A stretch of 56,285 nt of DNA from Candidatus Pollutiaquabacter sp. (GCA_947465495.1 CANIAS010000011.1:1-56285), one strand, 5' to 3'; positions 1-56,285 are shown, numbered from the stretch's first letter. Translations and numbers: made by a program. The notes: generated by a model not told the origin, from the letters alone.

Positions 1-552
1 CTCATGCCCCAGTTGCAACGACAGGTTATCGAACGCCTTCGCACCCGTCCGCGCCTGATCGTCATGGATACCATGAACTTCTGGATGGAGACACAGTGGG
101 ACGCGCTCATGGAAACCATCAAACTCGTCGATGTGCTCACGGTCAATGATTCCGAAGCCCGACAACTTACCGGCGAATACTCGCTCGTGAAAGCCGCACA
201 GAAAATTCTTTCGATGGGTCCTCGTTACCTCATCATTAAAAAAGGCGAACACGGTGCACTGCTCTTCCACGAAAACCAGGTCTTCTTCGCGCCTGCTCTT
301 CCGCTCGAAGAAGTGTTCGATCCGACCGGAGCCGGCGATACCTTCGCAGGTGGATTCATTGGGCATATTGCTGCTACACGAGATGTTTCCTTCGAAAACA
401 TGAAACGAGCCATCATCTATGGTTCGGCAATGGCGTCTTTCTGCGTCGAGAAATTCGGATTAGAACGTGTGATTGCACTTTCAAGCGAAGAAATCGAGCA
501 GCGTGTGCAACAGTTCGTTGAACTGGTTCAGTTCGACATACAACTGGTGTGA
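1..552 (+). CDS. PfkB-family carbohydrate kinase, C-terminal part (5' truncated)
   Basis: This is the C-terminal part of a ribokinase/PfkB-type sugar or nucleoside kinase, which transfers the ATP gamma-phosphate to a substrate hydroxyl in the cytoplasm. The PfkB signature DPTGAGDTFAGGF lies near residue 108 and holds the catalytic Asp and the anion-hole glycines. The upstream segments VNDSEARQL and IIKKGEHGALLF fit the ATP-binding half of the fold. About 180 residues are visible against roughly 300 for the family. The frame is open to base 1, and the ATG at 4 lies inside conserved sequence, so I take the gene to start outside the window. The substrate cannot be read from this part. Confidence 0.88.
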   Translation, partial: LMPQLQRQVIERLRTRPRLIVMDTMNFWMETQWDALMETIKLVDVLTVNDSEARQLTGEYSLVKAAQKILSMGPRYLIIKKGEHGALLFHENQVFFAPALPLEEVFDPTGAGDTFAGGFIGHIAATRDVSFENMKRAIIYGSAMASFCVEKFGLERVIALSSEEIEQRVQQFVELVQFDIQLV

Positions 553-832
553 TGGCCTCGTAGCAGGTCTATTCATTCATAGATTGTACAGGCGCTAATT
601 TCCCCTTTCCTTTTACTACGTACTCAAATTGTGTTGAGACCGAATTCCCTGCATAGGATTATTCTTGATGTAGAACGGTAGGCGAATTTATTTTATCGTG
701 AAGTGGTTACGTTGAAACGCCACCACCGTCTGATAACACTCATGCCCTTTCTACTGGATGGTCATTTTCAACACCACACTTATAGCGCAACTTTGTAGTC
801 TGTTATAGTATTAATCACTAAAAAATTTTATC

Positions 833-1252
833 ATGAAAAACATGTTTCGAATTCTAATTGGCGCTGTATTGCTGACCATGACCATCGCTTCTCTTGGCAT
901 GAAAAATCCAGGAAGCAATTACATAATCAAAGACGCTCCAGAAAAGTACAAAGCATGCATTGACGCATGCAATGCTTGCATCGCTTCGTGCAAGAAAGTA
1001 GAAGCAATGTGCATGAAAGAGAACAAAGCCACCATGGCTGACATGAAAAAAAGTTGCCACGAATGCGTAGAGAGCTGCAAAGAGGCTATCAAAGCGATGA
1101 AAGCAGATAGTCCCGATGTGAAATCAAAGTGTATGGAATGCGCTAGTAGGTGTAATAATTGTGCTACACAATGCGATAAGTTTGATATGCCTGAATGCAA
1201 GACATGCGCCACCGATTGCAGAACTGCTGCTAAGGCGTGTACTGATATGTGA
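833..1252 (+). CDS. Exported Cys-rich four-helix-bundle copper-binding protein (Csp/DUF326-like)
   Basis: This 139-residue protein has an N-terminal hydrophobic signal segment (about residues 4-22), then a mature part with about 17 cysteines and many methionines and lysines. The cysteines recur with helical spacing (CxxxC, CxxC), for example KACIDACNACIASC and CMECASRCNNCATQC. This is typical of four-helix-bundle copper-storage (Csp) and DUF326 proteins, whose Cys side chains point into the bundle and bind many Cu(I) ions. The signal segment suggests a periplasmic location, like Csp1. It stands alone, with the YdcZ-type transporter convergent 9 bases downstream. A metal-binding-domain relic at 1757-1849 is a further hint of metal handling. 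Copper specificity is inferred from the family and is not proven. Confidence 0.75.
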   Translation: MKNMFRILIGAVLLTMTIASLGMKNPGSNYIIKDAPEKYKACIDACNACIASCKKVEAMCMKENKATMADMKKSCHECVESCKEAIKAMKADSPDVKSKCMECASRCNNCATQCDKFDMPECKTCATDCRTAAKACTDM

Positions 1253-1261
1253 ATTGGGAAA

Positions 1262-1705
1262 TTAGTTCCTTCGAATAATTACCCCGCCAACAACGATTAG
1301 CAGTACGCCGAAAATTTTCCACCAATTGATGGGGTTCCTGTCTGCTACCAGTATTTGAAAATGTTCCAATACGATGGAAAAAATTAACTGTCCGGCGATC
1401 ACCAAGCTAAATGTCAATGCAGGACCTAATTGTGGGTATGCTAATAAGATGATAGTTACGTAGTACGCACCGATTAAGCCTCCAGCCCAAGCATATGCCG
1501 GTGTTGCCCGAAGCCCAACCCACGAAACAGTTTGTCGAGTGAAGAGAATATACCCAACCAGTATTACTGTACCAATTACAAATGAAATCATAGATGCGTG
1601 AATGGGACTTCCACCTGCTTTTCCGAGTTTCGCATTCAAGCCGGCTTGTATCGGTAAAAACGCTCCGGAAAGAAAAGTGAGTAACATCCAAATGTTTTTG
1701 TTCAT
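1262..1705 (-). CDS. DMT-superfamily membrane transporter, YdcZ/DUF606 type
   Basis: This is a 147-residue, very hydrophobic protein with about five membrane segments. It matches the half-size YdcZ (DUF606) branch of the drug/metabolite transporter superfamily. It starts with an N-terminal segment rich in small residues (FLSGAFLPIQAGLNAKLGK), has a central SFVIGTVILVGY helix, and ends in GVLLIVVGGVIIRRN with a positive tail. Such proteins are thought to work as dimers in the inner membrane; the substrate is unknown. It starts at the ATG at 1705, and a 16-bp palindrome lies 10 bases upstream. It converges with the Cys-rich copper-binding gene. Confidence 0.8.
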   Translation of the reverse strand: MNKNIWMLLTFLSGAFLPIQAGLNAKLGKAGGSPIHASMISFVIGTVILVGYILFTRQTVSWVGLRATPAYAWAGGLIGAYYVTIILLAYPQLGPALTFSLVIAGQLIFSIVLEHFQILVADRNPINWWKIFGVLLIVVGGVIIRRN

Positions 1706-1714
1706 GTTGTCGTA

Positions 1715-1730
1715 TATTACTAGAGTAATA
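1715..1730. promoter_or_regulatory. 16-bp palindrome upstream of the YdcZ-type transporter
   Basis: TATTACT-AG-AGTAATA is a perfect inverted repeat with 7-bp arms and a 2-base spacer, 10 bases upstream of the transporter ATG. There is no T-tract, so it looks more like a repressor operator near the transcription start than a terminator. The bound regulator is unknown. Confidence 0.4.
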
Positions 1731-1756
1731 GTGAAAATATAGGTACCGCTAAGGCG

Positions 1757-1849
1757 CTATCGGATTTTTTCAAGATCCATTCCGCACTTCGGGCACTTAC
1801 TTCGTTTTATCGATTGAATTTCCGAATTCTTCGGAAAGGTATATTTTGT
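1757..1849 (-). pseudogene. Relic of a heavy-metal-binding (HMBD/YHS-like) domain
   Basis: The minus-strand frame between stops at 1850-1852 and 1757-1759 encodes about 30 residues containing KYTFPKNSEI and SKCPKCGMDLEKIR. This follows the short heavy-metal-binding domain found in Bacteroidota copper proteins (consensus of the type YTCPMHPEV...PGKCPKCGMDL). The C-terminal CPKCGMDL block is intact, but the N-terminal CPMHP block is degraded (Cys to Phe, His to Asn). No start codon precedes the domain and a stop lies directly upstream, so I read it as a decayed gene end. A short expressed peptide from a non-standard start cannot be excluded. Confidence 0.4.
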
Positions 1850-1899
1850 TCACACTAAATTTTGTTCCCTGAAATAGTGGTAAATACTACCCGTAGCTG

Positions 1900-2478
1900 T
1901 TAGGCCTTTCGTACGAATTTTGTCAGTATCACAATCTGTTGTCCTTCAATCTTCCCTTCGATTTGTGATGTATTATCGCTAACAATTTTGATGTTCTTTA
2001 CCACAGTTCCAATCTTAGCATTGATCTGAGAACCTTTTACATCTAGCGATTTGATCAACGTAACGGTATCACCAGTCTGCAAAAGTGCGCCGTTGCAGTC
2101 GCGGTGCATATCATCACCTTCAGATTCAATATGGTCACCGCTCGATTTCGCCCATTCCAATGTTTCATCATCGAGGTAAAGCATATCGATGGCATCAACG
2201 GCCCAAGATTCATTGTTAAGTCGACTCAAAAGTCGCCACGCTACTACCTGTACGGCGGGAACTTCGCTCCACATGCTGTCGCGTAGACAGGACCAATGTG
2301 TCGCATCCAACTCTTCTTTCTTTTCAAGCTGTCGGGTACATTTTTCGCAGACAAACAGACAGCTTTCAGCTTGCGGGCCCTTATCGGGAGGAATAGTATA
2401 AACAGTGAGACCTTCGGCTGATCCACATAATTCGCAGGTATTTCCACTGCGCTCTTTCAGTTGTTCTTCAATCGTCAT
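1900..2478 (-). CDS. PhnA/YjdM family zinc-ribbon protein
   Basis: This 192-residue protein has the two-part layout of PhnA/YjdM. The N-terminal zinc ribbon has two Cys pairs (CELC near residue 14 and CEKC near 45). The C-terminal small beta domain begins LLQTGDTVTLIKSLDVKG and ends VILTKFVRKA. The family was once named for alkylphosphonate use, but that role is not supported for most members and the true function is unclear. I use the ATG at 2478 rather than the TTG two codons upstream. It is separated from the transporter by about 190 bases holding palindromes and the HMBD relic. Confidence 0.82.
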   Translation of the reverse strand: MTIEEQLKERSGNTCELCGSAEGLTVYTIPPDKGPQAESCLFVCEKCTRQLEKKEELDATHWSCLRDSMWSEVPAVQVVAWRLLSRLNNESWAVDAIDMLYLDDETLEWAKSSGDHIESEGDDMHRDCNGALLQTGDTVTLIKSLDVKGSQINAKIGTVVKNIKIVSDNTSQIEGKIEGQQIVILTKFVRKA

Positions 2479-2568
2479 GGACAAGTATTAGGGCGCAATA
2501 GTACGGAAATTTAGTGGCTCACTCTATAGTTGTATGAGCAGTCCGACATTATTGGGCTCCAATACACC

Positions 2569-3291
2569 TCAGCGAATGAAAATCACCTCTTCGTTTGGTA
2601 CGCGGTAACGAGTTCCCCAAATACCAGCTTCCGTTCCTTTCCCAACAGAAACAATCATGTTTATCTCCGCACCCCGAGGCAAATTCAACGCGCGTCGCAC
2701 ACGCACCTCGTCGAATCCTTCCATCGGACATGAATGAAATCCTTCTGCTGCAATCGATAGCATGAATGTTTGCGCCGCCAAGGCACACGATTTATGAACT
2801 ACCACCCGCTGGTTGGCCTTGCCACCACTTCGATAAAACGGACGGAACAATCCCACCACAAAGCTGATCGACTTACGAATGAAAGTTAGTACGCCGATGG
2901 GATCCTGCGAATAAATTAACGGCATTACCTTGCCGTAATAGTTCAATCCCATTTTCTGGGCGCGGTCAGGGGAACCTTTAATAGTACTTTTAATCGAGTC
3001 GAGGTGCCATTTCACGCGCTTGCGCCACAAATCCCGGCGTGTCACAAAAACTACCATGTGTTTGGCGGTGCGTGCAGCCTGTTGTCCCAAACATAATGGC
3101 ACCATGCGCTCCAGGAAATCAGGTGATTTAATCCAATAAAATTCCCACAGTTGCATGTTGCTGCTATTGGGAGAGAGAACGGCACGCTCAAGACTTCTTT
3201 GAATGACTTCATCCGGTACTGCAATGTCTGAATTGAATTTACGGTTGGAACGTCTGTAGTCGACTATTTGCTGGAATTCGTTGCTAAACAT
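2569..3291 (-). CDS. Nitroreductase-family FMN-dependent oxidoreductase
   Basis: The 240 residues match the nitroreductase/FMN-reductase fold. The N-terminal YRRSNRKF block carries the Arg residues that contact the FMN phosphate, followed by LSPNSSNMQLWEF, the flavin-binding loop. Late blocks (GFHSCPMEGFDEVRVRRAL and IVSVGKG) are also typical. Members reduce nitro groups, quinones or flavins with NAD(P)H in the cytoplasm. It is slightly longer than the usual 180-220 residues because of a basic insert around residues 110-160, a variant common in Bacteroidota. The natural substrate is unknown. It is a single gene, divergent from the esterase at 3373. Confidence 0.85.
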   Translation of the reverse strand: MFSNEFQQIVDYRRSNRKFNSDIAVPDEVIQRSLERAVLSPNSSNMQLWEFYWIKSPDFLERMVPLCLGQQAARTAKHMVVFVTRRDLWRKRVKWHLDSIKSTIKGSPDRAQKMGLNYYGKVMPLIYSQDPIGVLTFIRKSISFVVGLFRPFYRSGGKANQRVVVHKSCALAAQTFMLSIAAEGFHSCPMEGFDEVRVRRALNLPRGAEINMIVSVGKGTEAGIWGTRYRVPNEEVIFIR

Positions 3292-3372
3292 TTTTATTAA
3301 GTATTGATCAAAGGTATCATTTGAACAAAGTATTCTGCGAATGGTTCAGTTACAATTCTTATTTTAGTTGAT

Positions 3373-4836
3373 ATGAATACATCCGGAGGTATTTTCATTG
3401 GCGGCAAGTCATTGTTTTTCATGATTTTTATGGCGATAACTATTCATGTCAATGCGCAACAATGGATCAATCAAAAGTATGATTATGACAGTACGCTTAA
3501 TATCTTGTACGGATCAGCGATCAATTTCAACGGAAGTACGGATTCGCTTACGTTAGATCTTTTTCTTCCTCGTTGCGATGATAGTAGTCAGGTATTACTT
3601 AGACCTTTATTGCTCTTTATTCACGGCGGTGCGTTTTTGGCTGGCGACAAAAACGATCTTAGTATACAAAGTTTCTGTAAGTCTTTTGCAAGTCGAGGCT
3701 ACGTGACCGCCAGCATTGACTATAGATTGGGTTTTGTGGCAGATGATGTTGCCTGGAACTGCAATTATCCCAGTTACAATTGTGTTTTTGCAGCCGATAC
3801 AGCGGAGTGGTATCGGGCCTATTATCGTGGAGTTCAGGATGCCAAGGGAGCGCTACGTTTTCTCGTCAACCGCTATGCTTCATATCGCATAGATACCGCC
3901 AACATTTTTGTGGCCGGTGAAAGCGCAGGTGCATTCATCGCATTAGGTGTGGCATTATTGGACACTTCCAGTGAACGGCCTCCGCTGACGCACACAATTC
4001 TGGATGCGCCAAGTCCAAGTAGTAATTCATATTCTTGTTCATACAATGTTGCCCAAAATTTTACAGCGGCTACTATAGCAAGACCCGATCTTGGAGGAAT
4101 TGACGGTGATATTGAACCCACTAGTATTAACTATGTGATAAAGGGAGTCGGTAATATGTACGGGGGCATTTTCAACAATTTATTACAAGCCCATCGTTTT
4201 AATCATCCGCTACCTGCGATTTATTCTTTTCATCAGCCTTGTGATTTGGTGGTTCCTATCGATCAGAATAGCATTTACTGGGGATTGAGTTGGTGCATGA
4301 CCAATGGCTACAATTGCTCGGCGATTACGAACACGCCCATCGTTTCTGGTAGTAGAGCGATTAGTAGGTTGAATGCAACGAATAACTATGGATATGTGAT
4401 GCAAGATGATTTCACAAGTGTCGTATTTCCATACAACTACCTTTTAGGCCCCGGGAGTTGCCTGGATCAGGTGAATATACCTTGCCATGCCTACGATAAC
4501 CGTTCTTTGCGGGAGGATCACATGGCACAATTTTTTTCAACTCGAATCACAACATCTCCAATATGCGGGGCAACTGGAATTGAAACAATAAAGGACAAAT
4601 CGATTCTGAGAGTTTTTCCCAATCCTGCATCTACTTGGTTGATCTTCGATATAACAACCGATGATTACGGATCCGTTGCTATGTATGATTTTACAGGAAG
4701 ATGCATCATGGAGCAACGTGAGGTTAGCATGGGAGAAAATAAAATAGATGTGCGCGAATTGCCGAGTGGCTGCTACCACATTGTATACCGAGGAAAATCT
4801 GGAGAGTCACTTGCCAGTCAATTCATCAAACTGTAA
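3373..4836 (+). CDS. Secreted alpha/beta hydrolase (carboxylesterase type) with T9SS sorting domain
   Basis: This 487-residue exported hydrolase has an N-terminal signal segment that appears to end near NVNAQQ. The oxyanion-hole motif FIHGGAFLAG lies near residue 82 and the nucleophile elbow GESAG near residue 181. An Asp is seen in FHQPCDLVVP and a candidate catalytic His in LREDHMAQF. The last 80 residues (from RVFPNPASTW) form a type A T9SS C-terminal sorting domain with a GCYHIVY strand and a final QFIKL, so the protein should be released or attached at the cell surface. It is followed 11 bases later by a second, cytoplasmic esterase. The substrate is unknown; an ester or lipid is likely. 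Confidence 0.82.
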   Translation: MNTSGGIFIGGKSLFFMIFMAITIHVNAQQWINQKYDYDSTLNILYGSAINFNGSTDSLTLDLFLPRCDDSSQVLLRPLLLFIHGGAFLAGDKNDLSIQSFCKSFASRGYVTASIDYRLGFVADDVAWNCNYPSYNCVFAADTAEWYRAYYRGVQDAKGALRFLVNRYASYRIDTANIFVAGESAGAFIALGVALLDTSSERPPLTHTILDAPSPSSNSYSCSYNVAQNFTAATIARPDLGGIDGDIEPTSINYVIKGVGNMYGGIFNNLLQAHRFNHPLPAIYSFHQPCDLVVPIDQNSIYWGLSWCMTNGYNCSAITNTPIVSGSRAISRLNATNNYGYVMQDDFTSVVFPYNYLLGPGSCLDQVNIPCHAYDNRSLREDHMAQFFSTRITTSPICGATGIETIKDKSILRVFPNPASTWLIFDITTDDYGSVAMYDFTGRCIMEQREVSMGENKIDVRELPSGCYHIVYRGKSGESLASQFIKL

Positions 4837-4847
4837 ATCATTCAACG

Positions 4848-5768
4848 ATGTCCTTAGCGCCGGAGATAATTCGATTTCTTGAACAACGTGCTGCTGCTCA
4901 ACTACCGGAAGTGTGGGAAACAACGGTGGATGTGATTCGTCAGAATCAGTACGGCCGCATTGCGTTGGCAGGAACTCGTGAGGAAATCTATCATGTTCAA
5001 GAAACAGCGTTGAAGCTGGAGGATACTTCGTTACCCATCCGTATTTACCGACCACGAAAAGGTGAAGTGCAGCCGGCGATGATTTTTTTTCACGGCGGCG
5101 GCTGGGTCCACAATTTTTTAGACATCTACGAAGCATCACTTCGGGCGATGGCGAACCGTTCGCGAATCACGATGATTGCGGTTGAATACCGAAAAGCTCC
5201 TGAGCATCCGTTTCCAATTCCTTTCAACGATTGTTATAAGACGTTAGAATGGTGCTTCCAACATGCGGATGAACTTGGTATCGATCCAACGAGGATTGGT
5301 GTTTCAGGAGATAGTTCAGGCGGCAATTTGGCAGCAGCGGTAGCATTGAAAGCACGAGAAGTATATCCGGTGAAATTTCAGTTGTTGATATACCCGTGTC
5401 TTGATCCCTCCATGAATTTTCCATCAGCTGTCCGATGTGGCAGCGGCTATGGATTGTCGACTCGAGCGATGAAATGGTATTGGGCACAATATCTATCCGA
5501 TGAAACGCACATGGAGAATTGTCTAGCGGCCCCATCCTTGGCCAAGAGTTTTTCAAATCTTCCTACAACTCGTATCATCACGGCTGAATACGATCCGTTG
5601 GCCGATGATGGGAGGCTATATCACGAACGATTGTTGGCTGCGGGTGTGAAAAGCACGCATCGGGAGTACCCGGGGATGATTCACGGCTTTTTTACCTATG
5701 GAGCGGTGACTCCTGCTTATTCGGACCTAATCGAAGATATTTCCTCGTGGATTTGCAACAATACGTGA
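4848..5768 (+). CDS. Alpha/beta hydrolase, hormone-sensitive-lipase (HSL) family
   Basis: This is a 306-residue cytoplasmic esterase. The HSL-family oxyanion motif HGGGW lies near residue 82, with GDSSGGNLAAA around the nucleophile Ser (near 155). The Asp is in AEYDPLADDG (near 247) and the His in YPGMIHGFF (near 278), so the triad is complete. There is no signal peptide. It follows the T9SS esterase by 11 bases, so the two are probably cotranscribed. One plausible reading is that the surface enzyme releases a product that this one finishes inside the cell; that is inference from order only. Confidence 0.88.
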   Translation: MSLAPEIIRFLEQRAAAQLPEVWETTVDVIRQNQYGRIALAGTREEIYHVQETALKLEDTSLPIRIYRPRKGEVQPAMIFFHGGGWVHNFLDIYEASLRAMANRSRITMIAVEYRKAPEHPFPIPFNDCYKTLEWCFQHADELGIDPTRIGVSGDSSGGNLAAAVALKAREVYPVKFQLLIYPCLDPSMNFPSAVRCGSGYGLSTRAMKWYWAQYLSDETHMENCLAAPSLAKSFSNLPTTRIITAEYDPLADDGRLYHERLLAAGVKSTHREYPGMIHGFFTYGAVTPAYSDLIEDISSWICNNT

Positions 5769-5871
5769 TACATTTTAAAGATTATTGAAAAAAACGTATC
5801 CATAAATCCTCATAATTTGGCTGAATAACCCTTTTTATCAGATAATGTGACATTTCCTGAGCATATTAATT

Positions 5872-5896
5872 GGTTGGCGAATGTTTTTTCGCCACC
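5872..5896 (+). promoter_or_regulatory. Leader hairpin upstream of the cold-shock gene
   Basis: TGGCGAA (5875-5881) and TTCGCCA (5888-5894) form a perfect 7-bp stem around a TGTTTT loop. GG (5872-5873) can pair with CC (5895-5896) across one bulged T. No run of T follows, so it is not a standard terminator for the upstream esterase. It sits 36 bases before the cold-shock ATG. A structured leader is a known way of making cold-shock mRNA temperature-sensitive; that role here is inferred. Confidence 0.4.
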
Positions 5897-5931
5897 TTGC
5901 GGTATATTAATTTCAAACAACAAACAGTACA

Positions 5932-6126
5932 ATGGAAAAAGGTAAAGTAAAATTCTTCAACGAAACCAAAGGTTTTGGATTCATCTGTGACGAAAAAACT
6001 GGTCAAGATGTGTTCGTTCACACCACCGGTTTGAAAAGCGATATCCGCGAAGGCGATATCGTTACGTATGAATTGAAACAAGGTAAAAAAGGCTTGAACG
6101 CAGTTGAGGTTACCCTCGCTGACTAA
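5932..6126 (+). CDS. Cold-shock domain protein (CspA-like)
   Basis: This 64-residue single cold-shock domain is the full family length. It begins MEKGKVKFFNETKGFGFI with the RNP1-like KGFGFI, has the RNP2-like VFVHTT, and ends with an acidic tail. Such proteins bind single-stranded RNA and DNA and melt RNA secondary structure, helping translation in the cold or in stationary phase. The gene is monocistronic: it has its own structured leader and a strong terminator at 6149. No Shine-Dalgarno sequence is seen before the ATG; the leader is A-rich, as is usual in Bacteroidota. Confidence 0.97.
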   Translation: MEKGKVKFFNETKGFGFICDEKTGQDVFVHTTGLKSDIREGDIVTYELKQGKKGLNAVEVTLAD

Positions 6127-6148
6127 CATATTCTTTTTTTGTCGAATG

Positions 6149-6178
6149 ATCCGCTCAGCAATGGGCGGATTTTTTTTT
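6149..6178 (+). terminator. Rho-independent terminator of the cold-shock gene
   Basis: ATCCGC and GCGGAT form a 6-bp stem with a 10-base loop, followed by eight T residues. It lies 23 bases after the cold-shock stop codon. Confidence 0.85.
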
Positions 6179-6188
6179 GCCTGAACAT

Positions 6189-6968
6189 CTAATTTCCCAT
6201 TTCCTGGATCTTTCTCGTAATCTTCACCACGAGCTGGCGGGGAGAAAAACGTACAGTGAAGGTCAACAACCGGTTCATGAATCCGTGAATAGCGACCGAT
6301 TTCCCTTGTAGCATAGCACGGTGGCCGTATGTTGCAACTACCGCTGAAGTTGGATGTCCTTTGCGATGAAAGAAACCTTTGCCGTTCATGTTCGATTGTT
6401 GTTCGAAACCACTGATGGTTGCTCCAGGACATAGCGCAGTGACCGTTACACCAGTACCTTTTAGTTCTTCGTTGATTGCTTCTGAGAAATGCAACACGTA
6501 TGCTTTGGTGGCAAAGTAAACGGACATTGTTGGTCCGGGTTGAAAAGCCGCTGTGGAAGCAACGTTCATGATTCGTCCACTTTTGCGAGACACCATGTCT
6601 TGTAGAAAAAGATGGGTGAGCTGTGTCAGTGAAGAAATATTCACATCGATCATTTCCTGTTGACGATTAAGGTTGGATTGGTGGAACCAACCATAATCAC
6701 CAAAGCCCGCATTGTTAATGAGATAGTCGATGCGCAGTCCGGCATCTACTGTTTCATCGTAAACTTCCTGCGCGGCTGTACTTCTAGAAAGATCTTTTTC
6801 AATGCAGTGAACATGAATGCCGTACTGTTTTTCCAGCTCTGATTTTAGGTCGTTTAGTCGTACAATCGTACGCGCAACAAGTACAAGGTTGTCTTTTTTT
6901 GAAGCATGGATTTTGGCTAATTCCAATCCGATGCCGCTCGATGCGCCGGTGATGAGTGCAGTGGCCAT
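6189..6968 (-). CDS. Short-chain dehydrogenase/reductase (SDR)
   Basis: This 259-residue classical SDR has the coenzyme motif TGASSGIG near residue 6, NNAGFG near 86, a catalytic Ser in NVASTAAF, and the YFATK (YxxxK) pair near 154. It is most like the DltE/YqjQ-type cytoplasmic NAD(P)-dependent oxidoreductases. The substrate is unknown. I use the ATG at 6968 rather than the TTG three codons upstream, because the Rossmann strand begins directly after it. It converges on the cold-shock gene and lies upstream of, and on the same strand as, nothing obviously related. Confidence 0.88.
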   Translation of the reverse strand: MATALITGASSGIGLELAKIHASKKDNLVLVARTIVRLNDLKSELEKQYGIHVHCIEKDLSRSTAAQEVYDETVDAGLRIDYLINNAGFGDYGWFHQSNLNRQQEMIDVNISSLTQLTHLFLQDMVSRKSGRIMNVASTAAFQPGPTMSVYFATKAYVLHFSEAINEELKGTGVTVTALCPGATISGFEQQSNMNGKGFFHRKGHPTSAVVATYGHRAMLQGKSVAIHGFMNRLLTFTVRFSPRQLVVKITRKIQEMGN

Positions 6969-7044
6969 AAATGACAATTGAATAATTTAAGGAGCTTCGA
7001 TGCTTCTCTACTGACTGAATATGATTACTCGAAGTGCGGCGTAG

Positions 7045-7758
7045 TTATAGATTTGCGGCTATCTTTTCCCAGTTGATAACATTCCACCAAGCTTGAAGGT
7101 AGTCTGCACGCTTGTTCTGGTACTTGAGATAATAGGCGTGTTCCCAAACGTCAATAGCGAGAATAGGCGTTCCTTTGAAATCAGAAACATCCATGAGCGG
7201 ATTGTCTTGATTAGGAGTGGAACCGACCACCAATTTTCCATCGTTGTTTTTTACCAACCATGCCCAGCCCGAGCCGAACCGCTTGAGACCGGCTTCGTTG
7301 ATTTGTTTTTTTAATTCATCAAAAGAGCCAAACGATTGGTTGATGGCTTCTGCCACTTTTCCGCTGGGAGCACCGCCACCACCCGGTCTCATCAGTTGCC
7401 AGAAAAAGGAGTGGTTCCAATGTCCTCCACCATTGTTTCGTACTGCCATTGGGTACTTGGAAATTCCAGCCACCAATTGATCCAATGTTCCTGTTTCAAG
7501 AGAACCTTCATTAATGGCTTTATTGAGATTGTTCACGTAGGCCTGGTGATGTTTAGAATGGTGAATTTCCATAGTCATTCGGTCTATATGTGGTTCCAGC
7601 GCATCGTATGCATAGGCCAGGGGAGGTAGGGTGAATTCGTCTTGTGCCGAAAAGGCGTGAAGAGCCCCTTCTGCTGAACCAGGAATAATACTGACCGCAG
7701 CTCCGGCCGCAGCGATTAATGCAGATTTTTTCAAAAAATCACGACGAGATGGACTCAT
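7045..7758 (-). CDS. Fe/Mn superoxide dismutase with Tat signal
   Basis: The enzyme converts superoxide to O2 and H2O2. The 237 residues begin with a twin-arginine signal ([18 protein letters not shown]), so it should be folded with its metal in the cytoplasm and then exported to the periplasm. The catalytic part is complete: the first His ligand region [23 protein letters not shown], and the late [12 protein letters not shown] block with the Asp and His ligands. Motifs alone do not decide Fe, Mn or cambialistic use. It is monocistronic. The extra N-terminal 40 residues distinguish it from the usual cytoplasmic SodA/SodB of about 200 residues. Confidence 0.95.
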
Positions 7759-7862
7759 TTTTTAGAGAATTAAAGTCTTTTTGAGAAATGTTGGCGGCCA
7801 AATTGATGACCATCATGGAATGATGTCTACAAAATAACGTTTTTCACGGAAGTTTTCGGACA

Positions 7863-7892
7863 ATTTGCCAAATTATTCGTGCTATTTGCCAA
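7863..7892. repeat. Direct repeat ATTTGCCAA, 21 bp apart, upstream of the CotH-like gene
   Basis: ATTTGCCAA occurs at 7863-7871 and again at 7884-7892. The 21-bp period is two helical turns and would place two protein-binding sites on the same DNA face. It lies just upstream of a -7-like TATCTTTC (7902-7909) for the gene at 7957. An activator site is possible; no family is assigned. Confidence 0.35.
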
Positions 7893-7956
7893 GTTTCACC
7901 CTATCTTTCGAGGCCCTAATCATTTGTTTTCTATACCCTTATAAATCTATTCGCCC

Positions 7957-10900
7957 ATGAATTCACCTTTTCTCAAAAATTCACGTTTTTTGTTTGCGCT
8001 CCTGTTTGTCTCGTTCACCATTCGTTTGGTCAGCGCCCAGGTTATCATCAATGAGGTTTGTCCTGCCAACGTCAATGGATTGATCAACCCCACCACTGGC
8101 GATTACGATGATTGGATTGAAGTGTATAATGCCAGCTCGTCACCGATTAATTTAAGTGGTTGGATGTTATCAGACGATATAGCCGTCCCTAACAAATTCA
8201 CATTTCCGAACACCACCTTGGGATCAAATCAGCCTACAGTTGTTTTCACAGCAGATTATGACAAGACCAGCACAATTGTAAAGTGGAGCAGTGTAGTGGA
8301 TGATTCTAATTGGAAGATATACACCTCTTCGAATGCCACCCCTCCTGCGAGTAATTGGCGTTCACCGTTATTCAATGCGTCATCGTGGAGCTCTTGCACC
8401 ATTCCTACTTCTAATTCAGCGAATGGCTCTATCGCAAGCATGGCATTACGCAATATTTTTACTGTCAACGATACTTCAAAGGTGCTTCAAGGAGCCCTCT
8501 ACGTCGACTACGATGACAGTTACGTAATTTATCTTAACGGAACAGAGATTGCGCGTAATAACGTAGGTACTCCAGGTTACTATCCACTCTGGACAGAACC
8601 CGCTCGGGAATCCATCGGAGCAAACATTCCATCGCATAGTGCGTTGGATTCTATTCCGCTTGATATAAAATTACTACGTCAATTGTTATTACCGTCTCCG
8701 GCTCAAAATGTTTTGGCCATGGAGGTGCATAATCAACTGGGATCTTCAGACATCTATGCCGCAGCTTATTTGTATCTCGGTTGTACTGTCACATCGGGAG
8801 TGTTTAATTCCTTTAATACAAATAGTCATTATTGGTATAATCCGCCCATGCATGATTTCATGTCGGCGAAATTCAAACTCAGCCGCTCTGGAGAAATCGT
8901 CTATCTTTTTGACTCAGCAGGGATCTTACAAGATACGTTTCAGTACACTTCCACGGAGTCCAATAACTCATGGGGGCGGTGTAGTAACACACCCGGCACG
9001 AATTATTTATTTCAAACGCCTTCTCCTGCCGCTAGCAATGGAAGCCTCTGTTATCAAGGATATGCCCCCATTCCTATATTGACACTTGCTGCGGGTTTCT
9101 TTCCTTCCTCCCAGACATGTACGCTAATTCCTGATCCGAATTGCACGACTCGTTTTACAACAAACGGAAACACGCCGAGTACTTCGTCGTCTATCATGCC
9201 GGCAGCCATGTCGATCAATCAGACAGTCACCATTCGTGCCCGTAACTTCCGGTCGTTCTATTTGCCGAGTCCGATTGTCACCAATACGTATATCATTGGG
9301 GAAGATATCCAGTTACCAGTTTTCACCATCACCACCGACTCTTCGAATTTATGGGATTGGAATACGGGGATTTATGCAACAGGTCCGAATGCATCAACCG
9401 TTTACCCGTTTAAGGGCGCCAATTTCTGGCAGGACTGGAAGAAGCCGGCTTCGATGGAGTTTTTTGAGAAAGGCAATCTTACCAATCGGTTGTTCAACTT
9501 TGACGGTGAGATTTCCATCTACGGTAATTACTCGCAGGCTAAACCACAGAAGAGTTTTGAAATACAATTATCCGATCGCTTCGGGACCAGCCAACTCAAC
9601 TATAATTTTATTCCCGACAAACCACAGCTCGATCACACCGACGATATTGTGCTGCGCAACTCTGGCACGGATTGGAATAAGGTGCATTTCCGGGATGGAT
9701 TTATGGAACGCGTATTAAAGCCGACCTATAGCGGATACATCGCAGCCGAACCGACAGCCTTGTATTTGAACGGAGAATTCTGGGGGGTATATACCAATCA
9801 TGAAAACCACGACGAAAACTGGCAGAAGTATAATTACGGATTAAATACCCATGAGATTAACTATCTCAAAGAATCAGGAAGTACGATTGATGTAAAAGAG
9901 GGAACAGATTCGCTGTGGTGGGACATCTACAATTACGCTACCACCAACTCTCCTGCCACGCAAGCTTTTTACAATTACCTCGATGCGCGTATTGACTTTC
10001 AGAATTATGCCGATTATTTCATCGCAGAGACCTACGTTGACAATGGCGACTGGATTGGCGATTGGACCAACAACATCAAGATGTGGAGTCCGCGCAAGCC
10101 AGGTGGTAAATTGAAGTACCTGGTGTATGATCTTGACTTTGGATTCGGATACGATTCGCCTGTTACGGATAATCGTCTTTCACAAGCAATCAATCCAGCA
10201 GCGTTTTGTCATTCCTCACAGATCTTCGCGGCTGTTACAAATAATCCTACGTTTCGACGCTATTTTATCAATCGCTATGCTGATTTAATCAACACCATTT
10301 TTCTTCCCTCAAAGTTGGATGCCGTGGTCGCTTCTTTTCACGATGTGATGGAACCGGACATGCCTGAGCAATTTCAAAAATGGGGAAGTAATATGCAGGA
10401 ATGGGAGAGCAACATAAGCGACATGAAAAATTATTATCGTGGCCGCCCAGCTGAAGTACGGAATCAAATTGAATCCCAATTCAGTATGTTGAACCAAGTT
10501 ACGCTGGTGCTGAATGTAATGCCAGCAGGCGCGGGACGTATTCTGATCAGTACGATCATTCCAGAAAATTATCCGTGGAACGGCGTATATTTTCACGGCA
10601 ATCCGGTTGACATTACTGCTATTCCAAATCCCGGCTATAGTTTTAACCGATGGGATTTAGCCAGTCTTGGTATTAACACCTCCCAAACGGCTACGTATGA
10701 TTTCGCGACTAATCAACCTATTACCGCCTATTTCACGGGTAGTGCACAGGCACCAGAAATCATTATTTCAGAAATCAATTACAATTCTTCTTCGACTGCC
10801 GATTGCGGTGATTGGGTTGAAGTATATAATGCCGGCAATTTTGACGTTGATTTGTCTGCCTGGGAATTGCGCGATGCGATAGATTATCATCGCTTTGTTA

Positions 10901-12897
10901 TTCCAAACGGAACAGTGATACATGCTGGTGAGTACTTGGTATTCGCGGAAGATCTGGATAAGTTTAATGCCCTCTATCAAAATGTGGGTACTGTATTAGG
11001 CCCCATCGGATTCAATTTTTCTAATAGCGGTGATCAAATACGATTGTTGGACCATCGTAGCACTGTTATACAATCTGTATATTATTTGGATATCGCACCA
11101 TGGCCGTTGGCCAGCGACGGATTGGGCTTTACCGACGAGAACATTAATTTGACAGGCGATCCGAACTTGGGCACTAATTGGCTGCCAGGATGTTTTGGTG
11201 GCTCACCAGGGCGCGCATATTCTCCCACCAATTTCGGAATTCCGTTAAACGTCACGGGTAATACATCGATTTGTAATGGAACAAGTACACAATTGACGGT
11301 TTCTTCTGCACCCGGATTTAGTTATCAGTGGTTCCGTGGTACTACCCCGATTTCTTCCGCTACAGATTCTTTCTGTGTTGTCAATCAAGGTGGAAGTTAT
11401 CATGTTCGTGTGAGCTATCAAGGCTGTGTTTCGGAGTCGGATACTTCTGTTGTGACCATTGTAGCCCAGAATGCTCCTCCAGTAGCAGCATCCACATATC
11501 GTTGTGGTCCTGGTATTGCAACGCTTATAGCCACCGCTCAGGATTCTGTATACTGGTACACGAATGCCAGCGGAGGAACCCCCATCGCTGTAGGAGATAC
11601 TTTTACAACAGCGGTGCTCAATTCAACAGTTACTTATTATGCACAGACGAGCTTATCTTGTCCTAGCAATCGCGTCCCTTTGAATATTCAGGTTTTGCAA
11701 CGTGCCGCCGATCCTTTAGCAATTAATTATACATTATGTGGTCCAGGAGCGGTCACGTTGACGGCGGTGGATACAGCAACCATTCGTTGGTACAATTCCG
11801 CAGTGGGCGGAGGATTGCTGAACATTGGCAGCACCTTCCCAATTCCTTTTATAGATAATGACACTGCTTTCTATTTAGAGGCGGGTTCTGTATGTCCAAG
11901 TAATCGCGTTGTGTTGACTGTTAATTTCACGGAAACGTCAGTGCCTACGGTTAGTCAGAATGCACAAACATGCGGACCTGGTCCAGTGGTATTGATAGCC
12001 AATTGTCCAGATCCAGTATCATGGTACGATTCTCCAACAGGATCGGGAATATTGTCTACTCAACCAACCTATATTACGAATGTCTTGACAGCAACCGACA
12101 CCTTCTATGTCCAGTCAAATGGCGGATGCTCAAGTGCAAGGGTTCCAGTCATCGCTTATGTATTTCCCATTCCAGCGATGCCGATAGCCACTGATACCAC
12201 TGTTTGTGGAAATGGAATGATTGATTTAGTAGCCGCCTCTCCCGAACAAATATTCTGGTATGATTCGATTAGTAATGGAACATTACTTCATACCGGACCT
12301 TTGTTTACGACAGATTATTTAGTAGGTGATACTGCAGTAACCTATTACCTTGAAGCAGGAGATATCTGCAAGTCTGAACCGCGTAAAGCGATACAGCTGA
12401 ATGTAGTTATGCAGCAGACGCGAGACACACTTCCGTTGAATGTTGATTGCTGGGCGCCGGTTGTGTTGAACGGCGACACTAATGCTGTAGCCTGGCATTG
12501 GTCGAATGGCGCTAATACGCTTTCAATCTCCACGCAATTCACAGATACCATCAACGTTACCAATTTTTATGCTAATTCATGTACCGTTGTTCAACCCTAC
12601 TTGGTCAACTGCATCACCGGCGTGGAGGAATCATCCAACCAAAATTACATAGCTGGTATTTATCCAAATCCGGCAACTGATCATGTCGAATTAGTATTGC
12701 AGATGAACCAAAGTGATCAAGCGCAGATTGAAATCCTAGACGTAGCAGGTCGAAGGGTTTTGGAAACCGATCATGCAGTTAATTACGGTATTAACCGCGT
12801 ATATCTGCCATTTGCCAAATTGTCGGCAGGAAGCTATTTAGTGCGCGTTAAGCTTTCAGGAGGATTAGTACAGACGAATAAACTGATTATTCAATAA
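7957..12897 (+). CDS. Giant T9SS cargo protein: lamin-tail domains, CotH kinase domain, Ig-like repeats
   Basis: This 1646-residue secreted protein has several domains. Signal peptide, residues 1-28. Lamin-tail domain near 30-75 (NEVCPAN, DDWIEVYNASS), interrupted and resuming up to 365. Chitobiase-like C-terminal type domain, about 370-445. CotH protein-kinase-like domain, about 450-850, with AKPQKSFEI, LRNSGTDWNKVHFRDGF, LYLNGEFWGVY, TNNIKMW and LVYDLDFGFGYD. A bacterial-repeat domain lies near 855-925 and a second lamin-tail domain near 930-1085 (SEINYNS, DWVEVYNAG). At least four Ig-like repeats (CGPG...WY pattern) cover about 1150-1490. A type A T9SS sorting domain starts at YPNPATDH. 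CotH domains phosphorylate secreted proteins in Bacillus spores; that activity here is inferred. It ends in a good terminator and is probably monocistronic. Confidence 0.85.
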   Translation: MNSPFLKNSRFLFALLFVSFTIRLVSAQVIINEVCPANVNGLINPTTGDYDDWIEVYNASSSPINLSGWMLSDDIAVPNKFTFPNTTLGSNQPTVVFTADYDKTSTIVKWSSVVDDSNWKIYTSSNATPPASNWRSPLFNASSWSSCTIPTSNSANGSIASMALRNIFTVNDTSKVLQGALYVDYDDSYVIYLNGTEIARNNVGTPGYYPLWTEPARESIGANIPSHSALDSIPLDIKLLRQLLLPSPAQNVLAMEVHNQLGSSDIYAAAYLYLGCTVTSGVFNSFNTNSHYWYNPPMHDFMSAKFKLSRSGEIVYLFDSAGILQDTFQYTSTESNNSWGRCSNTPGTNYLFQTPSPAASNGSLCYQGYAPIPILTLAAGFFPSSQTCTLIPDPNCTTRFTTNGNTPSTSSSIMPAAMSINQTVTIRARNFRSFYLPSPIVTNTYIIGEDIQLPVFTITTDSSNLWDWNTGIYATGPNASTVYPFKGANFWQDWKKPASMEFFEKGNLTNRLFNFDGEISIYGNYSQAKPQKSFEIQLSDRFGTSQLNYNFIPDKPQLDHTDDIVLRNSGTDWNKVHFRDGFMERVLKPTYSGYIAAEPTALYLNGEFWGVYTNHENHDENWQKYNYGLNTHEINYLKESGSTIDVKEGTDSLWWDIYNYATTNSPATQAFYNYLDARIDFQNYADYFIAETYVDNGDWIGDWTNNIKMWSPRKPGGKLKYLVYDLDFGFGYDSPVTDNRLSQAINPAAFCHSSQIFAAVTNNPTFRRYFINRYADLINTIFLPSKLDAVVASFHDVMEPDMPEQFQKWGSNMQEWESNISDMKNYYRGRPAEVRNQIESQFSMLNQVTLVLNVMPAGAGRILISTIIPENYPWNGVYFHGNPVDITAIPNPGYSFNRWDLASLGINTSQTATYDFATNQPITAYFTGSAQAPEIIISEINYNSSSTADCGDWVEVYNAGNFDVDLSAWELRDAIDYHRFVIPNGTVIHAGEYLVFAEDLDKFNALYQNVGTVLGPIGFNFSNSGDQIRLLDHRSTVIQSVYYLDIAPWPLASDGLGFTDENINLTGDPNLGTNWLPGCFGGSPGRAYSPTNFGIPLNVTGNTSICNGTSTQLTVSSAPGFSYQWFRGTTPISSATDSFCVVNQGGSYHVRVSYQGCVSESDTSVVTIVAQNAPPVAASTYRCGPGIATLIATAQDSVYWYTNASGGTPIAVGDTFTTAVLNSTVTYYAQTSLSCPSNRVPLNIQVLQRAADPLAINYTLCGPGAVTLTAVDTATIRWYNSAVGGGLLNIGSTFPIPFIDNDTAFYLEAGSVCPSNRVVLTVNFTETSVPTVSQNAQTCGPGPVVLIANCPDPVSWYDSPTGSGILSTQPTYITNVLTATDTFYVQSNGGCSSARVPVIAYVFPIPAMPIATDTTVCGNGMIDLVAASPEQIFWYDSISNGTLLHTGPLFTTDYLVGDTAVTYYLEAGDICKSEPRKAIQLNVVMQQTRDTLPLNVDCWAPVVLNGDTNAVAWHWSNGANTLSISTQFTDTINVTNFYANSCTVVQPYLVNCITGVEESSNQNYIAGIYPNPATDHVELVLQMNQSDQAQIEILDVAGRRVLETDHAVNYGINRVYLPFAKLSAGSYLVRVKLSGGLVQTNKLIIQ

Positions 12898-12920
12898 TTC
12901 AAGAAAAAACGATGATTAAA

Positions 12921-12951
12921 TCCGCTCCCGGTACGAGCGGACTTTTCTTTT
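12921..12951 (+). terminator. Rho-independent terminator after the CotH-like gene
   Basis: TCCGCTC and GAGCGGA form a perfect 7-bp stem with a 7-base loop, followed by CTTTTCTTTTAT. It starts 24 bases after the stop codon. Confidence 0.8.
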
Positions 12952-13085
12952 ATAGAAGAAACAATTCCCAAATTAAGAGCGTTTATCTGATAAGATTCAT
13001 TTTGATTGAATACAATTGTTAACATATTTCATTTTTGTTACCAAGTATATTTCGTACTTGCATAGTATCATAAACGGCTTAACAG

Positions 13086-15560
13086 ATGGCATTTAAACTT
13101 CGGTACTTTCTTTTGTTATTATGGTGCTCCTTGTTTTCTAGCCAAAAAACATTTTCTCAATGCGCCATTCCCTCTAGTCTTTCAACTACACAAATTACAT
13201 CCACTGGCGCAAAATTAAATTGGGCAACCTCTGGTACCGTTGATAGTTTTCTTGTACGCTACTACGAGGCAGGAACAGCGAATTATATTTTCAAACTTGT
13301 CGCTTCTTCAACTGCTACGAACACAACGATTTCAGGACTCCGACCAGGAACTACATACTATTGGCAAGTTCGGACCTCATGTATGGGAGGCACATCGGGC
13401 GCTTATCAAGCAACCCCTTCTTCTTTTACAACACTATCACAAAATGTAGCTTGCGTTACTCCTAATCTTACCATAACCGCCAACGTATCGTCATCTGGAG
13501 CTTCGCTCAGTTGGAATACATATGTGACGGCAGACTCCTTCATGATTCGATATGCAGTACGTGGTACCACAAATTATAACTACCTTAAAATTGTTGGATC
13601 ACTACATAGTTACAATCTAACCGGATTGTTGTCCAGCACAAGTTATGAATGGGCAGTACGTTGCATATGTGCTAGCACTCCAATTCAAACGTATAGCACC
13701 TCGTTGGTATTCACTACTCTTGCCAGTAGTTGTGGCACGCCGAATGCTGCCTATTTTACGAATAGTAATCGCACATCAATTTCAGCGACAGTGGGGTGGC
13801 GTTCAGTTTCTGGGGCAGTTAGTTATAATGTTAGATATGCGGTCCGCTATTCTGGGGCCTGGACAACTATTACTTCCACCACCACCAGCAAATCACTTAC
13901 CGGTTTATTAGCATTGACAACCTATGAATTTCAGGTGCAAACCGTTTGTTCATCTGGTGTTTCAGGCTGGTCTACTAGTGGTATTTTCACTACGCTGACC
14001 ACTTCGCTATCGATTACACGCGGTCCATATCTTCAACAAGCAAATACGACCTCGATTTATGTTCGTTGGCGAACCAACACCGCTTCCAATTCCACAGTTC
14101 GATTCGGAACGGCGTCTACGAATTTAAATTTCAGTGCAACCGACGCGGCCTCCACTACAGAGCATATTGTTCAGCTAACAAACCTCACGCCCAGTACAAA
14201 GTACTATTACTCCATTGGTACATCAACAGCGACCATTGCGGGTGATACCGGCTATTATTTTTTAACGCACCCTACGGTGGGCTCAACCGGCGCAGTGCGC
14301 ATTTGGGCGATTGGAGATTTTGGACTTAATTCGACGGCTCAAAAACAAGTACGCGATGCGTATGTGAACTATTCAAGTACTACTAACACTAATTTATGGT
14401 TGTGGTTAGGGGACAATGCGTATGTCAACGGGCTCGACTCAGAATATCAATCTAATGTATTTGATGTCTATCCATATCAATTTAGAAAATGGGTATGCTG
14501 GCCATCCACGGGGAATCACGATCTCTATTCTGCCAATGCAGCAGCTCAAACCGGAGCCTATTTTGATGCATTTACGTTACCAAAGAATGGCGAGGTCGGA
14601 GGCATGGCAAGTGGAACAGAAGCCTACTATTCCTACAATTATGCGAACATCCATTTTATTTGTTTAGAATCAAACGATGCTCCATTCCGTGCAGTGAACG
14701 GCGCGCAAGCTACGTGGTTAGCAGCTGACCTTGCCGCGAACACACAACGTTGGACGATTGTCTATTTCCATCATCCACCTTATTCCAAGGGGTCGCATAA
14801 TTCGGACTCCAGTGTAGAGCTTGTTGAGATGCGTACGAATATAGCCCCTATTCTAGAACAATATAAAGTTGATTTAGTACTCAGCGGACACAGTCATGCA
14901 TATGAACGTTCATACCTGATTCGCGGTCACTTTGGATTAGAATCAACCTTCAATTTGTCTACTATGGCCGTCAATTCCGGATCAGGTATTTATCCTAGTT
15001 CTTATACTAAATCGTCTCCTAATTTTTACGGAACAGTGTACACCGTTTGTGGTGTGTCCGGACAGTTGAGTTCTACAACGACCGGATGGCCTCACAATGC
15101 CATGTACACTTCAACCAATACTGTTTATGGTTCATTGGTGTTGGACATTGCCGGTGATCGTTTAGATTGCAAGTTTTTGACAAACACCGGATCTACGTGG
15201 GACCAGTTCACCATTCAGAAAATTGGTGTTACTCCTGCTCAGAGTCCTTCGATGGCATCCAGCCTTAGTAATTTATTATATCCCGCCAGTCCCATCTTTG
15301 ATTTGGCCTTGTTCCCAAATCCGGTGAATGATGACGCTAGCATCCAATTCAATCTGGATAAAGCAGCTCAAGTACGTATCAAGGCCTATGATGTAAATGG
15401 CAAAAATATTTTTAATGAAGGCACTGAAATGCAGTTGCCTGAAGGTCCACAACAAATGAGATTGCCTTTTTCTCCTGCAACATTACCCAACGGTATTTAC
15501 GTGTTGAGTGTAGAAGCGGATGGATTCATAACAACCCGTAGGTTTATCGTCCAGCATTGA
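13086..15560 (+). CDS. Secreted FN3 / purple-acid-phosphatase-like metallophosphoesterase, T9SS cargo
   Basis: This 824-residue exported protein has a signal peptide (residues 1-25) and three fibronectin type III domains, about 27-120, 125-213 and 216-308. A purple acid phosphatase N-terminal domain follows, about 315-400 (RGPYLQQANTTSIYVRWRT). The metallophosphoesterase domain spans about 405-640. Its metal-site motifs are complete and in order: IGDFG, GDNAY, GNHD, HHPPY and GHSHAYERS. The last 85 residues (from LFPNPVNDD) are a T9SS type A sorting domain ending RRFIVQH. The likely role is cell-surface hydrolysis of phosphate esters with a dinuclear metal centre. It is longer than plain bacterial PAPs because of the FN3 array. 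Confidence 0.9.
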   Translation: MAFKLRYFLLLLWCSLFSSQKTFSQCAIPSSLSTTQITSTGAKLNWATSGTVDSFLVRYYEAGTANYIFKLVASSTATNTTISGLRPGTTYYWQVRTSCMGGTSGAYQATPSSFTTLSQNVACVTPNLTITANVSSSGASLSWNTYVTADSFMIRYAVRGTTNYNYLKIVGSLHSYNLTGLLSSTSYEWAVRCICASTPIQTYSTSLVFTTLASSCGTPNAAYFTNSNRTSISATVGWRSVSGAVSYNVRYAVRYSGAWTTITSTTTSKSLTGLLALTTYEFQVQTVCSSGVSGWSTSGIFTTLTTSLSITRGPYLQQANTTSIYVRWRTNTASNSTVRFGTASTNLNFSATDAASTTEHIVQLTNLTPSTKYYYSIGTSTATIAGDTGYYFLTHPTVGSTGAVRIWAIGDFGLNSTAQKQVRDAYVNYSSTTNTNLWLWLGDNAYVNGLDSEYQSNVFDVYPYQFRKWVCWPSTGNHDLYSANAAAQTGAYFDAFTLPKNGEVGGMASGTEAYYSYNYANIHFICLESNDAPFRAVNGAQATWLAADLAANTQRWTIVYFHHPPYSKGSHNSDSSVELVEMRTNIAPILEQYKVDLVLSGHSHAYERSYLIRGHFGLESTFNLSTMAVNSGSGIYPSSYTKSSPNFYGTVYTVCGVSGQLSSTTTGWPHNAMYTSTNTVYGSLVLDIAGDRLDCKFLTNTGSTWDQFTIQKIGVTPAQSPSMASSLSNLLYPASPIFDLALFPNPVNDDASIQFNLDKAAQVRIKAYDVNGKNIFNEGTEMQLPEGPQQMRLPFSPATLPNGIYVLSVEADGFITTRRFIVQH

Positions 15561-15692
15561 TTTATCGGTCAACATGATTGTACTGATCGAGTGTTGATAA
15601 GGCAGCCTTTAGGCTGGTCACTTGGCCGTTAACAAATCGGATATTTACCTGCGTACTCCTTCTACTGTTGGAAGGTGAAATTCACTATTACG

Positions 15693-16919
15693 ATGACGTT
15701 TGCTGATTTAGGACTAGACGATTCCCTCTTGGATGGACTCGATGCGATGGGATTTGAAAAACCAACTCCCATCCAGGAACAAGTGATGCCACACATTTTG
15801 GAAGGAAAAGACGTCATCGCCTGCGCACAAACCGGAACCGGAAAGACCGCTGCTTACTTGCTTCCAGTATTGGATAAAATTAGTCGTCAGGAATTCCAAC
15901 ATACCTCTGCATTAATTCTTTCACCTACACGAGAACTTGCGTTGCAGATTGATCATGCATTTCAAGGGTTCTCCTATTACACCGGCGCAAGCTCAATTGC
16001 GGTTTACGGTGGAGGAGATGGTCAGACGTTCGAGCGCGAGAAACGAGCGATGACAGAGGGTGCGTCTGTCGTAATTGCTACCCCTGGACGATTAATCAGT
16101 CACTTGAATCTGGGGTATGTTAAATTTAACCAAATTGATTTTTTAGTGCTCGATGAAGCGGACAAGATGCTCGACATGGGTTTCTTTGAAGACATCATAA
16201 AGATCATCGGGTTCATTCCGGCGAAGCGACAAAACCTTCTTTTCTCGGCTACTATGCCGACCAAGATCCGCGAGTTGGCTCGTAAGATCATGAACGATCC
16301 GTTCGAAGTGAACATCGCCATTAGTAAGCCGGCAGCCGGAGTAACGCAAACCGCATTTGTTGTGTATGACCGACAGAAGCCCGAACTGCTTAAACGTATC
16401 CTCACTCAACGTACGGATCCGAGCATGCTGGTATTTGCTTCTACCAAACAGACAGTCAAAGACCTTGAACGTGATCTTCGTAAGAAAGGACTTCCTATTC
16501 GCGCGATTCACAGCGACCTTTCGCAAGAAGAGCGAGAATCTGTTTTGCTTTCATTCCGCTCACGTCAAACCAAAATTCTTGTCGCCACCGACATACTTTC
16601 CAGAGGTATCGACATTGATAACATTGGTTTAGTTTTAAATTACGACGTTCCTGGCGATGCAGAGGATTATGTGCACCGTGTTGGTCGAACAGCACGTGCT
16701 GAAACAACGGGCGAAGCCATCACATTCATTGGGGAAAAAGATCAGCGTCGATTTTCAGACATTGAAAAACTTATTGAACGAGTCATACCTAAAACGGAGA
16801 TGCCAGCTGACCTGGGAACTGGCCCTGCATACGAACCCGAACGCAAAATAAGTTCGGGAAAAAACAAGCGGCCTCTATTTCGCAAGAAGCGCCGCCCTGG
16901 CCCCGGAGGAGCTCAATAA
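15693..16919 (+). CDS. DEAD-box ATP-dependent RNA helicase (RhlE-like)
   Basis: This 408-residue RNA helicase unwinds RNA duplexes with ATP in ribosome assembly or RNA turnover. All core motifs are present: Q motif (FEKPTPIQEQ), Walker A AQTGTGKT, PTRELA, GG, TPGR, DEAD, SAT, and the late RGIDI and HRVGRTAR. The C-terminal 40 residues are basic (KNKRPLFRKKRRPGPGG), a typical RNA-binding tail. I chose the ATG at 15693 because it directly precedes the conserved FADLGLD; a GTG at 15675 is six codons upstream. The 3' end overlaps the convergent molybdoenzyme gene by 7 bases. Confidence 0.95.
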   Translation: MTFADLGLDDSLLDGLDAMGFEKPTPIQEQVMPHILEGKDVIACAQTGTGKTAAYLLPVLDKISRQEFQHTSALILSPTRELALQIDHAFQGFSYYTGASSIAVYGGGDGQTFEREKRAMTEGASVVIATPGRLISHLNLGYVKFNQIDFLVLDEADKMLDMGFFEDIIKIIGFIPAKRQNLLFSATMPTKIRELARKIMNDPFEVNIAISKPAAGVTQTAFVVYDRQKPELLKRILTQRTDPSMLVFASTKQTVKDLERDLRKKGLPIRAIHSDLSQEERESVLLSFRSRQTKILVATDILSRGIDIDNIGLVLNYDVPGDAEDYVHRVGRTARAETTGEAITFIGEKDQRRFSDIEKLIERVIPKTEMPADLGTGPAYEPERKISSGKNKRPLFRKKRRPGPGGAQ

Positions 16920-19216
16920 CTTTTTTGAATCCGAATAACGACCGACTTAGAGGTTGGAGTATTGCTTTTGTCGGCCACGCTGTTGATTGGAACCAATACG
17001 TTCGTTTCAGGAAAATAAGTCGCAGTACATTTTTCAGGAATATTGAACGGAATGACGATGAAGTGATGCGCCACTCTTTCTCGGCCTTCGTGTTGATTGT
17101 ACAAGTCGACGATATCGCCTTTAGAAAGTCCCTCTCGCGTAGCATCTAGTTCATTCATAAAAATGACTCGTCGTTCATTATAGACGCCACGGTAACGGTC
17201 GTTTAGACCGTAGATAGTTGTATTAAACTGGTCGTGACTACGAATCGTCATCATCAAGTATTCGTCGTCCGCCAAATGATGTTCTGTAATTCCGGAAATG
17301 CTGAATGGCGCTTTTCCGTTGAAGGTGTTAAAAGTTCCTTCGCGTGCGCTATTAGGTAGGTAAAATCCTCCTGGAATTCTTACCCGATGGTTGTAATCAG
17401 AAAATCCTGGAATTGTTGCTTCTATGGCATCACGGATGTTATCGTAATGTTTTCTGAATTCATCCCATCGACTATGGCATTTTTCACCAAATGTAGCTTT
17501 AGCCAATTGACACACGATCATCGGCTCACTCATCAGTTCTGAGGAAATAGGCGTGAGACTTCCTTTTGAAAGTTGAACAACGCCCATTGAGTTTTCGCAC
17601 GACACAAATTGTAATTCACCATTTAGTTCATCCTTGTCACTACGACCATAGGTAGGTAGAATGATCGCCTCTTCACCAGTAATCAAATGGCTACGATTTA
17701 ATTTTGTGGAAACTTGCACCGTTAGTTTACAGCGTTGTAGAGCAGCCGCTGTAAATAAGGTATCAGGAGTTGCTGATAAGAAATTTCCACCCATGGCAAA
17801 AAACACCTTTGCTTTTCCATCGTGCATGGCATGTATGCATTCCACCGTATCGTATCCGTGATTTGCAGGAGGTACGAAACCAAATTCCCGTTTAAGGTTA
17901 TTCAGAAATTTTTCAGATGGTTTTTCATAAATACCCATCGTACGATCTCCTTGCACGTTGCTGTGTCCTCGTACAGGACAGGTGCCAGCGCCAGGTTTAC
18001 CGATACTTCCTTTAAGCAGTAATAAGTTCACTACCTCCTTAATGGTATCTACAGCATTTTTATGTTGTGTGAGACCCATGGCCCAGCAGGCAATGATTTT
18101 TTTGCGTCCTTTCAGTAGTGTTGCCGCCTCTTTCACAGCTGCTATTGAAACTCCTGACTGATGAATTAAATTTTCCAGGTCAAAGCTTCGAAGATGGTCG
18201 CAATACTCCTTATATCCAGTGGTATGATTGCGTATGAAATCAGCATCAAAAACACTGCCTGGATTTTTTTCTTCTTCTTCCAGCAACAAGTAATGCATGG
18301 CTTTTAACAAAGCCATATCTCCGTTAATCCTTACCTGTAAAAAAAGATCGGTCAGTTTGGCCTTAATGCCTAGCATGCCTTTTGCCGATTGCGGATCCTT
18401 AAAGCTGATGAGACCGGTTTCAGGCAATGGATTTACCGCGATAATTTTTGCACCATTTGCTTTCGCTTTTTGTAAGGCAGTCAGCATTCTGGGGTGATTC
18501 GTTCCAGGGTTTTGTCCGAGAATGATGATCACTTCGGCCTCGTAAAAATCTTCCAGCGTAACAGATCCTTTGCCAATTCCCAGTGTTTCATTCAAAGCGG
18601 TACCGCTTGATTCGTGGCACATATTTGAACAATCGGGTAGATTGTTTGTACCGAATTGCCGGACGAATAACTGGTATAGAAAAGCAGCCTCGTTGCTAGT
18701 TCTTCCGGAGGTATAGAATACGGCCTCGTTCGGAGACGCTAGTTCGTTTAATGTTGAGGCGATTTTCTGAAAAGCATCTTCCCAAGTGATCGGCACATAG
18801 TGAGTTCCGTCTTTTGGCAAATACATCGGTTGGGCGATGCGCCCCTTCTTTCCGATTTCAAAGTCACTTAATCGAGAAAGTTCTGCGATGCTGTGTTTGG
18901 CAAAAAAATCTTCGGTCAGTTTTTTCGTGGTAGCTTCTTCGGCAATAGCTTTAGCACCATTTTCACAATATTCGGCAATCGACGAGCGATCGTCATCAGG
19001 ATCTGGCCAGGCGCACCCCGGACAATCATACCCATCTTTTTGATTGATATTCAATAACGCTTTGACACCTCGCGCCATGTTCATTTCACCAAACACGTGT
19101 TCAACAGCACTTATGACAGCGGGTATTCCTGCAGCGGATTCCTTGGGCTTACCAAGCTTAAGCCCGGTGAAAGATTCTGGATTCTCCGGATTTGGAAGAG
19201 TATTTTCTTCTTTCAT
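16913..19216 (-). CDS. FdhF/YdeP-family molybdopterin oxidoreductase, alpha subunit
   Basis: This 767-residue protein belongs to the YdeP branch of the DMSO-reductase superfamily, which uses bis-molybdopterin guanine dinucleotide. Visible segments include DCPGCAWPDPDD near residue 64, YTSGRTSNEAAFLYQLFVR, ILGQNPGTNHPRML, WAMGLTQHKNAVDTI and PVRGHSNVQGDRTMG. The C-terminal molybdopterin dinucleotide-binding domain holds RSHDQFNTTIYGLNDRYRG. No Tat signal is visible, so it is cytoplasmic. The true substrate of YdeP proteins is not settled; formate is only suggested by the name and by FdhD next door. Its start overlaps the fdhD stop as ATGA, indicating translational coupling, and mobA is upstream in the same operon. 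Confidence 0.9.
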   Translation of the reverse strand: MKEENTLPNPENPESFTGLKLGKPKESAAGIPAVISAVEHVFGEMNMARGVKALLNINQKDGYDCPGCAWPDPDDDRSSIAEYCENGAKAIAEEATTKKLTEDFFAKHSIAELSRLSDFEIGKKGRIAQPMYLPKDGTHYVPITWEDAFQKIASTLNELASPNEAVFYTSGRTSNEAAFLYQLFVRQFGTNNLPDCSNMCHESSGTALNETLGIGKGSVTLEDFYEAEVIIILGQNPGTNHPRMLTALQKAKANGAKIIAVNPLPETGLISFKDPQSAKGMLGIKAKLTDLFLQVRINGDMALLKAMHYLLLEEEEKNPGSVFDADFIRNHTTGYKEYCDHLRSFDLENLIHQSGVSIAAVKEAATLLKGRKKIIACWAMGLTQHKNAVDTIKEVVNLLLLKGSIGKPGAGTCPVRGHSNVQGDRTMGIYEKPSEKFLNNLKREFGFVPPANHGYDTVECIHAMHDGKAKVFFAMGGNFLSATPDTLFTAAALQRCKLTVQVSTKLNRSHLITGEEAIILPTYGRSDKDELNGELQFVSCENSMGVVQLSKGSLTPISSELMSEPMIVCQLAKATFGEKCHSRWDEFRKHYDNIRDAIEATIPGFSDYNHRVRIPGGFYLPNSAREGTFNTFNGKAPFSISGITEHHLADDEYLMMTIRSHDQFNTTIYGLNDRYRGVYNERRVIFMNELDATREGLSKGDIVDLYNQHEGRERVAHHFIVIPFNIPEKCTATYFPETNVLVPINSVADKSNTPTSKSVVIRIQKSY

Positions 19217-20058
19217 GAAATGATTCTTTTTTCAGCCGAATAACAATTAAATCGGGCTTCGCGTAAGAAACCGATTAACGTGATGTCGAACGAACGAGCC
19301 AAGGTTACCGCCAGACCAGACGGCGCACCCACAGCTGCCACAAAACGGATACCCGCCATCGCAGCTTTTTGAATTAACTCGAAGCTCGCTCGACCACTTA
19401 ACAAAAGTAGATGCTTATTAAAGGGTAATTCCTGTTTTGAAAAACCAGCGCCAATGAGTTTGTCAAGTGCATTGTGCCGCCCTACATCCTCTCGTACGTA
19501 GAGTAATGTACCGTCAATTCCAAACAACGCACTTGCATGCAATCCACCGGTGTGTTCAAACACCAATTGCTTTTCTCGTAGTCGTACAGGTAATGACAGC
19601 AGCATTTCTTCGGTAATCTTCCAATCGTCAGTCTCTGCAGAGGGTTTACATTGGGTTAAAACTGCATCAATCGATGTTTTACCACATACACCACAACTGG
19701 AAGTGGTATAGAAATTACGTTGTAGTCGAAGCATATCTGGATCAATACCTGGCGATAAGGCGATGCGTACAATGTTGTTTTCTGATCCTGAATTTCCGTG
19801 ATCTATACAGTATCGGATGCCAATTACATCTGACTTCTGATGAATGATACCTTCGGTGTAAAGAAATCCCAGTGCTAGTTCGAAGTCGTTTCCGGGTGTC
19901 CGCATCGTCACGGAGATATTGCTGGTTGAGCGGTCTTTTTCAGGACCATATTCCAAGCGGATTTCCATCGGCTCTTCGGCTGCCAATAAGTCTTCCGCTG
20001 CTTCCCACTGGTTTATGTGGAAACGATGGATGTTGAACGTATTGACAGGATGCTGCAT
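19213..20058 (-). CDS. fdhD: Formate dehydrogenase accessory sulfurtransferase FdhD
   Basis: FdhD passes sulfur from a cysteine desulfurase to the molybdenum cofactor of formate-dehydrogenase-type enzymes, which is required for their activity. The 281 residues include the sulfur-carrying pair SSCGVCG (Cys122 and Cys125), the N-terminal LEYGPEKDRS block, GNDFELALGFLYTEG, and the late VREDVGRHNALDKLIG and LSGRASFELIQKAAMAG blocks. All of these are FdhD hallmarks. It overlaps the molybdoenzyme gene by 4 bases and lies 30 bases after mobA, so the operon makes the enzyme together with two of its cofactor steps. Confidence 0.95.
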   Translation of the reverse strand: MQHPVNTFNIHRFHINQWEAAEDLLAAEEPMEIRLEYGPEKDRSTSNISVTMRTPGNDFELALGFLYTEGIIHQKSDVIGIRYCIDHGNSGSENNIVRIALSPGIDPDMLRLQRNFYTTSSCGVCGKTSIDAVLTQCKPSAETDDWKITEEMLLSLPVRLREKQLVFEHTGGLHASALFGIDGTLLYVREDVGRHNALDKLIGAGFSKQELPFNKHLLLLSGRASFELIQKAAMAGIRFVAAVGAPSGLAVTLARSFDITLIGFLREARFNCYSAEKRIIS

Positions 20059-20088
20059 GAGAAAGTAAAGTTAAGCAGCGCGATGATA

Positions 20089-20697
20089 TTATCCCTCTTC
20101 ATAGCGTACAGTTTTCATGACTTTTTCAGCCTCGCTCGTAGTATCGATGCTGGTAATCCACGATGGATGAGGTTCAAGTGCATGGAAGCGGACTGTTTGA
20201 ATAAACCGTGATAAAGATTGCTTTCCCGATTGGTGAAAATCAAGCAATGAAGTAAAGCAAGTGGGCTCATAGATGGTTACTAAAGGCTCGATCAAACCAG
20301 TGTTCGAATTTTTAAAACCAACTCCATCATATTCGCTGGATCGTGCTTTCAGAAGTGATGTGATGGTATTTGAAGCGACCATCGGGTAATCACAACCGAT
20401 AATCATCCAAGCTTTTGCTGGAGAATTTTTAATAGCCATTATTAATCCCGCCATTGGCCCGATTGATCCCAAGTCGGGATCGTCTGAAAGTAATTTTATA
20501 GCAGATTCTTGATTTACTTTTTTAACAGACAAGAAAATTTCAGAGCAAAAGGGTTGCAGTAAATCAAACAACCATTCACGTTGAGGTTTGCCGTGATAGT
20601 TTAACAAGGATTTGTCGACACCCATGCGGGAACTTTCGCCGCCCGCAAGGATAAGCCCGTTGAGTCCGGGTAAATTATGATTTATAGAAATACTCAC
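20089..20697 (-). CDS. mobA: Molybdenum cofactor guanylyltransferase (MobA-like)
   Basis: MobA attaches GMP to molybdopterin to make the MGD cofactor used by the enzyme downstream. The 202 residues have the nucleotidyltransferase signature LAGGESSRMGVDKSLL near residue 17 and a GCDYPM block holding the metal-binding Asp. The start is a GTG at 20697; no ATG lies upstream in frame near the conserved LNGLILAGG. A 19-bp palindrome ends 6 bases before this start and may control the whole operon. Specificity for GTP rather than CTP is inferred from the match to MobA and from the FdhF-type partner. Confidence 0.87.
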   Translation of the reverse strand: MSISINHNLPGLNGLILAGGESSRMGVDKSLLNYHGKPQREWLFDLLQPFCSEIFLSVKKVNQESAIKLLSDDPDLGSIGPMAGLIMAIKNSPAKAWMIIGCDYPMVASNTITSLLKARSSEYDGVGFKNSNTGLIEPLVTIYEPTCFTSLLDFHQSGKQSLSRFIQTVRFHALEPHPSWITSIDTTSEAEKVMKTVRYEEG

Positions 20698-20702
20698 CGC
20701 GA

Positions 20703-20721
20703 TGTCACTAGTATAGTGACA
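20703..20721. promoter_or_regulatory. 19-bp palindrome at the start of the mobA-fdhD-fdhF operon
   Basis: TGTCACTA-GTA-TAGTGACA has perfect 8-bp arms and a 3-base spacer and lies 6 bases upstream of the mobA GTG. The size and symmetry fit a dimeric transcription factor site. It is not an FNR (TTGAT-N4-ATCAA) or CRP (TGTGA-N6-TCACA) site. In RNA the stem would have a 3-base loop right over the translation start. Confidence 0.55.
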
Positions 20722-20759
20722 AGATAACTACTAAATAAGAAAGCGCAGTACGATTTAGG

Positions 20760-21494
20760 TTAGAGTTCTTTTACGTTAGGATTATAGAGTTCCCATAGTC
20801 GTTGAACAGGAATTACGCGTCGCTTGAGCTTGGTGTCTTTTGCACCTTCTAACCAAAATTCCGGATAACAACTGATCGTTTGATTATTGTTGATCATACG
20901 AATTTCCTCTTGCCACCCCGTCCAATGGTAGTTATTATAGAACATTTCTACTTCACCTGTAAAGCAAAAGTTTAAGAATGCAGGGTAGTCGAGTCCCGTT
21001 GACACCCATTCACGATCATTGGGTCCTTGATAATAGACCATTGCCTTTTCAAAATTCGAAGTAGGAGTTAAATAAAGAGCAAAGAATCCGCCGACAACAT
21101 CATCGGCTATCATCAGAAATTTCACACCATCTTTATCAGGCTTACATTTTCCATTGTTCCATTCTACAATTCCACGATTGAATTCAGCACTTCCAGATCC
21201 GATTACTCGAAGCCAGCCATTGTCGACCATCATACCTCCGCAGTTGAATACAAAAGCAGCCAAGGTAGAGTTCAGTTCATATTTGCCACGGAATAGTGCA
21301 AAAGCGCCTCTGGTAGTATCCGTTGGAATAATTCGCACATTGTTTGTTGCCTTTGCCGCGTTGGCTGAAATTTTTCGCCATGCATTTTCCGTGGAAGCAG
21401 CATAATCAATTCGTTGATTTTTCTGGCCTTGCGAAAAAGCCTTAAAATTACACACGAACAGTGCAATGGCGAGTAATACATAGAGGCGTTTCAT
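20760..21494 (-). CDS. Exported DUF2625-family protein
   Basis: This 244-residue protein has a clear signal peptide (residues 1-21, ending KAFSQG). The mature part matches the DUF2625 pattern: GAFALFRGKYELNSTLAAFVFNCGG, VGGFFALYL, MVYYQGPNDREWVSTGLDYPAFL, and FYNNYHWTGWQEE. The usual NGG is here NCGG. The function of the family is unknown. It lies 62 bases upstream of mobA on the same strand but separately; the mobA operator sits between, so cotranscription is uncertain. It likely acts in the periplasm. Confidence 0.75.
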   Translation of the reverse strand: MKRLYVLLAIALFVCNFKAFSQGQKNQRIDYAASTENAWRKISANAAKATNNVRIIPTDTTRGAFALFRGKYELNSTLAAFVFNCGGMMVDNGWLRVIGSGSAEFNRGIVEWNNGKCKPDKDGVKFLMIADDVVGGFFALYLTPTSNFEKAMVYYQGPNDREWVSTGLDYPAFLNFCFTGEVEMFYNNYHWTGWQEEIRMINNNQTISCYPEFWLEGAKDTKLKRRVIPVQRLWELYNPNVKEL

Positions 21495-21627
21495 TGCGTG
21501 TATGGGCTATTGAGAGAACTGACAAGTTACTTTTTCAAACCACGAATAGGGCTGAAAAATCGGTCATTTCTTACAGTTACACCAACCTAACCATCGAGCG
21601 ATAGCGCTATTTCACAATAGCAATGAA

Positions 21628-23070
21628 TCAAATCCGGATACAAACATTCCGTTCCTCTGTAAAGAAATTCAATGCCTCAAATCCACCTTCACGGCCAACG
21701 CCACTGTTTTTCATTCCTCCGAACGGAGTACGCAGGTCGCGTAATAGCCAGCAATTGATCCACACAATTCCGAATTCCAGCTGTCCTGCCATACGGTGAG
21801 CACGACTAAGATCAGAGGTCCACAGTGAACAGGCTAGTCCATATTCTGTGCTATTGGCATAGCGAATCACATCATCCTCAGCATCGAACGGTTGAAGAGT
21901 AACGACCGGACCAAAAATTTCTTCTTGGTTGGTCCGACAATCGTACGAAAGGCCTTCAAACACTGTTGGTTCAATGAAGTAACCATTGGCGCAGCGACCT
22001 TCGGGTTGAACGGCTTTCCCTCCGCAAAGTAAAATGCCTCCTTCTGTTTTGGCTAATTCGATGTAGGAAAGAATTTTTTGAAAATGTTGTTCGGATGCAA
22101 TTGCCCCTAACCAGTTTTTTTCCTCGAGTGGGTCGCCCACGCGGAGTTTTTTCACTTCTTCCACAAATGCATTTTTAAATCGTTCGTAGAGCGGACGCTC
22201 AATTAAGATTCGAGACCCACAGAGGCATATTTCACCTTGATTGGAAAACGCTGATCGGACGGCAGTCTGAACGGTTTTGTCAAAATCTGCATCAGCAAAA
22301 ATGATGGTTGGATTTTTTCCTCCTAACTCCAACGATAATTTCTTGAACATTGGCCCCGCGGTCTGAGTGATAACGGCCCCGGTTTTTGTACCGCCGGTAA
22401 ATGAAATGGCGGGAATAGTTGGATGAGATACAATACTCATTCCGACTTTAGGACCGAGTCCGTGTACGATATTCAATACACCTGGTGGTAGCCCTGCTTC
22501 AATGGAAAGTTCTCCAAGCAGGTATGCAGTCATGGGAGTAATTTCTGACGGCTTAGCCACCACTGTGCAACCTGCGGCCAATGCCGGTGCAATTTTCCAG
22601 GTGAATAAATAGAGTGGAAGATTCCATGGCGAAATACAGCCTGCTACACCAATAGGTGTTCGAAGTGTGTAATTGATAGCGGTTTGCTCCATTGCATGAG
22701 CTTCAGTATGCGCATGCAATGCGGCCGTTGCGTAGAATTGGAAATTGGAAACAGCGCGTGGAATATCAACACTTCTTGAGAGCCAAAGTGGTTTACCTTG
22801 ATCGTTTGATTCTGCCAATGCCAATCGTTCAAGGTTTTTTTCGATGAGCGATGATAGATTCAATAACAAGGCGCTTCTTTTTTCTTTAGGTAGACCAGAC
22901 CAAGTTGGAAATGCTTTTCGCGCAGCATCTACTGCGGCATTGACATCCCGTTCATCGGAGTCAGGAATTTTGGAATATACTTCTCCGGTCGCTGGATTAA
23001 TGTTATCCAAGTAGGAACCGGAAGCAGGGGCAGTGGATTCGCCGTTTATTAGATTAGCTAAAAAAATCAT
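21628..23070 (-). CDS. Aldehyde dehydrogenase, probable 2-aminomuconate 6-semialdehyde dehydrogenase
   Basis: This 480-residue NAD-dependent aldehyde dehydrogenase is complete. It has the Rossmann entry CISPWNLPL, SFTGGTKTG, the general base Glu in LSLELGGKNP, the catalytic Cys in NQGEICLCGSR, and EEIFGPVV. The GEICLC form of the active-site loop with the following RILIERPLYE fits the aminomuconic/hydroxymuconic semialdehyde dehydrogenase branch. The nearby 3-hydroxyanthranilate dioxygenase and ACMSD genes make the pathway role likely: oxidation of 2-aminomuconate semialdehyde to 2-aminomuconate. I use the ATG at 23070, not the TTG nine codons upstream. The leader contains a 9-bp inverted repeat. 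Confidence 0.85.
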   Translation of the reverse strand: MIFLANLINGESTAPASGSYLDNINPATGEVYSKIPDSDERDVNAAVDAARKAFPTWSGLPKEKRSALLLNLSSLIEKNLERLALAESNDQGKPLWLSRSVDIPRAVSNFQFYATAALHAHTEAHAMEQTAINYTLRTPIGVAGCISPWNLPLYLFTWKIAPALAAGCTVVAKPSEITPMTAYLLGELSIEAGLPPGVLNIVHGLGPKVGMSIVSHPTIPAISFTGGTKTGAVITQTAGPMFKKLSLELGGKNPTIIFADADFDKTVQTAVRSAFSNQGEICLCGSRILIERPLYERFKNAFVEEVKKLRVGDPLEEKNWLGAIASEQHFQKILSYIELAKTEGGILLCGGKAVQPEGRCANGYFIEPTVFEGLSYDCRTNQEEIFGPVVTLQPFDAEDDVIRYANSTEYGLACSLWTSDLSRAHRMAGQLEFGIVWINCWLLRDLRTPFGGMKNSGVGREGGFEALNFFTEERNVCIRI

Positions 23071-23100
23071 GTTTTTATTGAATAGGGTTGAAGACAAAAT

Positions 23101-23131
23101 CCTGAAAACATGTTTTTTTTACGTTTTCAGG
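23101..23131. promoter_or_regulatory. Inverted repeat in the leader of the ALDH gene
   Basis: CCTGAAAAC (23101-23109) and GTTTTCAGG (23123-23131) are perfect 9-bp arms around a 13-base A/T-rich spacer. On the minus strand the element lies between a -7 match (23143-23150) and the ALDH ATG. It could be a repressor operator just downstream of the transcription start, or an mRNA leader hairpin. Confidence 0.5.
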
Positions 23132-23142
23132 CATAATCAGCT

Positions 23143-23150
23143 CAAAATTA
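23143..23150 (-). promoter_or_regulatory. Bacteroidota -7 promoter element for ALDH
   Basis: The minus strand reads TAATTTTG, a full match to TAnnTTTG, about 73 bases upstream of the ALDH ATG. I do not see a good -33 element at the expected spacing. Confidence 0.4.
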
Positions 23151-23234
23151 CAGCAATATCTACATCCTTTGTTTGACCCGAAGACAATTTGTACTACATT
23201 TAAAAATCGCCAGTGTACTAATCGGAGTGAAATC

Positions 23235-23546
23235 GTGAAAACAGCACTATTGCATCGTCACAATCAGGAGGTACTTGATCGAATCAATCGGTTATTCGAG
23301 CGCAAGAAATTTAGGTTGGTGAGTCAGCTCATGGACCATGAAAACGGCGTCTTTCAGTTTCGCGGTAAGAAAACCTACTTATTGCCTACGCGCAATGTGG
23401 AAGGTTTGGATTTGAAAGTCTACCGGGTATCCGATACGGTGACACGCGTTGAAATATCTGTTTTGAAAAATGATCTTGAGGTGGAATCTCAGGTATATCG
23501 AGACAAAGAAGACCGTTTAATTGAGACGGTTTATAAACTATTTTGA
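23235..23546 (+). CDS. Small protein of unknown function
   Basis: I do not recognise this protein. A start at the GTG at 23235 gives 103 residues; the frame is open back to a TTG at 23169. The product is hydrophilic, with no signal or membrane segment. It has an N-terminal helix (LLHRHNQEVLDRINRLFERKKF), then alternating strand-like segments (VFQFRGKKTYLL, VTRVEISVLKNDLEV), and ends in VYKLF. Its stop TGA abuts the convergent stop of the SDR-like gene with no base between. It is divergent from ALDH. It could be a DNA-binding or adaptor protein, but nothing visible shows this. Confidence 0.6.
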   Translation: MKTALLHRHNQEVLDRINRLFERKKFRLVSQLMDHENGVFQFRGKKTYLLPTRNVEGLDLKVYRVSDTVTRVEISVLKNDLEVESQVYRDKEDRLIETVYKLF

Positions 23547-24332
23547 TCAGAGGCATCCGGTTCTTCCGCCGTCCACTGGTAGATTAACTCCAGAAATATA
23601 TCCCGCTGCAGGCGAGGCGAGAAAGGCAACAGCGCTGGCTATTTCACTCGCTTCGGCAAATCGTTTCATCGGAACCTCTTCCAACATTTCGTGTTTCACA
23701 TCATCGATACGGCTACCCGTTTTAGTGGCTTTTGCCTCTATAATAGACCGCAATCGAACCGTGTTGGTAGCACCCGGAAGCACATTATTGACAGTGATTC
23801 CGTAGTGAGCTACTTCGTTAGCCCAAGTTTTAGACCAGTTAGCTACGGCAGCTCGTACGGTATTGGATACTCCCAAGTTTTTAAGCGGTTGCTTGACCGA
23901 GGTAGAGATGATATTAATGATCCGACCATAGCCTTCTTGTTTCATACCCGGAAACAGTGCTGTAGCAAGCAGTTGGTTACAGATCAGATGATTATTGAAG
24001 GCTTGTAAAAACGCCTCTTCGGTGGCTTCGGTAATTGGTCCGGAAGGAGGTCCTCCAGTATTGTTAACGAGGATGTGTATGTTCTTACTTGCCACTAGTT
24101 TTTCCACGACTTTCTTAAGTTCCAAAGGTTGTGAGAAGTCTGCCACGACGTAGTCGTGTTGTTGCTGGAACAATGTGGAGAGTTCTGACCGGGTTTTACG
24201 CAGGGTCTCCTCATTTCGGGCGACGAGCGTGACAGAAGCGCCTAAGAGGGCCAATTCCAAAGCAACAGCTTTTCCTATTCCTTGTGTGCTGCCGCAAACA
24301 AGGGCCTTTTTTCCGCGTAAGTCGAGGTTCAT
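23547..24332 (-). CDS. SDR-like protein lacking the catalytic Tyr/Lys, kynurenine-cluster type
   Basis: This 261-residue protein has an SDR fold. The coenzyme motif is CGSTQGIG near residue 13, with VNNTGGPP near 89 and ITVNNVLPG near 175. The usual YxxxK is replaced: residues around 156-160 read SNTVR, so the Tyr position is Ser and the Lys position is Arg. This form is known for the BKR-like SDR subgroup with an atypical active site, which recurs in tryptophan/kynurenine catabolic clusters. Its job may be reduction with a different catalytic geometry, or a non-catalytic role. It is divergent from the 24438-28321 operon with about 100 bases between. Confidence 0.85.
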   Translation of the reverse strand: MNLDLRGKKALVCGSTQGIGKAVALELALLGASVTLVARNEETLRKTRSELSTLFQQQHDYVVADFSQPLELKKVVEKLVASKNIHILVNNTGGPPSGPITEATEEAFLQAFNNHLICNQLLATALFPGMKQEGYGRIINIISTSVKQPLKNLGVSNTVRAAVANWSKTWANEVAHYGITVNNVLPGATNTVRLRSIIEAKATKTGSRIDDVKHEMLEEVPMKRFAEASEIASAVAFLASPAAGYISGVNLPVDGGRTGCL

Positions 24333-24337
24333 AGTGG

Positions 24338-24368
24338 TTGAATTGGACGTCTGTTTTCGCTAACTTTG
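24338..24368 (+). promoter_or_regulatory. Promoter of the 3-hydroxyanthranilate operon
   Basis: TTG (24338-24340), a 20-base spacer and TAACTTTG (24361-24368) match the Bacteroidota -33/-7 layout. It would give a leader of roughly 60-65 bases before the ATG at 24438. The spacer contains GTTTTCG (24353-24359), similar to the arm of the ALDH inverted repeat. Confidence 0.55.
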
Positions 24369-24437
24369 GTACATCCGTATAGAAACTGCGTAACGAAAGC
24401 TACCATAAAAAGTTATCTGGCATAAAGCTAAAAAACG

Positions 24438-24725
24438 ATGGAATATCTAATTCGACGTTACCAATCAGAGGTAGGCCTAACCCGCGAACAAGCGGTCGTA
24501 GCGGCAGAGGTCACCATGCAGTTTTTAAAAGAGAAATTTCCTGCTGTGCTTCATGCGGAACTTGATAAAGTGGCGGATGGCGGTGAGTTTGGTGATGCAA
24601 CCAAGGAGAAAGCGGTCGATGTTAAAAATAAAGTGGAAGATCTTGCCAAGCAGGCTGGAGAAAAGGCAGAAGAAATCGCCAAAGAAGTAAAAGAAAAATT
24701 AAGCGGATTCTGGCACGGAAAATAA
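24438..24725 (+). CDS. Small charged helical protein of unknown function
   Basis: This 95-residue protein leads the operon. The N-terminal half (YLIRRYQSEVGLTREQAVVAA) looks like a small helical domain. The C-terminal half is a highly charged, lysine/glutamate-rich helix (ATKEKAVDVKNKVEDLAK...), similar in composition to stress-related or YtxH-like helices, and ends GFWHGK. There is no signal or membrane segment. It lies 30 bases before the dioxygenase gene and shares its promoter. No enzymatic role can be inferred, and it may be unrelated to the pathway. Confidence 0.65.
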   Translation: MEYLIRRYQSEVGLTREQAVVAAEVTMQFLKEKFPAVLHAELDKVADGGEFGDATKEKAVDVKNKVEDLAKQAGEKAEEIAKEVKEKLSGFWHGK

Positions 24726-24755
24726 TCGGTGCGGTATCTATAACATAACAACAAC

Positions 24756-25283
24756 ATGGCAATAAAAAGAGCGTTCTCTTTCAAGAACTGGATTGATGAA
24801 AACCGTCATCTCCTGAAGCCTCCAATCGGCAATCAAGTTGTTTATCAGCCAGACCAGGATTTTATCGTTATGGTTGTTGGTGGACCGAACTCGCGCAAGG
24901 ACTATCATTACAACGAGACGGAAGAGTTTTATTATCAGCTGGAAGGCGACATTGTCGTAAAAATAATGGAAGACGGCCAGCCAGTCGACATCCATGTTAA
25001 AGAAGGAGAAATTTTTCTATTGCCGGCCAAAGTCCCTCATTCTCCACAACGTCGACCGAATACAATTGGTTTAGTCATGGAGGTCCAGCGCCGCGAAGGC
25101 ATGAAAGATGGATTAATGTGGTTCTGTGAAAAATGCAATCACAAGTTGCACGAGCAGTTTTTTGATTTGAAAGACATTGTTGTGCAACTTGCTTCAGCGA
25201 CTACGGCTTTCTATCAGAATATGGAGCTGTGTACTTGTAAGAATTGCGGACACGTCATGGATCCGCCACAACAGTTAACCTGA
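24756..25283 (+). CDS. nbaC: 3-hydroxyanthranilate 3,4-dioxygenase
   Basis: This Fe(II) enzyme opens the ring of 3-hydroxyanthranilate with O2 to give 2-amino-3-carboxymuconate semialdehyde (ACMS). The 175 residues form a cupin with all known site residues visible. The iron ligands are His51, Glu57 (YHYNETEEFYYQ) and His95 (VPHSP). The substrate-binding arginines are Arg47 and Arg99. The C-terminal rubredoxin-like iron site has two CxxC pairs (CEKC at 124-127 and CKNC at 161-164), a feature of bacterial rather than animal enzymes. It is followed 25 bases later by the TMTC-like gene, and the next enzyme (ACMSD) closes the operon. Confidence 0.96.
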   Translation: MAIKRAFSFKNWIDENRHLLKPPIGNQVVYQPDQDFIVMVVGGPNSRKDYHYNETEEFYYQLEGDIVVKIMEDGQPVDIHVKEGEIFLLPAKVPHSPQRRPNTIGLVMEVQRREGMKDGLMWFCEKCNHKLHEQFFDLKDIVVQLASATTAFYQNMELCTCKNCGHVMDPPQQLT

Positions 25284-25308
25284 ACCACTACGTTTAAAGA
25301 GTCGTACT

Positions 25309-27324
25309 GTGAATAAAAAATTAACCAAGAAAGAGAAGCACGCAACACAACCGCAGGGGCCTTCTCAGAAGCAATTGGCCGCTCAGGAGCAAGGCGCACG
25401 TCGTTTGCGAAGAACACTCGCCGTTATCGTTGCGGTGGTCGGCATGCTCGTGTATGCAAATACTATAGGACATGATTACGTCCTCGATGATTGGGGATTA
25501 ATTCCCGAGAACAAGTTGACTCGAAAAGGCATCGAAGGAATTGGAGAAATCTTTAAGACCAGTTATCGTACTGGAATGGATGTTTCCGATAATACCATTT
25601 ATCGCCCTTTATCGAAAGCTACGTTTGCCATCGATTGGCAATTAGCACCTAACCAGCCATCCATTGGCCATGTGGGCAACATTCTTTTTTTCGGTCTGCT
25701 TTGCTATTCTATTTTTCTCTTGTTGGTGCGGTTTTTCAAAGGGCAATTACTAGTTCCGTTCTTAACTGTTTTGCTGTTTGCTGTTCATCCATTACACACG
25801 GAAGTAGTAGCCAATATCAAAAGTCGTGATGAGATACTGGCGTTGCTCTTTCTGGTAGTCGGGAGTATGGCGGCAATCAGTTATGCTGAAACGGGAAAGA
25901 GCAAGTCTTTGCTTTCACTGGCAGGTTGTTTTTTCCTGGCGATGCTCTCCAAGGAATCATCCATTACTTGGGTAGCCATTGTTCCATTGGCACTCTATTT
26001 TTTCCGTGATCAACCTTTGAAAAAACTTTGGCCGGTTATTGGTGCATGCGTGGTTCCGTCGTTGCTATTTATTCTGATTCGCCGTAATATTCTTGGTCCC
26101 AGCGAAGCATCCATTCCTATGCTTGATAATTACCTCGCCGGCATCACTAATTTCTTGACCCAGCGCACATCTGCTATCGCCATTCTTGGATTGTATTTTT
26201 ATAAATTATTTGTGCCACATCCATTGGTATCCGATGGTTCCTTTCATCATTTCCCGGAGTATCCATTGACGGATTGGCATTTCTTGTTATCATTTGTCAT
26301 TTTTGCAGCGATGGTGCTTTTTGCAGCCTTTCGTTTCAAGAAAAAAGATCCGATATCATTTTCCATTCTTTACTTTTTCATCACCATTTCAATTACCTCT
26401 AACATAGTTATGCTGATTGGTACCAATTATGCAGAACGCTTGTTATTTACTCCTTCACTGGGCTGGTGTTTGGCAATGGCCTTGCTGATTTCAAAACCAT
26501 TTACTTCAGATAATACGTCTACTTCCTCGCTTTCTTTGTCCAGTTTTTTTCAAAAAAACATGCGACCATTGGCAGTGGTGATAGTGATCGTATTGGCATT
26601 CTCCGGATTGTCAGTGGCTCGCAACCGCGACTGGAAAAACAACTATACGTTATATACCCAAGATCTTACCAAAGTTCCAGAGAGCGCCCACATGCGTTTT
26701 TATTTAGCAAATCATATTTCTTCGGAAGAGTATTTGGCAGAACATCCGGACTCTTTGCAAAAGGTAAAACTTCAACTCGAAGCCATTGCTCAATTAGACA
26801 CCTCCATTTCCATTTATCCTGAGTATTCCGAGGCTTATCAGCGTAAGGCGTTCATCTATTTTTCGATGAAGAATTACGCAGCCGCTGAACCAGCTTTTCA
26901 AAAATCGTTGGATTTGAATCCGTCAGAAGCAGTAGCTCATAATAATTACGGCAACCTATTATTCGAAACGATGCGATACGAAGACGCACGCAAGCAATTC
27001 GAACAAGCGGTGCGATACAATCCAAGATATGCGCACGCCCTGAATAATCTCGCGAGCATTTATGGAGTTTTCGGCGAAGGAGAAAAACAAGCTGCACAGC
27101 AAGATCCGGCAAATCGCGCTATGCACCTGGCTAATGCCAAGTCGAACTACGAGACGGCTCTCATTTATTTTGGCAAGGCAATCAAAGAAGACCCTGAATA
27201 TGCGATGCCGTATCAACTGATGGCCGTGACGTACAGGAATCTTGGCGACGAACAAACCGCCAATACCTACATGGCAAAAGCTGAGGAAGTAAAAAAGATA
27301 AAACGTTATAATGCTAGTAATTGA
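25309..27324 (+). CDS. TMTC-like membrane protein with C-terminal TPR repeats
   Basis: This 671-residue protein has a basic N-terminus, about ten membrane segments up to residue 435, and at least three tetratricopeptide repeats from about residue 490 ([29 protein letters not shown] and onward). The acidic loop motif [11 protein letters not shown] after the first membrane segment resembles GT-C glycosyltransferases of the TMTC/DUF1736 type, which put mannose on exported proteins in animals. The start is a GTG 25 bases after the dioxygenase stop. The 3' end overlaps the ACMSD gene by 14 bases, so its translation is likely coupled to a catabolic enzyme. A protein O-glycosyltransferase is possible but inferred. 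Confidence 0.8.
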
Positions 27325-28321
27325 TATCCATACACACATTCTGCCGGAAAAACTACCGGACTTTAAATCCAAGTTCGGGTACGGCGGATTTGTATCGTTG
27401 GACCATCATAAACCATGTTGTTCCCGGATGATGATCGACGGAAAATTTTTCCGCGAGATTCAGGATAATTGCTGGGACCCCACAACGCGCATGAAGGAAT
27501 GCGACCACCATGGAGTCCATGTACAGGTGCTTTCAACGATTCCTGTGATGTTTAGTTATTGGGCTCAGCCGCAGGACGCATTGGATGTATCCATGTATCT
27601 CAATGATCATTTAGCGGGAATTATTAATCGGTATCCGGATCGTTTTATCGGTCTTGGAACGGTTCCATTGCAACATCCGGAATTGGCAATTAAAGAATTG
27701 GAACGTTGTATGAAAATGGGTCTGAGAGGAGTACAGATCGGTTCTCATGTAAATGATTGGAATCTGAATGAGCCGGCTTTGTTCCCATTTTTTGAAGCGG
27801 CTGCGGAAATGGGCGCTTCCATATTTGTGCATCCATGGGATATGATGGGCAAAGAGAAAATGAATAAATACTGGCTACCCTGGTTGGTCGGAATGCCCGC
27901 CGAAACTTCGTTGGCTATCTGCTCCATGATTTTCGGTGGAATTTTTGAGCGACTTCCTGCTTTACGAGTTGCATTTGCTCATGGCGGAGGATCATTTCCT
28001 GCCACATTCGGACGCATTGAACACGGTTATCGCGTACGTCCGGACTTGGTTGCCATCGATAACAAGGAAGATCCGAGAAAGTATTTAAAACAGTTTTACC
28101 TTGATTCATTGGTGCACGATCCTGTCATGCTGGATTACCTGGTCAAATTCATGGGACCAGAGCGGATTGCACTTGGTACCGATTATCCTTTTCCACTCGG
28201 TGAATTATCACCAGGTAAGCTGATCAAAGAGATGCCCTATGACAATCAATTAAAAGAACGCTTATTGTCTGGTACTGCTTTGGAGTGGTTGGGATTAAAT
28301 CGATCTGACTTTATCAGCTGA
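27311..28321 (+). CDS. 2-amino-3-carboxymuconate-6-semialdehyde decarboxylase (ACMSD)
   Basis: This zinc-dependent amidohydrolase-fold enzyme decarboxylates ACMS to 2-aminomuconate semialdehyde, so less ACMS closes on its own to quinolinate. The 336 residues hold the metal ligands His7 and His9 ([10 protein letters not shown]), a His in [10 protein letters not shown], a His in [10 protein letters not shown] and the Asp in [11 protein letters not shown]. Arg48 (KFFREI) fits the substrate Arg of known ACMSDs. The length matches bacterial ACMSD. It starts inside the end of the TMTC-like gene and is followed by a bidirectional terminator. Confidence 0.93.
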
Positions 28322-28364
28322 GAGCTTCCGTAGTCGCTTATGGTTATCACAGATTTTACTGCAT

Positions 28365-28395
28365 AAAAAAACCTGCCAGTGTAGCAGGTTTTTTT
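28365..28395. terminator. Bidirectional terminator between ACMSD and DUF5777 genes
   Basis: AAAAAACCTGC and GCAGGTTTTTTT flank a 7-base loop. The A-run and T-run let it end transcripts from both converging operons. Confidence 0.88.
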
Positions 28396-28407
28396 CGAAT
28401 GAATGCT

Positions 28408-29328
28408 TCACCATCCTTCGCCTGATTTTGCTTTTTCGGCAGGCACTGTAAATACACGACTGATGTTGAAGCCGAGGTGGATGCCACCTTTTGACCAACT
28501 ATCCCTGGTATACACTAAAAACTGATTCTCTGCGATGCCAAAGGAATTGGTGAGTTGTATTTGGAAAACGTGTCCACCGGTTTCTAATTCATAGCCGATA
28601 CTGAAGCTATCGTAATATTTCGAGTCTGGTGAGTAGTTGTTGTCATACCGATAGGCATATTCCAACGTGATGGCGGAACGTTTTGTGAATTTGATGCGTG
28701 TTGCTGCGCTGATTCCATACATGTCGTTCTTGTCCGTGATGTTGTCAACGAGGTTATAGTGTACAAAGAATGGAGCGATTTGGAGGGAGAAGGAAGGACT
28801 GAATTTTTTTCCGACGATGATTTGGTTTACATAGGAGTAACGATCGATATCGTTGGCATATTTATCAAAGCTCGATGCCGGAAGCCGAAGACCTGTGCGA
28901 TACGCTGACGTTAGAAGTGTCACACTCAACGGGGTGCTGTTATCCGTGGTTTGTCGGATCAGACGAAACTTTATAAATCCATCAACCATTTTATCAAGTG
29001 AACTTCGGCCGATACCAAACATCAACCGTCCGTCCCAGCTGTAATCAAGTCCAAGGCGAATGTTAGCTGGACCATCAATACCCCATGCGTCGTATGCGCC
29101 TTGATTCAATGTGCCAAAGCGGTGAGAGATACGAAAGTCGAGGGTTTTAGGACCCAAGCTTTCAATGGTTTGAAGATTGATGAGGCGAGTTGATTTGAAA
29201 GTAGCCCGAGCGAAATCTTTTTTTGTTTCCGTATCTGTTGTAGAAAGACTTCCCAGAAGATCTTGCGCAAAAACATGGTTAGAGCACAATAGTGAAAATA
29301 GAGCAAGTTGTAGAATACGTTGTTTCAT
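28408..29328 (-). CDS. Outer-membrane beta-barrel protein, DUF5777 family
   Basis: This 306-residue protein has a signal peptide (ending NHVFAQD). The mature part is full of alternating amphipathic strands ending in aromatic residues (LDFRISHRFGTL, IRLGLDYSWDGRLMFGIGRS, ITLEYAYRYDNNYSP, VFQIQLTNSFGI), which points to an outer-membrane barrel of roughly 10-12 strands. The pattern matches DUF5777, whose function is unknown. It is the last gene of a minus-strand run with two heme-type lipoproteins, whose stop lies only 3 bases from its start, so cotranslation is likely. A channel or porin partner for those cytochrome-like proteins is a reasonable inference. Confidence 0.75.
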   Translation of the reverse strand: MKQRILQLALFSLLCSNHVFAQDLLGSLSTTDTETKKDFARATFKSTRLINLQTIESLGPKTLDFRISHRFGTLNQGAYDAWGIDGPANIRLGLDYSWDGRLMFGIGRSSLDKMVDGFIKFRLIRQTTDNSTPLSVTLLTSAYRTGLRLPASSFDKYANDIDRYSYVNQIIVGKKFSPSFSLQIAPFFVHYNLVDNITDKNDMYGISAATRIKFTKRSAITLEYAYRYDNNYSPDSKYYDSFSIGYELETGGHVFQIQLTNSFGIAENQFLVYTRDSWSKGGIHLGFNISRVFTVPAEKAKSGEGW

Positions 29329-29331
29329 CGG

Positions 29332-29748
29332 TTAGTTATTTTGTTGTCCTTGGTCAATCCACTTTTGGATTTTCACGATACTACATACTTCTATTTTTTC
29401 TGTTACGCCTTTTGGCATCCATTTGGAACTTGCAAGAGCAGGATCGTGGTTGATACGTTGCATGAAATCAATTGGACCACGATCCGAAATGGTTTCAATG
29501 GTGCCGTTGTAATCGGCCAAACTTCCATTTCCACCATTAGAAAGCGAATTGTCTGAATTGTGACAAGCGGCATCACCGGAACCACAACGTGATGTAAAGA
29601 TAGGTTGTATTTGACTCGAGAATAAAATAGTTCCGGTAGAGTCGCAAGGCTCGGGGCCATTTGCTGCACTTAATTCTTCAGCATTATCGTAGTAACAACC
29701 GGTAATGATTAACGATGCGAATAGCATCACGTATAATATCTTTTTCAT
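29332..29748 (-). CDS. Monoheme c-type cytochrome-like lipoprotein with CX6CH motif
   Basis: This 138-residue lipoprotein has the lipobox LIITGC at residues 13-18. The mature domain has the pattern of small class I cytochromes in Bacteroidota: QIQPIFTSRC...ACHNS at the heme site, DYNGTI, a distal Met in KWMPKG (candidate sixth ligand), and the closing helix IQKWIDQG. The heme motif is unusual: CGSGDAACH puts six residues between the cysteines instead of two. Two further Cys (in PEPCDSTG and EVCSIV) could form a disulfide. It lies between the DUF5777 barrel (3 bases) and a sister lipoprotein (5 bases). Covalent heme is inferred. Confidence 0.72.
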   Translation of the reverse strand: MKKILYVMLFASLIITGCYYDNAEELSAANGPEPCDSTGTILFSSQIQPIFTSRCGSGDAACHNSDNSLSNGGNGSLADYNGTIETISDRGPIDFMQRINHDPALASSKWMPKGVTEKIEVCSIVKIQKWIDQGQQNN

Positions 29749-29753
29749 AATTA

Positions 29754-30152
29754 TTAATTGTTTTTAGCACCTTGCTCTATCCATATATAAATTTTCTGAA
29801 TGTCTTCAGTTGCCAACCATCCGTTAGGGGGCATCGGATTGTCATTTCGGTTCGTGATACAACGGTAAAGTTTACTACGGTGCGCATTGCCAGCAACTAT
29901 TTCTCCATAGTCCATCACATCGTTGTAGGTGGTCAGTGACTCCGAATCATCATCATCATCATCATCATGATTACCGCCACTGTTATCATCGTTATGACAA
30001 CCGCTCATGGTACAGTTAGATCCAAGAATAGGTTGAATGTCCCGTTGAAAACTTACTTCTGGAGTGGCCGACAAATCAGGATCTGTATGACATCCAATCA
30101 CCAGTATCGAGATGATGACGCCGACGAACAAAAAGGAAACTACTTTTACCAT
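29754..30152 (-). CDS. Monoheme c-type cytochrome-like lipoprotein with CX4CH motif and Asp tract
   Basis: This 132-residue lipoprotein (lipobox ILVIGC near residues 16-21) is related to its neighbour. It reads FQRDIQPILGSNC, then the heme site NCTMSGCHND (CX4CH), and a distal Met in NPMPPNG. It closes with IYIWIEQGAKNN. A strongly acidic insert, seven Asp encoded by seven tandem GAT codons, follows the heme motif. CX4CH is known from some multiheme cytochromes but is unusual in monoheme proteins. It is likely anchored in the outer membrane and exchanges electrons with the neighbouring proteins; this is inferred from context. Confidence 0.72.
   Translation of the reverse strand: MVKVVSFLFVGVIISILVIGCHTDPDLSATPEVSFQRDIQPILGSNCTMSGCHNDDNSGGNHDDDDDDDSESLTTYNDVMDYGEIVAGNAHRSKLYRCITNRNDNPMPPNGWLATEDIQKIYIWIEQGAKNN
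29946..29966. repeat. Trinucleotide microsatellite (ATC)7
   Basis: Seven tandem ATC units (GAT on the coding strand) encode the Asp run of the CX4CH lipoprotein. Slippage would change the Asp number without breaking the frame. Confidence 0.8.
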
Positions 30153-30166
30153 AAAAAGAGCGTGTT

Positions 30167-30193
30167 AAAAAAAGCGGCTCGAGGCCGCTTTTT
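30167..30193. terminator. Terminator between the T9SS heme protein and the lipoprotein genes
   Basis: AAAGCGGC (30171-30178) and GCCGCTTT (30184-30191) pair around a 5-base loop. On the minus strand the stem is followed by a run of T, 13 bases after the stop of the gene at 30204. The two halves of the cluster may thus be transcribed at different levels. Confidence 0.8.
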
Positions 30194-30203
30194 AGAATGA
30201 ACA

Positions 30204-31049
30204 TTATTGTAATACAATTCGTTTGACGTTATTTTTAGAACCGGTCTGTACGTTTACCAAATAGGTGCCTTTGGAAAATTGAGACAAACCAGTCCAACGA
30301 ATCGATTGCTCGTTGCCTGATACTACTGAAATTGTTTCGGAACGGACGACTTTACCAGTAAGGTCAAATAGTTGAACAAGCGCGTTACCCGTAACAGCAG
30401 AAGTTAGTTCGATGGTAGCCTCGTCGTTTACGAGGCTTGGGAATACGGAGAACGAGGTGTTTTGATCTGGCGAGGAAATGCCAGTGGTGTTCATTTCAGT
30501 TAGTACGGTGCTACCTTGATAAACATAGTCGCTGCTTTCGTTGCCATTTCCGTTGGCGGCTACTCCACAATAGTAGAAAGTTACATTTCCTGTTCCTGCA
30601 GCAGGTGCAGTCCAGTTAAATACGAACGCTTTTGAGTTAGCACTTGCGCCGCCATTTAATTGGTGAACGACACTGGTGCGGGAATTTCCAGAAACGGTTA
30701 CTGATTTTAGGCGAGTTGATGCAGCGTCGGTAATGATTAAAGATCCGGCATTGGCATTGGAGGAATTCAGGGCCTCAACACCTAATCCAAAAAGGCTATT
30801 GCCGGTACGACTAACGGTAAAGGTCATATTATATGTGGTGCCTGGAACATATTCATTGTTGGTGGTGCCTGTATTAAGGGAGATGGTACCACCACCGCTA
30901 TTTAAAGCAAATGAATTATGACAATTGGTGCAGTTGGTTTCACCGGGCGAACCAGTACGTCCTGCTATACCATTATCACTCATAATTTCACTAGTTAATC
31001 CGATGAATACGGCACCGGACAAAAAGGATACAAGTAGTAGTTTTTTCAT
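30204..31049 (-). CDS. T9SS-exported protein with CXXCH motif and choice-of-anchor V (Reeler-like) domain
   Basis: This 281-residue exported protein has a signal peptide (residues 1-20) and then GSPGETNCTNCHNSF, a standard CXXCH heme site near residue 40. A beta-rich domain of the choice-of-anchor V/Reeler type covers about 50-185 (YNMTFTVSRTGNSLFGLGVEAL and FNWTAPAAGTGNVTFYYCGVA). The last 80 residues (SVFPSLVNDEATIEL to VKRIVLQ) are a T9SS sorting domain, so it should reach the cell surface. It is the first gene of the minus-strand run with two cytochrome-like lipoproteins and a barrel. Whether the CXXCH binds heme is not proven. Confidence 0.8.
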   Translation of the reverse strand: MKKLLLVSFLSGAVFIGLTSEIMSDNGIAGRTGSPGETNCTNCHNSFALNSGGGTISLNTGTTNNEYVPGTTYNMTFTVSRTGNSLFGLGVEALNSSNANAGSLIITDAASTRLKSVTVSGNSRTSVVHQLNGGASANSKAFVFNWTAPAAGTGNVTFYYCGVAANGNGNESSDYVYQGSTVLTEMNTTGISSPDQNTSFSVFPSLVNDEATIELTSAVTGNALVQLFDLTGKVVRSETISVVSGNEQSIRWTGLSQFSKGTYLVNVQTGSKNNVKRIVLQ

Positions 31050-31174
31050 TTGTTTAGAAATTAATTAAGTTTTTAAAGCACGAAAGTAAATTATCTGTTT
31101 TATTTAATTCTGAAAAATCGATGAATAACCGAATTATAAACATGATATTCGTCAATATTGTCGAATTGCTTTAC

Positions 31175-31182
31175 TAATTTTG
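31175..31182 (+). promoter_or_regulatory. Bacteroidota -7 promoter element for the two-component operon
   Basis: TAATTTTG is a full match to TAnnTTTG, 39 bases before the response regulator ATG. There is no clear TTTG at the expected -33 spacing. Confidence 0.4.
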
Positions 31183-31221
31183 ATAGAAAGCGTCGTTTAC
31201 ACCTTAAATATTAGTCCCAAA

Positions 31222-31899
31222 ATGAAAATCTTGATTGTAGAAGATGAGCGTGATTTACTGGATTCGATAGACAATTACTTGTCGGGTATCGGAATGAGTT
31301 GTACAAAAGCGATCAATGTTGAACAAGCGCTTGATTGTTTGGTGAAGGAGGACTTTGATTGCATTTTGCTGGATATTGGATTACCGGACGGCAGCGGATT
31401 CAACGTGATTGAGGCGATGCAACAAAAAGAACATAAGACAGGCATCGTGATTATTTCGGCTAGAAATTCGTTAGACGATCGCTTGACCGGACTCAACATT
31501 GGAGCTGATGATTACGTCACCAAACCCTTTCACATGTCGGAGCTGATAGCTCGCATTAAATCTGTAGCCCGAAGACGTTCTTCTCAAGATCGTAAGGCCA
31601 TCGTGTTTCATGAATTGAAATTGATTCCCGATGAGATGGTCATGTATGTGGGCGAGAAGATGCTCACCATGACCAAGAAAGAACACGAGCTGATGATTTA
31701 TCTTATTAGCAATCCTAATCGTGTCCTCACACGCGAGGCCATCGCAGAGCACTTATGGGGAGATCATGCTGAAATGGCCGATTCCTTTGATTTCATATAC
31801 AGTCATATCAAGAATCTCCGCAAAAAGATTGTGGACAATGGTGGTAAGGATTATATCAAATCTGTTTATGGCGTAGGCTATAAGTTTGCTGCAGAATGA
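31222..31899 (+). CDS. OmpR-family response regulator
   Basis: This 225-residue two-domain regulator has a receiver domain (residues 1-115) with the acidic pair Glu7-Asp8, the phospho-acceptor Asp51 (CILLDIGLPDG) and the Lys in DDYVTKPF. The C-terminal winged helix of OmpR type spans about 128-222 (LTMTKKEHELMIYL, LTREAIAEHLWG, IYSHIKNLRKKI, VYGVGYKF). I chose the ATG at 31222, directly before KILIVEDE; an upstream TTG would overlap the -7 element. It overlaps the kinase gene by 4 bases (ATGA), so the two are a coupled pair. Target genes are unknown. Confidence 0.95.
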   Translation: MKILIVEDERDLLDSIDNYLSGIGMSCTKAINVEQALDCLVKEDFDCILLDIGLPDGSGFNVIEAMQQKEHKTGIVIISARNSLDDRLTGLNIGADDYVTKPFHMSELIARIKSVARRRSSQDRKAIVFHELKLIPDEMVMYVGEKMLTMTKKEHELMIYLISNPNRVLTREAIAEHLWGDHAEMADSFDFIYSHIKNLRKKIVDNGGKDYIKSVYGVGYKFAAE

Positions 31900-33176
31900 A
31901 GCTGTTGAATGCCACCAATCGATTCTACATCATTGTAGCACTTGCGCTACTACTGGTAAGTAGTGTTTTTTTGGTATATCGCGTCGTCTATGTGATTGAC
32001 ATGCAGATTACGGAGCACATGCTTTTCAAGAAATTACAAATTGAAAAGCAAATTGCAAGTCAGCCGGAATTACAACGACGCTCATTTTACATCAGTGATT
32101 TAATTAGGGTTGATACCATCTCTAAATTCACCACTTTCAAGGTTCAGATCAAGGATACGCTGATGTATGGGGAGTTGGAGGAGGCTGAGATTCCATACCG
32201 TGTAATGACCTACGAGCAGGAAATTCTTGGGGACGCCTACCGGATTAGTATAAGTCAACGTTTGACGCAGAACCGTGATTTGGTCAGTGGTATCGCTATC
32301 ACTTTTTTATTGGTCGCCATTGATATCATCGCGTGTTTTTATTTTCTTAATCGTTATTTCTCCTCCACTATTTGGCGTCCATTTTATCGAGCGTTGGATA
32401 CCTTGAAAAGATTTGATTTGCAGCGTGGAGGAAGAGTTCGTTTTGAGCCGACGGAAATAAATGAATTCAATGCCCTTAATGAGGAGTTGGTTAAATTAAC
32501 AGATAAAGTAAGTAGTGATTACCGCAATTTAAAGGAGTTTACGGAGAACATGTCACATGAAACCCAAACTCCTCTTGCAATTATTCGCTCTAAGTTGGAG
32601 ATTTTGCTGCAAGCAGATAATCTTAGCCCAGAACAGCTGGAGCAAATTCGGTCGACACTTGATGCGATCAATCGTCTGACAAAGATGAACCGTGGATTGA
32701 TTATGTTGACCAGGATCGATAACGAACAGTTTTCCGACGAAGAAGACATTCGTTTTTCCGAATTAGTGCAACGCCGTTTAGTCGATCTGGAATTGTTCAT
32801 CCAATCGCGCGAACTACATGTGGAAACCGAACTTAATAATGAGCTGGTTGTTCGAATGAATCCTCATTTGGCAGACATCTTGGTCAGCAATTTGTTATCG
32901 AATGCCATTAAATACAACATATCCGGCGGAAGATTGGAGGTTTCGGTGTTTAGCGACGCTATTTCCATTTCAAATTCCGGGAAAGCATTGACGTTTTCGG
33001 ACCAGAAGATTTTCGAACGATTCAAACGGGGCGACGCGGTGGATTCTATTGGCTTGGGGCTTGCCATTGTAAAACGCATCTGCGATCATTATCATTACTT
33101 TTTGTCGTATCAATACCAGGATGACCTGCATCGATTTTACATTCAATTCACGAAAGAACGGCGAAATATCACCTGA
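31896..33176 (+). CDS. Sensor histidine kinase, partner of the adjacent response regulator
   Basis: This 426-residue inner-membrane kinase has membrane segments near residues 11-30 and 130-152, flanking a sensor loop of about 100 residues. It then has a dimerization/phospho-acceptor helix with His in ENMSHETQTPLAIIRSKLE (near residue 221) and the N box NLLSNAIKYN. The usual DxGxG of the ATP lid is altered to SNSGKAL. The G2 box GLGLAIVKRICDHY is present. No clear HAMP domain is seen. The altered lid is common in Bacteroidota kinases and need not abolish activity. The signal sensed is not visible. Confidence 0.93.
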   Translation: MKLLNATNRFYIIVALALLLVSSVFLVYRVVYVIDMQITEHMLFKKLQIEKQIASQPELQRRSFYISDLIRVDTISKFTTFKVQIKDTLMYGELEEAEIPYRVMTYEQEILGDAYRISISQRLTQNRDLVSGIAITFLLVAIDIIACFYFLNRYFSSTIWRPFYRALDTLKRFDLQRGGRVRFEPTEINEFNALNEELVKLTDKVSSDYRNLKEFTENMSHETQTPLAIIRSKLEILLQADNLSPEQLEQIRSTLDAINRLTKMNRGLIMLTRIDNEQFSDEEDIRFSELVQRRLVDLELFIQSRELHVETELNNELVVRMNPHLADILVSNLLSNAIKYNISGGRLEVSVFSDAISISNSGKALTFSDQKIFERFKRGDAVDSIGLGLAIVKRICDHYHYFLSYQYQDDLHRFYIQFTKERRNIT

Positions 33177-33193
33177 TAAGCCGCGTTAGTCCC

Positions 33194-33223
33194 TTTCCTG
33201 TACCCCTAAAAACGCTATCTTTG
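33194..33223 (+). promoter_or_regulatory. Promoter of purF-like gene
   Basis: The -7 element TATCTTTG (33216-33223) is a full match; a TTTC at 33194-33197 gives an 18-base spacer. The ATG begins only 8 bases after the -7 element, so the mRNA should be leaderless or nearly so. Confidence 0.6.
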
Positions 33224-33230
33224 CAGTAGC

Positions 33231-35132
33231 ATGTCTGACTCACTTCACCACGAGTGCGGGATTGCAATGATCCGCCTTCTCAAGCCTCTTTCTTATTATC
33301 AACGGAAATACGGCAGTGCTTTTTACGCACAGAATAAGTTGTATCTCTTAATGGAGAAGCAGCATAATCGAGGACAAGATGGAGCCGGAGTTGCCAACAT
33401 CAAATTTGACGTTGAGCCAGGAACGCGATACATTAGTCGCTATCGTTCGGTCGAGAAACAGTCATTAGTGGACATTTTTGGTAGAATAAATGCGCGCTTC
33501 GAAGAAGTTGCAAAAACGGATCCTGAAAAACTTAACGATGCGGATTGGTTAAAAAAGCATCTCGCTTTTACAGGCGAGTTGTGGCTTGGCCATTTGCGGT
33601 ATGGAACCTACGGAGGTAATTCTATCGAAGCGTGTCATCCTTTTCTTCGTCAGAATAATTGGATGACAAAGAATCTGGTGGTAGCAGGTAATTTTAATAT
33701 GACCAATGTGGATGAGTTGTTTAATCAACTGATCGAGTTGGGCCAACATCCGAAGGAGCGGTCGGATACGGTTACAGTCATGGAAAACATTGGTCATTTT
33801 CTGGATGAAGAGAACGAAGAGTTGTATGCTAAATTCAAGGCATTAGGAAATAGTAAACAGGAAATATCCCCGCTCATCGCGGAACATCTCGATATCGAAC
33901 GAATTCTAAAGCGCTCCTCTAAAAATTGGGACGGTGGCTATGTCATCGCTGGTCTGATAGGACATGGAGATGCCTTCGTGATGCGAGATCCTGCCGGCAT
34001 CCGTCCTGCTTTTTATTATAAGAACGATGAGATTGTCGTGGTCACGTCTGAGCGTCCAACGATACAGACGGCCTTCAATGTTCCGTTGGACGAAATACAA
34101 GAGATTAAACCTGGACACGCATTAATCATCCGAAAAAACGGAAAAGTAACGGAGCCGATGGTGAAGGAGCCAGTGCAACGACTGAGTTGTTCGTTTGAAC
34201 GGATTTATTTTTCACGCGGTAATGATGCATCAATTTATCAGGAACGAAAGGAGCTTGGACGATTGCTTTGTCAATCCATCTTGCAATCCATCGACCACGA
34301 TGTGAAGAACACAGTCTTTTCGTTTATTCCCAATACGGCAGAGGTTGCTTTTTATGGAATGACAAGTGGCATTGAGGATTATTTGAAAGATGTTAAGAAG
34401 CGAAAAATTAAAGCGCTTGGTGCAAATCCGGCCGACGATAAATTGAATGAGATCTTGTCCATACGCCCGCGTACGGAAAAAGTAACTTTGAAAGACGCAA
34501 AGCTGCGTACCTTCATTACTAACGACAATGATCGTAGTGAGATGGTGGCGCACGTTTATGACATTACCTATGGAAGTCTTAAGTCTGGGAAGGACAACCT
34601 CGTCATTATTGATGATTCCATTGTGCGAGGCACCACGCTTAAAAACTCCATCATCCGGATGTTGGATCGGCTGGGACCCAAAAAAATCGTTATTGTCTCT
34701 TCCGCGCCACAGATTCGTTATCCTGATTGCTACGGAATCGACATGGCACGCATTGGTGACCTGGTCGCTTTTCGCGCAGCAATAAAACTTTTGGAAGAAA
34801 ACAACCTGGAGCACATCATTGATGAAGTGTATCACCGATGCAAGGAGCAATTGGAGCTTGGTATGCATGAAATGAAGAATTACGTGCGGATGATTTATCA
34901 GCCGTTTACAGCGGAACAGATCAGTGCTAAGATTGCTGAGCTGGTCAAGCCAGCAGATTGTCAAGCCGAAGTAGAAATAATTTTCCAAAAGATTGAAGAT
35001 CTACACAGTGCTTGTCCAAATCACCGCGGCGATTGGTATTTCTCCGGCAACTATCCGACACCTGGCGGAAACCGTGTTGTCAACAAAGCCTTCGTCAATT
35101 ATATCGAAGGCATTTCTGCAAGAGCCTATTGA
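33231..35132 (+). CDS. purF: Amidophosphoribosyltransferase (PurF-like, long Bacteroidota form)
   Basis: The enzyme makes 5-phosphoribosylamine from PRPP and glutamine, the first step of purine synthesis. The 633 residues start with a class II glutaminase domain; the N-terminal nucleophile is Cys9 after an eight-residue propeptide (HHECGIAMI), with EKQHNRGQDGAG following. The phosphoribosyltransferase domain has the PRPP loop LVIIDDSIVRGTT near residue 460. It is longer than E. coli PurF (about 505) because of inserts and a C-terminal extension of about 100 residues. Bacteroidota often carry this long form, sometimes beside a standard PurF, so it may be a paralogue. It is monocistronic. Confidence 0.87.
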   Translation: MSDSLHHECGIAMIRLLKPLSYYQRKYGSAFYAQNKLYLLMEKQHNRGQDGAGVANIKFDVEPGTRYISRYRSVEKQSLVDIFGRINARFEEVAKTDPEKLNDADWLKKHLAFTGELWLGHLRYGTYGGNSIEACHPFLRQNNWMTKNLVVAGNFNMTNVDELFNQLIELGQHPKERSDTVTVMENIGHFLDEENEELYAKFKALGNSKQEISPLIAEHLDIERILKRSSKNWDGGYVIAGLIGHGDAFVMRDPAGIRPAFYYKNDEIVVVTSERPTIQTAFNVPLDEIQEIKPGHALIIRKNGKVTEPMVKEPVQRLSCSFERIYFSRGNDASIYQERKELGRLLCQSILQSIDHDVKNTVFSFIPNTAEVAFYGMTSGIEDYLKDVKKRKIKALGANPADDKLNEILSIRPRTEKVTLKDAKLRTFITNDNDRSEMVAHVYDITYGSLKSGKDNLVIIDDSIVRGTTLKNSIIRMLDRLGPKKIVIVSSAPQIRYPDCYGIDMARIGDLVAFRAAIKLLEENNLEHIIDEVYHRCKEQLELGMHEMKNYVRMIYQPFTAEQISAKIAELVKPADCQAEVEIIFQKIEDLHSACPNHRGDWYFSGNYPTPGGNRVVNKAFVNYIEGISARAY

Positions 35133-35241
35133 TGAGCATCGTTCGTGTTTCTATCAGGTCGTAGCAGTGAATGATAGTATTCGTTAAAAAAAATGTTTTA
35201 CCCCATACAATAGTCACTTTTTTCATTCGTTAATCTCAGCT

Positions 35242-35973
35242 ATGAAAAGCCATCTCGGACAACTATTTATTGCTGTAGGAATCATCCTTACATCAATTAT
35301 TCTTGGTAATGCTTTTAACTATCGTTTTAAGTCGCAGGAAACCATCTCAGTGACAGGATTGGCTTCCACTGATTTCACTAGTGATCTGATTGTATGGAAC
35401 GGCAATTATTCACGGAAGAATATGGAACTACGTTCTGCGTATACGCAACTGAAGGCGGATGAAAACAACTTGAGAAATTACTTGGTTGGAAAAGGACTTG
35501 ATCCTAAGGAGATCGTCTTCTCATCGATACAGATTGACAAAGAATTTTCATACAAATACGACGAGAATGGTCGGCAGACTGGTCAAGATTTTACCGGATA
35601 CAATTTGACGCAACGTGTCACTGTTGAATCAAAGAACATTGAAAAGGTGGAAGAGATTTCCAGACAGGTAACCGAGTTGATTGAACAGGGAATAGAATTC
35701 TACTCGAGTGAACCTGCTTATTATTATACCAAACTTTCGGATTTGAAACTCGACTTATTGGCAAAGGCGTCTGCCGATGCACGGAAACGTGCTGAGATTA
35801 TTGCGGATAACAGCAAAAGCTCAGTGGCAAAAGTTAAAAAAGCAAGTATGGGAGTTTTTCAGATTACCGGTCAAAACTCCAACGAAGATTTCAGCTATGG
35901 TGGTGCATTTAATACGGCATCACGGGAGAAGACAGCAAGTATTACGATACGGATGGAGTATCAGGTAAATTAA
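35242..35973 (+). CDS. SIMPL-domain (DUF541) protein
   Basis: This 243-residue protein has an N-terminal signal/anchor segment (residues 7-25). The rest is a SIMPL/DUF541 domain: ETISVTGLASTDFTSD near residue 33, the paired helices and strands, and the closing block with AKASADARKRAEIIAD and TASREKTASITIRMEYQV. Related proteins (E. coli YggE, mouse SIMPL) form oligomers and are linked to oxidative stress or signalling; the biochemical role is unclear. It is likely periplasmic. Its stop codon overlaps the convergent asd stop in a shared TTAA. Confidence 0.85.
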   Translation: MKSHLGQLFIAVGIILTSIILGNAFNYRFKSQETISVTGLASTDFTSDLIVWNGNYSRKNMELRSAYTQLKADENNLRNYLVGKGLDPKEIVFSSIQIDKEFSYKYDENGRQTGQDFTGYNLTQRVTVESKNIEKVEEISRQVTELIEQGIEFYSSEPAYYYTKLSDLKLDLLAKASADARKRAEIIADNSKSSVAKVKKASMGVFQITGQNSNEDFSYGGAFNTASREKTASITIRMEYQVN

Positions 35974-36962
35974 CCCAACATTCCTTTTTGCATCAGGTAC
36001 TCAGCAATTTGAATAGCGTTGGTAGCTGCTCCCTTTCTCAGGTTATCTGCTACAATCCATAAGTTCAAGGTGTTTGGTTGCGATTCATCACGACGAATAC
36101 GTCCAACGAATACGTCGTCTTTTCCCTCAGCATCGATTGGCATTGGATAATGTTGTTGGGATGGGTCATCAACGACTACTACGCCAGGCATTGTAGCTAG
36201 TAAGTTTCTGATTTCCGCCAGCTCAAAATCGTTTTTGAACTCTACATTGACGGACTCGCTATGACCACCTTTTACCGGCACGCGTACCGTTGTGGAGGTG
36301 ATGCGAATGGAATCGTCGCGTAGAATTTTACGCGTCTCGTAGACCATCTTCATCTCTTCTTTGGTGTAGCCATTGTCAAGAAAGACATCAATTTGAGGCA
36401 GAATATTTAAGTCGATGGTGTAGCGGTAGGCCATTTCACCTTTGACACCCTTACGTTCGTTCATCAATTGGTCGATGGCCTTCTTTCCCGTTCCAGAAAC
36501 AGATTGATACGTTGAGACAACGATTCGTGCAATGCCATATCGCAGGTGCAAAGGATGCAAAGCCATGACCATCTGGATGGTCGAGCAATTGGGATTGGCT
36601 ATAATCTTGTCGTTGGCCGTTAGTATATCCGCATTTATTTCTGGTACAATCAAGCACTTTTCCGGATCCATTCTCCACGCGGAAGAATTATCGATAACGG
36701 TAATTCCTGCTTCTGCAAATTTAGGTGCCCACTCCAACGAGGTACTGCCACCTGCTGAGAACAGAGCGACGTCTGGTTTCATGGAGATAGCAGTTGCAGC
36801 GGTTACCACTTTCCAGTTTTTTCCATGGAAGGAAACCTCTTTCCCGAGCGACCTTTCCGTTGCAACTGGAATCAATTCGGTTACCGGGAAGTTGCGTTCT
36901 TCTAATACACGGAGCATGGTTCCTCCAACAAGGCCCGTAGCCCCAACGATTGCTACTTTCAT
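35970..36962 (-). CDS. asd: Aspartate-semialdehyde dehydrogenase
   Basis: Asd reduces aspartyl-4-phosphate to aspartate semialdehyde with NADPH, for lysine/diaminopimelate, threonine and methionine synthesis. The 330 residues have the coenzyme loop GATGLVGGTML at 7-17, the catalytic Cys126 in NPNCSTIQMV, and the catalytic His in VKGGHSESVNVEF. The length is normal. It is a single gene, convergent with the SIMPL gene. Confidence 0.96.
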   Translation of the reverse strand: MKVAIVGATGLVGGTMLRVLEERNFPVTELIPVATERSLGKEVSFHGKNWKVVTAATAISMKPDVALFSAGGSTSLEWAPKFAEAGITVIDNSSAWRMDPEKCLIVPEINADILTANDKIIANPNCSTIQMVMALHPLHLRYGIARIVVSTYQSVSGTGKKAIDQLMNERKGVKGEMAYRYTIDLNILPQIDVFLDNGYTKEEMKMVYETRKILRDDSIRITSTTVRVPVKGGHSESVNVEFKNDFELAEIRNLLATMPGVVVVDDPSQQHYPMPIDAEGKDDVFVGRIRRDESQPNTLNLWIVADNLRKGAATNAIQIAEYLMQKGMLG

Positions 36963-37074
36963 AACGATAAAATTATGCTACAAAGAAGCAGGATATTTAT
37001 TGATCCTCCACATAGGGATTGTATCAGAAATCAACAGGCAATTCCTTTGCATCGTTAACATCTGAAGTCTAATA

Positions 37075-39393
37075 ATGCGTACACTATTCTTTGTGACGAC
37101 CTGTCTTTACTTCGCTTCTGCCAATGCACAATGGTCCGATGATTTTTCGGACGGGTCTTTCCTGATAGCTCCATCCTGGCAGGGAGACACAAGTTCTTTC
37201 ATCATCAATGCAACTCAACAACTTCAGCTAAATGCCATTGACCCGGGGACCAGTCGGTTATCAAGTAATACGATGATACCACTTTTTATGGGAATTGAAT
37301 GGCGTTTTAACATTCAATTAGCATTTGCTCCTTCTTCATCCAATTATGCCCGGGTGTATTTGGTCAGCGATCAACCCGAGTTAAATGGCAACGGATATTT
37401 TCTCCAATTTGGGGAAGCTCTTTCGAACGATGCGGTTGAGCTTTTTCGTCAAGACGGGTCCAATTCATTATCGATTTGCAGAGGACCTGATGGTCAAATT
37501 TCCTCCGCGTTCGAATTGGGCGTGCGAGTTACCCGCGACCAGGTCGGGGTATGGAGTGTTTATATTGATACAACAGGAGGAACGAATTATCAATTTGTGG
37601 CATTGGGGGCCGAAGGTCGATATGTAACAGGAAGTTGGCTTGGTATCCAATGCAATTACACATCGGCAAATTCTTCAAGATTTTATTTTGACGATTTCAG
37701 CATCGGTCCTATGTCTAATGATACTATGATTCCGGTTACGGTATTTCCACACGATGTATTATTCAGTGAGATTTATTTTGAGCCGACAGCTGATGCGTTG
37801 TTACCACCTACTGAATTCGTTGAATTGTATAATCACACCGGTGATACACTTGATTTGCAAGGGTGGTCGTTGACGGATGGGGCTTCAACCGGGACATTTC
37901 CGTCAGGAGTCAAAATAGCACCGGGCGAGTTCCTGGTTGTCTGTGACGAAGATGATAGGAACTTGTTCCAGCTTACCATTCATGTGGTAGGAATAAACTC
38001 ATTCCCGGGATTGAATAACGATATAGGCGATCGATTGCGTTTGTTAGCGCCTGATGGAATGGTGGTTGACGAATTAATTTTTTCGGATGCAACGTATCAC
38101 GATTCACAAAAAAATGATGGAGGCTGGACGCTGGAGAGAATCGACACATCGTTTTATTGTATTAACGAGGATAATTGGAAAGCCAGTGTACATCCTTCTG
38201 GAGGAACGCCGGGGCGAATAAATGCTGTAGCCGGACATTTCAGCGATAATACGTCTCCCTGGCTGGAGCGAGGATGGCTGGAAGATAGTAGCCATGTTCG
38301 CCTGGTTTTTTCAGAACCTGTAGACCATGCGTTAGAGGTGTTCAGCTATCTATTACTGAGTGATGAGCAAGTTCCAATTGTTCCTGTTTCTGTCATAGCA
38401 AAAGGCGAAGATGAATTTGAATTGTTGCTTTCACAACCGTTTGCTGGAAAGTATTTGATCTGTACGGTTAAAGGCAATGTGACTGATTGTCCCAACAATC
38501 CAGTTGATACGGTCCACGATGTTTGGATAGGGTATCCTGAATATGTGGAGGAAGGCGATGTAATATTGAATGAAATATTGTTCGATCCGTCAGATGATGG
38601 AAGTGACTTTTTCGAAATTGTTAATCGCTCAAGGAAAGTGATAGACTTAAAAGATTTTTCAATCGTGGAGACAGGCTTTGATCGTTTTCCGGAGGAAGGG
38701 TTGCCCAAGGTAATTACACCGGAACATTGTTTGTTGTTTCCCGGAAAAATACTTGCCTTTTCAGAAGACATTCCATTTCTGAAACAGCATTATTCATGGC
38801 ACGATAAATTTCACTTGATTGAATCGGAGGACCTGCCGGATTTCAATACCACCAGCGGAGGACTTGTACTTTATTCGCAGGATGGTAAGGTGATGGATTG
38901 GATGCATTATGACGAAAGCTGGCATCATCCATTACTTCGTATTACTAAAGGAATCAGCTTGGAACGACTTAGTCCATGGATGGAATCTTCGCAGGAATCG
39001 ACTTGGCATTCAGCAGCAGGGTCGATGGGTTACTCGACGCCAGGAGCATTCAACTCCCAAGTAACTGACACAGGAGAATCTACATCGGAGATGTCGTTAG
39101 TGTTGCCAGTGTTAACGCCTAATAATGATGGCGATAACGATGTGCTGACAATAAGGTATCATTTTTCAGATCCAGGTAGGACCGTTTGTTGTAGGATATT
39201 TTCAGCGGCAGGAGGATCTACTCGATTTTTGATAAACAATCAGCTGGTAGGCAATGAAGGAGTTTTTTCGTGGGATGGTACGGATGATCAGCACCGACTA
39301 GTACCTCCGGGAAAGTATGTGGTGTCCGTGGAAACTGTAGCTATAACAGGCAGCGTGAAACGCTATGCCTCCGGATGTTGCTTGTTTTATTGA
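37075..39393 (+). CDS. Secreted lamin-tail-domain protein with gliding-type C-terminal domain
   Basis: This 772-residue protein has a signal peptide (ending SANAQW) and a concanavalin-like beta domain, residues 20-210 (DDFSDGSF, RFYFDDFSIG). A first lamin-tail domain spans about 225-385 (SEIYFEP, EFVELYNHTGDTLDLQGWSL). An Ig-like SbsA-type domain with DSSHVRLVFSEPV follows, about 395-480. A second lamin-tail domain spans about 490-660 (NEILFDPSDDGSDFFEIVNRS). The last 90 residues (LTPNNDGDNDVL to GCCLFY) are the gliding-motility-associated/FlgD-like C-terminal form used as a T9SS signal. The likely role is in surface adhesion or an extracellular matrix. It shares the lamin-tail theme with the protein at 7957. 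Confidence 0.82.
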   Translation: MRTLFFVTTCLYFASANAQWSDDFSDGSFLIAPSWQGDTSSFIINATQQLQLNAIDPGTSRLSSNTMIPLFMGIEWRFNIQLAFAPSSSNYARVYLVSDQPELNGNGYFLQFGEALSNDAVELFRQDGSNSLSICRGPDGQISSAFELGVRVTRDQVGVWSVYIDTTGGTNYQFVALGAEGRYVTGSWLGIQCNYTSANSSRFYFDDFSIGPMSNDTMIPVTVFPHDVLFSEIYFEPTADALLPPTEFVELYNHTGDTLDLQGWSLTDGASTGTFPSGVKIAPGEFLVVCDEDDRNLFQLTIHVVGINSFPGLNNDIGDRLRLLAPDGMVVDELIFSDATYHDSQKNDGGWTLERIDTSFYCINEDNWKASVHPSGGTPGRINAVAGHFSDNTSPWLERGWLEDSSHVRLVFSEPVDHALEVFSYLLLSDEQVPIVPVSVIAKGEDEFELLLSQPFAGKYLICTVKGNVTDCPNNPVDTVHDVWIGYPEYVEEGDVILNEILFDPSDDGSDFFEIVNRSRKVIDLKDFSIVETGFDRFPEEGLPKVITPEHCLLFPGKILAFSEDIPFLKQHYSWHDKFHLIESEDLPDFNTTSGGLVLYSQDGKVMDWMHYDESWHHPLLRITKGISLERLSPWMESSQESTWHSAAGSMGYSTPGAFNSQVTDTGESTSEMSLVLPVLTPNNDGDNDVLTIRYHFSDPGRTVCCRIFSAAGGSTRFLINNQLVGNEGVFSWDGTDDQHRLVPPGKYVVSVETVAITGSVKRYASGCCLFY

Positions 39394-39396
39394 AAA

Positions 39397-42300
39397 CTAT
39401 TCTTCACTCCAATAGTCGTACGGTAATTCGTATGCCTTGAGCGTTTTTTCAAACGCTTTTCGTTCAGCGATGTCCCGTTTGATCCCGGTATTAGAAAGTA
39501 ATCCTTCTACAGATATTTTGCCCCAATAATTGAATTGTCCTTTTGAACGCACCCGTCTTCGGAATAACAAATTAGGCTTTCCGTTATCACTACTTCGAAT
39601 GAACTGATTTACTAAGAAGTTCAGGGTGTTGTTCAAAAAGTTTCCACCTTTTTCTTTTTTGTTCATGATGCGTACCGCCAAGTCGTGATATCGCATGTCA
39701 ATCGTTCCATACGAAAAGTAGTCATTGCCTTTTACCAGAATGGTCAACGTATCCACAACACCCGATTTCATCCGTATGTTCATTATTGGATCCAGTAGTT
39801 CATTCATACGCGCCATTTCAAATTTTGCCATACGTATCCGCATCCAAAATCCCTGCAGAGTGTCGGTATAAGACTGCCTAAAGTTTAATCGGAAAGCACC
39901 ATTGCCATAAAGAGATCCGTTCAATCGTACAATCAGCGAATCTTCCGATGATATATCGCGATTTCGAATGTTGTAAATAGCACCGTTTAAATGGTCTAAT
40001 AGCAGTTTACCTTCTTTGCCTGACTTCTGTCCAATTTCGTGATAGCGAACGGATCCATCGTTGATGGAAAATGTATCAATGGCCAATGGCATCGGTAGCT
40101 TTGAAATACTGCGAGCCAAGAGCGGCCGATACGCAACAGTATCTAATGGCCGTGTCTTGTCTCGCTCAGTCATGATGTGAATTTGATCTAACACCAAATG
40201 CTGCATCGCGAAGTAGGGTGTTTTTCCTGACCAATCAATGGTAAGTCCTTGCGATTTTCCATGCCCGGCAGTGATTCGCATGAAGTCCTTCTCGAAGGGA
40301 GCAGATTTCCAATAGTCCTCTCGTTCACCATTGTTAGCAAAACACATTGAATCGAATTCCAGATCGTATGCCAATGAATGGCGTACGGAGATACCACCAA
40401 CAAATAATGTAGATTTGGGTTGACTGTAGGTTATATCACCATTGAAAATAGTCCACGGCTGATCTTCTAACAGTTTTTTCCAGTCGGGGATATTTCCGGA
40501 TTTGTAATTATAATGATAGGTGGAGAATTCGCCAAGGTGAATATCCAGTGTGTCTTGTTTGTTTCCGATAATACGATGCCTAAAGCCGTTGACGCGCAAT
40601 TGCTCCACTTGACAGGAAACGGAACGAGATAATGGTTCATACCTGAAATCGTGCAGCGATAATGAAACCCCGGTGGCAGTTATCCCTTTTTCACGGAAGC
40701 TGGACGAAAGTTCGTGACCGTCGTAGGTGGCCGATTTTACGCACAGCGCTGGATGATTGGCGGATCGATCAATAAATATAGAGTCAAGGACCAACAACCC
40801 CTTCAATGACCTTGATGCGCTGCTGACCGAGCCCGAAGAGTCTAACATGGATACGTGCACTTCCGGATCCGACATTTTCAATCGCGCAATGCTAAACCCA
40901 TTTGGTAGGACGCTCTTCGCCGAAGTATCTTTGCTTGCTTTTGAAAGTGTGAGAAAAATTTTTGGATGCATCATTGAAATTTCCGTCACCTGCAGCGGAT
41001 TGATGCGTGTGTTTTTCAAACTAGTTTGTATTCGCAGCTCATCGGCAGAAAATTCGAATTTCTGCGGGAGTCTATTGCTACTTCCTTTGACGACATGGAA
41101 AACAATCACCCCGGGTTGTTCCATGGAGAAATCAGCAGCTTCGATGCTTGTGTTTGTATTGGAGAATACATTTTTCAATCCATCGATTTTCAAGAAATCC
41201 CACGAGGCTTGTTGATTAGTAATAGAAAATCCATTTAAAACAATATTCAGTGTTGATGTAACCGTCATTGATGATTGACTGTTATACGTCACGAGTATGT
41301 TTTTTAGGTCAACCACATCTGCCGACAATAACGGCGTTTGAATTACCGACTTCTTTTTTCGCTCTTCGCCCTTCATGGACAAGTTTCCTTTTTCAACACG
41401 TATGGATGCCGCAGACAATAGACTTTCTGTAAACCCTCCGACATTTTTTTTGAATAAAATTTCCATTCCGAAGAGGTCCACATCTATCCCTCTTCCCAGC
41501 CGTCCTTTTACGTGATCCAGTCGTATCCCGACTTTTGCAGGAAGCCAACGGAACGCATCCACGTGCAAATCAATCTGTGGACCACGAATGGTGAATCCGC
41601 CAGTCCGGAATTCATCAATGCATTGAAATAGTCCGTACAAATCTTTTTGAGCTACCGTTTTCTTACCATCCATACGCAAGGCGATTCCAGCAATGACAAT
41701 ATCCTCGTTGGTAGAGTCAGTCGCTTGTAATCGAATGGATCCATTATCGATGATCAATTGGTCAATGTTTATTTTGTCTTGTAAGCTCTCCATCAATTGC
41801 CTTACTGATTCATCGGGTGTGCGTTTTAAGCCTGCTTTGCTTTTAGATTTTTCGGGTCGATCGAGTACTATTTCAGGTCGTAGCACAGCGACTCTTTTAG
41901 CGGTAACTCGTTTAGTTAACAGATCCGCTAATGACAGTTGCTCGACACGGAACTCCGGCACTTGGATCTTGTTGTCCATCGTTGCCTTGCTACCTTGGCT
42001 TGGAGTCAATTCATAGTTGGTCAAAACTAAATTGTTGTTCCCCCATTTGATACTGCCGAGAGCTACGTTGTACAAATCCCTCGAATCATTTTCCGAGTAA
42101 TCTTTTAATTGCACATCGATTTCGCGAACGCTCAGGGCAGGTGTTTGCTCAGGGACTATTCGAAGATCTGTGATTTCCAGTTTATTCCCCACAATCCGCA
42201 TCATGACTTTATCATTGTTCTTTCGGATATACTCCTTTAATAGCAGACTGTAGGAGATGTCGTTGACCGATAGATGGCGAATCAATATGGGGTTTCCATG

Positions 42301-43206
42301 ATAACGGCGCTTTGCTGATTTACCTGTTTTTATGGGTTTATTTTTGGACAAGTTTAAAGACGTGACACCGGAAAGCACTTCGACGCTATCTACATCGATG
42401 TTGCCATGTTCCAGAAACTTGGACCAATCGAAACCGTCCACGGTGATGGAAGCCAGCTGAATGCCTGCATCCTGTATTTCGTCATCTTTAATCAGCAATA
42501 CAAGAGAGTCGATTTGCAGTTTTCCCGTCTCTTTATTGAGTTTAAGATCATCTAATCGAACAGCAAGTGCTGAATCCGGCAAATGTATCTGTGGTTTTCG
42601 GAGTTCGAAACTTGCCTTTCCTCGGAACGGGTCTGCGAGGGAGTTTCCGGCGTTTTCAAGGTGAAAATCTTTTAATGAAAGATAAATGTGGTTCAACGAA
42701 AAATACCTGGAGGTATCAGCGTCTTCGTTGATTCTAAACGAGCCATCGGACAACGTGACTTCTTCTGCTTTCAGCAGGTCGAAAATATTGAAAAGCCCTT
42801 GCTGCATTTCAGCAATCGAACCGGCTGTCTTATCACGATTTTTTTTTCGGCCTACATTCAGGGTGATATCGGGGTTTACAGCATTCAGTCGCTTCAGGTC
42901 GAGCCTATTTCTGAAAATCAAATCACTGACGGATTGTATTTCAAGAACCAGTTCCTCGCATACAGCGGAATGAACGGCTGCGGAGTCTATCAAAGGCTCC
43001 ATCCGGAATTTCCGTACGTGAATTCCGAGTGGGAAATAGGAAATTTTAAGGTCGTCTGTGTCGACCTGATAGCGACCTTTAGAAAGACGCTTCACTAATT
43101 CGTTGAGTACGGCTTTTGATTGAAAAGTAAATAATGCGTGGATCGAAGAAAAAAGTAGTCCGAAAATCATCAGAACGATTAGGGATTTCTTTTTTCGGGA
43201 AGTCAT
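39397..43206 (-). CDS. Giant inner-membrane-anchored AsmA-like periplasmic protein
   Basis: This 1269-residue protein has a basic start (MTSRKKK), one membrane segment (residues 8-28), and a long periplasmic part of repeating amphipathic strands (for example LTLNV, DLKISYFPLGIHVRKF, VFHVVKGSSN). It looks like an AsmA/DUF748-type protein. Such proteins form hydrophobic grooves between the inner and outer membranes and are linked to phospholipid transport. I see no diagnostic catalytic motif. I chose the ATG at 43206; a longer frame would run 28 codons into RidA and encode an unlikely His/Arg-rich leader. It starts 29 bases after the RidA stop, so the two are probably cotranscribed. Lipid transport is inferred from fold and size only. 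Confidence 0.65.
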   Translation of the reverse strand: MTSRKKKSLIVLMIFGLLFSSIHALFTFQSKAVLNELVKRLSKGRYQVDTDDLKISYFPLGIHVRKFRMEPLIDSAAVHSAVCEELVLEIQSVSDLIFRNRLDLKRLNAVNPDITLNVGRKKNRDKTAGSIAEMQQGLFNIFDLLKAEEVTLSDGSFRINEDADTSRYFSLNHIYLSLKDFHLENAGNSLADPFRGKASFELRKPQIHLPDSALAVRLDDLKLNKETGKLQIDSLVLLIKDDEIQDAGIQLASITVDGFDWSKFLEHGNIDVDSVEVLSGVTSLNLSKNKPIKTGKSAKRRYHGNPILIRHLSVNDISYSLLLKEYIRKNNDKVMMRIVGNKLEITDLRIVPEQTPALSVREIDVQLKDYSENDSRDLYNVALGSIKWGNNNLVLTNYELTPSQGSKATMDNKIQVPEFRVEQLSLADLLTKRVTAKRVAVLRPEIVLDRPEKSKSKAGLKRTPDESVRQLMESLQDKINIDQLIIDNGSIRLQATDSTNEDIVIAGIALRMDGKKTVAQKDLYGLFQCIDEFRTGGFTIRGPQIDLHVDAFRWLPAKVGIRLDHVKGRLGRGIDVDLFGMEILFKKNVGGFTESLLSAASIRVEKGNLSMKGEERKKKSVIQTPLLSADVVDLKNILVTYNSQSSMTVTSTLNIVLNGFSITNQQASWDFLKIDGLKNVFSNTNTSIEAADFSMEQPGVIVFHVVKGSSNRLPQKFEFSADELRIQTSLKNTRINPLQVTEISMMHPKIFLTLSKASKDTSAKSVLPNGFSIARLKMSDPEVHVSMLDSSGSVSSASRSLKGLLVLDSIFIDRSANHPALCVKSATYDGHELSSSFREKGITATGVSLSLHDFRYEPLSRSVSCQVEQLRVNGFRHRIIGNKQDTLDIHLGEFSTYHYNYKSGNIPDWKKLLEDQPWTIFNGDITYSQPKSTLFVGGISVRHSLAYDLEFDSMCFANNGEREDYWKSAPFEKDFMRITAGHGKSQGLTIDWSGKTPYFAMQHLVLDQIHIMTERDKTRPLDTVAYRPLLARSISKLPMPLAIDTFSINDGSVRYHEIGQKSGKEGKLLLDHLNGAIYNIRNRDISSEDSLIVRLNGSLYGNGAFRLNFRQSYTDTLQGFWMRIRMAKFEMARMNELLDPIMNIRMKSGVVDTLTILVKGNDYFSYGTIDMRYHDLAVRIMNKKEKGGNFLNNTLNFLVNQFIRSSDNGKPNLLFRRRVRSKGQFNYWGKISVEGLLSNTGIKRDIAERKAFEKTLKAYELPYDYWSEE

Positions 43207-43235
43207 GCGATAATTGGAAGATAGAGGATAGCGCC

Positions 43236-43652
43236 TCAGTCGATGGTGGCGATGACCTTCAGTTCGATGGCGATGGGCGTAGGAAGACAATTAATCTCCA
43301 GGGTGGTCCTACACGGAGGGTGATCTTTGAAATATTCCGCCCACAATTTGTTGTAAATAGGAAAGTCATCTTTCATGTTGGTTAGGAAAACTGTGACATC
43401 AACAATTTTGTCCCAGGACGACCCCGCGTCTTCCAAGATATATCGAACATTTTTGAAAACGGAATGACATTGTGTGGCGATATCATAGGAAGTGATGTTG
43501 CCGTGTTCGTCAAGCTCGACACCGGGGATTTTCTTAGTGCCGCGTTCGCGTGGACCAACACCTGAAAGAAAGAGCAGGTTTCCGACCTTGCGTGCATGGG
43601 GATAGAGTCCGACGGGTTCGGGAGCTTTGGAGGAATCAAATTTATCAGACAT
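43236..43652 (-). CDS. RidA-family protein, probable 2-aminomuconate deaminase
   Basis: This 138-residue RidA/YjgF/UK114-fold protein begins SSKAPEPVGLYPHARKVGNLLFLSGVGPRERG, then SVFKNVRYILEDAGSSWDKIVDVTVFLTNM, and ends with the Arg and Glu of the usual imine/deaminase site (CRTTLEINCLPTPIAIELKVIA). The GLYPHAR start and the length fit 2-aminomuconate deaminases (AmnD/NbaF), the step after the ALDH at 21628, better than housekeeping RidA (about 125 residues). The pathway enzymes lie 15-20 kb away, so the link is by family resemblance, not by operon. It precedes the AsmA-like gene. Confidence 0.8.
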   Translation of the reverse strand: MSDKFDSSKAPEPVGLYPHARKVGNLLFLSGVGPRERGTKKIPGVELDEHGNITSYDIATQCHSVFKNVRYILEDAGSSWDKIVDVTVFLTNMKDDFPIYNKLWAEYFKDHPPCRTTLEINCLPTPIAIELKVIATID

Positions 43653-43974
43653 GGTCGAGGGATGAATTTCTCACACAAAATACGGCTTTGGCTTGAACCC
43701 TTTGGCGCTTTCAGATGGAATAATGGACAATGAAAACGGTCGTTTTTTCACCATCAGTACTACCAAATTTGGGTAAATTCAACACTCAAATTTAAATAAA
43801 TGAGTTTATAAACCAATAATTGATAATAAAAAGAGATATAAACATGTCACTCCATAACTAGCACAGACCATAAAATCATTAACTATCAGAAAATCAGTTT
43901 ATTAAGACTCTTTCAAAGGATGGCAATACGATTGATTTTTTGTACTTTCGCATCCTTCATTTTCAGGCCTTTAC
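43653..43974. other. Intergenic region between ridA and ileS (divergent promoters)
   Basis: This 322-base gap holds no gene that I can support. At 43733-43746 it has the imperfect palindrome AAAACG-GT-CGTTTT on the ridA side. At 43943-43950 it has TACTTTCG, one base off the -7 consensus, 24 bases upstream of ileS. The middle (43780-43900) is very A/T-rich. Confidence 0.5.
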
Positions 43975-46900
43975 ATGCCCAAAAAGTATCCGGAATATAA
44001 GACGTTGGATCTCCCAAAAATTGCAGCAGATGTGCTGAAGTGTTGGGATGACGAAAAAACCTTCGAGGCGAGTGTGACCACGCGCGAGGGAAAACCGTCG
44101 TTTACTTTTTACGAAGGTCCACCATCGGCAAATGGTTTGCCCGGGATTCACCATGTCATGGCTCGCGCTATTAAAGATATTTTCTGCCGCTATAAAACGC
44201 AGAAAGGTTTTCAGGTAAAACGTAAAGGGGGTTGGGATACGCATGGACTTCCTATCGAACTGAGTGTTGAAAAGACGCTTGGAATTCGGAAGGACGATAT
44301 CGGAAAAACCATTTCCATCGAGGACTACAACCGAGCATGTCGGAAAGAGGTGATGAAATACAAGGACGTGTGGGACGATCTCACACGCAAGATGGGGTAT
44401 TGGGTCGACCTTGATCATCCCTACATCACGTTTGAAAATTCATACATCGAAACCTGCTGGTATCTTCTACAACAGTTGTATCAGAAAGGACTACTTTACA
44501 AAGGATTTACGATTCAGCCGTATTCACCGGCAGCAGGTACCGGCCTCAGTTCCCACGAGCTGAATCAGCCGGGTACCTATAAATCAGTCAAAGACACTTC
44601 AGCAGTTGCTATGTTCCGGGTGGTCGGTGACCTCGGAATTACGCATGATCATTTTTATTTCCTGGCTTGGACAACTACGCCTTGGACGCTTCCATCGAAC
44701 ACGGCACTTGCTGTTGGCGCCAAGATCAATTACGTAGCGGTTGAGACGTTCAATCCATACTCTGGCGATCCGGTAGTCGTAGTTTTAGCGAAAGACTTGA
44801 TGGGAAAATATTTCCCTGAAAAGAATGCTGAACTTTCCTATGAAAGCTATCAACCAGGAGATAAAGCAATTCCGTTCCGTGTGATGAAATCTTACACCGG
44901 ACAACAACTAGCAGGTACACGCTACGAGCAATTATTGCCCTATGCTCAGCCAACCGATGGTGATGCGTTTCGGGTGATTACCGGCGATTTTGTAAGTACG
45001 GAAGATGGAACAGGTATCGTCCACATTGCGCCGAGTTTCGGGGCGGATGACTTCCGTGTCGCCAAACAAAACGGAATCGGTACGTTGACATTGGTGGATC
45101 GACAAGGTCGCTTTACGGATGATGTTACCGACATGGCTGGTGAATACGTGAAGGAAGCATATTACACCGATGCGGAGAAAGAGGTTGAAAAGAAAAAACA
45201 AGGCGGTGAAAAATACCTTACCGTTGATGAACGCATTTCCATACGTCTTAAAAAAGAAGGCAAAGCATTCAAGGTAGAAAAATACGAACACAACTATCCT
45301 CATTGTTGGCGTACCGATAAGCCGGTTCTCTATTATCCGCTCGATTCTTGGTTTATTCGCACGACTGCGATCAAGGATCGGATGGTCGAATTGAATAAGA
45401 CGATCAATTGGAAACCTGAATCTACCGGTACCGGCCGTTTTGGAAATTGGTTGGAGAACCTGGTTGACTGGAATCTTTCCCGTTCCCGCTATTGGGGCAT
45501 TCCACTTCCGGTTTGGCGCACAGTGGATGGCGATGAAGAAATTTGTATCGGTTCGGTTCCTCAGCTGAATGATGAAATTGAAAAATCGGTCAAAGCCGGC
45601 TTCATGAAATCAAATCCATTGGCAGGTAAAACCGACACCGAGGCAAAAGAATTTTCATTTGACCTACACCGTCCCTACGTGGATGATATTTTCCTTGTTT
45701 CCGTTAGTGGAAAGAAAATGGTGCGTGAGACGGATCTAATTGACGTGTGGTTTGACAGTGGAGCAATGCCATATGCACAATGGCATTATCTCGGAGAAAA
45801 AGATGGTCCTATGGCCACAGCTTTCCCGGCCGATTTCATTGCAGAGGGCGTTGACCAAACACGCGGTTGGTTTTTCACGTTGCATGCGTTGGGGGTCATG
45901 TTGTTCGACTCTGTGGCATTCAAGAACGTAGTGTCAAACGGATTAGTACTCGACAAGAATGGAAACAAGATGTCGAAGCGACTGGGAAATGCCGTTGACC
46001 CGTTTGAAACCCTTTTAGCGTATGGCCCAGATGCAACGCGTTGGTACATGATTAGTAACGCGCAGCCCTGGGACAATTTGAAATTTAATTTAGAGGGGAT
46101 TACCGAAGTGCAACGTAAGTTCTTCGGCACTTTGCACAATACATATTCGTTCTTTGCCCTGTATGCAAATATCGATGGCTTTGATTATTCAGAAGCAGAT
46201 CTGCCCCTGAATCAACGTCCGGAACTCGATCGTTGGATTCTATCGGAGTTACATTCATTGATTCGTATGGTTGACGAAAGTTACGCCGACTACGAACCGA
46301 CTCGAGCAGCGCGTGCTATTAGTGATTTCGTGTCTGAGCACCTCAGCAACTGGTACGTTCGATTAGGTCGTCGACGTTTCTGGAAAGGCGATTATTCATC
46401 CGATAAAATCGCTGCCTACCAGACACTATACACTTGTTTGGAAACAGTGTCGTTGCTTATGGCGCCGATCGCTCCTTTTTATGCGGATCAATTATTTCGA
46501 AGTCTCAATGACTGCAGCAAACGCTCATCTGTAAACTCAGTTCACCTCGCCGACTTCCCAGTCAGCAGTCCTTCAGTCGTTGATCAGTCGTTGGAAGAGC
46601 GTATGGAGTTGGCTCAACAGATTTCATCACTTGTACTTTCGCTACGAAAGAAAGTCAGTATCCGCGTTCGTCAGCCACTCAATAAAATTCTGCTGCCAGT
46701 AATGGATGCTTCGTTTAAAAATAAAGTAGAAGCAGTTCGTGATCTGATTTTAGCGGAGGTGAATGTAAAAGACATTGAATACATCACGGATACAACCGGC
46801 ATTCTTGTCAAGAAGATACGACCTAATTTCAAAGTCCTCGGTAAGAAAGTCGGCGCATTGATGAAGGATACAGCTGCTGCTATCGTAGAGATGTCGCAAG

Positions 46901-47358
46901 CTGATATATTACAGATGGAACAGGCCGGTTCTTTTAATCTGATCATCCATGGTGAGGCCGTTAATTTGGTCATGGAGGATGTCGAAATATTATCGGAAGA
47001 CATTCCTGGTTGGCAAGTTGCCTCCGAAGGCCGTTTGACCGTTGCGTTGGACGTAACAATCACGGAAGAGCTTAGGGAGGAAGGAATCTCACGAGAATTC
47101 ATCAATCGTGTTCAAAATCTGCGAAAAGAGAGCGGATTTGAGGTTACCGACCGCATTGACATAAAGGTACTTACACACCCAGGTCTCCTTGAGGCGGTCC
47201 TGAACAATAAAGATTATATTTGCGCCGAAATTTTAGCGGCCTCCTTAGAACTGGTGGATACACTAGAACTGGACGGTACTGTTGAAATAGCGGTGGACGA
47301 TAGCATTCAAACACGCATCCTGATCCGAAAACACGCTGCTGTTACGGCGAATGGATGA
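43975..47358 (+). CDS. ileS: Isoleucyl-tRNA synthetase (type 2-like)
   Basis: IleS charges tRNA-Ile with isoleucine. The 1127 residues hold the HIGH-type motif in PSANGLPGIHHVMAR near residue 50, WDTHGLPIEL, the CP1 editing domain (TTTPWTLPSNTALAV) and the KMSKR motif in KNGNKMSKRLGNAVDP near 665. An anticodon-binding domain and a long C-terminal extension follow. The editing and catalytic sequence and the length (type 1 is about 940) fit the eukaryote-like type 2 form, and no C-terminal zinc finger is seen. Type 2 enzymes are generally insensitive to mupirocin. Its stop overlaps the DksA-like upstream ATG by 4 bases. Confidence 0.96.
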   Translation: MPKKYPEYKTLDLPKIAADVLKCWDDEKTFEASVTTREGKPSFTFYEGPPSANGLPGIHHVMARAIKDIFCRYKTQKGFQVKRKGGWDTHGLPIELSVEKTLGIRKDDIGKTISIEDYNRACRKEVMKYKDVWDDLTRKMGYWVDLDHPYITFENSYIETCWYLLQQLYQKGLLYKGFTIQPYSPAAGTGLSSHELNQPGTYKSVKDTSAVAMFRVVGDLGITHDHFYFLAWTTTPWTLPSNTALAVGAKINYVAVETFNPYSGDPVVVVLAKDLMGKYFPEKNAELSYESYQPGDKAIPFRVMKSYTGQQLAGTRYEQLLPYAQPTDGDAFRVITGDFVSTEDGTGIVHIAPSFGADDFRVAKQNGIGTLTLVDRQGRFTDDVTDMAGEYVKEAYYTDAEKEVEKKKQGGEKYLTVDERISIRLKKEGKAFKVEKYEHNYPHCWRTDKPVLYYPLDSWFIRTTAIKDRMVELNKTINWKPESTGTGRFGNWLENLVDWNLSRSRYWGIPLPVWRTVDGDEEICIGSVPQLNDEIEKSVKAGFMKSNPLAGKTDTEAKEFSFDLHRPYVDDIFLVSVSGKKMVRETDLIDVWFDSGAMPYAQWHYLGEKDGPMATAFPADFIAEGVDQTRGWFFTLHALGVMLFDSVAFKNVVSNGLVLDKNGNKMSKRLGNAVDPFETLLAYGPDATRWYMISNAQPWDNLKFNLEGITEVQRKFFGTLHNTYSFFALYANIDGFDYSEADLPLNQRPELDRWILSELHSLIRMVDESYADYEPTRAARAISDFVSEHLSNWYVRLGRRRFWKGDYSSDKIAAYQTLYTCLETVSLLMAPIAPFYADQLFRSLNDCSKRSSVNSVHLADFPVSSPSVVDQSLEERMELAQQISSLVLSLRKKVSIRVRQPLNKILLPVMDASFKNKVEAVRDLILAEVNVKDIEYITDTTGILVKKIRPNFKVLGKKVGALMKDTAAAIVEMSQADILQMEQAGSFNLIIHGEAVNLVMEDVEILSEDIPGWQVASEGRLTVALDVTITEELREEGISREFINRVQNLRKESGFEVTDRIDIKVLTHPGLLEAVLNNKDYICAEILAASLELVDTLELDGTVEIAVDDSIQTRILIRKHAAVTANG

Positions 47359-47375
47359 TTAATCCCCTTTCAAGT

Positions 47376-48257
47376 ATGAGCAAGAAGAAAGTCACAAAAG
47401 CAAAAGCGAAGCCAGCACCTAAGGCTAAAAAGCCCGTCGCTAAAAAAGCTGTTAAGCCAGTCAAAAAAGCTGTTAAACCAGCGTCAAAGCCAAAGCCAAA
47501 ACCCAAAGCCAAGCCAGCTCCTAAAGCAGCTAAAAAAGTCGTCAGCAAGAAGGTGGCAAAGCCGGTAAAAAAGACTGCAAAGCCTGCTCCTGCAGCCAAG
47601 AAGGTAGCTCCCCAAAAGGAAGTTGCTAAGAAGGCTGCTGCTCCGGTAAAAGCAGTAGTAAAACCTGTCGTGAAAGCCGTTGCAAAACCTGCAGTAAAGC
47701 CCACAGTCGCTCCTGCCGTGAAGCCCTCTAAAGCAATACTTGCTAAGAAAAATGTTGAAAGCCGTCCGGTAAGACCAGCGGAGAAGAATCCGGTATTACC
47801 GCCAATGCCACCTCCGGTGAAGCCGGCGATTAGCAAATCACCACTTGCACCTACGGCAAAACTTATCCAAGAAGATCCTAATAAAACTCGCTATTCCGAT
47901 AAAGAGCTGGAAGAGTTCCGAATCATCATTGAGACTAAACTCGAAGATTCCAGACGTGAATTGACTTTGTTGCAGGCACAAATGACAGCAGCCAATGACC
48001 ATGGCACGGACGATACTGCAAATACTTTTAAAATGCTTGAAGATGGTTCTGAAAGTCTGGCGAAAGAAGAAGCAGGTCAGTTGGCCGGTCGTCAGAAGAA
48101 ATTCATCGAACAGCTTGAAAATGCGCTGGTGCGTATCGAGAATAAAACTTATGGCATTTGCCGCGTTACAGGTAAGTTGATTCCCAAAGAGCGCCTTCGT
48201 GCAGTTCCTCATACTACACAATCCATCGAAGCGAAAATTAACCAGTACCGCGATTGA
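47376..48257 (+). CDS. DksA/TraR-like protein with long histone-H1-like Lys/Ala/Pro tail
   Basis: The 293-residue protein has two parts. Residues 1-135 are a low-complexity Lys/Ala/Pro/Val tail of the histone-H1 type, likely unstructured and able to bind DNA or RNA. Residues 165-293 are a DksA/TraR-like domain, with the coiled coil ELEEFRIIIETKLEDSRREL, the NDHGTDDTANTF tip and ALVRIENKTYGICRVTGKLI. The zinc-finger region keeps only one Cys (GICRVTG), so the C4 site of true DksA is gone. DksA acts in the RNA polymerase secondary channel; the role of this form is open. I chose the ATG at 47376; an ATG at 47355 overlaps the ileS stop (ATGA) and would add seven residues. It is in the ileS operon. 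Confidence 0.85.
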   Translation: MSKKKVTKAKAKPAPKAKKPVAKKAVKPVKKAVKPASKPKPKPKAKPAPKAAKKVVSKKVAKPVKKTAKPAPAAKKVAPQKEVAKKAAAPVKAVVKPVVKAVAKPAVKPTVAPAVKPSKAILAKKNVESRPVRPAEKNPVLPPMPPPVKPAISKSPLAPTAKLIQEDPNKTRYSDKELEEFRIIIETKLEDSRRELTLLQAQMTAANDHGTDDTANTFKMLEDGSESLAKEEAGQLAGRQKKFIEQLENALVRIENKTYGICRVTGKLIPKERLRAVPHTTQSIEAKINQYRD

Positions 48258-48271
48258 TTGTTGGTTACCTA

Positions 48272-48325
48272 TTTTTTTCCGGCTCCGAAGAAGCGACTTG
48301 TTCGTGGAAGGGGGCCGGTTTTTTT
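48272..48325. terminator. Terminator after the DksA-like gene
   Basis: CCGGCTCC (48279-48286) pairs with GGGGCCGG (48311-48318), including one G-T pair, around a 24-base loop. A run of seven T follows; a T-run also precedes the stem. Confidence 0.65.
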
Positions 48326-48394
48326 ATGAAATAAATGGTTTGCTTAGGTATGCAATCCTAACCTGCTAAATTATTTACAGCCCCTTTTTTACGT

Positions 48395-48402
48395 TACTTT
48401 TG
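48395..48402 (+). promoter_or_regulatory. Bacteroidota -7 promoter element for lspA
   Basis: TACTTTTG is a full match to TAnnTTTG, 9 bases before the lspA ATG, so a very short leader is predicted. The -33 region is weak. Confidence 0.5.
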
Positions 48403-48411
48403 TTTCACACT

Positions 48412-49077
48412 ATGAAAGAGACGTCTACCAAGAAACTCCTCCTGCTTTCAGGACTCATTATTTTCCTAGTTTTAGTAATCGATCAATCTTCAAAGTATTG
48501 GGTCAAGACCCACATGTACCTAGGTGAAGATTTTGCAGTGGCCGGCAAATGGTTTTACATCCATTTCACCGAGAACTATGGCATGGCTTTCGGACTTGAG
48601 TTTGGCGGAAGTTTTGGAAAAATATTTCTAAGTGTATTTAGAATTCTGGCATCGTTAGGAATTGGATGGTACATCGTTCACCTTGCACGAAACGGAGCAC
48701 ACAAGGGCTTAATCGTCTGTTTCTCCTTCATACTTGCAGGTGCATTGGGAAACATCATCGATAGCGCATTTTATGGAATGATATTCTCCGATAGTGTCAA
48801 CGGAATAGCTACGTTATTTCCAGCAGAAGGTGCGTATGGAAGTTTTCTCCATGGGCGTGTAGTTGATATGCTCTATTTCCCATTGTTCTACGGATCATTT
48901 CCTCAGTGGGTCCCTTTCTGGGGAGGTGAACCATTTTTATTTTTTCGGCCGATTTTCAATGTAGCCGATTGCTCCATCACGGTAGGCGTTTTCATCTACT
49001 TGTTATTTCATAAACAGATTTCCGGCGAAAATAAAAATGAAACGTCGGCACCAGTTACGCAAGAACCAACCTCCTGA
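48412..49077 (+). CDS. lspA: Lipoprotein signal peptidase (signal peptidase II)
   Basis: LspA is the inner-membrane aspartic protease that removes signal peptides from prolipoproteins, including the lipoproteins encoded in this window. The 221 residues have four membrane segments and the family motifs VIDQSSKYW near residue 24, ENYGMAFG, GALGNIIDS (first catalytic Asp) and FNVADCSITVGV (second catalytic Asp), with GRVVDMLYF between. A periplasmic insert before the last segment makes it longer than E. coli LspA (164), as is usual in Bacteroidota. I chose the ATG at 48412, since an upstream TTG overlaps the -7 element. The peptidase gene follows after 5 bases. Confidence 0.95.
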   Translation: MKETSTKKLLLLSGLIIFLVLVIDQSSKYWVKTHMYLGEDFAVAGKWFYIHFTENYGMAFGLEFGGSFGKIFLSVFRILASLGIGWYIVHLARNGAHKGLIVCFSFILAGALGNIIDSAFYGMIFSDSVNGIATLFPAEGAYGSFLHGRVVDMLYFPLFYGSFPQWVPFWGGEPFLFFRPIFNVADCSITVGVFIYLLFHKQISGENKNETSAPVTQEPTS

Positions 49078-49082
49078 ACGCC

Positions 49083-50462
49083 ATGATCAGACGCAACATC
49101 ACCTTGTTACTATTCGCGTTACTTTTCAATGCTCCTGTTTTTGCACAAGCTGAGGATAGTACGGCCTTACGAAATATCTATTCCGAGATTCTAGCGAATG
49201 GTAAAGCATACGATTGGTTGCGTGAACTTTCTTGCGACATCGGTGGACGATTGAGTGGGTCGCCTGAAGCCGCAAAAGCGGTTGAATGGACTCGGAAAAA
49301 ACTCATCGAAGCGGGAGCCGATACCGTATATCTTCAAGAAGTATGGGTGCCCCACTGGGTACGAGGTGAAAAAGAAAAAGCATCCATCATCGACGCACAA
49401 GGATTTTCACAGCAAGTTCCTATTTGCGCATTAGGAGGATCCGTAGCTACTGCTAAAGGAGGTGTCACTGCACAGGTGATTGAAGTTTCCAATTTCGACG
49501 AACTTGAAAAACTTGGCGAAGCCGGCATCAATGGAAAAATAGTATTCTATAATCATCCGTTTGACACTAAGTTTATCAATACGTTCAATGCATACGGAGA
49601 AGCAGTGGAATATCGTTGGAAAGGTCCATCCATGGCTGCCAAGTATGGAGCCGTAGGAAGCATTGTTCGCTCTATGACGCTGGCGCAGGATGATTACCCT
49701 CACACAGGTTCGATGCGTTATGTGGATTCTTTGCCCAGGATTCCTTGTTGTGCAATCAGCACCAACGGTGCGGATCTATTAAGTAGTATCCTACACGCTT
49801 CCGCTACGACTAAATTTTCTTTTGAAATGCATTGTCAGTCGTTGGACAGTGTATTATCCTACAACGTAATCGGAGAAATTCGTGGTGCGCAGTTTCCAGA
49901 AGAAGTGATTGTTGCCGGTGGGCATCTTGATTCGTGGGATACTGGCGATGGTGCACACGATGATGGTGCAGGTATCGTACAATCTATTGAAATGATTAGA
50001 ACACTTAGTGCGTTAGCTGAACGTCCTAAACGTACCGTCCGCATGGTTGCTTTTATGAATGAAGAAAACGGCACTAAAGGAGGTAGAAAATATGCGGAGG
50101 TGGCTGAAAAGAGTAGAGAGAAGCACGTGGCAGCTATTGAGAGTGATGCAGGTGGTTTTGTGCCTTTCGGATTAGGGCTTCAGATGACGGACGATAAGAA
50201 ATCAAAAGTGCGTCGTTGGTCGTCGCTTTTTTTGCCATACAACATCTGGAATTTTGACGAAGAACATGGTGGTGCCGACATCGGATATTTACAACAGAAC
50301 ATGGATACGCCACTGATTGGTTTGGTCGTTGAATCACAACGATACTTTGACGTCCATCATGCTTCCATCGATACGTTTGATCGAATCAATAAACGCGAAT
50401 TGCTACTTGGCGCGGCTACCATGACTTCGATTGTTTATTTACTGAGCGAATACGGTCTTTGA
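49083..50462 (+). CDS. Exported M28-family metallopeptidase (carboxypeptidase Q-like)
   Basis: This 459-residue zinc peptidase has a signal peptide (residues 1-22, ending VFAQAE). A PA-domain insert spans about 110-235 (AKGGVTAQVIEV, GKIVFYNHPF). The M28 catalytic part includes GGHLDSWDTGDGAHDDGAG (His and bridging Asp ligands near residues 281 and 291) and the Glu pair in AFMNEENGTKGG, with later AIESDAGG and a His in DVHHASIDTFD. The co-catalytic zinc site looks complete. The layout fits carboxypeptidase Q/PSMA-like exopeptidases in the periplasm. It lies 5 bases after lspA and 15 before uvrC, in one operon. Confidence 0.92.
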   Translation: MIRRNITLLLFALLFNAPVFAQAEDSTALRNIYSEILANGKAYDWLRELSCDIGGRLSGSPEAAKAVEWTRKKLIEAGADTVYLQEVWVPHWVRGEKEKASIIDAQGFSQQVPICALGGSVATAKGGVTAQVIEVSNFDELEKLGEAGINGKIVFYNHPFDTKFINTFNAYGEAVEYRWKGPSMAAKYGAVGSIVRSMTLAQDDYPHTGSMRYVDSLPRIPCCAISTNGADLLSSILHASATTKFSFEMHCQSLDSVLSYNVIGEIRGAQFPEEVIVAGGHLDSWDTGDGAHDDGAGIVQSIEMIRTLSALAERPKRTVRMVAFMNEENGTKGGRKYAEVAEKSREKHVAAIESDAGGFVPFGLGLQMTDDKKSKVRRWSSLFLPYNIWNFDEEHGGADIGYLQQNMDTPLIGLVVESQRYFDVHHASIDTFDRINKRELLLGAATMTSIVYLLSEYGL

Positions 50463-50477
50463 TCCGTCCATATCATC

Positions 50478-52283
50478 ATGGCTGAAAACGGACATATCGC
50501 TTCGCTGCTTTCAGTGCTGCCTGATTCGCCGGGAGTCTATCAGTTTTATGATAAGGAGGATAAGCTTCTTTATATAGGAAAAGCGAAGTCGCTGAAAAAG
50601 CGCGTCAGTTCTTATTTCCAAAAAGAACGGCACGAATACGGAAAGACCAATGTCATGGTACGTAAGGTCGCAGACATCCGTACCATCGTCGTAGACACGG
50701 AAATGGATGCCTTGCTGTTGGAAAACAGTTTGATCAAGAAGCATCAGCCAAGGTATAATGTCAGTTTAAAAGACGATAAAACGTATCCTTGGATTTGTAT
50801 TAAAAATGAACGTTTTCCCCGCATATTTTCTACGCGTAAAATAATCCGCGACGGATCCGAGTATTTTGGACCTTTCACGTCCGGTAAAATGGTCAATACG
50901 TTGCTCGAACTCGTTTCTAAGCTTTATAAAATAAGAAACTGCGCGTTTGTTTTATCGGAAGAGAATATAGCCAAGAATAAATTCAAGGTTTGCCTCGAAT
51001 TTCAGATTGGCAACTGCTTGGGTCCGTGTGAAGCGAAGCAATCGCAGGAGGAATACGATCGCTCTATCAAAGACATACGTCAGATTTTAAAGGGCAACAT
51101 TCAACTGGTCATTGGTCATTTGAAGGGAGTTATGGAAGAGTATTCCGAAGCGTATAAGTTTGAAGAAGCTCAACTCATTAAAGAGAAACTGATTGACCTG
51201 GAGAAATTCCAACGAAAGTCAGTGGTGGTAAATCCATCGATTCACAATGTGGATGTTTTCTCCATCATTACTGAAGACGATTCAGCCTATGTGAATTTCT
51301 TACGTGTGATGAACGGTTCCATCATTCAAGGACACACGGTAGAGATGAAGCGAAAGCTCGATGAAACGAACGAAGAACTGCTGGAAATGGCTATGGTGGA
51401 TTTGCGCACGCGTTTTTATAGCGAGGCGACTGAGATTTTACTGCCGTTGGAAATATCCTTGGACATACCCGGAGCAACGCTGACTGTTCCTAAAATCGGT
51501 GATAAGAAACACCTGTTGTTGTTATCGGAAGCAAACGTTCGGAATTACATTCGAGAAAAGCAATTGCAGTTGGAGAAGCAGCATCCAGAAAACAAGGTGT
51601 TCAAATTGATGGAGCTGATGAAAAAAGAATTGCGTTTGTCGGAGTTGCCCAAGCACATAGAGTGTTTTGACAATTCGAATATTCAAGGAGCTTATCCGGT
51701 CGCCGCCATGAGTGTTTTTAAGGATGGCAAACCCTCCAAAAAAGATTACCGACATTTCAATATCAAAACTGTGGAAGGTCCGGATGATTTTGCTTCTATG
51801 GAAGAGGTTATATACCGAAGGTACCGTCGAATGCTCGATGAGGCCCAGGAGCTTCCTCAGCTGATTGTGATCGATGGTGGTAAAGGGCAATTAAGTTCAG
51901 CAATGGAGAGTTTGGAAAAACTAAAACTCCGTGGAAAAATCGCCGTGATTGGAATTGCTAAACGTTTGGAAGAAATCTATTATCCGGATGACCCCTATCC
52001 GTTATACATCGATAAAAAAAGTGAAACGCTTCGAATTATTCAACAGCTTCGCGATGAGGTTCACCGTTTCGGCATCACGCATCACCGTAAGCGTCGGGAA
52101 AAAGGGACGATCAAAACCGAACTGAATGAGATCAATGGCATTGGTGATGCAACTGCTACAGAATTATTACGCGCATTAAAATCGGTTAAGCAAATCCGAT
52201 TGGCAAGTAAAGAGCAATTAGCAGAAATTATCGGAGCTTCAAAAGCGGAAAAAGTATGGAGACATTTCAATCCGCTGAATTAG
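50478..52283 (+). CDS. uvrC: Excinuclease ABC subunit C
   Basis: UvrC makes both incisions around DNA damage in nucleotide excision repair, with UvrA and UvrB. The 601 residues include the N-terminal GIY-YIG nuclease (GVYQFYDKEDKLLYIGKAKS, residues 16-90) and the UvrB-binding UVR helix pair near 205-240. The RNase-H-like nuclease has HIECFDNSNIQGAYPVAAM near residue 390 and IVIDGGKGQL near 455. Two C-terminal helix-hairpin-helix motifs follow (EINGIGDATATELLRAL and onward). The length is normal. It is the last gene of the lspA operon. Confidence 0.97.
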   Translation: MAENGHIASLLSVLPDSPGVYQFYDKEDKLLYIGKAKSLKKRVSSYFQKERHEYGKTNVMVRKVADIRTIVVDTEMDALLLENSLIKKHQPRYNVSLKDDKTYPWICIKNERFPRIFSTRKIIRDGSEYFGPFTSGKMVNTLLELVSKLYKIRNCAFVLSEENIAKNKFKVCLEFQIGNCLGPCEAKQSQEEYDRSIKDIRQILKGNIQLVIGHLKGVMEEYSEAYKFEEAQLIKEKLIDLEKFQRKSVVVNPSIHNVDVFSIITEDDSAYVNFLRVMNGSIIQGHTVEMKRKLDETNEELLEMAMVDLRTRFYSEATEILLPLEISLDIPGATLTVPKIGDKKHLLLLSEANVRNYIREKQLQLEKQHPENKVFKLMELMKKELRLSELPKHIECFDNSNIQGAYPVAAMSVFKDGKPSKKDYRHFNIKTVEGPDDFASMEEVIYRRYRRMLDEAQELPQLIVIDGGKGQLSSAMESLEKLKLRGKIAVIGIAKRLEEIYYPDDPYPLYIDKKSETLRIIQQLRDEVHRFGITHHRKRREKGTIKTELNEINGIGDATATELLRALKSVKQIRLASKEQLAEIIGASKAEKVWRHFNPLN

Positions 52284-52338
52284 AAATACCATTCGCTTTC
52301 CTTGCTGCATTTTCGAGTAACTGAGCATTCAGAAAAAA

Positions 52339-53331
52339 TTATTTCAACTGATCACTGAGCAGCTTCATCTCGATACGGGGAGATACCTTTTCGTATAGCA
52401 CACGATATACCGAGTCGGTGATGGGCATGTGCACTTTGTATTTACGGTTTAATTCGTAGATGCACTTTGTGGCATAATAACCTTCGGCCACCATATTCAT
52501 TTCGAGCTGCGCTACTTTTACAGAATATCCTTTACCGACCATGGTTCCGAAGAGTCTGTTTCTGGAAAATGAAGAATACGCTGTCACCAGCAAATCGCCT
52601 AGGTACGCTGAATCATTGATATCGCGGTTGATGGGATGAACGGCATCTACGAAACGTTTTATTTCCTGAATGGCATTCGAAATTAAAACAGCCAGGTAGT
52701 TGTCGCCGTATCCGACCCCATGAGCGATACCGCCGGCAATCGCGAAAACATTTTTCAGTACCGCAGAATATTCGGTGCCATAAATATCATCACTCACCGT
52801 TGTCTTGATATACCGACAATTCATCATGGATGCTAACATGTCGGCATTTGTAGTATTCTGACAGGCGATTGTGAGGTAGGATAAACGTTCCATGGCGACT
52901 TCTTCCGCATGACACGGACCTGTGATGACTCCAATCTGCCCGACTGGAATTTCATAGGTGCTATTCAGGAAATCACCAACAATTAGTAATTCATCGGGAA
53001 TAATTCCTTTGATGGCGGAAAATACCATCTTGCCTTTAAAATCGTGTGGGGTGATTCCACTTAAGGAGGGCTTCAAAAAGGCGGAGGGAACTGCAAGAAT
53101 GATAATGTCAGCATGATGAATGGCTGCAGCTAAATCGTTGGTGACTTGCACACGTTCAGGATCGATGACCACATCGCTTAAGTAATTCGGATTATGGCGG
53201 TATTTACGCAGAAAATCTGCAGTATCATGACTGCGTACCCACCAATGAATTGTCTCCACATTATTAGAGAGAATTTTGATGAGTGCAGTAGCCCAGCTAC
53301 CGCCGCCGATAACAGAAATGATAGGTTTCAT
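52339..53331 (-). CDS. gpsA: NAD(P)-dependent glycerol-3-phosphate dehydrogenase
   Basis: GpsA reduces dihydroxyacetone phosphate to sn-glycerol 3-phosphate for phospholipid synthesis in the cytoplasm. The 330 residues start with the coenzyme loop VIGGGSWATALIKIL. They continue with the NPNYLSDV block, AVPSAFLKPSL, VFSAIKGI, ITGPCHAEEVAMERLSY and the active-site region AVLKNVFAIAGGIAHG with the catalytic Lys. The end (NMVAEGYYATKCIYEL and ITDSVYRVLYE) is typical. It converges with uvrC and is co-oriented with the upstream peptidase. Confidence 0.95.
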   Translation of the reverse strand: MKPIISVIGGGSWATALIKILSNNVETIHWWVRSHDTADFLRKYRHNPNYLSDVVIDPERVQVTNDLAAAIHHADIIILAVPSAFLKPSLSGITPHDFKGKMVFSAIKGIIPDELLIVGDFLNSTYEIPVGQIGVITGPCHAEEVAMERLSYLTIACQNTTNADMLASMMNCRYIKTTVSDDIYGTEYSAVLKNVFAIAGGIAHGVGYGDNYLAVLISNAIQEIKRFVDAVHPINRDINDSAYLGDLLVTAYSSFSRNRLFGTMVGKGYSVKVAQLEMNMVAEGYYATKCIYELNRKYKVHMPITDSVYRVLYEKVSPRIEMKLLSDQLK

Positions 53332-53411
53332 ACGATCACAAAGATGTGAAATTTAATTCGCACATCACGTTGACTGCAAGTGGTTGGTGCAACAAAAGTG
53401 GATGGGTAGCC

Positions 53412-55085
53412 TCAGAAAACAACTTCTTTTTCGAATACGTCTTTACCACGCCTAATTTTTACTTTCACTGCATCGCCGTGCTTGAATTTTCCAAGCGCTT
53501 TCATATAGCTCATCATATCGACAACTGTATACTCGCCAATTTGAATGACGATGTCGCCCGACTCGAAACCTGCTTTTGATGCGGGCTTACCATCGGTGAC
53601 CCCATCGATTCGCATGCCTTCACCATCGAAGGCATAATCAGGCACTACACCCAGTGTGACTTTGAATTTAGGGGCGTTTTCGTTTTGGTCGTCTTTTGTT
53701 TTTGCGAATACCAATTTACCATCGTTGGCGGTAAGAGTGATCGTGTTCAGGATCATGTGAATGATGGATACTTCGCCATCGTAATTGATAAGGTCGGCAT
53801 CGTCCGATGGTTTGTGGTAATCTGAATGCGTACCGCTGAAAAAATGTAACACTGGTATATTTTGCAAATAAAACGACGTATGATCGCTTGGGCCAACACC
53901 CGATTCGGTTTGCTTGATACGGATATTATCGACTGAAATAGAATCCATCAGCGTTTTCCATCGTGTTGAAGTACCGCTACCGCTGATGATAAGTGCTTTG
54001 TCGTCAGACTTTAATCGACCGACCATATCCAGGTTGATCATGTAATTGACGGTGCCGAGATCGAAAGTAGCGTTCTTAACGAAGTTATTAGACCCGAGCA
54101 GACCTTTTTCTTCGCCGGAGAAAGCGATGAAAATATAATTATTTGTTTTTGGGCCTTCTGCTTTTAACTGACGTGCCAATTCGATGAGTGCTGCTGTTCC
54201 GCTGGCATTATCATCCGCACCGTTGTGTATAGCACGCGTGCCGCGGTAGAGAGAACCTTCATCGCCATAACCTAGATGATCGTAGTGGGCGCCAATCACG
54301 ATGTTGTATTTTGCTTTGTTGTTAATCATGCCAACGACGTTGTAACCCGTTTTCATGATTTTATTGATATCAGTACCAAGCGTGATGTTGGTAATCACAC
54401 TATCCCGAAGCAATTCTGCGGCTTTGCCTTTTGCGAAAATCACAGGCAAGCTGGTCGGTGAAATGCGATTGTTGAAGTCAGGTTCTGGAATGGTGAGGGA
54501 GGTATCGCTGTTGATAAAGATGACACCGGTAGCGCCACGTTGTATGGCACCATCGATTCGTTTTCGTAAATCAGTCCACTCTGCAAATTTGCCGTGAGGG
54601 TTATTACCATCAGGTGTACCGTATTCCATCACAAAGATTTTTTTGTTCAGGCCGGTTTTACCGAGGTAATCTTGTTGTTGAAGCCCCGGATCATCGATTC
54701 CAAATCCTACGCGCACGATGTAACCTGTGACATTGGAGTTGGATGAGTAGGGAAGTGGAACGAAGTCGCTTGGCGCTACAAAGGTGTGGTTGTTGATGTA
54801 CAACTGAGTGCCCGGTCCGAAAGAGGCACCTCTCGGAAACGTGTAGGATTGCAGGAATCCTTTTCGACCTTTTGGACGAAGGTGGAGAAGTTCAAATTGA
54901 TCGACGATATAATCACGGGCCTTGATGGCGCCAGGTTCGCCGGTTTCACGACCTTCGTATTCATCGGAAGCTAGAAATGTGATGTGTTCTTGCAGCTTCA
55001 ATTTTAGTTGTGAATCGGTAAGGGGTATGCGAGTTGATACGCACGCAGTCAAAAGTAGGAGCGCAAGTAGCGAAGTACGTTTCAT
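53412..55085 (-). CDS. M28-family aminopeptidase-like lipoprotein with PA and PDZ domains
   Basis: This 557-residue lipoprotein has the lipobox LLLTAC near residues 10-15. A PA domain spans about 110-225 (IVRVGFGI, IDGAIQRGATGVIFI). The M28 catalytic domain, about 235-450, has zinc ligands in GAHYDHLGYG, HNGADDNASG and FSGEEKGLLGS, an Asp in INLDMVG, and the His in THSDYHKPSDD. The C-terminal PDZ domain, about 470-557 (VTDGKPASKAGFESGDIVIQIG), may hold substrate C-termini. It likely acts on peptides at the outer membrane or in the periplasm. It shares the M28 fold with the product at 49083 but differs in architecture. It is 80 bases upstream of gpsA. Confidence 0.92.
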   Translation of the reverse strand: MKRTSLLALLLLTACVSTRIPLTDSQLKLKLQEHITFLASDEYEGRETGEPGAIKARDYIVDQFELLHLRPKGRKGFLQSYTFPRGASFGPGTQLYINNHTFVAPSDFVPLPYSSNSNVTGYIVRVGFGIDDPGLQQQDYLGKTGLNKKIFVMEYGTPDGNNPHGKFAEWTDLRKRIDGAIQRGATGVIFINSDTSLTIPEPDFNNRISPTSLPVIFAKGKAAELLRDSVITNITLGTDINKIMKTGYNVVGMINNKAKYNIVIGAHYDHLGYGDEGSLYRGTRAIHNGADDNASGTAALIELARQLKAEGPKTNNYIFIAFSGEEKGLLGSNNFVKNATFDLGTVNYMINLDMVGRLKSDDKALIISGSGTSTRWKTLMDSISVDNIRIKQTESGVGPSDHTSFYLQNIPVLHFFSGTHSDYHKPSDDADLINYDGEVSIIHMILNTITLTANDGKLVFAKTKDDQNENAPKFKVTLGVVPDYAFDGEGMRIDGVTDGKPASKAGFESGDIVIQIGEYTVVDMMSYMKALGKFKHGDAVKVKIRRGKDVFEKEVVF

Positions 55086-55260
55086 GGTTTAAAATTACGC
55101 AATTGTAGGATTACTTTAACTCTAGTACTACTTTCCCAAGACGTTATAAGGTCATAGCCAGGGCATTCACATCAGCTTGTCGCCATGCAAGAAATTGATA
55201 TCTTCGAAGTAACGGTTTCACCCCTAATAACCCTATAGTATTGATTATTTTAAACAGTGA

Positions 55261-55677
55261 ATGATGAGCACATTAAAAATTACGGTTCAAGCGACAATAT
55301 CAGCAGCTAGAAGCAAAGTATGGGACTATTACACCAACCCGAAGCACATTATAAATTGGAATTTTGCAGATCCAAGCTGGCATTGTCCATCTGCATCAAA
55401 TGACCTAGTTGTTGGCGGTCGATTTGTTGCTAAAATGGAAGCCCGAGATGGAAGTTTTGGATTTGTCTTCGAGGCCGTGTATACTGAGATTATTGAAGGA
55501 GAGATGTTCGCCTACGGATTCGAAGGACGAACTATAACAGTTGAGTTTAAGGATGTAATTGGACATACCCTGGTCACCGTTTCATTTGATCCTGAAACAG
55601 AAAATCCAATTGAATTGCAAAGGAACGGATGGCAAGCCATACTTGACAACTTCAAACAGTATACAGAAAGAAATTAA
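55261..55677 (+). CDS. SRPBCC (AHSA1-type) START-like domain protein
   Basis: This 138-residue cytoplasmic protein has the SRPBCC/AHSA1 pattern. The N-terminal strand ITVQATISAARSKVWDYYTNPKHIINWNFADPSWHC is followed by GGRFVAKMEARDGS, the FEAVYTEIIEGEMFAYGFE strand pair, VTVSFDP, and a final helix NGWQAILDNFKQY. The fold makes a deep hydrophobic pocket for a small ligand, which is unknown here. Two ATGs lie in tandem (55261 and 55264); I use the first. It is followed by a DUF1801 gene, a pairing often seen for such small proteins. Confidence 0.85.
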   Translation: MMSTLKITVQATISAARSKVWDYYTNPKHIINWNFADPSWHCPSASNDLVVGGRFVAKMEARDGSFGFVFEAVYTEIIEGEMFAYGFEGRTITVEFKDVIGHTLVTVSFDPETENPIELQRNGWQAILDNFKQYTERN

Positions 55678-55741
55678 CCGAAAGTAAAACATGAACTACC
55701 TTCAATTATAAAAAATAGGTGTTGCTAAACTTGCTCTAACA

Positions 55742-55758
55742 TCCATACAAAGTATGGA
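55742..55758. other. Small perfect hairpin downstream of the SRPBCC gene
   Basis: TCCATAC-AAA-GTATGGA has 7-bp arms and a 3-base loop, 65 bases after the SRPBCC stop. No T-run follows, so a terminator role is doubtful. Confidence 0.35.
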
Positions 55759-55931
55759 ATACGGCAAACTCGGATTAATTTGTCTAGCTGAAAAGTAATC
55801 ATGTGCAATCAAAAAATCTATTCACTGCGATATACTGGCTATTACTTCAGAACTTCATGATGTAACACCTACTTGTACCATTGTTAATTTTAATTTACTT
55901 ATTAAATGAAGAGTTGCGTAGCAGGTTGTTT

Positions 55932-55961
55932 TTTGAAAGGTAAAATCAAATGTTATTTTTG
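55932..55961 (+). promoter_or_regulatory. Promoter of the DUF1801 gene
   Basis: TTTG (55932-55935), an 18-base spacer and TATTTTTG (55954-55961) form the best -33/-7 match in the window. The GTG start is only 8 bases after the -7 element, which predicts a leaderless mRNA. Confidence 0.6.
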
Positions 55962-55968
55962 AAGCAAC

Positions 55969-56285
55969 GTGCTGAATCAAATAAACAGCTATATTAATCG
56001 TCAATCAGAACCGAAACGTAGTGAGATGCTAGCGTTGCATCGCATGGTTATGGAAATAATGCCGCACTGCAAATTGTGGTTTTTAGATGGTAAGGACGAT
56101 AACGGCAAGGTTGTCGCTAACCCTAATATTGGATATGGAAGTCACGCCATACAATATGCAGGTGGTAGAACTAAAGAGTTTTATCAAATCGGTATTAGTG
56201 CCAATCAAACCGGCATTTCGGTCTACATTTTTGGCATAAACGATAAAAAATACCTATTCGATAACTACGCAGATAAAATTGGTAA
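55969..56285 (+). CDS. DUF1801 (YdhG-like) protein, 3' truncated by window end
   Basis: The open frame runs off the window. It starts at a GTG at 55969 (a stop lies 9 bases upstream), and about 105 residues are visible. It begins with helices NQINSYINRQSEPKRSEMLAL and HRMVMEIMPHCKLWF, followed by GYGSHAIQYAGGRTKEFYQIGIS and VYIFGINDKKYLFDNY. This pattern is DUF1801, a small alpha/beta fold that often accompanies SRPBCC and related stress proteins; its function is unknown. The start choice is supported by the promoter directly upstream. The last part is missing. Confidence 0.75.
   Translation, partial: MLNQINSYINRQSEPKRSEMLALHRMVMEIMPHCKLWFLDGKDDNGKVVANPNIGYGSHAIQYAGGRTKEFYQIGISANQTGISVYIFGINDKKYLFDNYADKIG

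Follow-up and report, generated by a model that had tools for sequence, protein, structure and literature searches.

Does the locus at 28408-31049 encode a route for electrons between the periplasm and the cell surface? The window, a stretch of 56,285 nucleotides from Candidatus Pollutiaquabacter sp., has four genes there. A reading made from the sequence alone proposed that they form a surface electron-transfer module consisting of an outer-membrane barrel, two lipoproteins with cytochrome-like heme sites and a CXXCH protein exported by the T9SS. All four open reading frames are present on the minus strand, as that reading had it (Table 1). The locus is one version of an apparently undescribed, Bacteroidota-wide module in which a small outer-membrane channel is combined with single-heme electron carriers. 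Since the channel is paired with such carriers, the module probably moves electrons at the outer membrane.

Table 1. Features of the locus and their positions in the window.
Feature	Position	Strand	Description
T9SS protein gene	30204..31049	-	N-terminal choice-of-anchor V domain, CTNCH at residues 40-44; predicted type A sorting tail
Hairpin	30169..30193	-	10 bp, then T-run; probable intrinsic terminator just 3' of the T9SS gene
Lipoprotein 1	29754..30152	-	cytochrome c-like, predicted monoheme, site CTMSGCH (CX4CH); HTDPD after the lipobox Cys
Lipoprotein 2	29332..29748	-	cytochrome c-like, predicted monoheme, site CGSGDAACH (CX6CH); distal Met111-Pro112; YYDNAEE after the lipobox Cys18
DUF5777 outer-membrane beta-barrel	28408..29328	-	PF19089; 12 predicted strands
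OmpR-type response regulator and PorY-family histidine kinase	31222..33176	+	divergent; candidate regulator; NF052314

The genes are ordered 5' to 3' as T9SS protein, lipoprotein 1, lipoprotein 2 and barrel. They are separated by 51, 5 and 3 bases, and the last two spacings agree with the 3-5 bases first noticed between the lipoprotein and barrel genes. The hairpin at 30193-30169 lies within the 51-base gap between the T9SS gene and lipoprotein 1 (-13.5 kcal/mol, z -3.69, equalled by 0 of 200 shuffles). A simple terminator consensus scan did not list it, probably because the T-run forms part of the stem. With a T-run hairpin at this position, the likely unit is three genes and a neighbour rather than four genes. 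The two lipoproteins and the barrel are probably expressed as one transcript, and the T9SS gene probably belongs to a separate unit.

The T9SS heme gene is adjoined by a divergent pair, a PorY-family kinase and an OmpR-type regulator, which is a candidate regulator of the module. The kinase matched NF052314 with 431 bits (cut-off 350), and the adjacency is kept in several members of the family (L062, L065, L066, L070, L081, L082). Downstream, 24756-28321 encodes a 3-hydroxyanthranilate dioxygenase and, with it, a membrane protein with TPR repeats and an enzyme of the Amidohydro_2 family that we read as ACMSD-like. These are probably kynurenine-pathway genes, and they are kept beside the module in relatives.

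Each lipoprotein has one CXnCH motif with an MP motif downstream. Searched singly against Pfam, neither passed a cytochrome cut-off; lipoprotein 1 gave weak matches to PSCyt1/CBB3, and a single-sequence search of the PDB with lipoprotein 2 returned a chance match only, so that a family profile was needed. An iterated profile search of the fetched loci placed both in one family of 118 proteins. When 92 homologues were aligned, the mean column identity was 24% and the only invariant columns were C55, C62, H63, M111, P112 and W130 (lipoprotein 2 numbering). These would be the Cys pair and the proximal His of the heme site, the Met-Pro on its distal side and, in the C-terminal helix, a Trp. The family profile matched cytochrome c6 (4.4e-6), FoxE (3.1e-5) and also hydrazine synthase alpha in the PDB, and 25 members matched the cbb3-type cytochrome family of Pfam. 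Given the invariant residues and the cytochrome c6 and FoxE matches, the assignment of a heme site with a distal Met, proposed at the outset for both lipoproteins, stands well above chance, and both proteins would be expected to bind heme. The AlphaFold model of lipoprotein 2, built without heme, is all helical (pLDDT 84.5). A Foldseek search with this CX6CH model gave no cytochrome c match; the predicted cytochrome fold therefore rests on sequence and not on structure comparison.

The linker of the putative heme site varies within the family. Outside the window's clade it is CX2CH at 115 sites, CX4CH at 91 and of other length at 5. Inside the clade, CX5CH or CX6CH accounts for 14/37 sites, chiefly those of the lipoprotein whose gene adjoins the barrel gene. 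These heme-type sites, kept within one clade of one cytochrome family, are unusual as candidates for heme attachment, and no paper using the names CX5CH or CX6CH was found in the open-licence PMC literature. The range from CX2CH to CX6CH in a single family is a natural test of the flexibility of heme attachment. ResB (PF05140) was not found in the window's genome; two Cytochrom_C_asm genes are present there. The cytochrome c maturation family PF01578 was tried as a phyletic control and discarded as useless, 295/297 genomes carrying it.

The barrel was correctly named as DUF5777. It matched PF19089 over positions 1-247 of the 247-position profile with 289.6 bits (gathering cut-off 23.1; E 2.2e-86). 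The AlphaFold model is confident (pLDDT 92.3, pTM 0.85) and has 12 strands. A profile search found no PDB relative of the barrel, and the Foldseek matches are generic channels, among them FapF, OmpG and the COG4313 channel. Face-alternation analysis placed several invariant charged residues (H69, R108, R291) on the predicted lipid side, near the strand ends. No mention of DUF5777 was found in open-licence PMC papers. A same-genus genome has a broken DUF5777 copy (L078, G297 C1:197204-197929) that matches the profile in four fragments, one of them interrupted by a TGA.

DUF5777 is present in 116/297 Bacteroidota genomes and in 41/41 near relatives. A contig scan with the single barrel sequence gave no matches; an alignment-based scan recovered the loci. 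Neighbourhoods were compared in 79 loci from the Bacteroidota genome searches and 78 from a named genome collection; the two sets overlap partly (L062 and L181 are the same locus) and are therefore not fully independent. A redox protein, that is, a cytochrome of the family, a Rieske protein, EB_dh or a fusion, lies in the same-strand run of DUF5777 in 68/79 and 63/78 loci, a family cytochrome in 63/79 and 56/78, and YceI in 55/79 and 59/78, these counts being of related genomes and not of independent events. Loci lacking a redox neighbour number 11/79 and 15/78. The 360 control genes, from 20-kb stretches of the same genomes, included one YceI and zero redox or other module-family members. DUF5777 can have an alternative partner, a Rieske protein in 16 loci and EB_dh in 2. 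The module genes commonly follow the order cytochrome(s), an OB-fold protein (PF12869), YceI and DUF5777, with median gaps that are for the most part 5-20 bases.

The exact four-gene order recurs in a part of the window's own family only. The order T9SS-cytochrome-cytochrome-DUF5777 was found in G000, G298 (L081), G302 (L070) and G306 (L062/L181); G303 (L066) has it too, with a YceI gene added after the barrel. The DUF5777 of the window belongs to a clade of ten (support 0.99) inside a larger group of 23 (0.87), and the loci of this group mostly have two cytochromes and no YceI. In the window's genome an OB-YceI pair is sited elsewhere, at C2.

The abundance of YceI in the module runs is consistent with another function, antioxidant protection or quinone maintenance at the outer membrane. 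YceI would carry a quinone or isoprenoid, the cytochromes would recharge it and the barrel would handle lipid or quinone. There is a precedent in BcnA, a YceI protein that detoxifies lipid peroxyl radicals together with LcoA, a cytochrome b561, and the ligands of YceI proteins include ubiquinone-8 (PMC9113575). However, YceI is absent from the window locus and from most loci of its 23-member clade, which counts against this role as a general explanation. Neither a YceI gene nor a cytochrome b561 gene was identified adjacent to the window module, none of the latter was identified beside the module generally, and the OB-YceI pair of the genome lies apart from it. An antioxidant role is unlikely.

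Four loci of relatives (L306-L309) have a longer run that includes a second YceI, a 970-aa Reg_prop/Y_Y_Y sensor kinase and a LytTR regulator as well as a diheme (CX4CH + CX2CH) lipoprotein, a cytochrome, OB and YceI; DUF5777 is present in L307 and L309. RNA-seq of Riemerella under iron limitation listed one YceI gene and nothing on the DUF5777 module.

Three further arrangements bear on function. First, a single ORF of ~410 aa encodes a CX4CH cytochrome domain followed by DUF5777 in seven genomes (L129/L180, L171, L172, L173, L174, L175, L177), and the DUF5777 domains of the fusions group as one clade (7/7, support 0.75). An outer-membrane barrel with an even number of strands has both termini in the periplasm. 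Since the heme domain of the fusions is N-terminal, it would be expected at the mouth of the barrel that opens to the periplasm. Second, a cytochrome, DUF5777, a soluble cytochrome c, a 4Fe-4S protein and NrfD are encoded in one run in three genomes (L119/L310, L132, L135). The 4Fe-4S and NrfD partners are DsrO/DsrP-like, yet they score under the NCBIfam cut-offs. Third, four genomes of the window's family have module genes next to a cbb3 oxidase operon: G297, G302, G305 and that of the window itself, where the genes concerned are the OB-YceI pair at C2. One of the clusters with NrfD (L310 591-7000, in G086) also adjoins an apparent CRISPR array and Cas9/Cas1-sized genes.

The conserved neighbourhood and, above all, the independent contexts of the fusions and of the linkage to NrfD/FeS and cbb3 lead us to accept a redox function. 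To this extent the proposal of a surface electron-transfer module is strongly supported; the part that concerns transfer at the surface is doubtful. The same linkage, including that to Rieske proteins, points to an electron-transfer chain and argues against an ordinary uptake channel, in which the neighbouring heme proteins would be enzymes or sensors for the compound taken up, with no net respiratory electron transfer. The generic Foldseek matches of the barrel fit such a channel, as do the sensor kinases and LytTR regulators that adjoin some versions, but on the whole it is very improbable.

The explanation we prefer, to which we give about an even chance, is a monoheme redox module of the outer membrane that takes up its substrate via the barrel and exchanges electrons with the respiratory chain. 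Two outer-membrane-anchored monoheme cytochromes with His/Met ligands would work with the small 12-strand DUF5777 barrel. Most likely the barrel would let in a small redox substrate, whether a metal ion, a molecule resembling a quinone or some other small compound, for electron exchange with a heme located in or close to the barrel. From this heme the connection to the quinone pool and to the cbb3 oxidase would be made by the second cytochrome together with soluble carriers. The substrate and the direction of electron flow are what we infer, as is the physical complex, for gene neighbourhood by itself is no proof that cytochrome and barrel form one. If the module does move electrons there, a major phylum would have a cheap monoheme system of a kind overlooked by surveys for multiheme cytochromes.

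The fourth gene of the locus encodes, as was first suggested, a predicted T9SS-exported CXXCH protein. It has a choice_anch_V domain (97.5 bits, cut-off 42) containing the CTNCH motif, and its sorting tail scored above the cut-offs of both TIGR04183 (type A; 35.2 bits against 23) and PF18962 (36.3 against 27). Homologues were collected with a profile of the N-terminal domain, a first version having been contaminated by the T9SS tail. C40, C43 and H44 are invariant in the 13 anchor-V homologues, with spacing CX2-CX4CH; among these 13 there is no invariant Met and no invariant second His that could serve as second axial ligand. A T9SS gene lies in the module run in 12/157 loci, across two different arrangements. 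An anchor-V gene also occurs within the cytochrome-OB-YceI-DUF5777 form in other lineages (L092, L100, L200 and others), and the link to the module is therefore real but partial. The protein appears to be a surface accessory of some versions of the module.

Could the module nevertheless be a true extracellular conduit? Electrons would then pass from the periplasm through the barrel, via surface-facing lipoproteins, to the T9SS heme protein and on to an acceptor or donor outside. The genetic linkage and fusion of barrel and cytochrome favour such a path, and so does the fact that some members of the family encode a CXnCH protein of the surface (T9SS) beside the module. Cyc2 shows that iron can be oxidised with a single porin-fused heme (PMC8406198). 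The N-termini of the lipoproteins are also suggestive: 80% of the CYYD-type lipoproteins have at least two acidic residues after the lipid Cys compared with 27% of other predicted lipoproteins, a control set made noisy by a loose lipobox filter. The acidic stretch resembles the Bacteroidota surface-export signal, published as K-(D/E)2 or Q-A-(D/E)2 (PMC5080379), but it is not an exact match. Lipoproteins 1 and 2 have two acidic residues each in +2 to +7 and likewise depart from the exact published motif; the leaflet that they face is also inferred.

Other features weigh against a conduit. A barrel of 12 predicted strands would be narrow, a single heme does not reach across a membrane, and single hemes on opposite sides of it would be too distant for an electron relay. 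In the fusions the cytochrome would be expected to lie in the periplasm. Most loci lack the T9SS gene, which probably forms a unit of its own, and the CXXCH of its product lacks an invariant second ligand. Taken together, a conduit is doubtful. The same low expectation applies to its more specific form, a quinone-fed conduit of Bacteroidota's own that would combine single-heme lipoproteins, including those with CX5CH/CX6CH, with the 12-strand DUF5777 and in some cases a T9SS heme protein. If true, this conduit would have no relationship to the multiheme systems and would occur in a large part of the phylum.

Several known systems resemble parts of the module. The window lipoproteins share the CXnCH motif, the distal Met-Pro, the C-terminal helix and profile matches with FoxE and with the PSCyt1/cbb3-type (class I) cytochrome c domains, from which they differ by their CX4CH/CX6CH linkers, lipid anchor and barrel partner. 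In BcnA-LcoA, a YceI lipocalin with a cytochrome b561, the gene of a YceI-family lipocalin is likewise linked to a cytochrome (PMC9113575), whereas cytochrome c lipoproteins and a barrel replace the inner-membrane cytochrome b561 in the module. The TAT-type 4Fe-4S and NrfD proteins found with the cytochrome-DUF5777 run in three genomes recall the DsrMKJOP/Qrc-type quinone modules (DsrO, DsrP, QrcD), but they fall below the NCBIfam equivalog cut-offs and none lies next to the window module. MtrAB/MtrCAB and PioAB/MtoAB also have an outer-membrane barrel encoded together with partner cytochromes; the module is monoheme where these are deca-heme, has 12 strands instead of 26 and uses another barrel family.

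The sequence-only reading held that the known porin-cytochrome conduits use multiheme proteins. This was wrong, and the notion that conduits must be multiheme was rejected, since Cyc2 is a fused monoheme cytochrome-porin, into whose pore Fe2+ is thought to enter (PMC8406198). Cyc2 resembles the module in having one heme and an outer-membrane barrel, and in the seven relatives the cytochrome is fused N-terminally to the barrel. However, the Cyc2 porin has 16 strands and DUF5777 12 predicted strands; the cytochrome domain of the module is ~100 aa with CX4CH and a distal Met, and its barrel belongs to the Pfam family DUF5777. In the window the cytochromes are encoded as separate lipoprotein genes, and no link to iron is shown. 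With 12 predicted strands and separate genes, the module would work like Cyc2 without belonging to the Cyc2 family.
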